Shown piece by piece: positions 1 through 64,000 of a stretch of 64,000 nucleotides of DNA (position 1 is its first letter; each line of letters begins with the position of its first letter). The notes beneath the pieces were generated by a model. The model was not told the origin of the DNA, did not search any database, and saw only the letters and a program-made list of their open reading frames with translations. Source of the DNA: Streptomyces syringium (GTDB taxonomy: Bacteria; Actinomycetota; Actinomycetes; Streptomycetales; Streptomycetaceae). The DNA lies in contig NZ_JAGIOH010000001.1 of the NCBI RefSeq assembly GCF_017876625.1, forward strand, positions 1,922,001 to 1,986,000, read 5' to 3'. The position numbers and the translations under genes were made by a program.

Positions 1-243
1 GTCCGCCGCCAGGCCCCGCTCCCACTCCGCCATGCCGTCCAGCCAGGCCCTCGCCGTCCGGCGCAGCGCGGCGACCAGCAGGTCGTCGAGGGTCTTGAAG
101 TGGTACGTGGTCGAGCCGAGCGGCACATCGGCTGCGGCGGCGACGGCCCGGTGGCTCAGGGCCGCGATGCCGCGCTCGGCGGCCACCGTGATCGCGGCGT
201 CGACGATGCGGTCACGGCGCTCGGGGTCGTAGCGGCGGGCCAT
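1..243 (-). CDS. TetR-family transcriptional regulator (partial, C-terminus beyond window)
   Basis: Read on the minus strand from an ATG at 243, 81 codons are visible before the window edge. They begin MARRYDPERRDRIVDAA and continue through a TetR-type helix-turn-helix of about residues 8-55, including GIAALSHRAVAAAADVPLGS and the typical TTYHFKTLDDLL at the end of the recognition region. The ligand-binding C-terminal domain lies outside the window. The start shares one base with the stop of the SMR pump gene (TGATG), so the two are translationally coupled. TetR regulators next to small efflux pumps usually repress the pump and themselves; that role is inferred from family and position. Confidence 0.85.
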   Translation of the reverse strand, partial: MARRYDPERRDRIVDAAITVAAERGIAALSHRAVAAAADVPLGSTTYHFKTLDDLLVAALRRTARAWLDGMAEWERGLAAD

Positions 244-566
244 CAGTGGGACGCCCCGCCGAGGTTGAGCACGACGACACCGGCGATGACCAGCAGCACT
301 CCCCCTATACGTGCGGCGGTGACCGCCTCGCCCAGGAAGAGCATGCCGATGGCGGCGACGACCGCGGTGCCGGCTCCCGCCCAGATGGCGTAGGCCGTGC
401 CCATGTCCATGGCCTTGAGCGTCCGGGAGAGCAGCGCGAACGCGACGAGATAGCCCACCACCGTGCCGAGGGAGGGCCACAGCTTGCTGAAGCCGTCGCT
501 GAACTTCATGGCGGTGGTGGCCAGGATCTCGGCGAGGATCGCTCCGGCGAGGGTCACGTACATCAT
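243..566 (-). CDS. Small multidrug resistance (SMR) family efflux transporter
   Basis: A 107-residue, four-helix membrane protein, the standard SMR length. It has the essential membrane-embedded glutamate in helix 1 (LAEILATTAMKFSDGF, Glu13) and the YAIWAGAGTA segment (Tyr59, Trp62) typical of EmrE/QacE/SugE proteins. The family works as antiparallel or asymmetric dimers exchanging cationic drugs or guanidinium-like compounds for protons. It is the first gene of a two-gene unit with the TetR regulator. The start has two tandem ATGs directly behind a palindromic promoter region with no clear ribosome-binding site, suggesting a very short or absent leader. Substrate cannot be told from sequence. 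Confidence 0.92.
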   Translation of the reverse strand: MMYVTLAGAILAEILATTAMKFSDGFSKLWPSLGTVVGYLVAFALLSRTLKAMDMGTAYAIWAGAGTAVVAAIGMLFLGEAVTAARIGGVLLVIAGVVVLNLGGASH

Positions 567-604
567 GCGTACGAGTGTACATATCGTTGTGTACGACCGT
601 ACGC
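567..604. promoter_or_regulatory. Palindromic operator-like region upstream of the SMR pump
   Basis: The 38 bases directly before the pump start carry perfect 7-base end arms (GCGTACG ... CGTACGC) around an imperfect palindrome containing GTGTACATA and GTGTACGAC. On the minus strand TACACT sits 7 bases before the ATG and could be a -10 box for leaderless transcription. This is a likely site for the adjacent TetR protein; binding is inference. Confidence 0.5.
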
Positions 605-638
605 AACGGCGCCGTCCCGGATCGGTCCCGCCACACAG

Positions 639-678
639 CAGCAGCCCGCCACCTGACGCATCAGGTGGCGGGCTGCTG
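639..678 (-). terminator. Strong hairpin terminator after the suf operon
   Basis: Two perfectly complementary 18-base arms (639-656 and 661-678, starting CAGCAGCCCGCCACC) enclose a CGCA loop. The hairpin lies 52 bases past the stop of the last suf gene and has no long T tract, as is usual in high-GC actinobacteria. Confidence 0.8.
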
Positions 679-729
679 GAGAACGGCGATCGGAGCCCTG
701 GCCGGCCACAGCCGGCGGTCAGGCGTCGA

Positions 730-1068
730 TCAGACGTTGAAGCCGAGCGCGCGGAGCTGCTCCCGGCCGTCGTCGGTGATCTTGTCCGGGCCCCACGGCG
801 GCATCCAGACCCAGTTGATCCGGAGCTCGTTGACGATGCCCTCGGTCGCCGACTTCGCCTGGTCCTCGATGACGTCGGTCAGCGGGCAGGCCGCGGACGT
901 CAGCGTCATGTCGAGGGTGGCGATGTTGGCGTCATCGACGTGGATGCCGTAGATGAGGCCGAGGTTGACGACGTCGATGCCCAGCTCGGGGTCGACCACG
1001 TCGTACAGCGCCTCGCGCACCTCCTCCTCGGAGGCAGGCTTCGTCGTCGTCTCTACGTTGTCGGTCAT
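730..1068 (-). CDS. sufT: MIP18/DUF59-family Fe-S assembly protein (SufT-like)
   Basis: 112 residues with one DUF59 (MIP18) domain. DVVDPELGIDVVNLGLIY is the family hallmark, and the conserved reactive cysteine lies in TSAACPLTD (Cys61). SufT/MIP18 proteins help mature Fe-S proteins late in cluster transfer, in the cytosol; in actinobacteria the gene commonly closes the suf operon, as here. The ATG overlaps the sufU stop by 4 bases. About 20 N-terminal residues are acidic and poorly conserved. A strong hairpin follows, so this is the last gene of the unit. The name sufT follows family usage; the exact biochemical step is not shown by the sequence. Confidence 0.9.
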   Translation of the reverse strand: MTDNVETTTKPASEEEVREALYDVVDPELGIDVVNLGLIYGIHVDDANIATLDMTLTSAACPLTDVIEDQAKSATEGIVNELRINWVWMPPWGPDKITDDGREQLRALGFNV

Positions 1069-1529
1069 GCCGTCTTCCCTTCAGCGCCTTCGTTCAGTGC
1101 CTGCGCCGTGGCGTCTTTCCACGCCATCCAGCTCAGCAAAGCGCACTTCACGCGCGCCGGGTACTTGGAGACACCGGCGAACGCGACCGCGTCCTCCAGC
1201 ACCTCCTCCATCGCGTCGTCCGGTTCGAGCTTGCCCTTGGACTGCATCAGCTCCAGGAAGGTCTCCTGGATCCGACGCGCCTCGGCGAGCTCCTTGCCCA
1301 CCAGCAGCTCGTTGAGCACGGAGGCGCTGGCCTGGCTGATCGAGCAGCCCTGCCCCTCGTACGAGACGTCTTCAATGGTCTCGCCGGAGAGCCGCACGCG
1401 CAGCGTGATCTCGTCGCCGCACGTCGGGTTGACGTGGTGCACCTCGGCGTCGCCGTCCCGCAAGCCCCGCCCGTGCGGATGCTTGTAGTGGTCCAGGATG
1501 ACGTCCTGGTACATCGAATCAAGCTTCAC
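1065..1529 (-). CDS. sufU: SufU, Fe-S cluster scaffold / sulfur acceptor
   Basis: 154 residues of the IscU/SufU fold. The three cysteines and the aspartate expected of SufU are present: NPTCGDE (Cys37, Asp39), GQGCSIS (Cys62) and RVKCALL (Cys129). In Gram-positive type SUF systems SufU binds zinc and accepts persulfide sulfur from SufS, passing it to SufBCD. The approximately 20-residue insertion between the second and third cysteines that distinguishes SufU from IscU is present. The GTG start at 1529 is used here; an in-frame ATG lies five codons inside. The gene follows sufS after 26 bases and overlaps the next gene. Confidence 0.95.
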   Translation of the reverse strand: MKLDSMYQDVILDHYKHPHGRGLRDGDAEVHHVNPTCGDEITLRVRLSGETIEDVSYEGQGCSISQASASVLNELLVGKELAEARRIQETFLELMQSKGKLEPDDAMEEVLEDAVAFAGVSKYPARVKCALLSWMAWKDATAQALNEGAEGKTA

Positions 1530-1555
1530 GAATCAGCCCTCAGCCACAGAGTCCA

Positions 1556-2812
1556 TTAACCGAAAAAGTTCCGGACGTGCTCCAGGCCCTCGATCAGTGC
1601 GTCGACCTCACCGGGGGTGGAGTACAGGTAGAAAGACGCTCGCGTGGTCGCGGGAATTCCGTACCGCAGGCAGACGGGCCGCGCGCAGTGGTGGCCCACC
1701 CGGACCGCGATGCCCTGCTCGTCGAGGACCTGGCCCACGTCGTGCGGGTGGATGTCACCGAGCGTGAAGGAGATCGCCGCGCCGCGGTCCTCGGCCGTGG
1801 TGGGGCCGATGATGCGGAGGTCGGGGACCTCCTGGAGCCTGCGGACCGCGTACTCGGTGATCGCGTGCTCATGGCGGGCGATGTTGTCCATGCCGATCGC
1901 GGTCAGGTAGTCCACCGCGGCGCCGAGGCCGACGGCCTGGGCGATCGGGGGCGTACCCGCCTCGAACTTGTGCGGCGCGGGGGCGTACGTGGAGGAGTGC
2001 ATCGAGACGGTCTCGATCATCTCGCCGCCACCGAGGAACGGCGGGAGGTCCTCCAGCAGCTCCTGGCGGCCCCACAGCACACCGATGCCCGTCGGGCCGC
2101 ACATCTTGTGACCGGTGAAGGCCACGAAGTCGGCCTGCAGCGCCTGGACGTCCAGCACCATGTGCGGGGCGGCCTGGGAGGCGTCGACGACGACGAGCGC
2201 GCCGACCTCCTGGGCGCGACGGATGATCGCCTCGACCGGGTTGATCGTGCCCATGATGTTCGAGACCAGCACGAACGAGACGACCTTGGTCTTCTCGGTG
2301 ATGATCTCGTCGATGTTGGACAGGTCGAGCCGGCCGTCGTCGGTGAGGCCGAACCACTTCAGCTTCGCGCCCGTGCGCTGCGCGAGCAGCTGCCACGGCA
2401 CGATGTTGGAGTGGTGCTCCATCTCCGTGATGACGACCTCGGTGTCGTGGTCCACGCGGTAGGGCTCGTCGGCCCAGCCCAGCATGTTGGCCACGAGGTT
2501 GAGCGACTCGGAGGCGTTCTTGGTGAAGATCACCTCGTCGCGGCTCGGCGCGTTGATGAAGGCGGCGACCTTGTCGCGGGCGCCCTCGTACAGCTCCGTG
2601 GCCTCCTCGGCGATCGTGTAGACCCCGCGGTGGACGTTGGCGTTGTGCCGCTCGTAGTACGTGTTCAGGGCGTCGAGCACCTGCCGCGGCTTCTGCGAGG
2701 TCGCCGCGGAGTCCAGGTACACGATCTTCTTCCCGTCGTGGACCGTACGGTCCAGAATGGGGAAGTCCTTACGGATCGCCTCGGTGTCGAGAAGGCCCGG
2801 CAGTATTGTCAC
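1556..2812 (-). CDS. sufS: SufS, group II cysteine desulfurase
   Basis: 418 residues, a PLP-dependent class V aminotransferase-fold enzyme that takes sulfur from L-cysteine as persulfide and yields alanine. The PLP lysine is in AFTGHKMCGPTGIG (Lys236), TEMEHHSNIVPW supplies the histidine near the cofactor, and the catalytic cysteine loop is HHCARPVCLRYG near the C-terminus, with the short loop of group II (SufS) enzymes that need a partner such as SufU. The GTG start overlaps the sufC stop by 4 bases (GTGA), so translation is probably coupled. The neighbouring sufU supplies the expected acceptor. Confidence 0.97.
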   Translation of the reverse strand: MTILPGLLDTEAIRKDFPILDRTVHDGKKIVYLDSAATSQKPRQVLDALNTYYERHNANVHRGVYTIAEEATELYEGARDKVAAFINAPSRDEVIFTKNASESLNLVANMLGWADEPYRVDHDTEVVITEMEHHSNIVPWQLLAQRTGAKLKWFGLTDDGRLDLSNIDEIITEKTKVVSFVLVSNIMGTINPVEAIIRRAQEVGALVVVDASQAAPHMVLDVQALQADFVAFTGHKMCGPTGIGVLWGRQELLEDLPPFLGGGEMIETVSMHSSTYAPAPHKFEAGTPPIAQAVGLGAAVDYLTAIGMDNIARHEHAITEYAVRRLQEVPDLRIIGPTTAEDRGAAISFTLGDIHPHDVGQVLDEQGIAVRVGHHCARPVCLRYGIPATTRASFYLYSTPGEVDALIEGLEHVRNFFG

Positions 2813-3576
2813 GCGGTTACGCCGCCCTTCGTCTGGTACGCCTCGTAGCCCTCGTTCTCCAGCTTGTCGGCGAGCTCGGCGCCGCCGGACTCGACGATGC
2901 GGCCGTTCGAGAAGACGTGGACGAAGTCGGGCTTGATGTAGCGCAGGATGCGGGTGTAGTGCGTGATCAGCAGGGTGCCCACCTCACCGGTCTCGCGGAC
3001 GCGGTTGACGCCCTCGGAGACCTGGCGCAGCGCGTCGACGTCCAGGCCGGAGTCGGTCTCGTCGAGGATCGCGATCTTCGGCTTGAGCAGCTCGAGCTGG
3101 AGGATCTCGTGGCGCTTCTTCTCACCACCGGAGAAGCCCTCGTTGACGTTGCGCTCGGCGAAGGACGGGTCCATCTGGAGCTGCTCCATGGCGGACTTGA
3201 CCTCCTTCACCCAGGTGCGCAGCTTGGGGGCCTCGCCGCGGATCGCGGTGGCGGAGGTGCGCAGGAAGTTGGAGACCGAGACACCGGGGACCTCGACCGG
3301 GTACTGCATGGCGAGGAAGACGCCGGCGCGGGCGCGCTCGTCGACGCTCATCTCCAGGACGTCCTCACCGTCGAGGGTGACGGTGCCGCCGGTGATCGTG
3401 TACTTGGGGTGACCGGCCAGCGAGTAGGCGAGGGTCGACTTGCCGGAGCCGTTGGGGCCCATGATGGCGTGGGTCTCGCCCTGCTTCACAGTCAGGTCGA
3501 CGCCCTTGAGGATGTCCCGGGGGCCGTTCTCGGCCTCGACGGAGACGTGCAGGTCGTGGATCTCAAGCGTTGCCAT
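2809..3576 (-). CDS. sufC: SufC, ATPase of the SufBCD scaffold complex
   Basis: 255 residues, a soluble ABC-type ATPase without a membrane partner. Walker A is GPNGSGKST (about residues 40-48), the signature is FSGGEKKRHEI, and Walker B is KIAILDETDSGLD with the SUF-specific DETDSGLD. SufC drives conformational change in SufB2D2 or SufBCD during cluster assembly. It starts 8 bases after the Rieske gene and overlaps sufS at its stop. Confidence 0.97.
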   Translation of the reverse strand: MATLEIHDLHVSVEAENGPRDILKGVDLTVKQGETHAIMGPNGSGKSTLAYSLAGHPKYTITGGTVTLDGEDVLEMSVDERARAGVFLAMQYPVEVPGVSVSNFLRTSATAIRGEAPKLRTWVKEVKSAMEQLQMDPSFAERNVNEGFSGGEKKRHEILQLELLKPKIAILDETDSGLDVDALRQVSEGVNRVRETGEVGTLLITHYTRILRYIKPDFVHVFSNGRIVESGGAELADKLENEGYEAYQTKGGVTA

Positions 3577-3583
3577 GGGGAAC

Positions 3584-3913
3584 TCAGGACTCCTGGGTGA
3601 CGGAGACGAGCACGTCGTCCCCTTGGATCTTTACGGGGTATACGGGGACGGGGCGCGTGGCGGGCAGTCCGGACGGCTCACCGGTGCGCAGGTCGAAGCT
3701 CGAGCCGTGCAGCCAGCACTCGATGGCGCAGTCCTCCACCTCGCCCTCCGACAGCGAGACGTTCGCGTGCGAGCAGATGTCGTTGATCGCGAACACCTCG
3801 CCCTCGGTGCGCACGATGGAGACCGGCGTGCCGTCGAGCTCGACCCGCTTGGGCGTGTCCGGCTCCAGCTCGCTCAGCCCACAGGCTCGCACGAAGGTGG
3901 CTTCGGTGGTCAT
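3584..3913 (-). CDS. Rieske [2Fe-2S] ferredoxin-like protein inside the suf operon
   Basis: 109 residues, a small soluble Rieske domain. The ligands follow C-x-H-x16-C-x2-H: CSHANVS (Cys47, His49) and CWLHGSSFD (Cys66, His69). It resembles the ferredoxin components of non-haem dioxygenases, but no oxygenase gene is nearby. It lies between sufD and sufC with 4-base overlap to sufD, an arrangement seen widely in actinobacterial suf operons. It may carry electrons to the scaffold or be a test substrate for assembly; neither is proven by sequence. Confidence 0.92.
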   Translation of the reverse strand: MTTEATFVRACGLSELEPDTPKRVELDGTPVSIVRTEGEVFAINDICSHANVSLSEGEVEDCAIECWLHGSSFDLRTGEPSGLPATRPVPVYPVKIQGDDVLVSVTQES

Positions 3914-5091
3914 GCGACGGACGCCCCCAGCTCGGCCTCGATCTTGGTGAGCAGGCGCTCCTCGACGTCCGCGACGCCGATCTGCTGGACCAGCTCGGCG
4001 AAGAAGCCGCGGACGACCAGGCGGCGCGCCTCGTCGGCCGGGATACCGCGGGCCATCAGGTAGAACAGCTGCTCGTCGTCGAAGCGGCCGGTCGCCGAGG
4101 CGTGGCCGGCGCCGACGATCTCGCCGGTCTCGATCTCCAGGTTGGGGACCGAGTCGACGCGGGCCCCGTCGGTGAGGACGAGGTTGCGGTTGAGCTCGTA
4201 GGTGTCCGTGCCCTCGGCGGCGGCGCGGATGAGCACGTCACCGATCCAGACCGCGTGCGCGTCCTTGCCCTGCAGCGCGCCCTTGTAGGCGACGTTGCTG
4301 CGGCAGTGCGGGGTGTCGTGGTCGACGAAGAGCCGGTGCTCCTGGTGCTGGCCCGCGTCAGTGAAGTACAGGCCGTACAGCTCGGCCTCGCCGCCGGGGG
4401 CGGCGTAGACGACCCGGGGGTGCAGCCGGACCAGGTCGCCGCCGAAGGTGACGATCACGGACTTGAAGGAGGCGTCGCGGCCGACCAGCGCGGTGTGCTG
4501 GGCGACGTGCACCGCGGAGTCGTCCCAGTCCTGCACGGAGACGACGGTCAGCTTGGCGCCGTCACCGATCAGGTACTCGACGTTGGCGGCGAGGGTGGCG
4601 TCACCAGTGTGGTCGATGATGACGACGGCCTCGGCGAAGGCGCCGATCTCGACGACCTGGTGGCCGAAGGCCACGCCGCCCTCACCGTGCACGGTGATGC
4701 GGACGGGCTCGGCGAGGACCGTCTCCTTGGGCACCGAGACGACCGAGGCCTTCTCGAAGGAGCTGTACGCCTGGGCGACGACCCGGTCGACCGGCTTGCC
4801 GGACTTGCCGACGCGGACGTCGTCCCGGCCGACGGTCTCCACGGTGACGCCCTCGGGGGCCGTCACCTCGACCTTGACGCCGCCGCCGTCGGCCACCGCC
4901 GTGCCGTCGTGCAGACCGCGCAGGCGCTCCAGCGGGGTGAACCGCCATTCCTCCTCGCGGCCGTGCGGCACGGGGAAGTCCGCCACGTCGTACGAGGCGG
5001 GGGCGCTGACCCGGGCGTCGATGGGCTGCTTCGGCCCGCCCACCTGGATGGCGCCGTCGGTCGTGCTGCCGGCGGGAGTGTTCTCAGCCAT
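3910..5091 (-). CDS. sufD: SufD, Fe-S scaffold subunit
   Basis: 393 residues with the SufBD core (a right-handed parallel beta-helix) in the C-terminal two thirds, seen in YLIGDGAKLTVVSVQDW, HRLFVDHDTPHCRSNVAYKG and the closing GHASATGRFDDEQLFYLMARG. SufD pairs with SufB and SufC; HDTPHCRSN contains the conserved histidine/cysteine area implicated in iron entry. The N-terminal about 60 residues are variable. The ATG at 5091 follows sufB by 66 bases, the largest gap in the operon. Confidence 0.96.
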   Translation of the reverse strand: MAENTPAGSTTDGAIQVGGPKQPIDARVSAPASYDVADFPVPHGREEEWRFTPLERLRGLHDGTAVADGGGVKVEVTAPEGVTVETVGRDDVRVGKSGKPVDRVVAQAYSSFEKASVVSVPKETVLAEPVRITVHGEGGVAFGHQVVEIGAFAEAVVIIDHTGDATLAANVEYLIGDGAKLTVVSVQDWDDSAVHVAQHTALVGRDASFKSVIVTFGGDLVRLHPRVVYAAPGGEAELYGLYFTDAGQHQEHRLFVDHDTPHCRSNVAYKGALQGKDAHAVWIGDVLIRAAAEGTDTYELNRNLVLTDGARVDSVPNLEIETGEIVGAGHASATGRFDDEQLFYLMARGIPADEARRLVVRGFFAELVQQIGVADVEERLLTKIEAELGASVA

Positions 5092-5157
5092 GGCTGTCGT
5101 CGTGCTCTCTTCCTGTCACAAAGGGTTCGCTGCTGGAGTGGTGGTGCGGTGCCGGCG

Positions 5158-6579
5158 TCAGCCGACCGCGCCTTCCATCTGCAGCTCGATCAGCCGGTTG
5201 AGCTCCAGGGCGTACTCCATGGGCAGCTCGCGGGCGATCGGCTCGACGAAGCCGCGCACGATCATGGCCATGGCCTCGAACTCGGTCAGACCGCGGCTCA
5301 TCAGGTAGAACAGCTGGTCGTCGCTGACCTTGGAGACGGTCGCCTCGTGTCCCATGGAGACGTCGTCCTCGCGGACGTCGACGTAGGGGTAGGTGTCCGA
5401 GCGGGAGATGGTGTCCACCAGCAGGGCGTCACAGAGCACGTTCGACTTGGAGCCGTGGGCGCCCTCACCGATCTCGATGAGGCCGCGGTAGGAGGTGCGG
5501 CCACCGCCTCGCGCCACCGACTTGGAGACGATGTTGGAGGAGGTGTTCGGCGCCATGTGGACCATCTTGGCGCCGGCGTCCTGGTGCTGGCCCTCGCCGG
5601 AGAAGGCGATGGACAGGGTCTCGCCCTTGGCGTGCTCGCCCATCAGGTAGACGGCGGGGTACTTCATCGTCACCTTGGAGCCGATGTTGCCGTCGACCCA
5701 CTCCATGGTCGCGCCCTCGTAGGCCACGGCGCGCTTGGTGACCAGGTTGTAGACGTTGTTCGACCAGTTCTGGATGGTCGTGTAGCGGCAGCGGCCGCCC
5801 TTCTTGACGATGATCTCCACGACAGCGCTGTGCAGCGAGTCGGAGGAGTAGATCGGGGCGGTGCAGCCCTCGACGTAGTGCACATAGGCGTTCTCGTCGA
5901 CGATGATCAGCGTCCGCTCGAACTGGCCCATGTTCTCCGTGTTGATACGGAAGTAGGCCTGGAGCGGGATGTCGACGTGGACGCCCGGCGGGACGTAGAT
6001 GAAGGAGCCACCGGACCACACGGCGGTGTTCAGCGAGGCGAACTTGTTGTCACCGACGGGGATGACCGTGCCGAAGTACTCCTGGAAGATCTCCGGGTGC
6101 TCCTTGAGCGCGGTGTCGGTGTCCAGGAAGAGGACGCCCTGCTCCTCCAGGTCCTCGCGGATCTGGTGGTAGACGACCTCCGACTCGTACTGGGCGGCGA
6201 CACCGGCGACGAGGCGCTGCTTCTCGGCCTCCGGGATGCCCAGCTTGTCGTAGGTGTTCTTGATGTCCTCGGGCAGTTCCTCCCAGGAAGCGGCCTGCTT
6301 CTCGGTGGAGCGCACGAAGTACTTGATGTTGTCGAAGTCGATGCCGGTGAGGTCCGAGCCCCAGGTCGGCATGGGCTTCTTGTCGAAGAGCCGCAGGCCC
6401 TTGAGGCGGAGCTTCAACATCCACTCCGGCTCGGACTTCTTGGCCGAGATGTCGCGGACGACCTCCTCGGAGAGGCCGCGCTTGGCCGCGGCGCCGGCCG
6501 CGTCGGAGTCGGCCCAGCCGTATTCGTACGTGCCCAGACCCTCGAGCTCAGGGTGAGCAGTCTCCGTGGGGAGTGTCAT
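5158..6579 (-). CDS. sufB: SufB, Fe-S scaffold core subunit
   Basis: 473 residues counted from the ATG at 6579 ([20 protein letters not shown]). This start is chosen because it overlaps the regulator stop in ATGA and gives the normal SufB length. SufB features include [20 protein letters not shown] near the N-terminus, the beta-helix core, [20 protein letters not shown] with the conserved cysteine that receives sulfur, and the C-terminal [20 protein letters not shown] shared with SufD. With SufC and SufD it forms the scaffold on which [4Fe-4S] clusters are built. First structural gene after the regulator. Confidence 0.97.
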
Positions 6580-7361
6580 GCGGGGTTCCTCCCGGCCGTG
6601 CTGGTGGATGCTGTGGTGGTCTTGGGGATGAACGTCGTGCACACACCGTCGCCGTGGGCGATGGTGGCCAGACGCTGCACATGAGTCCCGAGCAGGCGGG
6701 AGAAGACCTCGGTCTCCGCCTCGCACAGCTGGGGGAACTGCTCGGCGACATGGGCGACCGGGCAGTGGTGCTGGCAAAGCTGTTCGCCGACCGGTGCGCT
6801 ACGCGCTGTAGCAGCGTACCCGTCGGCGGTCAATGCCCTGGCGAGGGCCTCCGTCCGCTCCTCGGGGGCGACGGCCTCGAGGGCGGCCCGGTATCCCTCG
6901 GCCTGGGCGGTCATCCGGGCGCGGGCGAAGGCCGCCACGGCGGCCTCGCCCATCTCACCGCCGCCGGCTGCCTGCGCGATCCAGCGCAGAGCGTCTCCGG
7001 CGAGCTTGTCGTAGGCCTGGTCGAAGGCGTCCCGGCCGCAGTCGGTGAGGGCGAACATCTTCGCGGGGCGTCCGCGCGTCCGCGCGCCGTAGACGCGCTT
7101 CTCCCGGGGCTCCACGACGCCCTCGGCGAGGAGGGTGTCGAGGTGGCGGCGTACGGCCGCCTGGGTGAGCTCCAGCCGCTGGGCCAGCTCGGCCGCGGTG
7201 GACGGACCGTGATCGAGGATGGACCGGGCGACGCGATTGCGGGTGCCCCGCTGGTCGTCGTGCGCGCGCTGGTCGTCCCGCGCGGGCGTGTGCGCAGGGG
7301 CCTGGGCCCCTGCGGCCGCCTCGGCCGCGGGGTCCTGGGGAACCTCGCCCGCGTATTTCAC
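6576..7361 (-). CDS. sufR: SufR-type Fe-S sensing repressor of the suf operon
   Basis: 261 residues: a winged helix-turn-helix near residues 40-90 ([18 protein letters not shown], then [16 protein letters not shown]) and a C-terminal cluster-binding region with CQHHC, QLCEAE and GDGVCTT, the cysteine set expected for [4Fe-4S] ligation. SufR represses the suf operon when loaded and releases it when clusters are short; this was shown for homologues in cyanobacteria, mycobacteria and Streptomyces avermitilis. The start is GTG at 7361, with no ribosome-binding site in front: the upstream bases are the operator palindrome. It overlaps sufB by 4 bases. Confidence 0.93.
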
Positions 7362-7374
7362 AACACCATTGTTG
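7361..7374 (-). promoter_or_regulatory. sufR operator: SufR operator CAAC-N6-GTTG at the suf promoter
   Basis: CAACACCATTGTTG matches the 14-base palindrome CAAC-N6-GTTG described for SufR in Streptomyces. It abuts the GTG start (one base shared). On the minus strand TTGTCC lies 18 bases before AACAAT inside the palindrome; that pair could be the -35/-10, placing the transcript start at or next to the GTG. The box match is seen; promoter placement is inference. Confidence 0.8.
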
Positions 7375-7519
7375 CGTAATTACCGGAGAGGGGACAAGCC
7401 TCACCCTCTCCGCGCGGCGGTGGTTTTGATCACTAAGGGTTACCTAACCGCCACCCCGTCAGGCATTGCACGGCCCCCGCCGGGGTCCGGACCGTCCCGG
7501 GGTTCGTAGACTTCCGGGC

Positions 7520-8482
7520 ATGCGCAGCGCCTTCCCGGGGGACGATCCCCGGCCCCCCGGCCGAGAGCTCGCGGTCGAGATCCACCATCTGGTCAAGCGG
7601 TACGGCCCGAAGACCGCGGTGGACGGGCTCGACCTGTCCGTCGCCACCGGCACCCTCACCGCCGTGCTCGGCCCCAACGGGGCCGGCAAGACCACCACCA
7701 TCGAGACCTGTGAGGGCTACCGCCGCCCCGACGCCGGCACGGTCCGGGTGCTCGGCCTCGATCCGGTCGCCGACTCCGCCGCGCTGCGGCCACGGATCGG
7801 CGTGATGCTGCAGAGCGGCGGGGTCTACCCCGGGGCGCGCGCGGAGGAGATGCTGCGCCACACCGCGTCCCTGCACGCCCACCCCGTGGACGTCGACTCG
7901 CTCATCGAGCGCCTGGGCCTCGGCTCCTGCGGGCGCACGGCCTACCGGCGGCTGTCCGGCGGCCAGCAGCAGCGCCTGGCGCTGGCCATGGCCGTCGTCG
8001 GCCGCCCGGAGCTGGTCTTCCTCGACGAGCCGACCGCGGGCCTCGACCCGCAGGCCCGCCGCGCGACCTGGGATCTCGTCCGCGAGCTGCGCGCGGACGG
8101 CGTCACCGTCGTCCTCACCACGCACCACATGGACGAGGCCGAGCAGCTGGCGGACGACGTCGCCATCGTCGACGGCGGCAAGGTCATCGCCCAGGGCAGC
8201 CCCGAGGAGCTGTGCCGGGGCGGCGCGGAGAACACCCTGCGGTTCAGCGGTCGGCCCGGCCTGGACCTGGCCTCGCTCCTCAAGGCCCTGCCCGCCGACT
8301 CCGCCGCCGTGGAGCTGACCTCCGGCACCTACCGGGTCACCGGAAAGGTCGACCCGCAGCTGCTCGCCACCGTCACCGTCTGGTGCGCGCAGAACGGGGT
8401 CATGCCGGACCGCATAGCGGTCGAGCGGCACACCCTGGAGGACGTCTTTTTGGAGCTGACCGGCAAGGAGCTGCGGGCATGA
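7520..8482 (+). CDS. ABC transporter ATP-binding protein (DrrA-type exporter)
   Basis: 320 residues from the ATG at 7520. Walker A GPNGAGKTTTIE, Q-loop VMLQSGGVYPG, signature LSGGQQQRLALAMA and Walker B LVFLDEPTAGLDP are all intact, followed by the switch histidine in LTTHHMDEAEQL. The roughly 80-residue C-terminal extension is typical of drug or lipid exporters of the DrrA/CcmA class. Its stop overlaps the start of the permease gene. It is transcribed away from the suf operon. Substrate is unknown; the neighbourhood of suf and heme A genes is conserved in actinobacteria but does not identify it. Confidence 0.93.
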   Translation: MRSAFPGDDPRPPGRELAVEIHHLVKRYGPKTAVDGLDLSVATGTLTAVLGPNGAGKTTTIETCEGYRRPDAGTVRVLGLDPVADSAALRPRIGVMLQSGGVYPGARAEEMLRHTASLHAHPVDVDSLIERLGLGSCGRTAYRRLSGGQQQRLALAMAVVGRPELVFLDEPTAGLDPQARRATWDLVRELRADGVTVVLTTHHMDEAEQLADDVAIVDGGKVIAQGSPEELCRGGAENTLRFSGRPGLDLASLLKALPADSAAVELTSGTYRVTGKVDPQLLATVTVWCAQNGVMPDRIAVERHTLEDVFLELTGKELRA

Positions 8483-9282
8483 GCACCGACACGACCCCGG
8501 GGACGAGCCCGGAGACGGGCACCGGCACCTTCGTCCCGAAGCCCGGCGCGGCGCCGCTCGCCCGGATGATCCGCGCGCAGGCCGCGCTGGAGACCCGGAT
8601 GCTGCTGCGCAACGGCGAGCAGCTGCTGCTGACCGTCGTCATCCCCACCCTCCTGCTGGTCCTCTTCAGCGCCGTCGACATCATCGACACCGGCGAGGGC
8701 GAGGCCGTCGACTTCCTGGCCCCCGGCGTCCTCGCGCTCGCCGTGATGTCCACGGCCTTCACCGGGCAGGCCATCGCGACGGGCTTCGAGCGCCGCTACG
8801 GGGTGCTCAAGCGGCTCGGCGCGTCCCCGCTGCCGCGCTGGGGGCTGATGACCGCCAAGACCTGCTCGGTGCTGGTCACCGAGATCCTCCAGATCGCTCT
8901 GCTGACGGTGATCGCCTTCGCGCTCGGCTGGTCGCCGCAGGGCAACCCGCTCTCCGTGCTCGCGCTGCTCGTCCTCGGTACCGCGGCGTTCTCGGGCCTC
9001 GGGCTGCTGATGGCCGGCACGCTGCGGGCCGAGGCGACCCTGGCCGCGGCCAATCTGGTCTTCCTTCTCCTGCTGGTCGGCGGCGGGGTGATCGTGCCGA
9101 TGGACAAGTTCCCGGCGGGCGCCCGGGCCGTGCTCGAACTGCTGCCGATCTCCGCCCTGTCCGACGGGCTGCGGGACGTCCTCCAGCACGGCGCGGGCCT
9201 GCCCTGGGGCGATCTGGGGATCCTCGCCGTTTGGGCCGTCCTCGGGCTCGGCGCGGCGGCGCGCCTCTTCCGCTGGGAATAG
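8479..9282 (+). CDS. ABC-2 type transporter permease
   Basis: 267 residues from the ATG at 8479, which overlaps the ATPase stop by 4 bases. After about 40 cytoplasmic residues come six hydrophobic segments: LLLTVVIPTLLLVLFSAV, LAPGVLALAVMSTAF, then two central helices around TEILQIALLTVIAFALGW and VLALLVLGTAAFSGLGLLMAG, LVFLLLLVGGGVIVP and the C-terminal LGILAVWAVLGLG. This is the ABC-2 (DrrB) fold; it forms a homodimeric channel with the upstream ATPase. Confidence 0.92.
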   Translation: MSTDTTPGTSPETGTGTFVPKPGAAPLARMIRAQAALETRMLLRNGEQLLLTVVIPTLLLVLFSAVDIIDTGEGEAVDFLAPGVLALAVMSTAFTGQAIATGFERRYGVLKRLGASPLPRWGLMTAKTCSVLVTEILQIALLTVIAFALGWSPQGNPLSVLALLVLGTAAFSGLGLLMAGTLRAEATLAAANLVFLLLLVGGGVIVPMDKFPAGARAVLELLPISALSDGLRDVLQHGAGLPWGDLGILAVWAVLGLGAAARLFRWE

Positions 9283-9393
9283 CCCCCGCGTCGGCCCGCC
9301 GGGCAGCCCGCGCGGACCGTGACCAGCGCATTCGCCAGCGGACAATCCGCCACGCACCCCCCTCGTGAATCCATGCACAAGCAGGCCCTTACG

Positions 9394-10395
9394 ATGGCTT
9401 CCGTGCCGAAAACGCTGAACCCCCTCCAGCTCGTCGCCGACCGCTGGCAGCCGTCCGACCGCTTCGTCCGGCGGGCCGCCTTCGCCTGCGTCGTGATGGG
9501 CGTGATCATTGTCGTGACGGGCGGCGCGGTCCGGCTCACCCAGTCCGGGCTCGGCTGCCCGACCTGGCCGACCTGCACCGAAGACAGCCTGACGCCGACG
9601 CCCGAGATGGGCATCAACGGCGTCATCGAGTTCACCAACCGCATGCTGACCTACGTGCTGTGCGCGGTCGTGGGCCTGGCCATCACGGCGGCACGCGCGC
9701 GTGCCCCGCGCCGCCGCAGCCTCACCCGGCTGGGCTGGGCGCAGTTCTGGCTCGTGGCGGGCAACGGCATCATCGGTGGCATCACGGTGCTGACGGGCCT
9801 CAACCCCTACATCGTCGCCTCGCACTTCCTGGCGGCCACCGCGCTGCTGACGGTCGCGGTGGTGATGTGGCGCCGCGCATGCGAGGGCGACGAGGAGCCG
9901 CGCGACCTGGTGGCCCGCCCGGTGCGGCAGCTCGGCTGGGTGCTGGTCGTCACGACCGCCCTGCTGATCCTGGTCGGCACGGTGGTGACGGGTTCGGGGA
10001 AGCACGCGGGCGACGCGAAGAAGGACGTGCACCGCATCCCGCTGGACGTCCGTGAGATCACCCAGCTGCACGTGGACCTCGTCTGCGTCGTGCTCGGCCT
10101 GGTCATCGCCCTGTGGTTCGTCCTGCGGGCCGTGCAGGCACCGGCCGTGGCGCGGCGCAGGGTGGCGGAGCTGTTCGGCGTGCTGATGCTCCAGGGCGCC
10201 ATCGGCTTCGTGCAGTACGTCAATGACTCCCCCGAGCTCCTCGTGGGCACCCACATGCTCGGCTCGTGCCTGGTGTGGATCGCCGTGCTCCGGGTCTCCC
10301 TGTCGCTGCGGGACCGCGGTGAGCTGCTCGCCACGGTGCCCGCCCCCTCCGGCGGGCCCGAAGCCCGTCAGCCCGCCGCCGCGTCCAGCCGGTAG
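9394..10395 (+). CDS. ctaA: CtaA, heme A synthase (COX15 family)
   Basis: About 333 residues from the ATG at 9394 (MASVPKTLNPLQLVADRWQP); upstream in-frame starts at 9373 and 9319 are possible but add unconserved sequence. Eight-helix membrane protein that oxidises the heme O methyl group to the formyl of heme A for cytochrome aa3 oxidase. Heme-ligand histidine helices are visible at ASHFLAATALL, TQLHVDLVCVV and VGTHMLGSCLVW, with the conserved glutamate in IEFTNRMLTYVL. CPTWPTC in the first extracellular loop gives the cysteine pair of this family. The 3' end overlaps the convergent gene by 28 bases. ctaB lies 1.5 kb away. Confidence 0.93.
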   Translation: MASVPKTLNPLQLVADRWQPSDRFVRRAAFACVVMGVIIVVTGGAVRLTQSGLGCPTWPTCTEDSLTPTPEMGINGVIEFTNRMLTYVLCAVVGLAITAARARAPRRRSLTRLGWAQFWLVAGNGIIGGITVLTGLNPYIVASHFLAATALLTVAVVMWRRACEGDEEPRDLVARPVRQLGWVLVVTTALLILVGTVVTGSGKHAGDAKKDVHRIPLDVREITQLHVDLVCVVLGLVIALWFVLRAVQAPAVARRRVAELFGVLMLQGAIGFVQYVNDSPELLVGTHMLGSCLVWIAVLRVSLSLRDRGELLATVPAPSGGPEARQPAAASSR

Positions 10396-11417
10396 ACCCT
10401 GCGGGCGGTGCCGGCCGCGACGAGCGAGGCGATGCGCCCCGCCTCGGCGCGCCGGCACCAGCCGTCGGCGACCCAGTCGCCCATCAGCCGCTCCATGGCC
10501 CGGACGAACAGCCGGGCGCCCACCACGTACAGCTCCGCCAGCGCCCGTGCCCCGGTGGAGAACAGCAGCTTGCCGAACGGCGCCTCGCGCAGCGTCTCCT
10601 CGGGGCGGGCCCCGACGTCCGCGTAGACGTGCGGGAAGACCGCGGCGAGCTGTGCCGCCTGCCGGTGGTGCCAGGGGTCGGGCAGCAGCACCAGATCCGT
10701 GCCCAGGCCGGCCGTGGCCCGCAGGAAGGGGACGAGCCGCCGGGGGTCTGGGCAGTGCAGCTGGACGGGCAGTCCGGTGGCGGCGGCACTCCACAGCAGA
10801 TGACGGTCGAGGAGGGGCCCGCCGGGGGCGGAGCCCCTGCGGCGAGTGCGCAGCCAGTGGTCGGCGGCCCTGCGGACCTCGTCCGGGCCGGGTGGGGCCT
10901 CCTCGCACGAGGTGACCCCGGAGGCGAACGCCGTGGCGTTCTGGGCGGCGGCGTAGAGCGCCTCGGCGAGATAGGCGGCGAAGGCGTCGGCGCTGCCGGA
11001 GGTGTCCGCGACCTGCGCGGCGAGCGGTTCGAGGCGGACGACCTCGTGGGCGCGGCCGTCGGCGGCGCCCGCCAGCTCCTCGGCGGAGGTGAGGTCGCTG
11101 GGCACCCCGGCTTCCAGCAGGAACGTCCCGATGCCCGCGCCGCGCAGCAGCAGATGACCGGCCCGGTAGGCGCCCAGTTCACGGCGGCGGGCCAGATAGC
11201 GGACCGGCGCGCAGTGCGGTTCGAGGCCGAGCAGGGGCGGGCACCAGCGGCGCACGGCGAGGCCCGCGCGGCTGTCGAAGAAGGTCGTCCCGCGGGGGGC
11301 CGCGCCGGTGGAACCGGCGGCCGCCGCGAGATGCGTCTCGAACGCCCCGAGGCCCAGTTCGCCGTGGACGGCGCCGTGGCTGTACTGATCGACGAGCGGC
11401 GGCATGCCGTATACCAT
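10368..11417 (-). CDS. Amidohydrolase-like protein with degenerate metal site
   Basis: 349 residues. The overall pattern suggests the amidohydrolase-2/TIM-barrel superfamily: MPPLVDQYSHGAVHG at the N-terminus, LPVQLHCPDP in the middle, VFPHVYADVGARPEE, then GKLLFSTGARALAELYVVGA where family members have a G/S-D-A metal site. The first HxH is reduced to a single histidine and the late aspartate is not obvious, so catalysis is doubtful. The ATG at 11417 is used; MPPLVDQ at 11405 is an alternative. It converges on and overlaps ctaA. Its location between ctaA and ctaB is the only functional hint. Confidence 0.65.
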   Translation of the reverse strand: MVYGMPPLVDQYSHGAVHGELGLGAFETHLAAAAGSTGAAPRGTTFFDSRAGLAVRRWCPPLLGLEPHCAPVRYLARRRELGAYRAGHLLLRGAGIGTFLLEAGVPSDLTSAEELAGAADGRAHEVVRLEPLAAQVADTSGSADAFAAYLAEALYAAAQNATAFASGVTSCEEAPPGPDEVRRAADHWLRTRRRGSAPGGPLLDRHLLWSAAATGLPVQLHCPDPRRLVPFLRATAGLGTDLVLLPDPWHHRQAAQLAAVFPHVYADVGARPEETLREAPFGKLLFSTGARALAELYVVGARLFVRAMERLMGDWVADGWCRRAEAGRIASLVAAGTARRVYRLDAAAG

Positions 11418-11575
11418 TCGCGCCCACCCCGTCCCGGTCGCCCGACCCCGCCCGCGCGGCGCCCGAGGGGCCGCTTCCGAGGGGTTTAACGGGCGAGTCG
11501 CCCGTCAGTTATGACGGCAAGGGAACCGCCTGGTGGGCGCCGTGTGCCGGGTCGGGCCGGCGGCCGGTGCGGACG

Positions 11576-11929
11576 TCAGCCGTTGGCGGGGCCGCCGAGC
11601 TGAAGGCCGGCCATGCGGGACCACTCGTACGGGCCGGTGCGGACCTTGGCCGCCATCTCGCCGTCGAAGTCGTCCTGGAGGGTGATCCCGGCGATCTCCA
11701 CGGCCTTCCGGGCGATCTCGAAAGAGGGAGCGACGAGGTTGCCCCACTCGCCATTGGTGCCGACGAGGGCGATCCGGGTGGCGCCGCGGCCGATGTGCGC
11801 GAGCTGGCCCTCGGCGCCGCCGCCGTGGCTCTTGGCGAACGCGCTGATCTGCCGGGCCAGCCGGGCGGCCTTGCGGGCCGCCCTGGCGTCGTTCACGGTC
11901 TCTTCGGCCTGCGTGAGGGTCTCTGCCAT
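11576..11929 (-). CDS. Conserved small protein of unknown function between ctaA and ctaB
   Basis: 117 residues, hydrophilic, with no signal peptide or membrane segment. The N-terminal 35 residues are alanine/arginine-rich and helical (TQAEETVNDARAARKAARLA), followed by AHIGRGATRIALVGTNGEWGNLVAPSFEIARKAVEIAG and a C-terminus GPYEWSRMAGLQLGG. I do not recognise a family. It lies 24 bases after the ctaB stop on the same strand and is probably co-transcribed with it. Codon use and length look like a real gene. Confidence 0.7.
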   Translation of the reverse strand: MAETLTQAEETVNDARAARKAARLARQISAFAKSHGGGAEGQLAHIGRGATRIALVGTNGEWGNLVAPSFEIARKAVEIAGITLQDDFDGEMAAKVRTGPYEWSRMAGLQLGGPANG

Positions 11930-11953
11930 GAGCAGGATGCTACCGGCCGGTAA

Positions 11954-12928
11954 TTAATGAAGGAAGGGATCCACGGCGACGGCGGCGAAGAGCAGCGAGA
12001 CATAGGTGATGGACCAGTGGAACAGCCGCATCTCCTTGAGCTTCGCGCCCGTGATCCCCGCCTTGGCGCGGGCCTGGAGGCCGTGCGCCTCCTTGAGCCA
12101 GAAGGCACCGAGCGCGGCCGCGACGACCGTGTAGAACCAGCTGGTGTAGCCGAGCGGCTGGAGCGAGAGGGAGACGCCGACCATCACCCAGCTGTAGAGG
12201 ACGATCTGGCGGGCCACCACCTTGTTGCCCGCGGTGACCGGCAGCATCGGGACGCCCACGCGCTCGTAGTCGTCCTTGACCTTCATCGACAGCGGCCAGT
12301 AGTGCGGCGGCGTCCAGAAGAAGATGACGAGGAAGAGGACGAGGGAGGCCCAGGAGACGGAGTTGGTGACCGCGGACCAGCCGATGAAGACCGGCATGCA
12401 GCCCGCGATGCCGCCCCAGACGATGTTCTGCGCGGTACGCCGCTTGAGGATCATCGTGTAGACGACGACGTAGAACAGCGAGGCACCGAGCGAGAGCATC
12501 GCCGACAGCGGATTGACCAGGTACCAGAACCACACCGTCGACCCGACGGTCAGCGCCGAGGCGAAGACCAGGCACTCACGCGGCGAGACCATGCCGGTGA
12601 CCAGCGGCCGCTGCGAGGTGCGGTCCATCATCGCGTCGATGTCGCGGTCGATGTACATGTTGTAGGCGCCCGCGCCGCCCGCCGACAGATAGCCGCCGAT
12701 GCAGGTCGCCAGGACCAGCCACAGGTCGGGCACGCCCTCCGCGGCGAGGAACATCACGGGCACGGTCGTCATGAGCAGCAGCTCGATGACGCGGGGCTTG
12801 GTCAACGCAACGAACGCCTTGACACGGGCCCCGAACGGCCGGTGGCGGGGGCTCTCGGCGAGCTCCCCCACAGCCTTGAGGGCGTGGGAGGTACCCCCAC
12901 CCGCAGGACGGGATTCGACGGCCGTCAC
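11954..12928 (-). CDS. ctaB: CtaB, heme O synthase (protoheme IX farnesyltransferase)
   Basis: 324 residues from the GTG at 12928, chosen because AGGGG lies at the right distance upstream. UbiA-type prenyltransferase with about nine membrane helices; it attaches a farnesyl group to heme B. The first aspartate-rich motif is [15 protein letters not shown] and the second conserved loop is [16 protein letters not shown]. Its product is the substrate of CtaA. The first 35 residues ([20 protein letters not shown]) precede the conserved core and are encoded partly by a hairpin repeat found in Streptomyces genomes. Divergent from tkt across a 501-base gap. Confidence 0.95.
12863..12890. repeat. Inserted hairpin repeat inside the ctaB N-terminal coding region
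   Basis: CTCCCCCAC (12863-12871) and GTGGGAG (12884-12890) pair around an inner GCC/GGC stem. This G-run hairpin type is common in and between Streptomyces genes. Here it encodes [12 protein letters not shown] in the unconserved CtaB N-terminus. A related hairpin lies near 25029-25048 before pgk. Confidence 0.45.
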
Positions 12929-13429
12929 GCACACCCCTGACAGAGATAAGGCCAGCAAGCACATCCGGGTACGCGGACCCGGGAAAGACTTGCGCGTACC
13001 ACGCCACTCTAGACGTAGGGGGTACTCCGCCCTCCGCCGGGGTGGGTCGTGTTGGAGGCCCCTCTCGCCGTCACGGGCCAGGCCCCGCAACCGATCTTGA
13101 GTCCCCGCCGCACCGGCCGGGGGTCCTGGCGCCGGGCCCGGGGCGGCTGTCGAAAACCTCTCGAACACCCACGGGAATTCCGCGGAGGACGACAGAACGG
13201 AAGCGTTCGGGAGGCGGCCGGGCGCACTCCCCGGCAGGCTGGTGCCATGGCCGTCGCACCCATGACGGGAATCTTTGCCATCCGGATCGGGTTGCCCGGG
13301 CACACGGTCGGGCAGCCGACTGTACGTCGAAAAAATGCGCGTCCCAGCGGGGGTAGGCTCGACAGCGCCGCGTCGTGGCGGAATACCGCCCCCGGCAATC
13401 GCACATGTGGAGAGGAGCCCTGACCGAGG
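12929..13429. other. Divergent intergenic region ctaB-tkt, no gene seen
   Basis: 501 bases without a credible coding frame. It must hold the promoters for ctaB (minus) and tkt (plus). TAGGCT at 13354-13359 could be a -10 for tkt about 70 bases before the start, but no good -35 partner is visible. On the ctaB side TAGAGT (minus, near 13012-13017) is the best -10 candidate, again without a clear -35. Both are weak calls. Confidence 0.4.
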
Positions 13430-15517
<2,088 letters not shown>

Positions 15518-15551
15518 CGCCCGCACACAATCAGTAGGAGATGCAATCCCC

Positions 15552-16667
15552 ATGACAGACGCACTCAAGCGCCTCTCCGACGAAGGCGTCGCGATCTGGC
15601 TGGACGACCTGTCCCGCAAGCGCATCACGTCGGGCAACCTGGCCGAGCTCATCGACCAGAGCCACGTCGTGGGCGTCACGACCAACCCGTCGATCTTCCA
15701 GAAGGCCATCTCCAGCGGTGACGGCTACGAGCAGCAGCTCGCCGACCTCGCCGTGCGCGGGGTGACCGTGGAAGAGGCCATCCGCATGATCACCACGGCG
15801 GACGTCCGCGACGCCGCCGACATCCTGCGCCCGGTCTTCGACGCGACGGACGGCCAGGACGGCCGGGTCTCCATCGAGGTCGACCCGCGCCTGGCACACA
15901 ACACCCACGCCACCGTCGCCGAGGCCAAGCAGCTGGCCTGGCTGGTGGACCGCCCGAACACCCTCATCAAGATCCCGGCGACCCGGGCGGGCCTGCCGGC
16001 CATCGCCGAGGTGATCGGCAAGGGCATCAGCGTCAATGTGACGCTGATCTTCTCCCTCGAGCGCTACCGCGCGGTGATGGACGCCTACCTGACCGGTCTG
16101 GAGAAGGCCAAGGCCGCGGGCCTGGACCTGTCGCTCATCCACTCGGTCGCGTCCTTCTTCGTGTCCCGCGTGGACACCGAGATCGACAAGCGCCTCGACG
16201 CGCTGGGCACGGCGGAGGCCAAGGAGCTGCGCGGCAAGGCGGCGCTCGCCAACGCCCGCCTGGCCTACCAGGCGTACGAGGAGGTCTTCTCCTCCGACCG
16301 CTGGGCCGCCCTGGAGAAGTCCGGCGCCAACAAGCAGCGCGCCCTGTGGGCCTCGACCGGCGTCAAGGACCCGGCCTACAAGGACACGCTGTACGTGGAC
16401 GACCTGGTCGCCCCGAACACGGTCAACACCATGCCGGAGGCCACCCTGGAGGCCACCGCCGACCACGGGCAGATCACCGGTGACACCGTGCGCGGCACGT
16501 ACGAGCAGGCCAAGGCCGAGCTCGACGCGCTGGCGAAGGTCGGGATCTCGTACGACGACGTCGTGCAGCTCCTGGAGGACGAGGGCGTCGAGAAGTTCGA
16601 GGCGTCGTGGAACGACCTGCTGAAGTCCACTGAGGCGGAGCTCAAGCGCCTCGCTCCGGAGGCGTGA
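15552..16667 (+). CDS. tal: Transaldolase
   Basis: 371 residues, the longer actinobacterial/cyanobacterial transaldolase class. The Schiff-base lysine lies in [15 protein letters not shown] and the substrate-binding start is [36 protein letters not shown] and [32 protein letters not shown] are family landmarks. It transfers a dihydroxyacetone unit between sedoheptulose 7-phosphate and glyceraldehyde 3-phosphate. AGGAG lies 15 bases before the ATG. The zwf start is only one base past the stop. Confidence 0.97.
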
Positions 16668-16668
16668 A

Positions 16669-18195
16669 TTGAGCACAAGCAGCAATCCGCTGCGTGACGC
16701 TCAGGACCGACGGCTCCCGCGTATCGCGGGGCCGTCGGGCCTGGTCATCTTTGGCGTCACGGGCGATTTGTCCCGTAAAAAGCTGATGCCTGCCGTCTAT
16801 GACCTGGCCAACCGCGGTCTGCTGCCGCCGGGCTTCTCCCTCATCGGCTTCGCGCGTCGCGACTGGGAGACCGAGGACTTCGCCCAGATCGTGCACGACG
16901 CGGTCAAGGAGCACGCGCGCACGCCGTTCCGTGAGGAGGTCTGGCAGCAGCTGGTGCAGGGCTGCCGGTTCGTCCAGGGCGACTTCGACGACGACGAGGC
17001 GTTCGAGACCCTCAAGGACACCATCCAGGAGCTCGACAAGGCGCAGGGCACGGGCGGCAACTTCGCCTTCTACCTGTCCGTCCCGCCGAAGTTCTTCCCC
17101 ACGGTCGTCCAGCAGCTGAAGAAGCACGGCCTGGCCGACCAGAAGGAGGGCTCCTGGCGGCGCGCCGTCATCGAGAAGCCCTTCGGGCACGACCTGGCCA
17201 GCGCCCAGGAGCTCAACCGGATCGTCCACGAGGTCTTCCCGGCCGAGGCGGTCTTCCGCATCGACCACTACCTCGGCAAGGAGACGGTCCAGAACATCCT
17301 GGCGCTGCGCTTCGCCAACACCCTCTTCGAGCCGATCTGGAACCGGTCCTACGTCGACCACGTGCAGATCACCATGGCCGAGGACATCGGCATCGGTGGC
17401 CGGGCCGGCTACTACGACGGCATCGGCGCCGCCCGCGACGTCATCCAGAACCACCTGCTCCAGCTGCTCGCGCTGACCGCGATGGAGGAGCCCGCCTCCT
17501 TCGAGGCGGACGCGCTGGTCGCGGAGAAGACCAAGGTGCTCGGCGCCGTGCGGCTGCCCAAGGACCTCGGCAAGAACACAGTGCGGGGCCAGTACGCGCA
17601 CGGCTGGCAGGGTGGCGAGGAGGTCGTCGGCTACCTCGAAGAGGACGGCATCGACCCGCAGTCGAAGACCGACACCTACGCCGCGATCAAGCTGGAGATC
17701 GACAACCGCCGCTGGGCGGGCGTCCCCTTCTATCTCCGCACGGGCAAGCGGCTCGGCCGCCGCGTCACCGAGATCGCGGTCGTCTTCCAGCGCGCCCCGC
17801 ACTCGCCCTTCGACCACACCGCCACCGAGGAGCTGGGGCAGAACGCCCTGGTGATCCGGGTGCAGCCGGACGAGGGCGTCACCCTGCGGTTCGGCTCCAA
17901 GGTGCCGGGCACCTCGATGGAGGTCCGGGACGTCTCGATGGACTTCGCCTACGGCGAGTCCTTCACCGAGTCCAGCCCGGAGGCGTACGAGCGGCTCATC
18001 CTCGATGTGCTGCTGGGCGACGCCAACCTCTTCCCGCGGCTGCGGGAGGTCGAACTGTCCTGGGAGATCCTCGACCCGATCGAGCGCTACTGGGACAAGC
18101 ACGGCAAGCCCGCGTCCTACCAGGCCGGCACCTGGGGCCCGGACGAGGCCGACGAGATGCTCGCACGAGACGGACGGAGCTGGCGGCGGCCATGA
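16669..18195 (+). CDS. zwf: Glucose-6-phosphate 1-dehydrogenase
   Basis: 508 residues. NADP-binding GVTGDLSRKKLMPAVYDLANRG, active-site RIDHYLGKETVQNIL and the substrate loop AVIEKPFGHDLASAQELN are intact. It oxidises glucose 6-phosphate to 6-phosphogluconolactone, the NADPH-making entry of the pathway. The start is an uncommon TTG at 16669, one base after the tal stop with CGGAGG in front, so translation is probably coupled. The stop overlaps the opcA start in ATGA. Upstream tal and downstream opcA and pgl make a functional unit. Confidence 0.96.
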   Translation: MSTSSNPLRDAQDRRLPRIAGPSGLVIFGVTGDLSRKKLMPAVYDLANRGLLPPGFSLIGFARRDWETEDFAQIVHDAVKEHARTPFREEVWQQLVQGCRFVQGDFDDDEAFETLKDTIQELDKAQGTGGNFAFYLSVPPKFFPTVVQQLKKHGLADQKEGSWRRAVIEKPFGHDLASAQELNRIVHEVFPAEAVFRIDHYLGKETVQNILALRFANTLFEPIWNRSYVDHVQITMAEDIGIGGRAGYYDGIGAARDVIQNHLLQLLALTAMEEPASFEADALVAEKTKVLGAVRLPKDLGKNTVRGQYAHGWQGGEEVVGYLEEDGIDPQSKTDTYAAIKLEIDNRRWAGVPFYLRTGKRLGRRVTEIAVVFQRAPHSPFDHTATEELGQNALVIRVQPDEGVTLRFGSKVPGTSMEVRDVSMDFAYGESFTESSPEAYERLILDVLLGDANLFPRLREVELSWEILDPIERYWDKHGKPASYQAGTWGPDEADEMLARDGRSWRRP

Positions 18196-19295
18196 AGATG
18201 GACCTCACGGACACCACGTCCAGCAAGATCAACAACGCGCTGGTCCAGGGCCGCCGCGCCATCGGCACCCCCGCCATCGGCATGGTGCTCACCCTGGTCA
18301 TCGTCACCGACGAGGAGCACGCCTACGACGCGCTCAAGGCCGCCAACGAGGCGTCCCGCGAGCACCCCTCGCGCAAGCTCGTCGTCATCAAGCGGGTCAG
18401 CCGCTCGATGCGCGACCGTGCCAAGGCCCGCCTCGACGCCGAGGTCCGGGTCGGCACCAGCGCGGGCACCGGCGAGACGGTGGTCCTGAGGCTGTACGGC
18501 GACGTCATCGACCACGCCCAGTCGGTCGTGCTGCCGCTGCTGCTGCCCGACGCCCCCGTGGTCGTCTGGTGGCCGGTGGGCGCCCCGGTCAACCCGGAGA
18601 AGGACCCGCTGGGCGCGCTCGCCCAGCGCCGGGTGACCGACACCTACGCCGCCGAGGACCCCCTCGCGGAGGTCTCGGCCCGCGCCGCGCACTACACGCC
18701 CGGCGACACCGACCTGGCCTGGACCCGGATCACGCCGTGGCGCTCGATGCTCGCGGCCGCCCTGGACCAGCAGCAGGTCGACGTCCTCTCCGCCGAGGTC
18801 GAGGGCGAGGGCTACAACCCCAGCGGCGAGCTGCTGGCCATGTGGCTCGCGGACCGTCTCGGCATCCCGGTGAAGCGGACCGTCTCGGAGGGCCCGGGCC
18901 TGACCGCCGTGCGGCTGGAGACCGGGAACGGCCCGATCGTCCTGGACCGTCCCAACGGCACCCTGGCCACCCTCTGCATGCCCGGCCAGCCGGACCGTGC
19001 CGTCGCGCTCAACCGGCGCGACACCGCGGAGCTCCTCGCGGAGGAGCTGCGCAGGCTCGACCCGGACACCACCTACGAGGCGGCGATCAAGTACGGCGTC
19101 GAGCGGCTTTCCGAGCCGGCCGCGCAGTCGGGCACGCAGTCGGCCGCCGCGGCGCCGAAGGCGGCCAAGGCGGCCCCGGATGCCGCTGATGCTCCGGATG
19201 CCGCTGATGCTCCGGCCGCTTCCGACGGTGCCGCTTCCGACGGCGCCCCCGCCCCCGCAAAGAAGGCGTCCGGCAAGAAGGCGGCGGGCAAGTGA
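18192..19295 (+). CDS. opcA: OpcA, glucose-6-phosphate dehydrogenase assembly protein
   Basis: 367 residues. The first about 300 match OpcA (MDLTDTTSSKINNALVQGRR, WWPVGAPVNPEKDPLGALAQRRVTDT), a protein needed for G6PDH assembly or redox activation in cyanobacteria and actinobacteria. The last about 65 residues are a low-complexity tail: alanine/aspartate repeats, then a lysine-rich end (AKKASGKKAAGK). The tail is built from an 18-base tandem duplication at 19176-19211 and a 15-base one at 19215-19244. It overlaps zwf and pgl by 4 bases each, placing it in tight stoichiometry with zwf. Confidence 0.94.
   Translation: MKMDLTDTTSSKINNALVQGRRAIGTPAIGMVLTLVIVTDEEHAYDALKAANEASREHPSRKLVVIKRVSRSMRDRAKARLDAEVRVGTSAGTGETVVLRLYGDVIDHAQSVVLPLLLPDAPVVVWWPVGAPVNPEKDPLGALAQRRVTDTYAAEDPLAEVSARAAHYTPGDTDLAWTRITPWRSMLAAALDQQQVDVLSAEVEGEGYNPSGELLAMWLADRLGIPVKRTVSEGPGLTAVRLETGNGPIVLDRPNGTLATLCMPGQPDRAVALNRRDTAELLAEELRRLDPDTTYEAAIKYGVERLSEPAAQSGTQSAAAAPKAAKAAPDAADAPDAADAPAASDGAASDGAPAPAKKASGKKAAGK
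19176..19244 (+). repeat. Two short in-frame tandem repeats in the opcA tail
   Basis: Two exact copies of an 18-base unit (19176-19193, 19194-19211; starts CCGGATGCCGC) are followed by two copies of a 15-base unit (19215-19229, 19230-19244; GCCGCTTCCGACGG). Both are multiples of three and keep frame, so they probably vary in copy number between strains. Confidence 0.8.
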
Positions 19296-20074
19296 GTGCT
19301 CCTCAGATCGTCGTCCACCGGGACAAGGAGCTGATGGCGCAGGCCGCGGCGGCCCGGCTGATCACGAAGATCGTGGACGCCCAGGCCGCCCGCGGCTCGG
19401 CCTCCGTCGTCCTCACGGGCGGGCGCAACGGCAACGGGCTGCTCGCGGCCCTCGCCACCGCGCCCGCGCGGGACGCGGTGGACTGGGCGCGGCTGGACCT
19501 GTGGTGGGGCGACGAGCGGTTCCTCCCGGACGGCGACCCCGAGCGCAATGTGACCCAGGCGCGCGAGGCGCTGCTGGACTCGGTGCCGCTGGACCCCGCC
19601 CGGGTGCACGCGATGCCGCCGGCGGGCGGCCCGTACGGCAACGACGTGGACGCGGCCGCCGAGGCCTACGCGGCGGAGCTCGCCGCGGCGGCCCGGCCCG
19701 AGGACCACGGCCCGGTGCCCGCCTTCGACGTCCTGCTGCTGGGCGTCGGCCCGGACACGCACGTGGCCTCGCTCTTCCCCGAACTGCCGGCCGTGCGGGA
19801 GACCGAGCGCCCGGTGGTCGGCGTCCGGGGCGCGCCCAAGCCGCCGCCGAACCGGGTCTCGCTGACCCTGCCGGCGATTCGCGCGGCCCGCGAGGTGTGG
19901 CTGCTCGCGGCGGGCGAGGACAAGGCGAACGCGGTGGCGCTCGCGCTGAGCGGTGCGGGTGAGATCCAGGCCCCCGCCGCGGGGGCGTACGGCCGCAGCC
20001 GCACGCTGTGGCTGCTGGACGCTGCCGCCGCGGCTCGCCTTCCGCGGGAGCTGTATCCTCCGGCGACGTCCTGA
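19292..20074 (+). CDS. pgl: 6-phosphogluconolactonase
   Basis: 260 residues of the glucosamine/galactosamine-6-phosphate isomerase-like (DevB) family. SVVLTGGRNGNGLLAAL, LDLWWGDERFLPDGDPERNVTQAREALL and LLGVGPDTHVASLFPEL are the conserved blocks; the last has GVGPDTH where most members have GxGxDGH. It hydrolyses the lactone made by Zwf. GTG start overlapping the opcA stop by 4 bases. Last gene of the tkt operon; a large palindrome follows. Confidence 0.94.
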   Translation: MSAPQIVVHRDKELMAQAAAARLITKIVDAQAARGSASVVLTGGRNGNGLLAALATAPARDAVDWARLDLWWGDERFLPDGDPERNVTQAREALLDSVPLDPARVHAMPPAGGPYGNDVDAAAEAYAAELAAAARPEDHGPVPAFDVLLLGVGPDTHVASLFPELPAVRETERPVVGVRGAPKPPPNRVSLTLPAIRAAREVWLLAAGEDKANAVALALSGAGEIQAPAAGAYGRSRTLWLLDAAAAARLPRELYPPATS

Positions 20075-20128
20075 CGGGCTGCTGTGACCGGGGCTCCGCC
20101 CCGGCCCCCTGACCGCGCTGCGCGCGGT

Positions 20129-20176
20129 GTCCTCGATCGCCGGACGGGCTTATAAGCCCGTCCGGCGATTGAGGAC
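20129..20176. terminator. Bidirectional palindrome between pgl and pgi, built from two repeat copies
   Basis: Two 24-base arms (20129-20152, 20153-20176) are complementary with one mismatch and meet at GGGCTTATAAGCCC. Each arm is a copy of the dispersed AGCCCGTCCGGCG-NTTGAGGAC element. It lies between convergent genes and likely terminates pgl transcription. Confidence 0.7.
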
Positions 20177-20186
20177 AGAGCACAGT

Positions 20187-20208
20187 AGCCCGTCCGGCGA
20201 TCGAGGAC
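20187..20208 (+). repeat. Additional copy of the dispersed GTCCGGCG element
   Basis: AGCCCGTCCGGCGATCGAGG (then AC) repeats the arm sequence of the preceding palindrome, in direct orientation 32 bases later. Other copies are at 36848-36869, 38455-38476 and, inverted, 44803-44823. Confidence 0.8.
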
Positions 20209-20210
20209 GC

Positions 20211-20257
20211 GCCCGCGGGGCGCCCGCCGCCGCAGGCGGCACAGGCGCCCCGCGGGC
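20211..20257 (-). terminator. Hairpin at the 3' end of pgi
   Basis: GCCCGCGGGGCGCC (20211-20224) pairs perfectly with 20244-20257; the loop holds a smaller GCCGCC/GGCGGC stem. It ends 12 bases from the pgi stop. Confidence 0.65.
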
Positions 20258-20269
20258 CGAGGATCCGGT

Positions 20270-21931
20270 CTAGCGCCCGCGCAGCGAGCGGTAGCGCGCG
20301 ACCAGCGCCGCCGTGGACGCGTCCAGCCCCGGCACCTCCGCTCCTTCAACCAGAGCGGGCTCAACCCGCTTCGCGAGGACCTTGCCGAGTTCGACGCCCC
20401 ACTGGTCGAAGGAGTCGATGTTCCACACCGCGCCCTGGACGAACACCTTGTGTTCGTACAGCGCGACCAACTGCCCCAGCACCGACGGCGTCAGCTCGTT
20501 CGCGAGGATCGTCGTGGTCGGGTGGTTGCCCTTGAACGTCTTGTGCGGGATCAGGTCCTGCGGGACGCCCTCCGCCGCGACCTCTTCCGGGGTCTTGCCG
20601 AAGGCGAGCGCCTGGCCCTGGGCGAAGAGGTTCGCCATCAGTAGGTCGTGCTGGCCGACCAGGCCCGGCAGCAGGTCGTCCACGGGCTTGGCGAAGCCGA
20701 TCAGGTCCGCGGGGATCAGCTTCGTGCCCTGGTGGATCAACTGATAGTAGGCGTGCTGGCCGTTGGTGCCCGGGGTGCCCCAGACGACCGCGCCGGTCTG
20801 CCAGTTGACGGGGTTGCCGTCGCGGTCCACCGACTTGCCGTTGGACTCCATGTCCAGCTGCTGCAGATACGCGGCGAACTTCGACAGGTAGTGGCTGTAG
20901 GGCAGTACCGCGTGGGACTGGGCGTCGTGGAAGTTGCCGTACCAGATGCCCAGCAGTCCGAGCAGCAGCGGGACGTTCTCCTCCGGCGGCGCGCAGCGGA
21001 AGTGCTCGTCGACCAGGTGGAAGCCGGCCAGCATCTCGCGGAAGTGGTCCGGGCCGATGGCGAGCATCAGGGAGAGGCCGATGGCCGAGTCGTACGAATA
21101 GCGACCGCCGACCCAGTCCCAGAACTCGAACATGTTGGTCGGGTCGATCCCGAACTCGGCGACCTTCTCCTCGTTCGTCGACAGCGCCACGAAGTGCTTG
21201 GCGACGGCCTCCTCGCCGGCGCCCAGGCCGGTCAGCAGCCAGTTGCGGGCGGAGGTGGCGTTGGTGATGGTCTCGATGGTGGTGAACGTCTTCGAGGCGA
21301 TGACGAACAGCGTCTCGGCCGGGTCCAGGTCCCGCACGGCCTCGTGCAGGTCCGCGCCGTCGACGTTCGAGACGAAACGGAACGTCATGTCCCGTGCCGT
21401 GTAGGCGCGCAGCGCCTCGTAGGCCATCGCGGGGCCGAGGTCGGAACCGCCGATGCCGATGTTGACGACGTTCTTGATGGGCTTTCCGGTGTGGCCCTTC
21501 CAGCCCCCCGAGCGCACCCGGTCGGCGAAGACCTGCATCTTCATCAATACGGCGTGCACGGCGGGGATGACGTTGACGCCGTCGGTCTCCACGACGGCGG
21601 ACTCCGGGGCGCGCAGGGCGGTGTGCAGCACCGCGCGGCCCTCGGTGGTGTTGATCTTCTCGCCCCGGAACATGGCGTCCCGCAGCTCGGCCACCCCGGT
21701 CGCGGCCGCCAGCTCGCGCAGCAGGCGCAGGGTCTCGTCGGTGACCAGGTGCTTGGAGTAGTCGACGTACAGATCACCGACGGAGAGCGCATAGCGCTCC
21801 GCTCGCGAGGAGTCGTCGGCGAACAGCTTCCGCAGGTGCACCTCCCCCAATTCTTCCCGGTGCTTGGCCAACGCGTTCCACTCAGGCGTCTGGTCGAGCC
21901 TGCTCCGGCCTTCTGTGTTCATCTCGGACAT
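20270..21931 (-). CDS. pgi: Glucose-6-phosphate isomerase
   Basis: 553 residues from the ATG at 21931 ([14 protein letters not shown]), chosen for the GAAG ribosome-binding site and normal length. It interconverts glucose 6-phosphate and fructose 6-phosphate. Conserved blocks are [57 protein letters not shown] and the active-site region [15 protein letters not shown], plus [13 protein letters not shown] near the end. It converges on the tkt-pgl operon, joining glycolysis and the pentose pathway at their shared substrate. Confidence 0.97.
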
Positions 21932-22110
21932 CAGCCCACTTCTTCTCGTAGCCGCCCCGCCATCCTCCAACCTAATTGATCAGGCTTCGGTATGAGGTGT
22001 CCGCCCACTCCCGGCGCGGTCCTCGGCGGAGCGGGCGGACGACGACGGCCCGGCCGCGCACCCTTGCGGGAGTGCGCGGCCGGGCCGCTTGACGTGTTCG
22101 GTGCCGCTGT

Positions 22111-22446
22111 TCAGATCTCGCCGCGGAGCTTGGCGAGCGCCTCCGCCAGGATCGCCTCGCCGTCGGCGTCGCTGCGCCGCTCACGGACGTACGCGAGGTG
22201 TGTCTTGTACGGCTCGGTACGCGGCGGGTCCGGCGGGTTGTCCCGGTCCTGACCGGCAGGGAAGCCACACCGCGGGCAGTCCCACGTGTCCGGCACCTGC
22301 GCGTCGCTGGCGAAGCTCGGCTGCGTCTCGTGCCCGTTCGAGCACCAGAAGGAGATGCGGAGGCGCGGCGCGGACTCGCCCCGCTCGGCCTCCCCCATCG
22401 GCCCCGCTCCGACCCGACTTCCTCGGATCGCGTTGCCACTTGCCAC
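22111..22446 (-). CDS. RbpA-family RNA polymerase-binding protein
   Basis: 111 residues. RGSRVGAGPMGEAERGESAPR followed by a zinc-type core (FWCSNGHE, then DCPRCGFPAG) and a C-terminal helix KTHLAYVRERRSDADGEAILAEAL match the RbpA family, which binds RNA polymerase and group 1/2 sigma factors in actinobacteria. The core has all four presumed ligands (C, H, C, C). The sequence differs enough from classical RbpA that it may be the paralogue often called RbpB, so I leave the symbol open. GTG start with GGGAG upstream; monocistronic, with its own promoter. Confidence 0.82.
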   Translation of the reverse strand: MASGNAIRGSRVGAGPMGEAERGESAPRLRISFWCSNGHETQPSFASDAQVPDTWDCPRCGFPAGQDRDNPPDPPRTEPYKTHLAYVRERRSDADGEAILAEALAKLRGEI

Positions 22447-22510
22447 GGTCGTAACTCCCTGCGTGATGGTGCTGCGAAGCGACGAGATGAAGCTCCGCGG
22501 CGGGCGCCCC

Positions 22511-22538
22511 AGTCTACGTAAGGCCCAACGCGCGTCCA
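22511..22538 (-). promoter_or_regulatory. Candidate promoter of the RbpA-family gene
   Basis: On the minus strand TGGACG (22533-22538) and TAGACT (22511-22516) are 16 bases apart. The -10 fits the actinobacterial principal sigma pattern well, the -35 only partly. It would give a leader of about 60 bases. Confidence 0.45.
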
Positions 22539-22605
22539 GTGCCAGGAGTTACAGCCCGGCCGCAAGGACGCGAGCCCCATGATAGGCCGAGCCGACGACG
22601 GTGCG

Positions 22606-22842
22606 TCAGCTATCGAGCTTCATCAGCAGGCCGAGCGCCACGATGCACGCGAACCACAGCAGACCGACGACCACGGTGATGCGGTCGAGGTTGCGCTCGG
22701 CGACCGAGGAGCCGCCGACGGAGGACTGCATACCGCCACCGAACATATCGGACAGGCCGCCGCCCTTCCCCTTGTGCATGAGCACCAGCATCATCATCAG
22801 CAGGCTGAAGACGATGAGGGCGATCGAGAACCCCATGACCAC
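22606..22842 (-). CDS. secG: SecG, preprotein translocase subunit
   Basis: 78 residues with two membrane helices (ALIVFSLLMMMLVLMHKGKGGG and ITVVVGLLWFACIVALGLLM) separated by the conserved GGLSDMFGGGMQSSVGGSSVAERNLDR loop. SecG joins SecY and SecE in the translocon and aids SecA-driven export. GTG start at 22842; an ATG two codons inside is possible. It follows tpiA by 156 bases, the order seen in many actinobacteria (gap-pgk-tpiA-secG). Confidence 0.95.
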   Translation of the reverse strand: MVMGFSIALIVFSLLMMMLVLMHKGKGGGLSDMFGGGMQSSVGGSSVAERNLDRITVVVGLLWFACIVALGLLMKLDS

Positions 22843-22998
22843 GGCTTGACCAACTCTCTCGGACTGAAGAATCTCTCGGACGGTAGAACGTGCGGGGCCG
22901 GGCGGCGTGAAAACGCCGGTCCCGGCCCCGACAGGGTACGCCGCGGAGCACCCGTCGTCATAGCGGCGGCCTCGGCGGCCGCCCCTGGTCCCGTTCCC

Positions 22999-23775
<777 letters not shown>

Positions 23776-23781
23776 GTTGGT

Positions 23782-24993
23782 TCAGTCCTCCAGTGCTGCG
23801 AGGCCGGGGAGCGTCTTGCCCTCGAGGTATTCGAGGCTCGCGCCGCCACCGGTCGAAATGTGGCCGAAAGCGTTCTCGTCGAAGCCCAGGGTGCGCACGG
23901 CCGCGGCCGAGTCGCCACCGCCGACGACGGTGAACGCGGGGCTGTCGAGGAGACCCTGCGCCACGGCCTTGGTGCCGTTGGCGTAGTCGGGGTGTTCGAA
24001 GACACCCATGGGGCCGTTCCAGAAGACCGTGCCCGCGTCGGCGAGCTTCGCGGCGTAGAGCTCGCGGGTCTTCGGGCCGATGTCCAGGCCCTCCTTGTCG
24101 GCCGGGATGGCCTCCGCGGCGACGAGCTCGGGGTTGGCCGGGGCCTTGGTCTTCAGGTCCGGGAAGTCGGCGGAGACGAGGACGTCGACGGGGAGGACGA
24201 ACTCCACGCCGCGCTTCTCGGCCCGCGCCAGGTACTCCAGGCAGACCGGGATCTGGTCCTCCTGCAGCAGCGAGATGCCCACCTCGTGGCCCTTGGCCTT
24301 GAGGAAGGTGTAGGACATGCCGCCGCCGATGAGGATGCGGTCGGCCTTCTCCAGCAGGTTGTCGATGACACCCAGCTTGTCGGAGACCTTGGCACCGCCC
24401 AGCACCACGACGTAGGGACGCCGCACCTCGTCGGTGAGCTTCTTCAGGACGCCGACCTCGGTGGCGATCAGATCGCCGGCGGCGTGCGGAAGGCGCGCCG
24501 GGAGGTCGAAGACCGAGGCGTGCTTGCGGTGCACCGCACCGAAGCCGTCGCCCACGTACAGGTCGGCCAGGGCCGCCAGCTCGTCGGCGAAGGCGCCGCG
24601 CTCGGCGTCGTCCTTGCTCGTCTCGCCCGCGTTGAAGCGGAGGTTCTCCAGCAGCGTGACCTCGCCGTTCGCCAGTGCGGCGACGGTGGCCTTCGCGCTG
24701 TCGCCCACCGTGTCGGTGGCGAACGAGACGCTCTTGCCCAGGATCTCGCCGAGCCGCGTCGCGGCCGGGGCGAGGGAGTACTGGGGGTCCGGGGCGCCCT
24801 TGGGACGGCCCAGGTGGGAGGCGACGATCACCTTGGCGCCCGCCGCGGCGAGCTTGGCGATCGTCGGGGCGACCGCACGGATGCGGCCGTCGTCGGTGAT
24901 GGTGGTGCCCTCGAGGGGCACGTTGAGGTCGGCGCGGACGAAGACCCGCTTGCCCTCGATGCCGTCCTGGAGGAGTTCGTCGATCGTCTTCAT
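23782..24993 (-). CDS. pgk: Phosphoglycerate kinase
   Basis: 403 residues, two Rossmann-like domains. The substrate motif is RVFVRADLNVPLEG, HLGRPKG is present, and the nucleotide domain ends in VVGGGDSAAAVRTLGF. It makes ATP from 1,3-bisphosphoglycerate. The ATG at 24993 is separated from gap by a 152-base gap holding a strong hairpin, so pgk-tpiA may be partly uncoupled from gap. The downstream stop is 6 bases from tpiA. Confidence 0.98.
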   Translation of the reverse strand: MKTIDELLQDGIEGKRVFVRADLNVPLEGTTITDDGRIRAVAPTIAKLAAAGAKVIVASHLGRPKGAPDPQYSLAPAATRLGEILGKSVSFATDTVGDSAKATVAALANGEVTLLENLRFNAGETSKDDAERGAFADELAALADLYVGDGFGAVHRKHASVFDLPARLPHAAGDLIATEVGVLKKLTDEVRRPYVVVLGGAKVSDKLGVIDNLLEKADRILIGGGMSYTFLKAKGHEVGISLLQEDQIPVCLEYLARAEKRGVEFVLPVDVLVSADFPDLKTKAPANPELVAAEAIPADKEGLDIGPKTRELYAAKLADAGTVFWNGPMGVFEHPDYANGTKAVAQGLLDSPAFTVVGGGDSAAAVRTLGFDENAFGHISTGGGASLEYLEGKTLPGLAALED

Positions 24994-25028
24994 GCAGTGA
25001 CTCCGGTGACTTCCGTGATCGGGGCCCC

Positions 25029-25048
25029 TCCCAGCGATAGCTGGGGGA
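25029..25048. repeat. G-run hairpin in the pgk leader
   Basis: TCCCAGC (25029-25035) pairs with GCTGGGGGA (25040-25048). It lies 35 bases before the pgk start and resembles the hairpin repeat inside ctaB. Its effect on pgk expression is unknown. Confidence 0.4.
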
Positions 25049-25056
25049 CAGTCATA

Positions 25057-25102
25057 GGACGGGGCCCGTGCGACGCGCCATAGCGTCGCACGAGCCCCGT
25101 CC
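25057..25102 (-). terminator. Strong hairpin between gap and pgk
   Basis: Two 20-base arms (25057-25076 and 25083-25102; GGACGGGGCCCGTGCGACGC) pair with a single G-U type mismatch around a 6-base loop. It sits 44 bases past the gap stop and should end or attenuate the gap transcript. A second small hairpin, CCTTGACAGTGCTGTCAGGG, is at 25121-25140. Confidence 0.75.
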
Positions 25103-25145
25103 CCTACTTCATCTCGGTGCCCTTGACAGTGCTGTCAGGGAGCGA

Positions 25146-26288
<1,143 letters not shown>

Positions 26289-26309
26289 TCAACCACGCTC
26301 AACTGCAGG

Positions 26310-28673
26310 TCAGCCGCCGATGGCACGCAAAGCGGCACCGACCAGTCCGGCTCGCTCGCGCGGGTCGGACACGTGTTCAAGACCGAAGCCCAGAACGACG
26401 GTGTCCCGGGTCGTGACGGCGGCGGCGCCGCCGGCCCGCACTCCACGACCGTCACTCTCCGTCACCGAAGAGCGGTACTCACCGGCCGCCGCGCTGCGGA
26501 ACTGCGGGAAGGCGTCGGGCGGCAGTTCCTCGGAGATCGGCCGGTAGGCACCGGCCCCTGCCAACGGGCCCCCGGCGGTGCCGAGGGCGGCGGTGGTGCC
26601 GGTGAGCTCACCGGCACCGGTGAAGCGCGTGGGCCGGTCGAACAGGGTGCGGGCACCCGCGCCGAGGTAGTACTGGGCGAAGTCGTCGGTGTCGGCCTCG
26701 CCGACCCGCGAGCTGCCGCCCGCCCGCACCCCGGCGGTGATCAGCTTGCCGCCCTCGTTGACGAAGTCGCGTACGGCCAGCAGGGTGGCGCCGTCGGGGC
26801 GGGAGGTGCCGCTGTACCAGAGCACCGTGTCGAAGTGCCCGAGCACGCCCAGGGCAGGGGGCGCGCCCTTCTCGGCGACGTCCCAGACGACGGCCCCGCG
26901 GCCGTTGTCGGTCAGGGCCTTGGCGTACAGGGCGGCGTCGCGTGCCGCCTCCTTGCCGCCCTCGTCCGCGACGACCAGGGTGTCGGCGCGGGGCGTCCGG
27001 GCCACGGTGTACGTGAAGGGCTCGCTCGCGGTCCGCTCGCCCTCGCGGGTGCGGCCGGTGAACCAGACGCTGACGGTGGAGCCGGGGCGGACGCCCTCGA
27101 CGGTGGCGCGGTACTGGTCGAAGCGGATGTTGTCCTCGCCGCCGTAGCGGTCGCCGCCGTCCCAGGCCTCGAGCTCCTCGGTGTGCGTACGTCCGCCGTT
27201 CACACGGTAGTTCAGGTGCTTGTCGCGGACGCTCCGGCGGGCGGTGACGGCGACGCTCTGGTCGCCGCCGCGCGCGTAGGAGGTGGTGAAGGCGTGCGGG
27301 GTGAAGTCGGGGGCGTCCAGGCCGACGGCGGAGGCGGGGCGGTCACCGCGGCCGGCGGTCTCGGCGACGGACAGGGCGAAGGGGATGTTCTTGGCGAACT
27401 CCTGCTGGATCAGCTTCTCGTCGTCGGGGAAGGTGAAGCCGGACCGGCAGTCGGCGGGGTTCCAGCGGTCACCCGGGTCCACCTTGGAGGCGGTCTGGCA
27501 GGTCGACATCTCGGGGGTGAACATCATGGTGCCGTTGACGTTGCCCGCGTGGCCGTCGGCCTCGCCGTTGGTGGTGTAGAGCTCGGAGGAGAGCTGCGGC
27601 CGGTAGCCGGGGATGGCGGGGTTGCCGGGGGTACCGGCGAGAGCCCGGTAGAGGACGTCGTCGGGGGTGGGGGTGGCGACCTGCCAGCCGACGCCGTAGA
27701 GGATCAGCTCGGCGGCCGAGTGGTAGTTGACGGCGTAGCGGAAGCGGTGGCGCTTCTCGAAGGCGTCGATGGCTTGCGTCTCCGGCTCGGAGGCGGGCGC
27801 GGGGCCGCGGTAGGTCTCGGACGCCGGGCGCGGTGACGAGCCCTCGTTGTCGTAGCCCCACTTGTAGGAGAAGTTGCGGTTGAGGTCCACGCCGTCGCCG
27901 GCGGTGATCTTCCCGTCGCCGTTGTTGTCGCGGAGGTTCTTGCGCCACAGCCGGGTGGCGGGGCCGGCGAAGGTGTGGTCGTAGCCGTCCGGGTTGGCGG
28001 ACAGCACGAACCACACCTCGGTGGAGTCCACGATCCGGGTGATCCGCTCGTCCTTGCCGTAGCGGTCGAGGTAGTGGTGCATCAGGCGCCGGGTCATCTC
28101 CGGCGTGATCCACTCACGGGCGTGCTGGTTGGACATGTAGAGCACCGCCGGCTTGGCGCCGTCGGGGCTCTTCGCCGCGTTCCTCGACACCTTCATGGCG
28201 AGGATGTCCTGGCCGCGCACGGTCTTGCCGATGCTGACGACCTTGGTCAGGTCCGGGTGGGCCCGGCCGGTGTCCCTGATCTCCTGCTGCAGTCCGTTCT
28301 TCCCGCTGTACGGGCGGAAGACGCCGTCGCCGGCGGCCTCGGTGCGCTCGCGGACGGCCTCGGGGACGCGTCTCTCGGTGAGGTCCACGCCTTGGCCGCG
28401 CAGTTCGCGGGCCTGTGCGCCGGTGAGGTGGAGCTCCACGGGCACGGCCTTGCCGCCGGTGATGCGCTCGCCCAGTTCATGGCCGTCGATGCCCGCCGCG
28501 AGCAGCAGCGGGACCCGGTCGGCGGTGACCCGTGCGGTCCATACGGAAAGTGGGCCGTCGTCCGCCCGCGGGGCCGCTGGAGTGGATGGTCGCGCGTGTG
28601 CCATGGGCGTCGCGGCGAGCCCGCCGAGGAACAGCGAAGCCACCATGAGGACCGATCCCGCCCTGCGTCGCAT
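26310..28673 (-). CDS. Secreted M14-family zinc carboxypeptidase
   Basis: 787 residues from the ATG at 28673 with AAGGGGGG in front. A signal peptide (MRRRAGSVLMVASLFLGGLA, cleavage near AHARPS) is followed by a propeptide-like region and an M14 domain: zinc ligands in SNQHAREWITPE, RKNLRDNNGDG and DLNRNFSYKWGYD for substrate binding, AVNYHSAAELILYG for the third ligand, and the catalytic glutamate in MMFTPEMSTCQ. The C-terminal about 300 residues form one or more beta-rich domains that include a GATase/ThuA-like stretch (TVLWYSGTSRPDGATLLAVRDFVN). Secreted peptide degradation is the likely role. Confidence 0.93.
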   Translation of the reverse strand: MRRRAGSVLMVASLFLGGLAATPMAHARPSTPAAPRADDGPLSVWTARVTADRVPLLLAAGIDGHELGERITGGKAVPVELHLTGAQARELRGQGVDLTERRVPEAVRERTEAAGDGVFRPYSGKNGLQQEIRDTGRAHPDLTKVVSIGKTVRGQDILAMKVSRNAAKSPDGAKPAVLYMSNQHAREWITPEMTRRLMHHYLDRYGKDERITRIVDSTEVWFVLSANPDGYDHTFAGPATRLWRKNLRDNNGDGKITAGDGVDLNRNFSYKWGYDNEGSSPRPASETYRGPAPASEPETQAIDAFEKRHRFRYAVNYHSAAELILYGVGWQVATPTPDDVLYRALAGTPGNPAIPGYRPQLSSELYTTNGEADGHAGNVNGTMMFTPEMSTCQTASKVDPGDRWNPADCRSGFTFPDDEKLIQQEFAKNIPFALSVAETAGRGDRPASAVGLDAPDFTPHAFTTSYARGGDQSVAVTARRSVRDKHLNYRVNGGRTHTEELEAWDGGDRYGGEDNIRFDQYRATVEGVRPGSTVSVWFTGRTREGERTASEPFTYTVARTPRADTLVVADEGGKEAARDAALYAKALTDNGRGAVVWDVAEKGAPPALGVLGHFDTVLWYSGTSRPDGATLLAVRDFVNEGGKLITAGVRAGGSSRVGEADTDDFAQYYLGAGARTLFDRPTRFTGAGELTGTTAALGTAGGPLAGAGAYRPISEELPPDAFPQFRSAAAGEYRSSVTESDGRGVRAGGAAAVTTRDTVVLGFGLEHVSDPRERAGLVGAALRAIGG

Positions 28674-28794
28674 GAGCCCCCCTTGCTGTTGTCCGTCACT
28701 TCGGTACGTGGCCGCCAGACTCATAACCCTTCATGATCATGTCAATGACGCCTTTTGCGTCGCCCTCCCCGGGGCCGCGCGTCCTTGCCCGCAC

Positions 28795-28838
28795 AAAGGA
28801 CCGCCCCGACACCCTCATGGGTGCCGGGGCGGTCCTTT
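28795..28838 (-). terminator. Terminator after whiA
   Basis: Arms 28795-28814 and 28819-28838 (AAAGGACCGCCCCGACACCC) are complementary over 20 bases with one mismatch, with a TCAT loop. In the plus direction it ends in TTTT, in the minus direction in TTTG, so it could serve both strands. Confidence 0.75.
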
Positions 28839-28841
28839 TGC

Positions 28842-28880
28842 GAAGTCTGAGTGGTCAGCTGTGAAGTCTGAGTGGTCAGC
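28842..28880 (-). repeat. Tandem 21-base repeat spanning the whiA stop codon
   Basis: GAAGTCTGAGTGGTCAGC occurs at 28842-28859 and 28863-28880 (period 21). The second copy contains the whiA stop codon, so the gene's end has been duplicated downstream without changing the protein. Confidence 0.85.
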
Positions 28881-29883
28881 CGACCATGCCCTCGGCCATC
28901 TCCTCGGAGAGGTCGGAGAGGTCCGACAGATTCGATTCGGTGCCGGGGATCCCCAGGTCCTGGGCGCGCTTGTCGGCCATGGCGAGCAGCCGTCGGATCC
29001 GGCCGGCGACGGCGTCCTTGGTCAGCGGCGGGTCCGCGAGGGCGCCCAGCTCCTCCAGGGACGCCTGCTTGTGCTCCATGCGCAGCCGGCCCGCGGCGGC
29101 GAGGTGCTCGGGCACCTCCTCGCCGAGGATCTCCAGGGCCCGCTGGACCCGGGCGCCCGCGGCGACGGCGGCACGCGCCGAGCGGCGCAGATTGGCGTCG
29201 TCGAAATTGGCCAGGCGGTTAGCGGTGGCCCGCACCTCGCGGCGCATCCGCCGCTCCTCCCAGGCCAGCACCGACTCGTGCGCGCCGAGCCGGGTCAACA
29301 GCGCGCCGATGGCGTCACCGTCCCGGACGACGACCCGGTCGACGCCCCGCACCTCGCGCGCCTTGGCCGCGATCTGCAGCCGACGGGCCGCGCCGACCAG
29401 CGCGAGCGCCGCCTCGGGGCCCGGGCAGGTCACCTCCAGGGACGAGGAGCGGCCGGGCTCGGTGAGCGAGCCGTGAGCGAGGAACGCGCCCCGCCAGGCG
29501 GCCTCGGCGTCGCAGGTGGCGCCGGAGACGACCTGTGGGGGCAGCCCGCGGATCGGCCGGCCGCGGCCGTCGACCAGGCCGGTCTGCCGCGCCAGCTGGT
29601 CACCGCCCGCCACCACCCGCACCACGTACCGGCTGCCGCGGCGCAGCCCGCCGGGGGCCATCACCACCAGGTCGGAAGCGTGCCCGAAGATCTCCAGGAT
29701 GTCCTTGCGCAGCCGCCGGGCCGCGATCCCGGTGTCCAGCTCCGCCTCGATCACGATGCGCCCGCTGACCAGGTGCAGACCGCCCGCGAACCGCAGGATC
29801 GCCGAGACCTCCGCTTTCCGGCAGCAGGTGCGGGTGACGGGAAGCCGGGAGATTTCGTCCTTCACCGCTGCCGTCATCGCCAT
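28876..29883 (-). CDS. whiA: WhiA, sporulation transcription factor
   Basis: 335 residues. The N-terminal half has the homing-endonuclease-like (LAGLIDADG-derived) fold: [31 protein letters not shown] and [20 protein letters not shown]. The C-terminal helix-turn-helix is [25 protein letters not shown]. In Streptomyces WhiA works with WhiB to start septation of aerial hyphae. The last residues contain a short LSDLSDLSE repeat. The ATG at 29883 is used; an in-frame ATG at 29877 would give an exact ATGA overlap with yvcK. It closes the uvrC-rapZ-yvcK-whiA cluster, a gene order conserved across Gram-positive bacteria. Confidence 0.97.
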
Positions 29884-30923
29884 GGGCCGATCCTTCCATG
29901 CATCCGAAAAATACGGTCGTACGCGGCGGCCAACAGCTCCGGGTCATGCGTCGGGCAGCCGTCGGGGGAGGCGACCGGCGCCAGCTCGACCGTTGCCCCG
30001 AGCCGCTTGGCGGCGTCGGTGAGGCTTTCCCGGTCGGGCACGGCGGCCTCGTCGGCCAGCACCACGTCCAGGGCGAGTTTAGGGGCGTGTCGGGCCAAAA
30101 CCTCCAAATGACGCTGCGGGGAGAAGCCATCTGTTTCGCCGGGTTGCGGTGCGAGGTTCAACGACAGGACCCGGCGGGCCTTGGTCTCCTGCAGTGCCTG
30201 GAGCAGCTCGGGGACCAGCAGATGCGGGATGACGGAGGAGAACCAGGAGCCGGGGCCGAGCACCACCCAGTCGGCGTCGAGCACCGCCTCGACGGCCTCG
30301 GGCACCGCGGGCGGGTCCTCCGGGACGACGTGCACGGACTGCACGTCGCCCGGGGTGAGCGCCACGGTGGCCTGGCCGCGGACGGTGCTGATGGTGTCGG
30401 GCTCGGCCGGGTCGTGGCCCCGGACGAGCGCCTGGAGCTCCAGCGGGACGGCGGACATGGGCAGCACCCGGCCGTGCGCGCCGAGCAGCTTGCCGACCAG
30501 GTCCAGGGCGCTGACGTGGTCGCCGAGCTGCTCCCAGAGGGCGACGATCAGCAGATTGCCGACGGCGTGGCCGTGCAGGTCGCCCTCGCTGGCGAAGCGG
30601 TGCTGGATCACCCGGGCCCAGGTCTGGCCCCAGTCGTCGTCCCCGCAGAGCGCGGCGAGGGCCTTGCGCAGGTCACCGGGGGGCAGGACGCCCAGCTCAT
30701 CGCGGAGCCGGCCGCTGGAGCCGCCGTCGTCGGCGACGGTGACGACGGCCGTCAGGTCGCCGGTGATACGGCGCAGCGCGGCGAGCGAGGCGGACAGCCC
30801 GTGGCCGCCGCCGAGGGCGACGACCTTGGGCTGGGCACCGGTGTACGCCCGGCCCTCACGGCCGCGGGCCCGGCCGGGGACGAGTCGGCGTACGCGGCGC
30901 AGCCGGGAGGTACGGCCGGTCAC
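29874..30923 (-). CDS. yvcK: YvcK/CofD-like (gluconeogenesis factor) protein
   Basis: 349 residues. After a basic N-terminus of about 30 residues comes the nucleotide-binding core [20 protein letters not shown] and [29 protein letters not shown], characteristic of the YvcK/CuvA branch of the 2-phospho-L-lactate transferase superfamily. YvcK binds UDP-sugars and affects cell-wall synthesis and growth on gluconeogenic carbon sources. It has a GTG start overlapping the rapZ stop by 4 bases, and it overlaps whiA by up to 10 bases. It carries no membrane segment. Confidence 0.95.
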
Positions 30924-31852
30924 TCGCGCCCCATGTCCCGGTGGACGACGACGGTCTCGACGCCTTCCGAGACGAGGCGGTGGGCGAGCTTCTCCGACAT
31001 GGCGACGGACCGGTGCTTGCCGCCGGTGCAGCCGACCGCGATCGTCACATAGCGCTTGCCCTCACGGCGGTAGCCCGCGGCGATGAGCTGGAGCAGCTCG
31101 GTGTAGCGGTCGAGGAACTCCTTGGCGCCGGGCTGGTTGAAGACGTAGCCCGAGACCTCCTCGTTCAGGCCGGTGAAGGGGCGCAGCTCCGGGACCCAGT
31201 GCGGGTTGGGCAGGAAGCGGCAGTCCACCACGAGGTCGGCGTCGACCGGGAGGCCGTACTTGAAGCCGAAGGACATGACGGTGGCCCGCAGCTCCGGCTC
31301 CTCCTCGCCGGCGAACTGGGCGTCCATCTTGGCGCGCAGCTCGTGGACGTTGAGGCTGGAGGTGTCGATGACGAGGTCGGCGTCGCCGCGCAGCTCGCGC
31401 AGCAGGTCGCGCTCGGCGGCGATGCCGTCGACGATGCGGCCGGAGCCCTGCAGCGGGTGCGGCCGGCGCACGGACTCGAAGCGGCGCACCAGGGCGTCGT
31501 CGGACGCCTCCAGGAAGATGACCCGGCGCTTGACCTTCTTGGCGGCCAGGTCCGCGAGGGACTCGCGCAGATTGTCGAAGAAGCGCCGGCCGCGGACGTC
31601 CACGACCACGGCGATGCGGGCCACGTTGCCCTGGGAGCGGGCGCCGAGGTCCACCATGGTGGGGATCAGGGCGGGCGGCAGGTTGTCCACGACGAACCAG
31701 CCGAGGTCCTCCAGACACTTCGCGGCGGTGCTGCGGCCCGCCCCCGACATGCCGGAGATGATCACCAGCTCGGGGATTCCCGTTGTCTCGCCGGCCGCAT
31801 CCGCCGTCGTGCCCGTACTCACCTGTGCTCCGTCTCCGTCGGTGCCGTTCAT
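30920..31852 (-). CDS. rapZ: RapZ/YvcJ-family nucleotide-binding protein
   Basis: 310 residues from the ATG at 31852 with GGAAG upstream. Walker A is ISGMSGAGRSTAAKCLEDLG (arginine replaces the usual lysine, as in actinobacterial members), followed by GWFVVDNLPP and the C-terminal GCTGGKHRSVAMSE. The proteins bind GTP/ATP; the E. coli homologue controls glmS through small RNAs, but that RNA circuit is not known in actinobacteria. The first 40 residues are acidic and poorly conserved. Overlaps yvcK by 4 bases. Confidence 0.95.
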   Translation of the reverse strand: MNGTDGDGAQVSTGTTADAAGETTGIPELVIISGMSGAGRSTAAKCLEDLGWFVVDNLPPALIPTMVDLGARSQGNVARIAVVVDVRGRRFFDNLRESLADLAAKKVKRRVIFLEASDDALVRRFESVRRPHPLQGSGRIVDGIAAERDLLRELRGDADLVIDTSSLNVHELRAKMDAQFAGEEEPELRATVMSFGFKYGLPVDADLVVDCRFLPNPHWVPELRPFTGLNEEVSGYVFNQPGAKEFLDRYTELLQLIAAGYRREGKRYVTIAVGCTGGKHRSVAMSEKLAHRLVSEGVETVVVHRDMGRE

Positions 31853-31991
31853 GCTGTCTTCCCCCGTTCCGCTGACGGCGCCGCGGGCGCGGCTCCGTCT
31901 TCCATACTGCGGCCTTGAGGTGCCCAAGGCCCAAACTCCGAGCGTCGTGCTCCGGCGCGTCCGGAGCCGGGGCGTCGGGGGACCGTGCCCA

Positions 31992-34016
31992 TCATTCCTC
32001 GGCCCCGTCCATGATCTCGCCCGTGGCGGTGTTGACCGCCGGGGCGGGGGCCGAGGCGGCAAGGGCGGCCACGATCGTCTCGGCCGTCTTCCGCCCGATG
32101 CCGGGGGTCTCGCAGATCTGCTCGATCGTCGCGGCGCGCAGCCGCTTGACCGAGCCGAAGTGCTTGATCAGGGCCCGCTTGCGGGTGTCGCCGAGGCCGG
32201 CGACGGCGTCGAGGGGCCCGGCCTTCAGCGTCCTGGCACGCTTGCTGCGCTGGTAGGAGATGGCGAACCGGTGTGCCTCGTCGCGGACGCGCTGGAGGAG
32301 GTAGAGGCCCTCGCTGGTGCGCGGCAGGACGACGGGGTCCTCCTCGTCGGGCAGCCAGACCTCTTCGAGGCGCTTGGCGAGGCCGCACACGGCGACGTCT
32401 TCTATACCGAGCTCGTCCAGCGCCCGCTTGGCGGCCGCGACCTGCGGCCGGCCGCCGTCGACGACGACGAGCTGCGGCGGGTAGGCGAACCGCTTGGGAC
32501 GGCCGTCGTCCTCCCGGCCCTCGGCGGGGACGGCACCTCCGGTGAACCCCTCGATGGCGTCTTCCGGGGCCCCTTCGGCGGCGCCCTCGGGCCGCTCCTC
32601 CCACTCCCCCGTCTTCTGCTTCTCCGCGAGATAGCGGCGGAAGCGGCGGCCGATGACCTCGTGCATGGACCGCACGTCGTCCTGGCCGGCGAAGGACTTG
32701 ATCTGGAAGCGGCGGTACTCGCTCTTGCGGGCGAGGCCGTCCTCGAAGACGACCATGGAGGCCACCACGTCCTGGCCCTGGAGGTGGGAGATGTCGAAGC
32801 ACTCCACGCGCAGCGGCGCGGTGTCGAGCCCGAGGGCTTCGGCGATCTCTTCCAGGGCGCGCGAGCGGGTGGTGAGGTCGGAGGCGCGCTTGGTCTTGTG
32901 CAGGGCGAGGGCCTGTCCGGCGTTGCGCTGGACCGTGGCCATCAGGTCCTTCTTGTCGCCGCGCTGGGGGATGCGCAGATCGACGCGGGCGCCGCGGCGC
33001 TCGGTGAGCCACTGGGTGACGGGCAGGGCCGGGTCGGGGAGGGCGGGGACGAGGACCTCCTTGGGGACCGAGTCGCCCTTCTCCTCCCCGTACAGCTGCT
33101 GGAGGGCGTGCTCGACCAGGCCGGCCGTGTCGACGGCCTCGACCTTGTCGGTCACCCAGCCGCGCTGGCCGCGCACCCGCCCGCCGCGCACGTGGAAGAT
33201 CTGCACGGCGGCCTCCAGCTCGTCCTCGGCGACGGCGATGAGGTCGGCGTCGGTGGCGTCGGCGAGGACCACCGCGTTCTTCTCCATGGCGCGGCGGAGT
33301 GCTTCGAGGTCGTCGCGGAGGCGGGCGGCCTTCTCGTACTCCATCTCCTCCGCGGCCTCGTGCATCCGCTGTTCGAGGCGGCGGAGGTAGGTGCCGGTAC
33401 GGCCGGCCATGAAGTCACAGAAGTCGTCCGCGAGTTCGCGGTGCTCCTCGGGGGTGACGCGGCCGACGCAGGGTGCGGAACACTTGCCGATGTAGCCGAG
33501 GAGGCAGGGGCGGCCGATCTGGGCGGAGCGCTTGAACACCCCGGACGAGCACGTCCGTACGGGGAAGACCCGCAGCATCAGATCGACGGTCTCGCGGATC
33601 GCCCAGGCGTGGGCGTAGGGGCCGAAGTAGCGCACGCCCTTCTTCTTCGGTCCGCGCATGACCTGGACGCGCGGGAACTCCTCGCCCATCGTGACGGCGA
33701 GCGAGGGATAGCTCTTGTCGTCGCGGTACTTGACGTTGAACCGCGGGTCGAACTCCTTGATCCAGGAGTATTCGAGCTGGAGTGCCTCGACCTCGGTGGA
33801 GACCACGGTCCATTCGACGGAGGCGGCCGTGGTGACCATGGTGCGGGTGCGCGGGTGCAGCCCGGCGAGGTCCTGGAAGTACGAGGAGAGCCGCTGGCGC
33901 AGGCTCTTCGCCTTCCCGACGTAGATCACCCGGCCGTGCTCGTCACGGAATTTGTAGACCCCCGGCGAGTCGGGGATCTGTCCCGGCTTGGGTCGGTAGC
34001 TGCTGGGGTCGGCCAT
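31992..34016 (-). CDS. uvrC: UvrC, excinuclease ABC subunit C
   Basis: 674 residues from the ATG at 34016. The GIY-YIG nuclease domain opens the protein ([27 protein letters not shown]), a cysteine-rich region follows ([16 protein letters not shown]), then the UvrB-binding UVR helices ([21 protein letters not shown]), the RNase-H-like second nuclease domain around [18 protein letters not shown], and C-terminal helix-hairpin-helix motifs ([30 protein letters not shown]). It makes both cuts in nucleotide excision repair. A damage-type promoter lies immediately upstream. The rapZ start is 139 bases downstream. Confidence 0.97.
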
Positions 34017-34023
34017 GTCACAC

Positions 34024-34046
34024 ACCCTACTTGCGGGCAGTGACAA
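34024..34046 (-). promoter_or_regulatory. RecA-NDp-type damage promoter of uvrC
   Basis: On the minus strand TTGTCACTG (34038-34046), 8 bases, then TAGGGT (34024-34029). The consensus for PafBC-controlled actinobacterial damage promoters is TTGTCRGTG-N8-TAnnnT; one base differs. TAGGGT is 7 bases from the ATG, so the mRNA is probably leaderless. Confidence 0.75.
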
Positions 34047-34079
34047 CGCGGTCGCCCAGCCGCCCCCGGCGCGCACCAC

Positions 34080-34113
34080 GGGCCCGCTTCCCGGGGATCC
34101 GGGGAGCGGGCCC
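34080..34113 (-). terminator. Hairpin terminator after the anchored partner gene
   Basis: GGGCCCGCTTCCC (34080-34092) pairs with 34101-34113 at 12 of 13 positions, with an 8-base loop. It lies about 68 bases beyond the stop of the gene at 34181 and shields uvrC from it. Confidence 0.6.
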
Positions 34114-34180
34114 TGGCCGGGCCCCGGCGGCGGGAGATGTGCCGGGGCCCGGGGTGAAACGATTCCGCGTCGGCGGTCCG

Positions 34181-35026
34181 TCAGCGGCGGCGCAGTCTGC
34201 GGCCCGCCACGGCGACGGCGCCGAGGGCGACGAGCGCCCCCGCGGCCGTCGCCGCCGAGGCCGCACCGAGGGGACCGCTGCCGCCGTCCTCCGCCGATGC
34301 CCGGGTCTCCTCCCGGGCACCGGCGGGGGCGTCCTGCTCGCCGTAGCCGCCCGCCTGCCCCTTCTTGGCGTAGGCGGAGCCGGGCAGCTTGTCGCCGTAC
34401 GCCGCCCGGACGCGGTCCCGGTAGCGGTCGAGGGTGGTCCCCTTGGCGCCGATCGCCCGGGTGGCGTCCGGGTCGAGCGGCAGCACGCGATCGCCGCGCT
34501 GGACGTACCAGGCGTCGATCTGGGGCTCACGGAAGACGGTCCCGCCGCCGAGCCGCGCGCTGCCCTCGGCCGCGTAGCGCGTCTCGTCGTCGCCGGTGGC
34601 GATGTTGACGACCTTCCAGGCGTCCCCGGTCCGCGCGGTCCACACCGAGGCCTTCCGCCCGTCGGCCGAGACGGCCTTGCTGGCGAGGAAGTCGAGCGAG
34701 GCGACCGGGGCACCCGCCTTACCGGCCACGAACTCCCGGGCGAGCGTGTAGACGGGCACGGTGCTCCCCTCGATCCTCGGCTTCGCCTTCGCCGGGGCGA
34801 CGGCGCCGTCCCGGGCGAAGAAGCGGGAGAGGGTGTCGAGGGTCGCCGGGGCCGACGCCGCGTCGTGGGCGGCGGCGACCGCGGGGGCCGGCGGCGGTGT
34901 GGGGGCCGCCGGGGCCTGGGCCGCGTGGGCGAGCGGGGCAAGGCCGAGGAGGGCCGCGGTGAGGGCACCCGCGGCCGCCGCACGGGCCGCGGTGTTCCGC
35001 ACGGTGCTCTTCGAGGTGTTCATCAT
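34181..35026 (-). CDS. Exported protein with C-terminal membrane anchor, coupled to the papain-like protease
   Basis: 281 residues from tandem ATGs at 35026/35023 with GAGG in front. It has a signal peptide ([17 protein letters not shown]), a proline/alanine-rich stretch, a globular part of about residues 55-215 ([55 protein letters not shown]), and a C-terminal helix [21 protein letters not shown] followed by RRLRRR, which looks like a membrane anchor without an LPXTG motif. No known family recognised. It starts 4 bases after the protease stop, so it is translated with it and may be its inhibitor, chaperone or tether. Confidence 0.75.
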
Positions 35027-35030
35027 GACC

Positions 35031-35666
35031 TCACGCCCCGATCCGGTAGAGCGAGTGGGTCCAGGAGAACTCGTTGTTGTTGACGTACCAGTCGTGCGAG
35101 GCCCAGTTGTAACGGCTGTTGGAACCCCACGGGTCTCCCCAGTAGACCCAGCTCTTGGCGTCGTCGAAGCCGTACAGGACGTGCATGTGCCCGCCGCCGG
35201 AGGACCACTGGATGCGGGTCTCGATGGGCCGGTTGGCGTTGATCTCGGTCTGCACGGTCGGGTAGCGCAGCCATCCGGTGACGTACGAACCGGGGCTGAT
35301 GCCCGCCCAGCGCAGCGCGGTCTGCACATGGCCCAGGGTGGCCTGGTTGTTGGGGCACTCGGTGCCCTGCTGCCGGTTGAAGGCCGCGTTGCAGAACTGG
35401 TTCTGGCTGTAGGTGCGGCCGAACCAGGTGGCGATGGTGTTCCCGGAGGCGGCCCAGCACCAATTGCTCTTCTGCTGGGCCTGCATGGTGATGTCGAGCT
35501 TCTTGCTCGCCCGCAGGCCGGTCGCGTCGCCGGTCGCCGCGCTCGCCGTGGTGGGGACGGCGAGCAGCGCGGAGGCGATGAGGGTGGCTGCGGAGAGAGG
35601 GGCGAGCGCGGTCAGTCGTCTGCCGCGTGTGCGGGTCGGTTTCGGTTGTGCCGAGGCACGGGTCAT
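35031..35666 (-). CDS. Secreted papain-like cysteine protease (C39/C70-like)
   Basis: 211 residues from the ATG at 35666, with GGGAGGAA upstream. A twin-arginine-rich N-region and hydrophobic core (LAPLSAATLIASALLAVPTTASA) form a signal peptide. The mature part has the oxyanion glutamine and catalytic cysteine in QKSNWCWAASG, the catalytic histidine in GGGHMHVLYGF and the third residue in VYWGDPWG; CNAAFNRQQGTEC may form a disulfide. This is the papain-like fold of the AvrRpt2/C39 group. Substrate unknown. It is followed by the anchored partner gene and faces a divergent HTH gene. Confidence 0.85.
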   Translation of the reverse strand: MTRASAQPKPTRTRGRRLTALAPLSAATLIASALLAVPTTASAATGDATGLRASKKLDITMQAQQKSNWCWAASGNTIATWFGRTYSQNQFCNAAFNRQQGTECPNNQATLGHVQTALRWAGISPGSYVTGWLRYPTVQTEINANRPIETRIQWSSGGGHMHVLYGFDDAKSWVYWGDPWGSNSRYNWASHDWYVNNNEFSWTHSLYRIGA

Positions 35667-35894
35667 GGCGTTCCTCCCGTGGCGGGGGGTTGTGGTGGAG
35701 GAGCGCGTCCGGACGCTGAGGGGAGCATCAAGGTGTTGTCGGTGAGCGGTCAACCAGCTTCAATGCGAAGTGAGACAGCGGTGTGAACAGCTCGAACCGG
35801 AAGTGAACGGCCCGTGCCCACGCAGGAGGATCACGGCGGTCCCGGCGACCCGAGATCTCTCCACCGCTCGTGAATATTCACTAAGGAGCGGCGG

Positions 35895-36839
35895 ATGGAG
35901 CGGAGCGGCATACAGGCCGAGGCGGCCGAGGCGGAACTCGCGCGGGCGTTGCACTCGGGCCCGTTCCATCTTGCCCTGCGGACGGCGCTGACGGTACGGG
36001 GCCTGGCGCTGCACCGGGTGCAGCACCGGCTCGCGCAGCGCGGGGTGAAGGTCGGGCTGACGAGCCTCAGCTACTGGCAGCAGGGCGCCCGGCGGCCGAG
36101 ACGGCCGGAGTCGCTGCGGGCGGTGCGGATGCTGGAGGAGGTCCTGGAGCTGCCCGCCGAGTCCCTGACCCGGCTGCTGGCCCCCTCGGCCGCCGAAGAG
36201 TCCGGACGGCCGGCGGCGCGGTCGCTGCGCTCCCTGGTGGAGGGCCCGCGCGCGGTGGAGCGGCTGCTCGCGGAGCTGGAGTCACCGGCCGACGGCGGGC
36301 TGCACACCGTCTGCCATCTGGAACGGGTCCTCATCGGCGACCGGCGTGAGCTGCGGAGCCGCGACTCCCACCACGTCGTACGGGCGCACCGCGACGGGGT
36401 GGACCGCTATCTGGCCTTCCACCGCGGCGACACCGGCTGCGACCCCGAACGGGTGACCGTGCGGGCGTTCGACAACTGCCGGGTCGGACGGGTGCGGTGG
36501 CACGCCGCGTCGGGCGTCCTCGCCGCCGAGCTGCTCTTCGACGTACGCCTGCGGGCCGGGGACACCTACGTCTTCGGCTACGGCTTCGACGACGGCACCG
36601 CCGGTACGAGCGGTGAGTACGTCCGCGGGTTCAGCTTCGCGGGCGGACAGTACGTGCTCCAGGTCCGCTTCGACGCCGCCGCCCTGCCGGTCCGCTGCCG
36701 CCGCTTCACCCAGGCCTCGGCCGGCGCGCCCCGCACCGGGCAGCAGGAACTGACGCTGGCGGGGCGGCACCGCGGGGTGCACCTGGTGGAACAGGGGGTG
36801 CGCCCGGGGATCCTGGGGATCGCCTGGGACTGGGCGTGA
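35895..36839 (+). CDS. Helix-turn-helix (XRE-like) DNA-binding protein of unknown role
   Basis: 314 residues with AAGGAGCGG before the ATG. An HTH-like region spans about residues 28-95 (LRTALTVRGLALHRVQHRLAQRG, then VGLTSLSYWQQGARRPRRPESL, an arrangement similar to XRE domains where the helix reads a repeated WxxGxxxP pattern). The remaining 200 residues are beta-rich with GDTYVFGYGFDD and QYVLQVRFDAAALPVRC and may sense a ligand or partner. Related genes occur in many Streptomyces. It is divergent from the protease-partner pair across a 228-base gap and may regulate it; that link is inference. Confidence 0.7.
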   Translation: MERSGIQAEAAEAELARALHSGPFHLALRTALTVRGLALHRVQHRLAQRGVKVGLTSLSYWQQGARRPRRPESLRAVRMLEEVLELPAESLTRLLAPSAAEESGRPAARSLRSLVEGPRAVERLLAELESPADGGLHTVCHLERVLIGDRRELRSRDSHHVVRAHRDGVDRYLAFHRGDTGCDPERVTVRAFDNCRVGRVRWHAASGVLAAELLFDVRLRAGDTYVFGYGFDDGTAGTSGEYVRGFSFAGGQYVLQVRFDAAALPVRCRRFTQASAGAPRTGQQELTLAGRHRGVHLVEQGVRPGILGIAWDWA

Positions 36840-36847
36840 GGCATTGC

Positions 36848-36869
36848 AGCCCGTCCGGCGTTTGAGGAC
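36848..36869 (+). repeat. Dispersed GTCCGGCG element copy
   Basis: AGCCCGTCCGGCGTTTGAGG (then AC) lies between the convergent HTH and Rieske genes. It is a single arm with no matching inverted copy here. Confidence 0.8.
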
Positions 36870-36907
36870 ACCGCCGCGCAGCGGTGGTGCGGGCACGGCT
36901 CTGCCCG

Positions 36908-37333
36908 TCAGGCGTCGGGGCCCGCGATCAGCTTGCCGTCGGCGGCCTTGACGGGGACGGCCGGCAGCGGGGCGCCCGCCGGGCCCTGGAGGACCTTGCC
37001 GGTGGCGGCGTCGAAGAGGCTGCCGTGGCACGGGCAGTGGATCTTGCCGTCCTCGATCTTGTCGGCCACGCAGCCCGCGTGCGTGCACACCGCGCTGAAC
37101 GCCTTGAACTCACCCTTGGCGGCCTGGGTGACGACCAGCCGCTGCTCACGGTAGAGCCGCGAGCCGCCGACCGGGACCGCCGAGGGCGCGCCGAGGTCCA
37201 CCGGGGCGGTGGGTGTCGGGGGGCCCTTGGGCGCCGACTCGCCGCCCCCGCAGGCCGCGGCGCCGAGCCCGGCGGCACCGGCCAGCGCCGCTCCTCGCAG
37301 CACGGTACGGCGGGAGGCTGGCTGGCTGGTCAT
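36908..37333 (-). CDS. Exported Rieske [2Fe-2S] protein
   Basis: 141 residues from the ATG at 37333 with GGAG upstream. SRRTVLRGAALAGAAGLGAAACGG is a twin-arginine signal that also ends in a lipobox-like cysteine, so the protein is probably exported folded by Tat and perhaps lipidated. The Rieske ligands are CTHAGC and CPCHGSLFD, with the stabilising cysteines of high-potential Rieske proteins. No oxidase partner is adjacent; a role in electron transfer outside the membrane is inferred. Confidence 0.9.
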   Translation of the reverse strand: MTSQPASRRTVLRGAALAGAAGLGAAACGGGESAPKGPPTPTAPVDLGAPSAVPVGGSRLYREQRLVVTQAAKGEFKAFSAVCTHAGCVADKIEDGKIHCPCHGSLFDAATGKVLQGPAGAPLPAVPVKAADGKLIAGPDA

Positions 37334-37473
37334 GGAGGCTCCAACGGCTGAGCTGCGAAGAGGACGCCCCGACGATACCGGCACCCTTTCGTCCGCTTGC
37401 GACGTGGCAGGCTGGGGTGCCCGTATCGGCCTCGTGCCGTCCTGCCGCGTCGGCATCGGAAAGGACGCCTCTT

Positions 37474-38412
37474 GTGATCGTCGTAGCCGGAGAAGCCCTG
37501 ATCGACCTGGTGCCCGGCGGTGCCGGGGGTGACGGCGACCTGCCGGCACTGCTGCCGCGGCGCGGCGGCGGCCCGTACAACACGGCGGTCGCACTCGGCC
37601 GCTTGGGCACCCCGACGGCCTTCTGTTCCCGCGTGTCGACGGACGGCTTCGGCGAGGCCCTGCTGGACGGCCTGCGGGCGGCGGGGGTGGACGTCACGTC
37701 GGTACGGCGGGGCCCCGAGCCGACGACGCTCGCGGTGGCGGCCGTCGGCGCGGACGGGTCGGCGGGCTACCACTTCTACGCCGACGGCACGGCGGACCGT
37801 CTGTTCGAGCTGCCGGGGCCGCTGCCGGACGGGACCTCGGCCCTGTGCCTGGGAACCTGCTCGCTGGTGCTGGAGCCGGGGGCGAGCGCGTACGAGGCGC
37901 TGCTGCGGCGCGAGGCGGGGCGGGGGGTGTTCACCCTGCTGGACCCGAACATCCGGCCCGGTCTGATCCCCGACGCCGACGCCTACCGGGCCCGCTTCCG
38001 CTCCTGGCTGCCCCAGGTGTCCCTGCTCAAGCTGTCCGTCGAGGACGCCGGGTGGCTGGGCGGTCCGGCACGGGAGTGGCTGGCGGCGGGACCGGCGGCG
38101 GTGGTCGTCACGGACGGCGCGGCGGGACTGTCCGTCCTCACCCGGGGCGGGGAGCGGCACTCCGTGCCCGCGGCGGCGGTCGGGGGCGGGCTGGTGGACA
38201 CGATCGGCGCCGGCGACACGGTGAACGCCGCGCTGCTGCACCGCCTCGCGGCGCACGGCGCACTGTCGCCCGCCGCCGTGGCGGAGCTGACCGGGGCGGA
38301 CTGGCTCGACATCCTGGCCTTCGCCGCCCGCGCGGCGGCGATCACCTGCTCCCGGGCGGGGGCGCAGCCGCCGTACGCGGCGGAACTCGGGCCTGTCCGG
38401 CGGATCATGTGA
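37474..38412 (+). CDS. PfkB-family carbohydrate kinase
   Basis: 312 residues from the GTG at 37474, with AAGGA 8 bases before. It opens with IVVAGEALIDLVPGG and contains GGGPYNTAVALGRLGTPTAF (first PfkB signature) and DTIGAGDTVNAALL with the catalytic aspartate (second signature). Members phosphorylate fructose, ribose, 2-keto-3-deoxygluconate or nucleosides; fructokinase-like is the closest impression, but the substrate is not certain. It is divergent from the Rieske gene and convergent with uvrA. Confidence 0.9.
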   Translation: MIVVAGEALIDLVPGGAGGDGDLPALLPRRGGGPYNTAVALGRLGTPTAFCSRVSTDGFGEALLDGLRAAGVDVTSVRRGPEPTTLAVAAVGADGSAGYHFYADGTADRLFELPGPLPDGTSALCLGTCSLVLEPGASAYEALLRREAGRGVFTLLDPNIRPGLIPDADAYRARFRSWLPQVSLLKLSVEDAGWLGGPAREWLAAGPAAVVVTDGAAGLSVLTRGGERHSVPAAAVGGGLVDTIGAGDTVNAALLHRLAAHGALSPAAVAELTGADWLDILAFAARAAAITCSRAGAQPPYAAELGPVRRIM

Positions 38413-38423
38413 ACGGGCCCTGC

Positions 38424-38459
38424 GGGCTGGATGTGGCTGAGCTCAGCCACATCCAGCCC
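38424..38459. terminator. Perfect palindrome between pfkB-type gene and uvrA
   Basis: GGGCTGGATGTGGCTGAG (38424-38441) and its exact complement (38442-38459) form an 18-base-pair cruciform/hairpin with no loop bases in the DNA. It serves both convergent genes and runs straight into a copy of the dispersed element at 38455-38476. Confidence 0.75.
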
Positions 38460-38476
38460 GTCCGGCGCTTGAGGAC
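38455..38476 (+). repeat. Dispersed GTCCGGCG element copy
   Basis: AGCCCGTCCGGCGCTTGAGG (then AC) overlaps the right end of the palindrome by 5 bases. The same composite (palindrome plus element) occurs inverted at 44803-44854. Confidence 0.8.
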
Positions 38477-38521
38477 GCGCCCGCAGGGCGCCTGCCGCCT
38501 CGTAACGTGAGCCGGCCGCGC

Positions 38522-41500
38522 TCAGGCGCGGCGCGCCCGCGTGGCCGTCCTATTGGCGGTCGTGGCCTTCTTCGCCCCAGCCGCCTTGGCCGTCGTCTTC
38601 TTCGCCGCGGCCTTCTTGGCGGACGCGGCCGCCGTCGTGACCGTCGCCTTCGCGACCCCGGTCTTCGAAGCCGCGGCCGCCGCGGTCTTCTTCTTCGCCG
38701 GGGCCTTCCGGCCGCCGTTGCCGCGCGCCTTGGTCACCGCCGCGTCACTCACGCGGTCGCCCAGCAGCTCACGCAGGAACTTTCCGGTGTGGCTGCCGGG
38801 GACGGAGGCGACCTCCTCCGGGGTGCCCTCGGCGACGACGAGTCCGCCGCCGCTGCCGCCCTCCGGGCCCATGTCGACGACCCAGTCCGCCGTCTTGATC
38901 ACATCGAGGTTGTGCTCGATGACGATCACGCTGTTGCCCTTGTCGACCAGCCCGGACAGCACCTTGATCAGCTTGCTGATGTCCTCGAAGTGCAGCCCGG
39001 TGGTGGGCTCGTCGAGCACATAGACCGTGCGGCCCGTCGATCGCTTCTGCAGCTCGCTCGCGAGCTTCACCCGCTGGGCCTCGCCGCCGGAGAGCGTCGG
39101 CGCGGACTGCCCGAGCCGGACGTACCCGAGCCCGACCTCGTGGAGCGTGCGCAGGTGGCGGGCGATGGTCGGCACGGCCTCGAAGAAGTCCAGCGCCTCC
39201 TCGATGGGCATGTCCAGCACCTCGGCGATGGACTTGCCCTTGTAGTGCACCTCCAGGGTCTCCCGGTTGTAGCGCGCGCCGTGGCAGACCTCGCACGGCA
39301 CGTACACATCCGGCAGGAAGTTCATCTCGATCTTGATGGTGCCGTCGCCGGAGCAGTTCTCGCAGCGGCCGCCCTTGACGTTGAAGGAGAAGCGGCCGGG
39401 CAGATAGCCGCGGACCTTCGCCTCCATCGTCTCCGCGAAGAGCTTGCGGACGTGGTCGAAGACGCCGGTGTACGTGGCCGGGTTGGAGCGCGGCGTACGG
39501 CCGATGGGCGACTGGTCGACGTGCACGACCTTGTCCACCAGGTCGTCGCCGTCGACGCGCGTGTGCCGTCCGGGGACGGTCCGCGCCGCGTTCAGCTCAC
39601 GGGCCAGGTGGGTGTAGAGGATGTCGTTGACCAGCGTCGACTTGCCCGACCCGGACACACCGGTGACGGCCGTGAGCACGCCGAGCGGGAAGGAGACGTC
39701 GATGTCCTGGAGGTTGTTCTCGCGGGCGCCGCGCACCGTCAGCCGGCGGTCGAGGTCCACCGGCCGCCGGGTCTCCGGCATGGCGATGGACTTCTTGCCG
39801 ACGAGGTACTGCCCGGTCATCGACTCCTTGTTGGCCAGCAGCTCCTTCAGCGGGCCGCTGTGCACCACCTTGCCGCCGTGCTCGCCCGCGCCCGGGCCGA
39901 TGTCGACGACCCAGTCCGCGACCTTGATGGTGTCCTCGTCGTGCTCGACGACGATCAGGGTGTTGCCCATGTCGCGCAGGCGCACGAGCGTCTCGATCAG
40001 ACGGTGGTTGTCGCGCTGGTGCAGGCCGATGGACGGCTCGTCCAGCACATAGAGCACGCCGACGAGGCCGGAGCCGATCTGGGTGGCGAGCCGGATGCGC
40101 TGGGCCTCGCCACCGGAGAGGGTGCCCGCGGCCCGGTTCAGCGAGAGGTAGTCCAGGCCGACGTCGACCAGGAACCGCAGCCGCTCGTTGACCTCCTTGA
40201 GCACCCGCTCGGCGATCTTCTTCTCGCGGCCGGTGAGCTTCATGTCCCGGAGGAAGTCGGCGCACTCGCTGATCGACATCGCGGCGACCTCGGCGATGGA
40301 CCGCTCCTGCACGGTGACCGCGAGCACGATCGGCTTGAGCCGGGTGCCCTCACAGGTCGGGCAGGGCACCTCGCGCATATAGCCCTCGAAGCGCTCGCGG
40401 CTGGAGTCGCTCTCCGCCTCCGAGTGCCGCCGCTTGACGAACGGCACCGCGCCCTCGAAGGACGTGGTGTACGCCCGCTCGCGCCCGTAGCGGTTGCGGT
40501 AGCGGACCTCGATCTGCGTCTTGTGGCCGTGCAGCAGCGCCTTCTTGGCCCGCTGCGGGAGCCCCGCCCAGGGGATGTCCATGCGGAAGCCGAGCTCGTC
40601 GGCCAGGGCGCCGACCAGGCGGCTGAAGTAGTCCTTGGTGTGGCCGTGGGACCAGGGGTTGATCGCGCCCTCGTCGAGGGACTTGTCCTCGTCGGGGACG
40701 ATCAGCTCCGGGTCGACCTCCATGCGGGTGCCGATGCCGGTGCAGTCCGGGCAGGCGCCGAAGGGCGAGTTGAAGGAGAAGGAGCGCGGCTCCAGCTCCT
40801 CGAAGGACAGGTCGTCGTACGGGCAGTAGAGGTGCTCGGAGTACATCCGCTCACGCTCGGGGTCGTCCTCGGCGAGATCGACGAAGTCGAGGATGACCAT
40901 GCCGCCGGAGAGGCCGAGCGCGGTCTCGACCGAGTCCGTCAGACGACGCTTCGCGCTGTCCTTGACGGTGAGGCGGTCGACGACCACCTCGATGGTGTGC
41001 TTCTCCTGCTTCTTGAGCTTGGGCGGCTCGGAGAGCTGGATCGTCTCGCCGTCGACCCGGGCGCGGCTGTAGCCCTTGGTCTGCAGGTCGGAGAAGAGAT
41101 CGACGAACTCGCCCTTGCGCTCGCGCACCAGCGGCGAGAGCACCTGGAAGCGGCTGCCCTCGGGCAGCTCGAGCACCCGGTCGACGATCGCCTGCGGCGA
41201 CTGCCGGGAGATGGGCCGCGCGCACTCGGGGCAGTGCGGCTTGCCGATGCGGGCGAAGAGCAGGCGGAGGTAGTCGTAGACCTCGGTGATGGTGCCGACC
41301 GTCGAGCGCGGGTTGCGCGAGGTCGACTTCTGGTCGATGGAGACGGCCGGGGACAGGCCCTCGATGAAGTCCACATCGGGCTTGTCCATCTGGCCCAGGA
41401 ACTGGCGTGCGTAGGAGGAGAGCGACTCGACGTAGCGACGCTGCCCCTCGGCGAAGATCGTGTCGAACGCGAGGGACGACTTGCCCGACCCCGAAAGTCC

Positions 41501-41593
41501 GGTGAAGACGATGAGGGAGTCACGCGGAAGGTCGAGCGAGACGTTCTTGAGGTTGTGCTCGCGAGCGCCACGGACGATAAGACGGTCTGCCAC
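38522..41593 (-). CDS. uvrA: UvrA, excinuclease ABC subunit A, with histone-like tail
   Basis: 1023 residues from the GTG at 41593. Two ABC modules are present: Walker [17 protein letters not shown] and [14 protein letters not shown], signatures [14 protein letters not shown] and [14 protein letters not shown], and zinc fingers CPECARPIS and [11 protein letters not shown] with CEVCHGARY. UvrA scans DNA for bulky lesions and loads UvrB. The last about 75 residues ([20 protein letters not shown] onward to TRARRA) are lysine/alanine/threonine-rich and resemble histone H1; they lie outside the conserved enzyme and may bind DNA. A damage-type promoter lies about 80 bases upstream. Confidence 0.97.
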
Positions 41594-41672
41594 GCCGGTC
41601 GGCACCTTTCTTGAGAGTCGGCTCCGGGGGAGCTTCCGAGGAGCTGCGGGGAGAGTCACCGCCCCTCGATCC

Positions 41673-41695
41673 AGAGTACGGGGGGCCACTGACAA
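41673..41695 (-). promoter_or_regulatory. RecA-NDp-type damage promoter of uvrA
   Basis: On the minus strand TTGTCAGTG (41687-41695), exactly 8 bases, then TACTCT (41673-41678). This is a perfect match to TTGTCRGTG-N8-TAnnnT. The transcript would start near 41666, giving a leader of about 73 bases to the GTG. Confidence 0.85.
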
Positions 41696-41801
41696 GCGAG
41701 GGTCGGGCGAAGGCCGGCCACCGGATCGGCGCGGCCCCGCGGTGTCGTCAGCGGCGCTCCCGACCATATAGCACGTACATTCGATTTAGGGGCGGGATCG
41801 G

Positions 41802-41821
41802 ACACCTTCACCCGAAGGTGT
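41802..41821 (+). promoter_or_regulatory. Palindromic operator-like site before the MDMPI-fold gene
   Basis: ACACCTTC (41802-41809) and GAAGGTGT (41814-41821) are exact inverted repeats around ACCC. TATCGT at 41830-41835, 7 bases before the ATG, could be a -10 for a leaderless mRNA, so a protein on the palindrome would cover the -35/spacer. Confidence 0.5.
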
Positions 41822-41842
41822 GGCCCGGCTATCGTCGGCGGC

Positions 41843-42538
41843 ATGATTGATCATGTGCACGACCTCGCCGCTGTACGTGAGGCCACCGACCGGCTGCTCT
41901 CCGCGATCGGCGACCTGGACAACGCGGCCGTCGCCGAGCCGTCACGGCTTCCCGGCTGGACCCGTGGCCATGTCCTGGCCCATCTCGCCCGTAACGCGGA
42001 CGCCCTCGTGAACGTCCTGGAGGGCCGTCCCATGTACGTGAGCGGCGAGGCCCGCGATGCCGACATCGAGCGGGACGCACCCCGTCCGCTCGAGGTGCAG
42101 CTCGCGGACCTGCGCGACAGCTCCGCCCGCTTCCTGCGGACGGCCGACGTGCCCGCGGACTGGAGCCGCACGATCGAGATGCGCAACGGCGTGACCGACT
42201 CCGCCGCGCGCGTCCCCTTCCGCCGTCTCATCGAGGTGGAGTTGCACCACGTCGACCTCGGCATCGGTTACGAACTGACGGATCTGCCCGAGGAGTTCAC
42301 CGCCCGGGAGATCGACTTCCTCAGTGAGCGCTTCACCGGCAACCCCGGCGTCCCCGCGCTGAGGCTGAAGGCGACCGGCGGGAACGGCGGAAAGCAGTGG
42401 TCCACCGGCCGGCTCGAGGGCGAGCCCGTCTCCGTCTCCGGCCCTCCGGCGGCCCTGATGGGCTGGCTCGCAGGACGGTGCGACGGCTCGGATCTCGAAA
42501 CCGGTGGCGCTCCGCTGCCCGCTCTTCCTCCGCTATAG
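41843..42538 (+). CDS. Maleylpyruvate isomerase-fold (MDMPI) family protein
   Basis: 231 residues. The DinB-like four-helix N-domain begins DLAAVREATDRLLSAIGDLD and ends in the metal triad: His in RGHVLAHLARN, and HH in EVELHHVDLGIGY with a nearby glutamate. The C-terminal part is the MDMPI C-domain (GGKQWSTGRLEGEPVSVSGPPAALMGWLAGR). Family members include mycothiol-dependent maleylpyruvate isomerase and other mycothiol-linked enzymes; the substrate here is open. It is followed after 9 bases by an MBL-fold hydrolase, which suggests a joint thiol-linked pathway. Confidence 0.88.
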   Translation: MIDHVHDLAAVREATDRLLSAIGDLDNAAVAEPSRLPGWTRGHVLAHLARNADALVNVLEGRPMYVSGEARDADIERDAPRPLEVQLADLRDSSARFLRTADVPADWSRTIEMRNGVTDSAARVPFRRLIEVELHHVDLGIGYELTDLPEEFTAREIDFLSERFTGNPGVPALRLKATGGNGGKQWSTGRLEGEPVSVSGPPAALMGWLAGRCDGSDLETGGAPLPALPPL

Positions 42539-42547
42539 GGTGATCCC

Positions 42548-43204
42548 ATGACGTACAGCGGAGCGGTAGAGGTCGGCGGACCTGCGGATGTACACGAGTT
42601 GGCCGATCTGATGATCTCCAAGGTCGCGGTCGGTCCCATGAACAACAACGCCTATCTGCTGCGGTGCCGGGCGACGGACGAGCAGCTGCTGATCGACGCC
42701 GCCGCCGAGCCGCACACCCTGCTCGCCCTGATCGGCGACAGCGGCATCGCCTCCGTGGTGACGACCCACCAGCACGCCGACCACTGGGGCGCACTGGCCG
42801 AGGTGGTGGCCGCCACCGGCGCCCGTACCCACGCGGGCCGTTACGACGCCGAGGGCATCCCGGTACCGACGGACGTGCTCGTCGAGGACGGGGACACCAT
42901 CCGGGTCGGCCGGGTGGAGCTGACGGCCCGCCACCTCGTCGGCCACACGCCGGGCAGCATCGCGCTCGTCTACGACGACCCGCACGGCCACGCGCACGTC
43001 TTCACCGGCGACTGCCTCTTCCCCGGCGGCGTGGGCAACACGCACGACGACCCCAAGGCGTTCGCCAATCTCCTCGACGACGTCGAGACCAAGATCTTCG
43101 GTGCTCTCTCCGACGAGACCTGGGTCTACCCGGGCCACGGCAACGACACCACGCTGGGCGCCGAGCGCCCGCACCTCGCGGAATGGCGCGAGCGCGGCTG
43201 GTGA
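42548..43204 (+). CDS. MBL-fold metallo-hydrolase (glyoxalase II-like)
   Basis: 218 residues. The zinc motif THQHADHWGAL (HxHxDH) and the downstream HTPGSIALVYDD, FTGDCLFPGGVGNT and YPGHGNDTTLGAE blocks are those of glyoxalase II-type hydrolases. Such enzymes split thioesters of glutathione or mycothiol. Start at ATG 42548; probably in an operon with the MDMPI-fold gene, supporting a mycothiol thioester substrate by inference. A strong terminator follows. Confidence 0.9.
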   Translation: MTYSGAVEVGGPADVHELADLMISKVAVGPMNNNAYLLRCRATDEQLLIDAAAEPHTLLALIGDSGIASVVTTHQHADHWGALAEVVAATGARTHAGRYDAEGIPVPTDVLVEDGDTIRVGRVELTARHLVGHTPGSIALVYDDPHGHAHVFTGDCLFPGGVGNTHDDPKAFANLLDDVETKIFGALSDETWVYPGHGNDTTLGAERPHLAEWRERGW

Positions 43205-43247
43205 CGCCGCCCCGGCCGGTCGGCCGGGCAAGTGAACAACGTTGAAC

Positions 43248-43284
43248 GGTAAGGACCGGCGGCCATGGGCCGCCGGTCCTTACC
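43248..43284 (+). terminator. Terminator after the MBL hydrolase
   Basis: GGTAAGGACCGGCGGCC (43248-43264) pairs perfectly over 17 bases with 43268-43284 around an ATG loop, 44 bases after the stop. Confidence 0.85.
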
Positions 43285-43469
43285 ACTCTGCGCTGCCCGA
43301 GGGGGCGGCAGCGCGGAGGTACCGCCAGGGGGAGGCGGCGCCGGGCCGGGACGGGGGCGGAGGGGCGGATACCGCCGGCATTCCGACGGACCGGCCGATA
43401 TCCGCCGCGCCCCGCGCCGCGCTCCCCCACGCCCCGTTGCCTGCCATCTCCATGGAAGTTGGGCATTAC

Positions 43470-44789
43470 ATGCAACGAGACCGTTCCCAGAGTTCACCGT
43501 CCATGTTCCGGCTGGCGGCTGCCTCGCTGGCCGGTACCGCCATCGAGTTCTACGACTTCTTCGTCTACGGCACGGCCGCGGCGCTCGTCCTCGGCCCGCT
43601 CTTCTTTCCCACCGTCTCACCGCTGATCGGCACGCTCGCCGCCTTCGGCACCTTCGGCGTCGGGTTCATCGCCCGCCCGCTCGGCTCCATCCTTTTCGGC
43701 CATATCGGCGACCGTCACGGGCGGCGGCCGGTCCTGATCGCGTCCCTGCTCCTGACGGGCGTGGCAACGGTCGCGGTCGGCCTGGTGCCCACCTACGACA
43801 GCATCGGCATCGCCGCCCCCGTCCTGCTGCTCGTCCTGCGCTTCGTGCAGGGCATCGGGCTGGGGGGCGAGTGGGGCGGCGCGGTGCTGCTGACCGCGGA
43901 ACACGCGCCCGCCCACCGCAGGGTCCTGTGGTCGAGCTTCCCGCAGGTCGGCCCCTCCGTGGGCTTCGTCCTGGCCAACGGCCTGACGCTCGCCCTGTCG
44001 GCCACGCTCACCGACGCGCAGTTCCTGTCCTGGGGCTGGCGGGTGCCGTTCTGGGCGGCGGGGCTGCTGGCGGCGGCCGGACTGCTGCTGCGCACCCAGC
44101 TCAGCGAGACGCCGGCCTTCCAGGAGCTGGCCGCCAAGGAGACCCGTGCCTCGCTGCCGCTGGCCGACCTCGTACGCGGCCACTGGCGGCTCGTCCTGCT
44201 GACCGCCGGCGGGCTCGCGGCGGGCTACGCCGTCTTCTACACGGTCACGACCTGGTCGCTCGCCTACGCCACCGAGACGCTCCACGTCGACCGCACGGTC
44301 ATGCTCGCCTGCATCATGGTCGCGGTCGCCGCCCAAGGCGTGGCCACTCCGCTGGCCGCCCTGCTCGGCGACCGCTACGGGCGCCGCCCGCTGTGCCTGA
44401 TCGGCTGCGCCGCCATGGCGCTGTGGATGGTCCCTCTGGTGGCGCTGCTGCAGACCGGCCGGCCGGTGCTGATGCTGGTGGGCTTCATCGTCGCGATGCT
44501 GGCCTTCACCGCCACGTTCGCCGTCACCGGGGCCTATCTCCCCGAGCTCTACGAGCCCCGGGTGCGCTGCACGGGCGCGGCCGTCGGCTACAACCTGGCG
44601 GGCGTCCTGGGCGGTGCCCTCACGCCGATCGTGGCGACCGCGGCGTCCCAGGGCAGCGGACCGCCCTGGGGGGTCGCCGGCTATCTGACCGCGATCGCCC
44701 TGCTGAGCCTCGGCTGCTTCGCGCTGCTGCCCGACACCCGCCCGGCGCCGGCGGCCCCCGGTCCGGCCGCGGAGTACGCGACGGCGTAG
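43470..44789 (+). CDS. MFS transporter, metabolite:H+ symporter (MHS) type
   Basis: 439 residues from the ATG at 43470; an in-frame ATG at 43452 is also possible. Twelve membrane helices can be followed. Landmarks are FYDFFVYGTAAALVLGPLFF, the loop 2-3 motif GHIGDRHGRRPVLI, RFVQGIGLGGEWGGAVLLTAEHAP (MHS-type motif) and GDRYGRRPLCLIG after helix 8. MHS transporters take up dicarboxylates, shikimate, proline-betaine and similar metabolites with protons. Substrate not assigned. The upstream 43285-43469 stretch has no gene. Confidence 0.92.
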   Translation: MQRDRSQSSPSMFRLAAASLAGTAIEFYDFFVYGTAAALVLGPLFFPTVSPLIGTLAAFGTFGVGFIARPLGSILFGHIGDRHGRRPVLIASLLLTGVATVAVGLVPTYDSIGIAAPVLLLVLRFVQGIGLGGEWGGAVLLTAEHAPAHRRVLWSSFPQVGPSVGFVLANGLTLALSATLTDAQFLSWGWRVPFWAAGLLAAAGLLLRTQLSETPAFQELAAKETRASLPLADLVRGHWRLVLLTAGGLAAGYAVFYTVTTWSLAYATETLHVDRTVMLACIMVAVAAQGVATPLAALLGDRYGRRPLCLIGCAAMALWMVPLVALLQTGRPVLMLVGFIVAMLAFTATFAVTGAYLPELYEPRVRCTGAAVGYNLAGVLGGALTPIVATAASQGSGPPWGVAGYLTAIALLSLGCFALLPDTRPAPAAPGPAAEYATA

Positions 44790-44802
44790 GGCCCGGCAGG
44801 CC

Positions 44803-44854
44803 GTCCTCAACGCCGGACGGGCTGGTCGTGGCTGAACTCGGCCACGACCAGCCC
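44803..44854 (-). repeat. Inverted composite: dispersed element plus palindrome between MFS gene and terC
   Basis: GTCCTCAACGCCGGACGGGC(T) at 44803-44823 is the reverse of the dispersed element. It runs into arms GGGCTGGTCGTGGC (44818-44831) and GCCACGACCAGCCC (44841-44854), a 14-base perfect stem. The arrangement mirrors 38424-38476 and lies between convergent genes, so it probably also terminates transcription. Confidence 0.75.
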
Positions 44855-44890
44855 GCCGGGGCCGCAGCCGAAGCCACGGCGGAGAGGCCC

Positions 44891-45904
44891 TCAGACCAGG
44901 CTGTTGTCCTTGTCGCTGTCCTTGTCGCTGCCCTCGGCCGGCTCCGCCGCATCGGCCGGCTCCTGCTTCTTGGAGGCGTAGAGGCTGGTGACGGTCGTGA
45001 CGACCAGCACCGCGCAGATGACGCCGAGCGAGACCGGAATGCTGATCTCGGGGACGCCGACGCCGTTCTCGTGCAGGGCGTGCAGCACCAGCTTGACGCC
45101 GATGAAGCCGAGGATGATCGACAGCCCGTAGGAGAGGTGGACCAGCTTCCGCAGCAGGCCACCGATCAGGAAGTACAGCTGACGCAGACCCATGAGGGCG
45201 AAGGCGTTGGCGGTGAAGACGATGTACGGGTCCTGGGTGAGGCCGAAGATGGCCGGGATCGAGTCCAGGGCGAAGAGCACATCGGTGGTGCCGATCGCCA
45301 GCATGACGATCAGCATCGGGGTCATCAGGCGCTTGCCGTTCTCGACGACGAACAGCTTGGTGCCGTGGTACTTGTCGGTGGACGGGAAGCGCTTCTCGAC
45401 GAGCTTCAGGAAGCGGTTCTCCTCGAACTCCTCTTCCTCCGCGTCGGCGCGCGCCTCCTGGATGAGCTTCCAGGCGGTCCAGATGAGGAAGGCGCCGAAG
45501 ATGTAGAAGACCCAGGAGAAGTTGGCGATGATCGCCGCGCCCGCCCCGATGAAACCGGCCCGCAGGACGAGGGCGATCAGCACACCGACCATGAGCACGC
45601 GCTGCTGGTAGATCGGCGGAACGGCGAACTTCGCCATGATCAGGACGAAGACGAAGAGGTTGTCGACGCTCAGGGACTTCTCGGTGATGAAGCCCGCGAA
45701 GAACTCACCGGCCGGCTGGCCGCCGCCGAAGAACAGCAGCCCCAGCCCGAAGAGTCCCGCGAGGGCGATCCAGACCGCGGTCCAGATCCCGGCCTCCTTG
45801 ATGGAGACCTCATGGGGCTTGCGGCCCCCTATGAAGAAGTCGGCGGCGATGAGGGCGCACAGACCAAGAATGGTCAGCACCCACAGGGTCAGGGAAACGT
45901 CCAC
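44891..45904 (-). CDS. TerC-family integral membrane protein
   Basis: 337 residues, start GTG at 45904 with GGAGG. About nine helices carry the TerC motifs: ITEKSLSVDNLFVFVLIM and IGTTDVLFALDSIPAIFG, each with acidic residues thought to bind metal. The loop of residues 150-200 is charged (ADAEEEEFEENRFLKLVEKRF) and the C-terminus is acidic. TerC/Alx proteins are linked to tellurite resistance and manganese export. It is followed upstream by two TerD-domain genes on the same strand, so it belongs to a ter-type stress group. A hairpin lies in its leader. Confidence 0.92.
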   Translation of the reverse strand: MDVSLTLWVLTILGLCALIAADFFIGGRKPHEVSIKEAGIWTAVWIALAGLFGLGLLFFGGGQPAGEFFAGFITEKSLSVDNLFVFVLIMAKFAVPPIYQQRVLMVGVLIALVLRAGFIGAGAAIIANFSWVFYIFGAFLIWTAWKLIQEARADAEEEEFEENRFLKLVEKRFPSTDKYHGTKLFVVENGKRLMTPMLIVMLAIGTTDVLFALDSIPAIFGLTQDPYIVFTANAFALMGLRQLYFLIGGLLRKLVHLSYGLSIILGFIGVKLVLHALHENGVGVPEISIPVSLGVICAVLVVTTVTSLYASKKQEPADAAEPAEGSDKDSDKDNSLV

Positions 45905-45979
45905 TGTTCCTCCGGCACTCTGTACGGCAACTACCAGCGTCGTCGCTGCCGGAGGAACGTCCGCCCGCGCTCAGTCCAC

Positions 45980-46016
45980 GGGGCCTCCTCCGTACAAAAA
46001 ACAGTACAGGAAGGCC
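45980..46016 (-). promoter_or_regulatory. Leader hairpin before terC
   Basis: GGGCCTCCTCCGTAC (45980-45994) and GTACAGGAAGGCCC (46003-46016) pair imperfectly around an A-rich loop. The surrounding 45995-46060 stretch is unusually AT-rich for this genome (TAGTAAAGAAA and similar). It could be a 5' UTR element or an attenuator; no known riboswitch consensus was recognised. Confidence 0.4.
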
Positions 46017-46081
46017 CAAGAAATAGTAAAGAAACCCCCAAAACCCCAGGTCAGACGGTGTTTGCTGAGTAAAGCGGGGCG

Positions 46082-48049
46082 CTAGATCCCATACGCCCGC
46101 CGGGCCTGGCCGACCTGCCACAGCACCTGCCGCAGCACCTCGCTCCCGGCGGGCACGAGCGAGGGCTCGTAGGTCCAGGCATGACCCACCCAGGGATCGG
46201 CGAGGTGGTCGGAGGGCACCGGGGTGATCCGCAGCAGGGCACGCCAGAGCGGGTCGAGCACCGGCCCGTACACCCGGGAGTCCTCCCGGTCGGCCACCAT
46301 CATCAAGTGCACCCCCACGGCCGGGCCCTCGTCCGCGAGGTAGCGCAGCTGGGTGACGGCCCGGTCGTCGAAACCGTGCGGGAAGTCATTGACGATCAGC
46401 AGCTGCTCGGCGACGTCGAGGTCCGGCGGCAGGGAGTCGACGGCCCCGCTGCGGACCGCCATCTGCACCAGGTCGACGCGGCGCGTCAGCCGCGCCAGCA
46501 GCGCGGTCACCCCCTGCGCCCCGGCCGCCGGAGGCTCCTTCAGCGCCCCGGACTCCAGCAGCGGCGCCAGGGCGGCACCGGCCGATCCCGCCGGATCGAT
46601 GACGTGCACCGTGAGGTCACCGACCGGGTAGACGGCCAGCAGCCGCGCGGCGTGCGCGACCGCCGTGTCCATGGCCAGCCGGCGCAGCTCGGCGGAGTCC
46701 ACCAGGCCGGCGTCCGTGCCGTCCGAGCGGCCGCTGTCGATCCACAGCCCGCGCTCCAACGGCAGTCGCACCAGCATGGGGATGCGCAGATTCGTACGCT
46801 CCGGCAGGCGCAGATCGCCCACGCGCAGGGCCATCGGGGTCTCCAGCGGCACCTGGTAGCCCTGCCAGACCGGGCTGTCCCAGCGGGCGAAGGCGGGCGG
46901 CAGGGCGTGCTCGACGACCTCGGACTCGGCGGCGAGCTGGGCGAGGTCCCGGTCGAGGGCGGCGCGGGCCTGCTCGACGAGCGCGTCCTGCTTGGCGCGC
47001 GCCTCCTGCCGGGCGGCGTCGGCGGCGGGCCCGACCCGGGTGCGCGGGTCGGAGAGCACCCGGTCCAGCTCCTGCTCCAGGCGGGACTCGGCGAAGTCGA
47101 CCGCGCTGCGGTACGCGGCGGTGGTGCGGGCCAGGTCCTCGAACATGCCCCAGACCTGGTTGTAGAGCCGCTCGTTCATCGTCCAGCCACTGGCGTCACC
47201 CGCCACGGGCCGGGCGGGCTGCCCCGGCTCGGCCGACGGGGCGGCGGGCGCGGGCTCCGGCGGCGTCGACGTCCGGCGGCGGGGGTGCTGGTAGCTGACG
47301 GGGCCGCCCGCGGCCGGAGGCTGCTGCGCCGCCGGGCCGCCCGCGAGACCGTCGCCGGGGGCGGGCGCCTCCGGGTCGTGGCCCGGCCGTACGGGCGCCC
47401 GGCCGGCGTCCATGGCGCTCCCGCCGGACTGGGCCGCGCGGCGCGCGGCGCCCTCCTGCTGGGCCCGGCGGGGCGGCGGCGGGGCCACGGCGCGGGCCAT
47501 GCCCCCGGCGACGGCCTCGTCGATGGCCTTGGCCGTCTCGGCCGCCCGGGGCAGCCCCTGGTCGGCGAGCATCGCGGCGAGACCGCCCGCGTAGCCCTGG
47601 CCGACGGCCCGCACCTTCCAGGCGCCCTGCCGGCGGTAGAGCTCCAGGGCCACGACGGCCGACTCCGCGTCCAGGTCGGTGATGGTGTAGCTGACGACCT
47701 CGGCGCCCTCCAGCGAGGTGACGGCGAGGAAGGGCGCCGCCATGTCGCCGAAGCGGGCCGGGCCGCCCCCTCCGGCCGGCAGGGCGAGCAGCACGTTGAC
47801 GCGGTGGACGGCCTCGGGGACGGCGTCCAGATCGACGGCCAGCCGGTGGTCCGCGGCCGCCTGGCGGGACACTTCAAGGCCGGGGAGCTGGGGTGAGGCG
47901 GGGTGCGCGACCCACGCGGCGTCGGCGACCTTGCCGTCCGCGTCACCGAGGGTGGCTCCCGCCACCACCGGAGTGCCCGCCGAAACCCTGATCTCCAGGC
48001 GGGTCTCGGGCAGCGGGTGGTTCTGCCCCCGCGTCAGCTCGGCCGTCAT
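46082..48049 (-). CDS. TerD-domain protein fused to an FtsK-like domain lacking a P-loop
   Basis: 655 residues. Residues about 1-175 form a TerD domain (LEIRVSAGTPVVAGATLGDADG, YTITDLDAESAVVALELYRRQGAWKVRAVGQGYAGGL). A long Pro/Ala linker to about residue 270 follows, then a helical stretch (LARTTAAYRSAVDFAESRLEQELDRVL) and a C-terminal domain reminiscent of FtsK/HerA ATPases (LLIVNDFPHGFDDRAVTQLR, VGVHLMMVAD) in which the Walker A motif is not recognisable. Similar fusions accompany ter stress genes in actinobacteria. A structural or adaptor role is more likely than ATP hydrolysis. Confidence 0.75.
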   Translation of the reverse strand: MTAELTRGQNHPLPETRLEIRVSAGTPVVAGATLGDADGKVADAAWVAHPASPQLPGLEVSRQAAADHRLAVDLDAVPEAVHRVNVLLALPAGGGGPARFGDMAAPFLAVTSLEGAEVVSYTITDLDAESAVVALELYRRQGAWKVRAVGQGYAGGLAAMLADQGLPRAAETAKAIDEAVAGGMARAVAPPPPRRAQQEGAARRAAQSGGSAMDAGRAPVRPGHDPEAPAPGDGLAGGPAAQQPPAAGGPVSYQHPRRRTSTPPEPAPAAPSAEPGQPARPVAGDASGWTMNERLYNQVWGMFEDLARTTAAYRSAVDFAESRLEQELDRVLSDPRTRVGPAADAARQEARAKQDALVEQARAALDRDLAQLAAESEVVEHALPPAFARWDSPVWQGYQVPLETPMALRVGDLRLPERTNLRIPMLVRLPLERGLWIDSGRSDGTDAGLVDSAELRRLAMDTAVAHAARLLAVYPVGDLTVHVIDPAGSAGAALAPLLESGALKEPPAAGAQGVTALLARLTRRVDLVQMAVRSGAVDSLPPDLDVAEQLLIVNDFPHGFDDRAVTQLRYLADEGPAVGVHLMMVADREDSRVYGPVLDPLWRALLRITPVPSDHLADPWVGHAWTYEPSLVPAGSEVLRQVLWQVGQARRAYGI

Positions 48050-48168
48050 CGCCGTTCCCCCTTGTTGTGTCGCGCGCTCGTCGCGCCGCGCTCGTCTGTA
48101 CCAAGCGGGCCCGGCGGAGCTGTCTCCGCCGGGCCCGGTCCTACCGCTGACTGTGGTGCCGCCGAGCC

Positions 48169-48747
48169 CTACAGGCTCGCCTGGACCGCCGGGATGAGGT
48201 CCTGGAAGGTCCGGCCGTTGGCCGGGGTGCCGATGGCCGTCATCGCCCAGCCGTTGCCCGCGCGGTGCACCTTCGCCATGATCTGCGCGGTGTACTGCCC
48301 GCCGCCGTCGAGGGTGTAGCGGGCCAGCTCCTGGCCGGTGGTCTCGTCGACCAGGCGGCAGAACGCGTTCTGCACCTCGCCGAAGGTCTGGCCGGTGAAG
48401 GAGTTCACCGTGAAGGCGATCTCGTTGATGTGGACGGGGACGCGCTGGAGGTCGACGAGGATCGCCTCGTCGTCGCCGCCCTGGCCCGCGCCGCCGACGC
48501 GGTTGTCGCCGGTGTGCCGCACCGAGCCGTCGTCGCTGACCAGCTTCTGGAAGAAGACCACGTCGACGGGCTGCTTGTCGGCGAAGAGCAGCGCCGACGC
48601 GTCGAGGTCGATCTCCCTCGTGCGCGACCCGAACAGTCCGCGGCGGGGGGCGGCCTGCCAGCCCAGCCCCATCCGTACCGCGGTCAGGGTGCCCCCGTCG
48701 GCCTTCTGCAGGCTGATGCCCTGACCCTTGGACAAGTTGACCGTCAC
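48169..48747 (-). CDS. terD: TerD-family protein
   Basis: 192 residues with GTG start and GAAGGGA upstream. MTVNLSKGQGISLQKADGGTLTAVRMGLGWQ is the typical TerD N-terminus; DLDASALLFADKQPVDVVFFQKL, DDEAILVDLQRVPVHINEIAFTVNSFTGQTF and the calcium-binding acidic loop GGAGQGGDDE are present. TerD proteins bind calcium and are linked to tellurite, phage and stress resistance and, in Streptomyces, to differentiation. It precedes the TerD-FtsK fusion gene by 119 bases on the same strand. Confidence 0.93.
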   Translation of the reverse strand: MTVNLSKGQGISLQKADGGTLTAVRMGLGWQAAPRRGLFGSRTREIDLDASALLFADKQPVDVVFFQKLVSDDGSVRHTGDNRVGGAGQGGDDEAILVDLQRVPVHINEIAFTVNSFTGQTFGEVQNAFCRLVDETTGQELARYTLDGGGQYTAQIMAKVHRAGNGWAMTAIGTPANGRTFQDLIPAVQASL

Positions 48748-48910
48748 GCGCAGTCCCTTCTCGTTTTTCTCTCGTGTTGCCCCGTGACCGCGCGCTCGGC
48801 GCGGTCTCCTCCCACGACCCTATGCACTGTCACCGGTCGCGAGCACACCCGAGGAGGGTTTGTGGCGGTCTTGCAACATCTTCCGCCGACGCGGCCGGCC
48901 GGTGGCCGTC

Positions 48911-48970
48911 CCGTCAGGCCGCGTCAGGGCCCGTCAGCTCCCATCAGGCCACGTCAGGGCCCGTCAGGCC
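48911..48970. repeat. Six 10-base tandem repeats at the uvrB 3' end
   Basis: Six consecutive 10-base blocks fit the unit CCGTCAGGGC with 0-3 changes each, in perfect register from 48911 to 48970. The last unit contains the uvrB stop codon. No coding frame crosses the others. Confidence 0.85.
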
Positions 48971-51096
48971 AGGCCGGCCTCGCGCATCTGCCGCAGCTCC
49001 TTCTTCAACTCGCCCACCTCGTCGCGCAGCCGGGCGGCGACCTCGAACTGCAGCTCCGCCGCGGCCGCCCGCATGCGGTCCGTCATGTCCTCGATGAGCT
49101 GGGCCAGTTCCGCCGCGGGCCGGTCCGTCGCGACGACCGCCTTGGCCTTGCCCCTGCCCTTGGCCGTCTTGGCGCCCGCCTTGCCGGCGGCGGCCGTGGG
49201 GACGGGGGCCTTGCCCCCTTCGGCCTGGCGGTAGCCGGAGCCCAGCAGCTCCTGCGTGTCGATCTCCTCGCGGGCGATCGTGGCGACGATGTCACCGATC
49301 TTCTTGCGCAGCGGCTGCGGGTCGATGCCCCGCTCCTTGTTGTACGCGATCTGCTTCTCGCGGCGGCGGTTGGTCTCCTCGATGGCCTTCTCCATCGCCG
49401 GAGTGACCTTGTCGGCATACATGTGGACCTGACCGGAGACATTGCGCGCCGCGCGGCCGATGGTCTGGATCAGGGACGTCCCCGAGCGCAGGAAGCCCTC
49501 CTTGTCGGCGTCCAGGATGGCGACCAGGGACACCTCGGGCAGGTCGAGACCCTCGCGCAGCAGGTTGATGCCGACCAGGACGTCGTACTCACCGGCGCGC
49601 AGCTCGCGCAGCAGCTCGATGCGGCGCAGCGTGTCGACGTCGCTGTGCAGATAGCGCACGGCGATGCCCAGCTCGAGGAAGTAGTCCGTGAGGTCCTCGG
49701 CCATCTTCTTGGTCAGCGTGGTGACCAGGACCCGCTCGTCCTTCTCCGTGCGGGTGCGGATCTCGTGCACCAGGTCGTCGATCTGCCCCTCGGTGGGCTT
49801 GACGACGACCTCGGGGTCGACGAGACCGGTGGGCCGGATGATCTGCTCGACGAAGCCGTCGCCGCGGGACAGCTCGTACTTGCCCGGGGTCGCGGAGAGG
49901 TAGACGGTCTGCCCGATGCGCTCGACGAACTCCTCCCACTTCAGCGGCCGGTTGTCCATGGCCGACGGCAGCCGGAAGCCGTGCTCGACGAGGGTCCGCT
50001 TACGGGACGCGTCCCCCTCGTACATCGCGCCGATCTGCGGGACGGTGACATGCGACTCGTCGATGACCAGCAGGAAGTCTTCGGGGAAGTAGTCGATCAG
50101 AGTGTTCGGCGGGGAGCCGGGCTCACGGTCGTCCATGTGCAGCGAGTAGTTCTCGATGCCGGAGCAGGAGCCGACCTGGCGCATCATCTCGATGTCGTAC
50201 GTGGTGCGCATGCGCAGCCGCTGGGCCTCGAGGAGCTTGCCCTGCTTCTCCATCCGGGCGAGGGTCTCCGCCAGCTCGGCCTCGATCCCCGCGACGGCCT
50301 TCTCCATCCGCTCCGGGCCGGCGATGTAGTGGCTGGCGGGGAAGACGTACAGCTCCCGGTCGTCGGAGATGACCTCGCCGGTGAGCGGGTGGAGCGTGGA
50401 GAGCGCCTCGATCTCGTCACCGAACATCTCGATCCGGACGGCCAGCTCCTCGTAGACCGGGAAGATCTCGATGGTGTCGCCGCGCACCCGGAACGTGCCG
50501 CGCGTGAAGGCCACGTCGTTGCGCGTGTACTGGATCTCCACGAAGCGGCGCAGCAGCTGATCCCGGTCGATCTCCTCGCCGACCTTGAGCGGGACCATGC
50601 GGTCCACGTACTCCTGGGGCGTACCGAGGCCGTAGATGCAGGAGACCGAGGCCACCACGACCACGTCGCGCCGGGTGAGCAGGGAATTCGTCGCGGAGTG
50701 GCGCAGCCGCTCGACTTCCTCGTTGATCGAGGAGTCCTTCTCGATGTAGGTGTCCGACTGGGGGACGTACGCCTCGGGCTGGTAGTAGTCGTAGTACGAG
50801 ACGAAGTACTCGACCGCGTTATTCGGCAGGAGCTCGCGGAATTCATTGGCGAGCTGGGCCGCGAGGGTCTTGTTCGGCGCCATGACGAGCGTCGGCCGCT
50901 GGAGTTTCTCGATCATCCACGCCGTGGTCGCCGACTTGCCGGTGCCGGTCGCCCCGAGGAGGACGACATCCTTCTCACCGGCGCGAATGCGCCGCTCCAG
51001 ATCGGCGATGGCCGTGGGCTGGTCACCGCTGGGCTGGAAGGGACTGACGACCTCGAAGGGCGCCACCGTGCGTTCGATCTTTGATACGGGCCGCAT
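48964..51096 (-). CDS. uvrB: UvrB, excinuclease ABC subunit B
   Basis: 710 residues from the ATG at 51096. Walker A is [15 protein letters not shown]; the damage-gripping beta-hairpin is [33 protein letters not shown] is the DEAD-type motif; [27 protein letters not shown] and [17 protein letters not shown] complete the helicase motifs. The C-terminal UVR helix pair ([24 protein letters not shown]) binds UvrC. An alanine/lysine-rich insertion (about residues 610-650) precedes it. The damage-type promoter ends 6 bases before the ATG. Confidence 0.98.
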
Positions 51097-51102
51097 GAGA
51101 CC

Positions 51103-51125
51103 ACCGTACGGCCCACCACTGACAA
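51103..51125 (-). promoter_or_regulatory. RecA-NDp-type damage promoter of uvrB
   Basis: On the minus strand TTGTCAGTG (51117-51125), 8 bases, then TACGGT (51103-51108), a perfect fit to TTGTCRGTG-N8-TAnnnT. TACGGT is 6 bases from the ATG, so the transcript is almost certainly leaderless. Confidence 0.85.
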
Positions 51126-51229
51126 CGGCCGGGCTCCGGTCGTTCGGCCCCCGTTTTCCAGGCGAACGGGCGGCGAAGAGCCGGCAAAGGTCTCCGGCTC
51201 CGGGTGTCCGGCGCGGCGCGATCGCGTAC

Positions 51230-51258
51230 TTGTCTTCTGTACATCTTTTCCGTAGACA
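51230..51258 (+). promoter_or_regulatory. Promoter candidate of the glycerophosphodiesterase gene
   Basis: TTGTCT (51230-51235) and TAGACA (51253-51258) are 17 bases apart, giving a leader of about 48 bases to the ATG at 51313. Confidence 0.55.
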
Positions 51259-51312
51259 CAGGGCCTGGACGCCACCGCGTCCGCGATCCCAGACGCCGCG
51301 AGGAGCCCCTTT

Positions 51313-52242
51313 ATGCGCATCCGCCCCGTCTCCACCGTGACCAGCGCGATTCTCGGGTTGTCCCTGCCCGCCCTGCTCCTCGCCGGCCCGGCCGCGGCGC
51401 AGCCCGCCGGGGCCGTCGCCCCGCTGAACACCTACGCGATCGCCCATCGGGGGGTACCGGTCGAGGCCCCGGAGAACACCCTGGCGTCGATCGACAGAGC
51501 CGCCGCGCTGGGTATCGAATGGGTGGAGAACGACGTCCAGCGCACCAAGGACGGCGCCCTGATCATCATGCACGACACCTCCCTGGCCCGGACGACCGAT
51601 GTCGAACAGCGCTATCCGCGCCGTGCGCCCTGGAAGGTCGCGGACTTCACGCTCGCCGAGATCCAGAAGCTGGACGCGGGCAGCTGGTTCGACCGGCGCT
51701 TCAAGGGCGAGCGGGTGCCCACGCTGCGCAGCTACCTCCGGCGGGTGGACCACAACCAGCAGAAGCTGCTGCTGGAGGCCAAGGAGCCCGGCCTCTACCC
51801 GGGCATCGAGGAGCAGCTGGTCACGGAGCTGCGCCGGGCGGGCTGGCTCGACCGGCGGCACGTGGCGCGCAGGCTGGTCGTCCAGAGCTTCGACGCGAAG
51901 TCCCTGAAGGCCTTCCACCGGCTCCGCCCGGACGTGAGGACGGGCTTCCTCGGCGCCCCGAAGGCCGCGGACCTCCCCTCGTACGCGAAGTTCGTCGACC
52001 AGATCAACCCCAACCACAAGAGCGTCACCGCCGACTGGGTCAGGGCGGTCCACGCGCTGAAGGGCCCGCAGGGCAAGCGGCTGACGGTCTCGGCGTGGAC
52101 CGTCGACGACGGCCGGCGGGCGGTGGCCCTCGCGCGCCTGGGGGTGGACGGCATCATCAGCAACGCGCCGCACGTGGTGGAGGAGGCGCTCGACGAGGAA
52201 TCCGGCATCATCTCGGCCATGGGCGGCGGGGGCCCGCTGTAG
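51313..52242 (+). CDS. Secreted glycerophosphodiester phosphodiesterase
   Basis: 309 residues with AGGAG before the ATG. A signal peptide ([20 protein letters not shown]) leads to the GDPD TIM barrel: [19 protein letters not shown] (catalytic His-Arg and Glu), [19 protein letters not shown] (metal and catalytic His), LLEAKEP and the C-terminal [28 protein letters not shown]. It splits glycerophosphodiesters from lipids or teichoic acids into alcohol and glycerol 3-phosphate outside the cell. Phosphate control is common for this family, but I see no clear PHO box. Confidence 0.93.
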
Positions 52243-52288
52243 GGGCATGCCGGGCCGTCGCGAGGAGTGTCCGTTCTACGCTGGACGC

Positions 52289-52903
52289 GTGACGGACACC
52301 GAAGTGACGGACGTGACCGATGTGGCGGATGCCGGGCGGGTGACGCCGACCGGGCCCCCGGCGTGGGCCTGGACCACGGTCGCCACCCGCGTCGGCCCCC
52401 TGGGACTCGCGGCGACGGAGAAGGGCCTGCTGTGCGTGGCCTTCCACGCCGACGCGGCGACGGCGGCCGGCACGGTCGCCCGGCTGACCCGCCGCCTCGG
52501 CTCCGGCCCCCTCCCACCGCCCCCGCCGCCCTGTGCGGCGCACGAGGTCCTCGCCACGGCGACGGCTGAGCTGACGGCGTACTTCGACGGCCGCCTGCGG
52601 ACCTTCTCCGTCCCGCTGGACTGGTCGCTGACCTCGGGCTTCAACCGCCGGGTACTGCGCGAGCTGGCCGCCCACGTCCCCTACGGCACCCTGGCCAGTT
52701 ACCAGGACCTCGCCGACCGGGTGGGCGAGCTGGGCGCGGCACGCGCGGTGGGCGTGGCCATGGGCAGCAACCCGCTGCCCGTCGTGGTGCCCTGTCACCG
52801 CGTCATCGAGAGCAACGGCGGCCTGGGCGGCTTCGGCCCGGGCCTGGAGACCAAGCGCGACCTGCTGGCCCTCGAAGGAGTCCTGCCCGAGCCCCTCTTC
52901 TGA
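52289..52903 (+). CDS. ogt: Methylated-DNA-[protein]-cysteine S-methyltransferase
   Basis: About 204 residues from the GTG at 52289; an ATG at 52247 close behind the preceding gene is an alternative. The acceptor cysteine is in VVVPCHRVIESNGGLGGFGPGLETKRDLLALEG, preceded by the DNA-binding helix region VPYGTLASYQDLADRVGELGAARAVGVAMGSNPLP. The enzyme takes O6-alkyl groups from guanine in a suicidal transfer. It lies between uvrB and the SWIM/SNF2 pair, adding to a repair neighbourhood. The N-terminal 20 residues (TDTEVTDVTDVADAG) are a short acidic repeat of no known role. Confidence 0.94.
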   Translation: MTDTEVTDVTDVADAGRVTPTGPPAWAWTTVATRVGPLGLAATEKGLLCVAFHADAATAAGTVARLTRRLGSGPLPPPPPPCAAHEVLATATAELTAYFDGRLRTFSVPLDWSLTSGFNRRVLRELAAHVPYGTLASYQDLADRVGELGAARAVGVAMGSNPLPVVVPCHRVIESNGGLGGFGPGLETKRDLLALEGVLPEPLF

Positions 52904-52937
52904 GGGCTCCTCCCCGGCCCGTACGCCGAGCCGGCCC

Positions 52938-54137
52938 CTACGCCGCCGACGCCTCCATCAGGTCCACCAGTGCGCTCACCGGGTCCTCGGTGGCCGCCCC
53001 CGTCGGCCACCAGACGGGGACGGGGGCCGGGGGGTCGGCCTCGTAGGGGTACCAGCGGCCGTCGTGGCCGTAGCGGAGCTGGATGCCGCGGGCTTCGTCC
53101 GTGAGGTGGTTGTGGCGGGGGCGGAGTGGGGGGAGGCCGGCGGCGGTGAGGGTGGAGCGGGCTCGGTCGAAGGGGCCGGCCGGGGGGTCCCAGGGGGTTT
53201 CGAGGACGGACAGGCCCTCCGGGCCGCCCTGGCGCCAGGCGGCCACCGCGCGGGCCACGTCGGTGGGGGTGCGGCCGGTGCCCGCCGCGAGGGCGCGGTA
53301 GAGGGCACGGGTGGAGGCGGTCAGGCCGGAGGTGGGGTGGGCGGCGGCCAGGCGCACCGCGTCCTGCCAGGGGGTGAGGTCCGGGAAGGGCGTGCCGCCG
53401 GTGGTGAGGAAGGCGTGGGCCCGGGAGACCGCGTCCGCGGCGAGGAATTCGAGGAGGTCCGGGTCCAGCGGCAGGCCCTCCGCGTCGGGGAGCGCCGGCG
53501 GCCGGCCGAGGTGGGCGGGCACGGGCAACGGCGGAGGGAGCGGCGGGCGTCGCTCGGCCGACAGCGCCGCGCGGGCGCTGACCCCGGTGGGCGGGGCGGT
53601 TGCTTCCCGGGCCGCGTGGGCGGCGTTGCGGCGGGCGAGGTCGTCGAGGAGCTCCCGCTCGTCACGGCCGCGCATCAGCAGCAGCAGGAAGAAGTCACCG
53701 TCCAGCAGCCGGGCCGTCTCGTAGCAGAGGGCGGCCGCGTGCTTGCAGGGGTGGCCGCGGTCGGGGCAGGTGCAGTGCGGGGACAGATCACCGGGGCCGG
53801 GCAGCAGCCGGACGCCCGCGGTGGTGGCCGCGTCGGCCAGCGCGTGCGGCATGCCCTTGTCGAGGAGTGCCGCGAGGTGGTCCGGGTGGTCCGCGACGGC
53901 GTCCAGGAAGCGGTCCCAGTCGTCGTCGGAGAGCGTGCGGAGCCCGATGCCCGTGCGATACGGGCGCGAGCGGCTGCCCTCGACCCGCGCCGTGACACGG
54001 CCGGGAGCGACCGTGATGTCACGGACATGGCCCCCGCGGGCGTACGAACGGCCCCGGGAGAGGCGGCCCTCGTCGAGGGACATGGTCTCCAGGGCCTCGA
54101 TCCACGCGCGGCCCCACCAGGACGTGGCGCCGGTCAT
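52938..54137 (-). CDS. SWIM zinc-finger protein paired with SNF2 helicase
   Basis: 399 residues. The N-terminal part (WWGRAWIEALETMSLDEGRLSRGRSYARGGHVRDI) is the conserved start of SWIM proteins in actinobacteria, and the SWIM finger is CTCPDRGHPCKHAAALCYE (CxCx6CxH). The C-terminal two thirds are alanine/leucine-rich and poorly conserved, ending DPVSALVDLMEASAA. The ATG overlaps the helicase stop in ATGA, so the two are made together. SWIM domains bind DNA or proteins; a partner function for the helicase is inferred. Confidence 0.85.
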   Translation of the reverse strand: MTGATSWWGRAWIEALETMSLDEGRLSRGRSYARGGHVRDITVAPGRVTARVEGSRSRPYRTGIGLRTLSDDDWDRFLDAVADHPDHLAALLDKGMPHALADAATTAGVRLLPGPGDLSPHCTCPDRGHPCKHAAALCYETARLLDGDFFLLLLMRGRDERELLDDLARRNAAHAAREATAPPTGVSARAALSAERRPPLPPPLPVPAHLGRPPALPDAEGLPLDPDLLEFLAADAVSRAHAFLTTGGTPFPDLTPWQDAVRLAAAHPTSGLTASTRALYRALAAGTGRTPTDVARAVAAWRQGGPEGLSVLETPWDPPAGPFDRARSTLTAAGLPPLRPRHNHLTDEARGIQLRYGHDGRWYPYEADPPAPVPVWWPTGAATEDPVSALVDLMEASAA

Positions 54138-57031
54138 GCCGGCCTCCGCAGGGCCACCAGATCGGCGAGCTCGGCGTCGCTCAGCTCGGTCAGCGCGGAC
54201 TCCCCGCCGCTCAGCACCGCGTCGGCCAACGCGCGCTTGCTCTCCAGCATCTCGGCGATCCGGTCCTCGACCGTGCCCTCGGCGATGAGCCGGTGCACCT
54301 GGACCGGCTGCGTCTGCCCGATGCGGTAGGCGCGGTCGGTGGCCTGCTCCTCGACCGCCGGGTTCCACCAGCGGTCGTAGTGCACGACATGACCCGCCCG
54401 CGTGAGGTTCAGGCCCGTGCCGGCCGCCTTCAGCGACAGCAGGAACACCGGCACCTCGCCGGACTGGAACTCGTCCACCAGCTCCTGGCGCCGGGCGACC
54501 GGCGTGCCTCCGTGGAGCAGCCGGGACGGCACGCCGCGCGCCGTGAGGTGCGCGGAGAGCAGGCGGGCCATCGAGACGTACTGGGTGAAGACCAGGACGG
54601 CACCGTCCTCCGAGAGGATCGTGTCCAGCAGCTCGTCGAGCAGCTCCAGCTTGCCCGAACGCCCCGTCAGCCGGGCGGCGTCCTCCTTCAGATACTGGGC
54701 CGGGTGGTTGCAGATCTGCTTGAGATCGGTGAGCAGCTTCATCACCAGGCCGCGGCGTGCCATCCCCGCGGCCTCCTCGATGTGCGTGAGGGTCTCCCGC
54801 ACGACCGCCTCGTAGAGCGCGGCCTGTTCGCGCGACAGCGGGACCGGGTGGTCGGTCTCCGTCTTCGGCGGCAGCTCCGGGGCGATGCCGGGGTCGGACT
54901 TCCTGCGGCGCAGCAGGAAGGGCCGCACGAGTCGGCCGAGGCGCTCGGCCGCCTCCTCCCGCTCGCCCTGGTCCTCGCTCTCGATGGCGCGGGCGTGGCG
55001 GGCCCGGAAGTTCTTCAGGGAGCCGAGCAGGCCGGGGGTGGTCCAGTCCAGGAGCGCCCACAGCTCGGAGAGGTTGTTCTCCACGGGGGTGCCGGTGAGG
55101 GCGACACGGGCGGGCGCGGGAATGGTCCGCAGGGCGACGGCGGCCCGGGAGTACGGGTTCTTGACGTGCTGTGCCTCGTCCGCGACGACCAGGCCCCAGG
55201 GGTGCTCGGCGAGCAGGGCGGCGCTGGTGCGCATCGTGCCGTAGGTGGTGAGGACGAAGCCGCTCGTCATCGCGTCCAGGGCCCGGCCGGTGCCGTGGAA
55301 GCGGTGGACGGGGACGCCGGGCGCGAAGTGCTCGATCTCGCGCTGCCAGTTGCCGAGGAGGGAGGCCGGGCAGATCACCAGGGTCGGGGGCATCGTGCCC
55401 GCCGACCGCGACGCGCGGTGCAGGTGCAGGGCGATGAGCGTGACGGTCTTGCCGAGGCCCATGTCGTCGGCGAGGCAGCCGCCCAGGCCGAGCGAGGTCA
55501 TCAGGTCCAGCCAGGCCAGCCCGCGCAGCTGGTAGTCGCGCAGCGTCGCGTGCAGCCCGGGCGGCGGGACCACCGGCTGTGCCTGGCCGGTGATCCGGTC
55601 GCGGAGGGCGGCGAGCGCTCCCGTGGGGACGACCTCGGTACGCTCGCCGTCGATGTCGCCCGTGCCGGTGAGGGCCACCGACAGGCCTTCGGCGGCGTCG
55701 AGCCGGCCGAGGTGACGTGCGCGCGCCTTGCGGACCAGCGCGGGGTCCACCAGCACCCATTGGTCACGCAGGCGCACCACGGGCCGGTGCGCTTCCGCGA
55801 GGGCGTCCATCTCCTGCTCGGTGAGCGGTGCCCCGCCCAGCGCGAGCTGCCAGCTGAACTCCAGGGCCCGCGCGGTGTCGAAGAAGGCGGGCTCGTCGGA
55901 CGCGGTGCCCGGTGCCATCCGGACGACCGCCGTGGCGGTCAGCCCACGGGCGAGCTCCCGGGGCCAGTGCACGGCGATGCCCGCGGCGGACAGGCGCCGC
56001 GCGACGGGCCCCAGCAGCTCGTACAGCTCGTCCTCGGCGAGGGGCAGGACATCGGGCACGGGCCGGTCGAGCAGGCGGGCGAGCGGTGGCCACAGGCGGG
56101 CCGCGCGCCGCAGGGCGAGGACCGTGTCGATGCGGCTGCGCGCCCCGAAGTGCTCTCCCGCCCGCCCCGCCCACAGCTCGGCCGCGTCGGTGAGCAGGGT
56201 CGGGTCGACCAGGCTGTGGACCTGCACGACGACCGTCGCGTGACCGCCCTCCTCGTCGAGGTCGTGCGCTCCCAGGTCCAGGCGCAGTGAGATCCGCACC
56301 CCGGTGTCGGCACCGGTCGCGGCCTCGGCGCACCAAGCGCTCAGGGCCGGTGAGCCGGGCGGGCGGGATGGGCGGCCCGGTGCCGCGTAGAGGTCTCCGG
56401 CCGCGTGGGCGGCGGCGGGCGTGCGCGGCAGACGGTCGGTGACGGCGTCGAGCAGCTCCCGCACCAGCGTCTCCGGGGCGGGCAGCCGCAGCGGGCCGGA
56501 GCCGGGCAGGGGCACCGCGTGGGCCTCGGGCGGCATGGCGGCGGCGATCGCCCGGAGGTGTGCGAGGTCGTCGGCGTCCAGCGGGCCGGCCTGCCAGGCG
56601 TCGTGCCCGGCCGGGGTGAGTCCCGGGCGGAAGCGGCCCCGCGCGACGAGGCCCATCGCGTGCAGCACGGCCGCTCCCCAGCACGCGGCCGCCGGATGGG
56701 CGCACGGGTCGTGCCGGGCCCGGGCGAGGAGCGGCACGGCCTGGTCGAGGGGCAGCACGAGGGCGGGCACGGTGTGCCGCCGGACACCGCGTCCGTGGGG
56801 GCGCACGACCGTGAGCTCGGCGGGCGGCGTCCCCGTCGGGTCCCCGCCGGGTGTGCCCGTCGTCTCCGGCAGGGGGCCACCGTCCGGGCGCCAGAAGGCG
56901 ACCGTGGTGGCCCTCGGCGGGTCGGCGGGCAGCAGCACCGCGGCGCAGCGCGCCAGCGGCTCGGTCCGCGATGCCCCGGGCCCGGCCGGGCCGTGGCCGG
57001 ACCGTGCCCGCGAGGGCAGTGCCTGTGCCAC
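54134..57031 (-). CDS. SNF2-family DEAD/DEAH helicase, damage-promoter linked
   Basis: About 965 residues from the GTG at 57031; GTG at 57061 or 57112 are alternatives. The N-terminal 480 residues form the SNF2-associated region. The helicase core starts LRDYQLRGLAWLDLMTSLGLGGCLADDMGLGKTVTL, continues with VVADEAQHVKNPYS (DEAQ), LTGTPVENNLSELWALLDW, and ends in AVLVFTQYVSMARLL, LLSLKAAGTGLNLTRAGHVVHYDRWWNPAVEEQATDRAYRIGQ. SNF2 enzymes move along duplex DNA or remodel bound proteins. A RecA-NDp-type promoter lies about 90 bases upstream, and the SWIM gene follows. Repair or phage-defence functions are both possible. Confidence 0.92.
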   Translation of the reverse strand: MAQALPSRARSGHGPAGPGASRTEPLARCAAVLLPADPPRATTVAFWRPDGGPLPETTGTPGGDPTGTPPAELTVVRPHGRGVRRHTVPALVLPLDQAVPLLARARHDPCAHPAAACWGAAVLHAMGLVARGRFRPGLTPAGHDAWQAGPLDADDLAHLRAIAAAMPPEAHAVPLPGSGPLRLPAPETLVRELLDAVTDRLPRTPAAAHAAGDLYAAPGRPSRPPGSPALSAWCAEAATGADTGVRISLRLDLGAHDLDEEGGHATVVVQVHSLVDPTLLTDAAELWAGRAGEHFGARSRIDTVLALRRAARLWPPLARLLDRPVPDVLPLAEDELYELLGPVARRLSAAGIAVHWPRELARGLTATAVVRMAPGTASDEPAFFDTARALEFSWQLALGGAPLTEQEMDALAEAHRPVVRLRDQWVLVDPALVRKARARHLGRLDAAEGLSVALTGTGDIDGERTEVVPTGALAALRDRITGQAQPVVPPPGLHATLRDYQLRGLAWLDLMTSLGLGGCLADDMGLGKTVTLIALHLHRASRSAGTMPPTLVICPASLLGNWQREIEHFAPGVPVHRFHGTGRALDAMTSGFVLTTYGTMRTSAALLAEHPWGLVVADEAQHVKNPYSRAAVALRTIPAPARVALTGTPVENNLSELWALLDWTTPGLLGSLKNFRARHARAIESEDQGEREEAAERLGRLVRPFLLRRRKSDPGIAPELPPKTETDHPVPLSREQAALYEAVVRETLTHIEEAAGMARRGLVMKLLTDLKQICNHPAQYLKEDAARLTGRSGKLELLDELLDTILSEDGAVLVFTQYVSMARLLSAHLTARGVPSRLLHGGTPVARRQELVDEFQSGEVPVFLLSLKAAGTGLNLTRAGHVVHYDRWWNPAVEEQATDRAYRIGQTQPVQVHRLIAEGTVEDRIAEMLESKRALADAVLSGGESALTELSDAELADLVALRRPA

Positions 57032-57123
57032 CCGCCCATCACCTCGCCCGTCTCGTGCCACCCGCCGCCGCCCTGATCGTGTGATCGCCGGACTTCCACG
57101 GCACTCGTCCACGACACGGACCG

Positions 57124-57146
57124 AGTCTACGGAGAGGCACTGACAT
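57124..57146 (-). promoter_or_regulatory. RecA-NDp-type damage promoter of the SNF2-SWIM operon
   Basis: On the minus strand ATGTCAGTG (57138-57146), 8 bases, then TAGACT (57124-57129). One base (the first T) differs from TTGTCRGTG-N8-TAnnnT; spacing and -10 are exact. The transcript would start near 57117. Confidence 0.7.
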
Positions 57147-57248
57147 CCCCGGTCCGCCGCCGTCGGCGGCCTCAGCCGACCGCGCATCGCCCCGGAACGT
57201 CCGGTTCTTCCGCGTCGCCCGCGCCGGGTGGATCCTGGGGAGTGGGAG

Positions 57249-57560
57249 ATGAGTGCCATGCGTACGGGCAGCGAACCGGTGACCGCGCGGAGTCCACTGC
57301 GGCTGCGTTGCGGGCTGGCCCTGTGGGGGCTGCTCTGGGCCGTGGCGGGGACCGTGCTCTTCGCGGCGGCGGGGCAGCCCGGGTGGGCGATCGCCTGCGC
57401 GGTGCTGATCGCGGTGACCGCCACCGATCTGATCATGGTGATACGGCACATGCGCCAGGGCCCGCACTACCAGCCGGGCCGGGACGTCCCGCCCTATGAG
57501 CCCGTCCGCAACCGGAACGTCCCGCCTCATGAGTCCGTCCGCAAGCCGAGGCGCCGGTAG
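57249..57560 (+). CDS. DUF6343-like small membrane protein
   Basis: 103 residues from the ATG at 57249 with GGGAGTGGGAG in front. The first part is RTGSEPVTARSPLRLRCGLA, then two helices (LWGLLWAVAGTVLFAAAG and WAIACAVLIAVTATDLIMVI), then a basic proline-rich tail in which a segment is duplicated (DVPPYEPVRN, NVPPHESVRK). This matches the DUF6343 family of Streptomyces; function unknown. It is divergent from the SNF2 operon and converges on coaE. Confidence 0.75.
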   Translation: MSAMRTGSEPVTARSPLRLRCGLALWGLLWAVAGTVLFAAAGQPGWAIACAVLIAVTATDLIMVIRHMRQGPHYQPGRDVPPYEPVRNRNVPPHESVRKPRRR

Positions 57561-57583
57561 GGAAGCCCTCGCGGCGGCAGCGT

Positions 57584-58192
57584 CTATGCGGTGGGGTGCG
57601 CCGACCGTGCGAGCAGGTCCGCCCAGACCTTCGCGACCTGTGCCTCCAGCGCTTCGAGCGGGCCGTCGTTGTCGATGACGAGATCGGCGACGGCCAGCCG
57701 CTCCTCTCGGGTCGCCTGGGCGGCCATCCGGGCGCGGGCCTCCTCGAGCGTCATGCCGCGCAGCCGGACGAGGCGGTCGAGGCGGGTCTCCTCCGCCGCG
57801 TCGATGACGACGACCAGGTCGTAGAGGGGCGCGAGGCCGTTCTCGGCGAGGAGGGGGACGTCGTGGACGACGACGGCGTCCGGGGCCGCCGCCGCTTCGA
57901 TCTCGGCGGAGCGGGCGCGGACGAGGGGGTGCACGATGGCGTTGAGCGCCGTGAGCCGGCCGGTGTCGGCGAAGACGATCGCGCCGAGCTTGGGCCGGTC
58001 GAGGGCGCCGTCGGCCGCGAGGACGCCGGGGCCGAACTCGGCGACGACGGCGGCCAGTCCGGGCGTGCCCGGCTCGACCACCTCCCGCGCGATGCGGTCG
58101 GCGTCGACGATCACCGCCCCGTACGCCGCGAGAAGCCGCGACACCTCGCTCTTGCCCGACCCGATACCGCCCGTGAGGCCCACCTTCAGCAT
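57584..58192 (-). CDS. coaE: Dephospho-CoA kinase
   Basis: 202 residues from the ATG at 58192. Walker A is [18 protein letters not shown]; the substrate region [15 protein letters not shown] and the [10 protein letters not shown] lid are conserved. It phosphorylates the ribose 3'-OH of dephospho-CoA, the last step of CoA synthesis. Follows the PAC2 gene by 25 bases and lies near rpsA, an order common to actinobacteria. Confidence 0.96.
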
Positions 58193-58217
58193 GGGCCCCA
58201 CGCTATCGGCCCGGCCG

Positions 58218-59162
58218 TCAACGGCCGCCGTCGCCCTCCCTGTCGGCGAGGAAGCGCTCGAATTCCGCGCCCAGTTCATCGGCCGAGGGCAGCTCGACCG
58301 GCTCGGCGACGAGATTGCCGCGCGTCTCGGAGCCGGCCACCGCGTCGTACTGGTGCTCAAGGCCCCGGACGAGCGCGACGAGCTCCTCGTCCCCCTCGGC
58401 AATCTGCCGCTCGATCTCCTCCTGGGTGCGCAGGGCCTCGGTCCGCAGGGCGTGCGCGGCGTTCGGCAGGACCAGGCCCGTGGCGGCGGTGACCGCCTCC
58501 AGGGCGGTCAGCGCGGCATCCGGGTAGGGCGAGCGGGCCACGTAGTGCGGGACGTGGGCGGCGACGCCGAGGACGTCGTGGCCGGCTTCCGCCAGGCGGT
58601 ACTCGACGAACGACTCGGCGCTGCCGGGCACCTGGGCCTCGTCGAAGTAGCTACGGTGACCGGGCATCAGATCGGTGCGGTTGCCGTGCGGGGTGATACC
58701 GACGGGCCGGGTGTGCGGGACGCCCATGGGGATGCCGTGGAAGTTGACCGACAGCCGCACGCCCAGCCGCTCCACCAGCTGCCGGACAGCCGCCGCGAAC
58801 CGCTCCCACTCGACGTCCGGCTCGGGGCCGGTCAGCAGCAGGAAGGGCGCGCCGGTCGCGTCCTGCACCAGGTACAGCTCGATCTTCGGCGTCTCGTAGG
58901 CGCTCCAGTGGTCCCGCTCGAAGGTGAGCAGGGGGCGGCGCGCCCGGTAGTCGATGAGCCGGTCGTGGTCGAAGCGGGCGACGACCTGGTGCGGCAGGCC
59001 GTCCAGCAGCCGCTCGACGATCTGTTCGCCGGTCTCACCGGCGTCGATGTAGCCGTCGAAGTGGTAGAGCATGACCAGACCGGCCGTGTCCTGGGCCAGG
59101 GCCAGGTCGGCCACGGCGAGCCCCTTGGGCTCCCATTCGTACAAACCCTGCGGATCCAACAC
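58218..59162 (-). CDS. PAC2-family protein
   Basis: 314 residues, GTG start with AGGAGGAAC in front. The PAC2 domain is marked by [37 protein letters not shown]-like segment [22 protein letters not shown], and [18 protein letters not shown]2 proteins resemble proteasome-assembly chaperones; in actinobacteria they accompany proteasome-containing genomes, but a direct assembly role is not proven here. It ends in a helical acidic tail. Likely co-transcribed with coaE. Confidence 0.92.
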
Positions 59163-59459
59163 AGTGACCGTTCCTCCTCATGTTCCGTACCAGGGAACGC
59201 CCGTGGAGGTCCGGCTCATTCCCGTCCGCCCCCCCTGTCCCGGAGGAAGAGACGGGTCGTCAAGAGACCGGGACCGCCTCATGAGGTTGACGAGGCATCA
59301 GGAGTAATCAGGGGGAGCAGGCAGACAGCGGACCGGCCGTGCCCTGTCCCGCATGCTCCGGGCCTCGCCCCGCAGGGCCCCCGGACATGCAGTAAGGCCC
59401 GCTCCCCAAGGGGAACGGGCCTTACTTCAGTCAGCTGTCAGCTGCTGCCGGTCAGAGCC
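59163..59459. other. Intergenic region rpsA-PAC2, terminator only
   Basis: 297 bases without a credible gene. The right part holds the rpsA terminator; the left part near the PAC2 gene contains the palindrome CCTCATGAGG (59277-59286) but no clear promoter hexamers that I can defend. Confidence 0.5.
59392..59425 (-). terminator. Terminator of rpsA
   Basis: GTAAGGCCCGCTCCCC (59392-59407) pairs with 59410-59425 at 15 of 16 positions around AA. It lies 35 bases after the rpsA stop. Confidence 0.85.
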
Positions 59460-60974
59460 TCAGCTCTGGCCGCCGGCGAGCTTCTCGCGGAGCGCGGCGA
59501 GCGCCTCGTCCGACGCCAGGGCGCCGGAGTTGTCGGCCGACTCCGAGGAGTACGAACCGCCGGAGACGTTGCCGCCGCCGGTCGAGGAGGAGGCACCGGC
59601 CGGAGCGGCAGCGCCCTCGGCCGCGGCCTGCTCGTCGGCCTCGCGGGACTTGATGACCTGCGCCTGGTGCTGCTCGAAGCGCTGCTGCGCCTCGGCGTAC
59701 TGGCGCTCCCACTCCTCGCGCTGCTTCTCGTAGCCCTCGAGCCAGTCGTTGGCCTCGGGGTCGAAGCCCTCGGGGTAGATGTAGTTGCCCTGGTCGTCGT
59801 AGGACGCGGCCATGCCGTACAGGGTCGGGTCGAACTCGACCACGGACGGGTCGGCACCGAAGGACTCGTTGGCCTGCTTCAGCGAGAGGCTGATGCGACG
59901 ACGCTCGAGGTCGATGTCGATGACCTTGACGAAGATCTCGTCGTTGACCTGGACGACCTGCTCCGGGATCTCCACGTGGCGCTCGGCCAGCTCGGAGATG
60001 TGGACCAGGCCCTCGATGCCCTCGTCGACGCGCACGAACGCACCGAAGGGAACGAGCTTGGTGACCTTACCCGGGACGACCTGACCGATCTGGTGGGTCC
60101 GGGCGAACTGCTGCCACGGGTCTTCCTGCGTCGCCTTGAGCGACAGGGAGACACGCTCGCGGTCCATGTCGACGTCGAGGACCTCGACGGTGACTTCCTG
60201 GCCGACCTCGACAACCTCGGACGGGTGGTCGATGTGCTTCCAGGAGAGCTCGGAGACGTGGACGAGACCGTCGACGCCGCCGAGGTCCACGAACGCACCG
60301 AAGTTGACGATCGAGGAAACGACGCCGGAGCGGACCTGGCCCTTCTGCAGGGTCGTGAGGAAGGTCTGGCGGACCTCGCTCTGGGTCTGCTCCAGCCAGG
60401 CACGGCGGGACAGGACCACGTTGTTGCGGTTCTTGTCCAGCTCGATGATCTTGGCCTCGAGCTCCTTGCCCACGTAGGGCTGGAGGTCGCGGACGCGGCG
60501 CATCTCGACCAGGGAGGCCGGGAGGAAGCCACGGAGGCCGATGTCGAGGATGAGACCACCCTTGACGACCTCGATGACGGTACCGGTGACGATCCCGTCC
60601 TCTTCCTTGATCTTCTCGATCGTGCCCCAGGCACGCTCGTACTGAGCGCGCTTCTTGGACAGGATGAGACGACCTTCCTTGTCCTCCTTCTGGAGAACCA
60701 GGGCCTCGATCTCGTCGCCGACCTTGACGACCTCGTTCGGGTCGACGTCGTGCTTGATCGAAAGCTCGCGGGAAGGGATGACGCCTTCGGTCTTGTAACC
60801 GATGTCGAGCAGGACCTCGTCCCGGTCGACCTTCACGATGACGCCGTCGACGATGTCGCCGTCGTTGAAGTACTTGATCGTCTCGTCGATCGCGGCGAGG
60901 AAGGCTTCCTCGTTACCGATGTCGTTGACCGCAACCTGCGGAGTGGTGGCGGTGGTCTCGGTGCTGCTCGTCAT
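59460..60974 (-). CDS. rpsA: Ribosomal protein S1
   Basis: 504 residues with four S1 (OB-fold) domains; the best preserved are around GDIVDGVIVKVDRDEVLLDIGYKTEG, GTVIEVVKGGLILDIGLRGFLPASL, SGVVSSIVNFGAFVDLGGVDGLVHVSELSW and GKVTKLVPFGAFVRVDEGIEGLVHISEL. Actinobacterial S1 has four rather than six domains. The C-terminal 130 residues are acidic, glutamine-rich and then Ser/Gly/Ala-rich. S1 brings mRNA to the 30S subunit; this matters in a genome with many leaderless mRNAs. A long 5' leader with a good promoter lies upstream. Confidence 0.98.
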   Translation of the reverse strand: MTSSTETTATTPQVAVNDIGNEEAFLAAIDETIKYFNDGDIVDGVIVKVDRDEVLLDIGYKTEGVIPSRELSIKHDVDPNEVVKVGDEIEALVLQKEDKEGRLILSKKRAQYERAWGTIEKIKEEDGIVTGTVIEVVKGGLILDIGLRGFLPASLVEMRRVRDLQPYVGKELEAKIIELDKNRNNVVLSRRAWLEQTQSEVRQTFLTTLQKGQVRSGVVSSIVNFGAFVDLGGVDGLVHVSELSWKHIDHPSEVVEVGQEVTVEVLDVDMDRERVSLSLKATQEDPWQQFARTHQIGQVVPGKVTKLVPFGAFVRVDEGIEGLVHISELAERHVEIPEQVVQVNDEIFVKVIDIDLERRRISLSLKQANESFGADPSVVEFDPTLYGMAASYDDQGNYIYPEGFDPEANDWLEGYEKQREEWERQYAEAQQRFEQHQAQVIKSREADEQAAAEGAAAPAGASSSTGGGNVSGGSYSSESADNSGALASDEALAALREKLAGGQS

Positions 60975-61080
60975 GTGGGAAAGGGCTCCGGTACGGACAG
61001 TGAGTCGTAGGTACTGCTACGCCGAGAGCCCGTATCGCACCGCCGAAGCCGGACAGCCTTGGAGGTGCCTGATCCGAGGG

Positions 61081-61114
61081 CTTCGGACGAATCCGAAGAC
61101 ACCGGGAGCACCTC
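61081..61114 (-). promoter_or_regulatory. Hairpins in the rpsA leader
   Basis: CTTCGGACGAATCCGAAG (61081-61098) is a tight stem-loop, nested in a longer pairing between GAGGTGC (61062-61068) and GCACCTC (61108-61114). Its place in the leader suggests feedback control by S1, as known for E. coli rpsA; no direct evidence here. Confidence 0.45.
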
Positions 61115-61191
61115 GACAACCGAGGGGACATACAACAAGTGCGAGCGCGGCCTGCTAGGTCTGAGGCGCGCAGGCCCGCAGCGCAACTTGT

Positions 61192-61220
61192 AGCATACGG
61201 GGGCAGCCGGACAGGGTCAA
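61192..61220 (-). promoter_or_regulatory. Promoter of rpsA
   Basis: On the minus strand TTGACC (61215-61220), 17-base spacer, TATGCT (61192-61197): a near-consensus principal-sigma promoter. The start near 61185 gives a leader of about 210 bases. Confidence 0.75.
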
Positions 61221-61362
61221 TGCGCGAAGGCGCACACCCGGGATGAAACACCCCATAACCGGCACAACTCATGTGTCGCGAGGCCACGAAGGCCCCGCCG
61301 CAGCCCGTAGCTCCCGCTCGGGTGAAGACGAAGAGACTACTGCCAAGGGCGCCACGGTCGAA

Positions 61363-62166
61363 ATGATCCATGAATACGAGCCGGAAGCGACACGGCGGGA
61401 GAGCGACGAGGCGGAGAGCAGCCGGGCCAGCCGGGGCTGGTGGGACCGCAACGCGGACGAGTACCAGAGCGAGCACGGCGGCTTCCTCGGGGACGACCGC
61501 TTCGTCTGGGGTCCGGAGGGCCTCGACGAGACCGAGGCGGCGCTGCTGGGCCCGGCCGACGGCCTCAAGGGCCTCGACGTCCTGGAGATCGGCGCGGGCG
61601 CCGCCCAGTGCTCGCGCTGGCTGGCCGCCCAGGGCGCCCGCCCGGTGGCCCTCGACCTCTCCCACCGCCAGCTCCAGCACGCCCTGCGCATCGGCGGGGA
61701 CGTCCCCCTGGTGGAGGCGGACGCGGGCGCGCTGCCCTTCGCCGACGGCTCCTTCGACCTCGCGTGCTCGGCCTACGGCGCGGTGCCCTTCGTCGCCGAC
61801 CCGGTACGGGTGATGCGGGAGGTACGGCGGGTACTGCGCCCCGGCGGCCGGTGGGTCTTCTCCGTCACGCACCCCATCCGCTGGGCGTTCCCGGACGAGC
61901 CGGGCCCCGAGGGCCTGTCGGTGGCGGCCTCCTACTTCGACCGCACCCCTTATGTGGAACAGGACGAAACCGGCCGGGCCGTCTATGTGGAGCACCACCG
62001 CACCCTCGGTGACCGGGTACGCGACGTGGTCGCCGGCGGTTTCCGCCTGATCGACCTGGTCGAACCGGAATGGCCCGCCTGGAACAACCAGGAGTGGGGC
62101 GGCTGGTCCCCGCTGCGCGGCAACCTGATCCCGGGCACGGCGATCTTCGTCTGCGAGCGGGACTAG
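61363..62166 (+). CDS. Class I SAM-dependent methyltransferase
   Basis: 267 residues from the ATG at 61363; an ATG at 61243 would add 40 unconserved residues. SAM motif I is LDVLEIGAGAAQCSRWLA, motif II VALDLSHRQLQ, and the post-motif FVADPVRVMREVRRVLRPGGRWVFS is typical of UbiE-type enzymes. The WWDRNADEYQSEH start is shared with a group of actinobacterial methyltransferases of unknown substrate. It is divergent from rpsA across 388 bases and is followed 71 bases later by hrpB. Confidence 0.9.
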   Translation: MIHEYEPEATRRESDEAESSRASRGWWDRNADEYQSEHGGFLGDDRFVWGPEGLDETEAALLGPADGLKGLDVLEIGAGAAQCSRWLAAQGARPVALDLSHRQLQHALRIGGDVPLVEADAGALPFADGSFDLACSAYGAVPFVADPVRVMREVRRVLRPGGRWVFSVTHPIRWAFPDEPGPEGLSVAASYFDRTPYVEQDETGRAVYVEHHRTLGDRVRDVVAGGFRLIDLVEPEWPAWNNQEWGGWSPLRGNLIPGTAIFVCERD

Positions 62167-62237
62167 GCCCAGGGGGAAGAGGGACAGGGGGAAGCCCGGG
62201 GCCCGGCCGTGCGCGCCGCTGGGCGAGACTGGGCCGT

Positions 62238-64000
62238 GTGATCCGCACCGAAGCCCTCGACCGCCTCCCCGTACGGACCGTGCTGCCCGCGCTCGCCCGG
62301 GCGCTGGACGAGCACGGCGTGGCCGTGCTGTGCGCACCGCCCGGGACGGGCAAGACGACGCTGGTGCCGCTCGTGCTCGCCGGGCTCGCCGAACTCACGG
62401 ACCCCGACGGTTCGGGCCCCGCCGCGCCCGTCCGGCGTGTCCTGGTCGCCGAGCCGCGCCGGATCGCCGCGCGGGCCGCGGCGCGGCGCATGGCGTGGCT
62501 GCTCGGCGAGACCGTGCCGGGCGGCGGGGCCGGGGGCCCGGCAGACGGGCGCATCGGCTTCACGGTGCGCGGGGAGCGCCGGGTCGGGCCGCGGACCGTG
62601 GTCGAGGTGGTCACGACGGGCGTGTTGTTGCAGCGGCTCCAGCGCGACCCCGAGCTGGCCGGCGTCGACGTCGTCGTCCTCGACGAGTGCCACGAACGGC
62701 ATCTCGACGCCGATACCTCGGCCGCCTTCCTCCTCGACGTCCGGGCCGCCCTCCGGCCGGATCTGCGGCTCGTCGCGGCCTCCGCCACCACCGACGCGGA
62801 GGGCTGGGCGCGGCTGCTCGGCGGCGCGCCGGTCGTTCAGGCGGAGGGCGTCTCCCATCCGGTGGAGGTGGTGTGGGCCCCGCCGGAGCGGCAGGTCCGG
62901 CCGCCGCACGGCATGCGGGTGGACCCCGCCCTGCTGGAGCACGTCGCGGGCGTGGTGCGGCGGGCGCTGCGCGAGCGGGAGGGGGACGTGCTGTGTTTCC
63001 TGCCCGGTGTCGGGGAGATCGCGCGGGTCGCGGGGCGGCTGGGCGGGGCCGAGACCCTGGGCGCCGAGGTGCTCCAGGTCCACGGCCGTGCTCCGGCCGC
63101 CGTGCAGGACGCGGTGCTGGCGGGCGGCTCGGGGGGCCGGCGGGTGGTGCTGGCGACCTCGGTGGCGGAGTCGAGCCTGACCGTGCCCGGGGTGCGCGTC
63201 GTGGTCGACGCCGGACTCGCGCGGGAGCCGCGCACGGACCACGCGCGGGGGCTGAGCGCGCTCACGACCGTACGGGCGTCCCGGGCCTCCGCCCGGCAGC
63301 GCGCGGGGCGGGCGGGGCGCGAGGCGCCGGGCGCGGTGTACCGCTGCTGGGCGGAGGCGGACGACGCGCGGCTGCCCAGGTTCCCGGCGGCGGAGATCAC
63401 GGTGGCGGACCTGACGGCGTTCGCGCTGCAGGTCGCGTGCTGGGGCGACCCGGACGCGTCGGGCCTGGCGCTGCTCGACCCGCCGCCGTCCGGTGCGATG
63501 GCCGCCGCACGGGACGTGCTCGTGGCCACGGGCGCGGTCTCGGCGGACGGCCGGCCGACGCCGCGCGGTCGGCGGATGGCCCGGGTGGGTCTGCACCCGC
63601 GGCTGGCGCGTGCCCTGCTGGACGGCGCGCGGGAGGTGGGTGCGCGCCGGGCCGCGGAGGTGGTCGCGCTGCTGAGCGAGGAGCCGCCGCGGGAGTACGG
63701 GGACGATCTGGCGGCCGCGTGGCGCTCGGCGCGGCGCGGCGGCGACGCGTACGCCGCCCGGTGGCGTGCCGAGGCCCGGCGGCTGGAAGGCGCGGCCCGA
63801 GGCGCCGGGCCGGACGGGCCCGCCACCGGTGAGGACCCTGCGGCCACGGGCGCTCCCCGTACCGACGACGCCGTGGCCGGGCTGATCGCCGCGCTGGCAT
63901 TTCCGGAGCGGGTGGCGCGGGCGCGGGGGGAAGGGGCGTATCTCATGGCGTCCGGGACGGGTGCGGAGCTGGGCGAGGGGTCGCGGTTGCGCAGCGCGCG
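62238..64000 (+). CDS. hrpB: HrpB, ATP-dependent DEAH-type helicase (partial, C-terminus beyond window)
   Basis: 587 codons from the GTG at 62238 stay open to the window end. The core has LCAPPGTGKTTLVPL (Walker A), VLDECHERHLDADT (DECH box), LVAASATTDAEGW and the helicase-C motifs RRVVLATSVAESSLTVPGVRVVVDAG and SARQRAGRAGREAPGAVYRC; the HrpB-specific end YLMASGTGAELGEGS is just visible. HrpB is a DExH helicase of unclear bacterial role; HrpA-type relatives act on stalled ribosomes or RNA. The protein's usual length is about 830 residues, so roughly 250 are missing here. Confidence 0.93.
   Translation, partial: MIRTEALDRLPVRTVLPALARALDEHGVAVLCAPPGTGKTTLVPLVLAGLAELTDPDGSGPAAPVRRVLVAEPRRIAARAAARRMAWLLGETVPGGGAGGPADGRIGFTVRGERRVGPRTVVEVVTTGVLLQRLQRDPELAGVDVVVLDECHERHLDADTSAAFLLDVRAALRPDLRLVAASATTDAEGWARLLGGAPVVQAEGVSHPVEVVWAPPERQVRPPHGMRVDPALLEHVAGVVRRALREREGDVLCFLPGVGEIARVAGRLGGAETLGAEVLQVHGRAPAAVQDAVLAGGSGGRRVVLATSVAESSLTVPGVRVVVDAGLAREPRTDHARGLSALTTVRASRASARQRAGRAGREAPGAVYRCWAEADDARLPRFPAAEITVADLTAFALQVACWGDPDASGLALLDPPPSGAMAAARDVLVATGAVSADGRPTPRGRRMARVGLHPRLARALLDGAREVGARRAAEVVALLSEEPPREYGDDLAAAWRSARRGGDAYAARWRAEARRLEGAARGAGPDGPATGEDPAATGAPRTDDAVAGLIAALAFPERVARARGEGAYLMASGTGAELGEGSRLRSA

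Follow-up and report, generated by a model that had tools for sequence, protein, structure and literature searches.

Does the short bipartite site upstream of a two-gene SNF2-SWIM operon in Streptomyces syringium act as a DNA-damage promoter of the type used by PafBC in mycobacteria, and what might the operon contribute to the damage response? We addressed this question in a stretch of 64,000 nucleotides, referred to here as the window, in which the operon and its upstream site are arranged as follows:

52938..54137, minus strand: SWIM zinc-finger protein, 399 aa (Pfam SWIM)
54134..57031, minus strand: SNF2-family translocase, 965 aa, with DUF3670, SNF2-rel_dom and Helicase_C (Pfam)
57124..57129, minus strand: -10 element TAGACT, TAnnnT form, 8-base gap from the -26 element
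57138..57146, minus strand: -26 element ATGTCAGTG, RecA-NDp/PafBC type, one mismatch to the consensus TTGTCRGTG

Read on the minus strand, positions 57124-57146 are ATGTCAGTG CCTCTCCG TAGACT. The sole mismatch to TTGTCRGTG-N8-TAnnnT is the first base, A for T, a position that is also variable among the other sites of this genome; the 8-base gap and the TAnnnT form of the -10 element are exact. The preliminary description had placed a motif one base from this consensus, with exact spacing, about 90 bases before the helicase start of a gene pair overlapping by 4 bases, and all of this held: the distance to the proposed SNF2 start is 92 bases, and the SWIM start codon and SNF2 stop share the bases ATGA. 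The proposed start is the GTG at 57031, preceded by GAGGTGATGGGCG, a plausible ribosome-binding site; an alternative in-frame GTG lies at 57112. A transcript initiated from TAGACT is predicted to have an untranslated leader some 85 bases long, unlike those of most genomic sites. A 258-aa frame (56341-57117), whose GTG lies 6 bases after TAGACT, was considered as a leaderless gene and rejected: it overlaps SNF2 in another reading frame and its start is absent at the same place in the other members, read by eye, of the clade defined below, so that it is probably incidental. A simple pattern search of 56901-57450 found no LexA box.

Matches to the motif are frequent in the window as a whole. With up to two mismatches to the full pattern, 8 matches were counted against 1.27 expected, a number that 0 of 100 shuffles reached. 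The following sites lie before uvr genes:

34024..34046, minus strand: TTGTCACTG-N8-TAGGGT before uvrC, one mismatch, with the uvrC ATG 7 bases downstream
41673..41695, minus strand: exact RecA-NDp motif before uvrA, an in-window positive control
51103..51125, minus strand: exact RecA-NDp motif before uvrB, with the uvrB ATG 6 bases downstream, an in-window positive control

Genome-wide, the pattern NTGTCRGTG-N8-TANNNT returned 47 sites, including that of the window, and the reversed control pattern returned 0. The genes behind these sites comprise ung, rarA, ruvC, a PD-(D/E)XK nuclease gene, a DnaQ-like exonuclease gene, uvrA, uvrB, dnaE, an AlkZ-like gene, recQ, rpsF, dnaX, nth, radA, pcrA, a UvrD-like helicase gene, thyX, recA and dinG, together with some transporters and unknowns. 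At 31 of the 47 sites an ATG or GTG lies 5-9 bases after TAnnnT, versus a background of 6.6 and a largest background window of 14; the start codons cluster 6-7 bases past the -10 element, as would be expected for true -10 elements with leaderless transcripts. Taken together, the 47 sites constitute a candidate PafBC regulon of Streptomyces. The window site ranks low by score (40 among 47), in part because its first base is A.

Two further observations concern genes behind such motifs. At L137 (1617-2993, minus strand), a second, uncharacterised SWIM-type protein (CxCx7CxH as read by eye, without a Pfam match) has an exact motif upstream, its ATG at +7 and a DUF5691 gene following it, and is a further candidate regulon member. 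At L134 and L140, MsbA-like ABC transporter genes lie 5-6 bases past regulon motifs.

Conservation was assessed in 180 SNF2-SWIM copies, of which 80 came from named loci and 100 from loci in Streptomyces genomes retrieved by a DUF3670 family search. In a FastTree phylogeny of the SNF2 proteins, the window's clade (clade A) comprises 80 sequences with a support of 1.0. A site was scored if it fitted TTGTCRG(TG or AC)-N8-TAnnnT, one mismatch being allowed, and lay no more than 520 bp upstream. The motif was present in 74 of the 79 clade members with enough upstream DNA versus 0 of 98 copies on other branches (Fisher p = 2e-44, a value that does not count independent events, as the clade sequences are kin). 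This caveat of kinship is offset by 47 clade members with flanks less than 60% identical to each other, in which the motif positions are fixed and the flanks vary. Across the clade, the -26 element is conserved as TTGTCRG(A/T)(C/G) and the -10 element as TAnnnT followed by CG. Weaker cases counted in the 74 are L054, L224 and L228, which keep TTGTCAGTG 412-467 bp upstream and have TTCCAT/TTTCCT instead of TAnnnT. Copies without the motif include two further ones in the window's own genome (L209 and L250) and the sampled relatives from Kribbella, Actinomadura, Actinokineospora and other genera.

These figures bear directly on whether the site is a chance match without function, as its one mismatch and its low rank among the 47 sites might suggest. 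The clade motif, with at most one mismatch, is expected about 0.0024 times per 520-bp upstream region by chance, and it was found at 74/79 in the clade and 0/98 outside it; on this background rate and clade comparison we reject a chance match as very improbable. Conservation among orthologues, the check on which the preliminary description had made its proposal depend, was thus found in the window's clade, and together with the PafBC genes described next it gives the assignment of promoter and regulon strong computational support. Judged on the promoter alone, the PafBC-type reading of 57124-57146 is very probably right, and the operon most likely belongs to the PafBC DNA-damage regulon.

The PafBC genes of this genome encode HTH_PafC+WYL+WCX and WYL+WCX proteins in tandem, beside PafA, the Pup ligase gene. 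In mycobacteria, PafBC acts via the RecA-NDp motif, for which it has been shown to be the activator, and single-stranded DNA activates PafBC. Within the clade, the -26 element occurs in two forms, 55 members having AC (TTGTCAGAC) and 11 having TG (TTGTCAGTG), with the window among the TG minority. The AC form was first recognised in the named loci and then built into the scoring; the enrichment analysis and the 100 further loci came afterwards. TTGTCRGAC proved to be enriched in 41 Streptomyces genomes (1-12 per genome, control hits 5 in all), and in related genomes TTGTCAGAC lies upstream of ligA, an exonuclease III-type gene and pup (examples read: L113, L116, L118 and L119). A separate observation is that the TTGTCAGAC site before pup, the gene of Pup itself, links pupylation with this kind of promoter.

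In principle the site, especially in its TTGTCRGAC form, could be read by a different regulator, either another WYL-domain protein or ClgR, which was at one time proposed for mycobacteria. The genome contains nine WYL matches, most SNF2 orthologues have AC instead of TG, and ClgR reportedly recognises such promoters in M. smegmatis (cited in PMC5656591). However, TG and AC sites are found at equivalent positions upstream of orthologous genes, their spacing is identical, and core repair genes lie behind both. In mycobacteria, it is PafBC that has been shown to activate through this motif. We consider another regulator improbable, and the AC form would appear to be a naturally occurring version of this promoter.

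Exact TTGTCAGTG sites are widespread in the genus: all 61 of 61 Streptomyces genomes sampled contain them, at 3-40 each, with control hits of 3 in total, and other members of the class contain 0-5. Among named genomes, the scan covered those of S. narbonensis, S. zaomyceticus, S. tanashiensis, S. lavendulae and S. stelliscabiei, with 13-24 exact sites in each. For S. venezuelae, a 2022 study of the LexA regulon reported no apparent conservation of the M. smegmatis PafBC motif there, and regarded a LexA-independent damage response in Streptomyces as still to be demonstrated (PMC9380542). That motif report, the low rank of the site, the SNF2 leader and the AC in most orthologues count against the best explanation, as do, on the protein side, the middling SNF2 model and the SWIM fold search described below. 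With the motif in 61 Streptomyces genomes and at repair genes here, a concrete candidate regulon is available, making a LexA-independent response directly testable; the SNF2-SWIM operon is a conserved candidate member of it, for which the sister copies without the promoter provide natural controls.

The encoded proteins have the features of an intact translocase and its zinc-finger partner. The SNF2 protein matches SNF2-rel_dom (9e-60) and Helicase_C (2.5e-23), with DUF3670 (PF12419, 4.7e-31) upstream of the core. Both RecA-like halves characteristic of SNF2-family translocases are present, and the Walker A sequence DDMGLGKT, the DEAD-like box DEAQ and motif VI TDRAYRIGQT are essentially invariant among 25 relatives. 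In the SWIM protein, the zinc ligands C122, C124, C131 and H133 of the CxCx(n)CxH pattern are invariant among 24 relatives, and the two genes are paired in nearly all copies. The nearest solved structure by sequence is PDB 1z63, an archaeal SNF2/Rad54-family helicase (E 1.6e-144), followed by chromatin remodellers and CSB. The predicted SNF2 structure reached a middling confidence (pLDDT 71), and its N-terminal region is too uncertain to interpret. A fold search with the SWIM protein gave no significant match, the top hit being ZSWIM8 (E 0.19).

A SNF2 helicase behind the same PafBC-type promoter could also serve in defence against phages or plasmids, with damage as the alarm, instead of acting as a repair factor. 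Low E-values were obtained for the SNF2 core with the PADLOC models of the SNF2-type defence helicases DpdE, ZorD and DrmD, and several copies of relatives occur per genome. These matches nevertheless span only the generic SNF2 core (residues ~480-960), and no PADLOC model matches the SWIM protein. Among the neighbouring genes covered by the Pfam scan, no partner gene of DISARM, Zorya or Dpd was found beside SNF2. A clade-A copy, moreover, was found in most sampled Streptomyces, unlike a typical defence-island gene. A defence function is, on balance, unlikely.

The genomic neighbourhood carries no weight in the argument. The preliminary description had cited a position next to ogt and uvrB; ogt is indeed the convergent neighbour of the operon, but uvrB does not directly adjoin it, ogt and a GDPD-family gene lying between. 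Among relatives, uvrB occurs in the fetched 6-kb flank of S. varsoviensis only, and ogt in 0 of 80 named loci; we dropped adjacency as support because it is not conserved. A long ORF without a Pfam match was also noted in the window at 57936-61010 (plus strand), with relatives beside SNF2 in most clade-A named loci.

The explanation that we favour, and regard as likely, is a PafBC-dependent promoter that co-induces the SNF2-SWIM pair with repair genes, the translocase freeing damaged DNA of RNA polymerase or other proteins. Following the mechanism known from mycobacteria, upon DNA damage, single-stranded DNA would activate the PafB-PafC heterodimer, which would in turn enable the housekeeping RNA polymerase to use the -26/-10 promoter. 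The bicistronic operon would then be co-induced with nucleotide-excision and recombination repair, a step strongly supported at the sequence level because the same promoter type precedes uvrA, uvrB, uvrC, recA and about 16 other repair and replication genes. The SNF2 protein, with its active-site motifs intact, is predicted to translocate on duplex DNA, where together with its SWIM partner it would most probably dislodge or backtrack RNA polymerase or other bound proteins, thereby giving access to lesions and stalled forks.

The biochemical role is probably to strip damaged DNA of RNA polymerase or other proteins, as judged by family resemblance to RapA, B. subtilis YwqA and Rad54/SSO1653-type enzymes, and also because the SWIM protein of the P. 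gingivalis uvrA-pcrA operon bound 8-oxoG DNA. A SNF2-SWIM repair complex is a plausible reading. A more specific version, which we advance tentatively and consider rather doubtful, is a dedicated damage-induced complex of a SNF2 motor and a SWIM reader of lesions or proteins, which would prepare the way for UvrABC and recombination by stripping off RNA polymerase or nucleoid proteins, as a bacterial counterpart of CSB/Rad26 or Rad54; the pair would then have entered the PafBC regulon a single time, at the root of one Streptomyces clade of the gene family, with the sister copies keeping other controls.

Comparison with known systems places the site closest to the mycobacterial RecA-NDp/PafBC promoter (tTGTCRgtg-N8-TAnnnT). 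The -26 element, the 8-base gap and the -10 form are the same, the same kinds of genes lie downstream (recA, uvrA, uvrC and ruvC), and the PafBC genes stand beside PafA. The mycobacterial system has been established experimentally, whereas the Streptomyces sites are predicted from sequence. Unlike the mycobacterial form, TTGTCRGAC is common in Streptomyces before SNF2, ligA, the exoIII-type gene and pup, and the SNF2 transcript would be leadered.

On the protein side, B. subtilis YwqA is a SNF2 translocase and an interaction partner of RNA polymerase. A helping role at replication-transcription conflicts has been suggested for it, and PcrA depletion is more severe when YwqA is lost. YwqA and the RNA-polymerase-associated RapA of E. 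coli have the SNF2 core in common with the Streptomyces protein, a likeness at the level of the family; Pfam DUF3670, a domain of the Streptomyces SNF2 protein, also matches in the B. subtilis genome. The match to the archaeal SNF2/Rad54-family translocase 1z63, the best among solved structures, covers profile positions 447-923, which correspond to the SNF2 core; the N-terminal/DUF3670 region lies outside it, and the structure has no SWIM partner. In P. gingivalis, a uvrA-pcrA operon encodes a SWIM protein that bound an oligonucleotide with 8-oxoG (PMC3747172). There too a SWIM zinc finger is encoded with repair genes, but the partner helicase is PcrA and not SNF2.

A further known relative is HelZ (M. 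tuberculosis Rv2101, Deinococcus DR_1259 and Kineococcus Krad_1013), which a table of repair-related genes places in the Snf2/Rad54 helicase family (PMC2587704). The SNF2-SWIM pair is kept in actinobacterial relatives, the likeness to HelZ being one of family, and the sampled relatives from other genera differ from the window's clade in having no motif. The preliminary description had called such a complex not described in these bacteria, which was too strong, given that relatives are known as HelZ and that YwqA is an RNA-polymerase-interacting SNF2 translocase.
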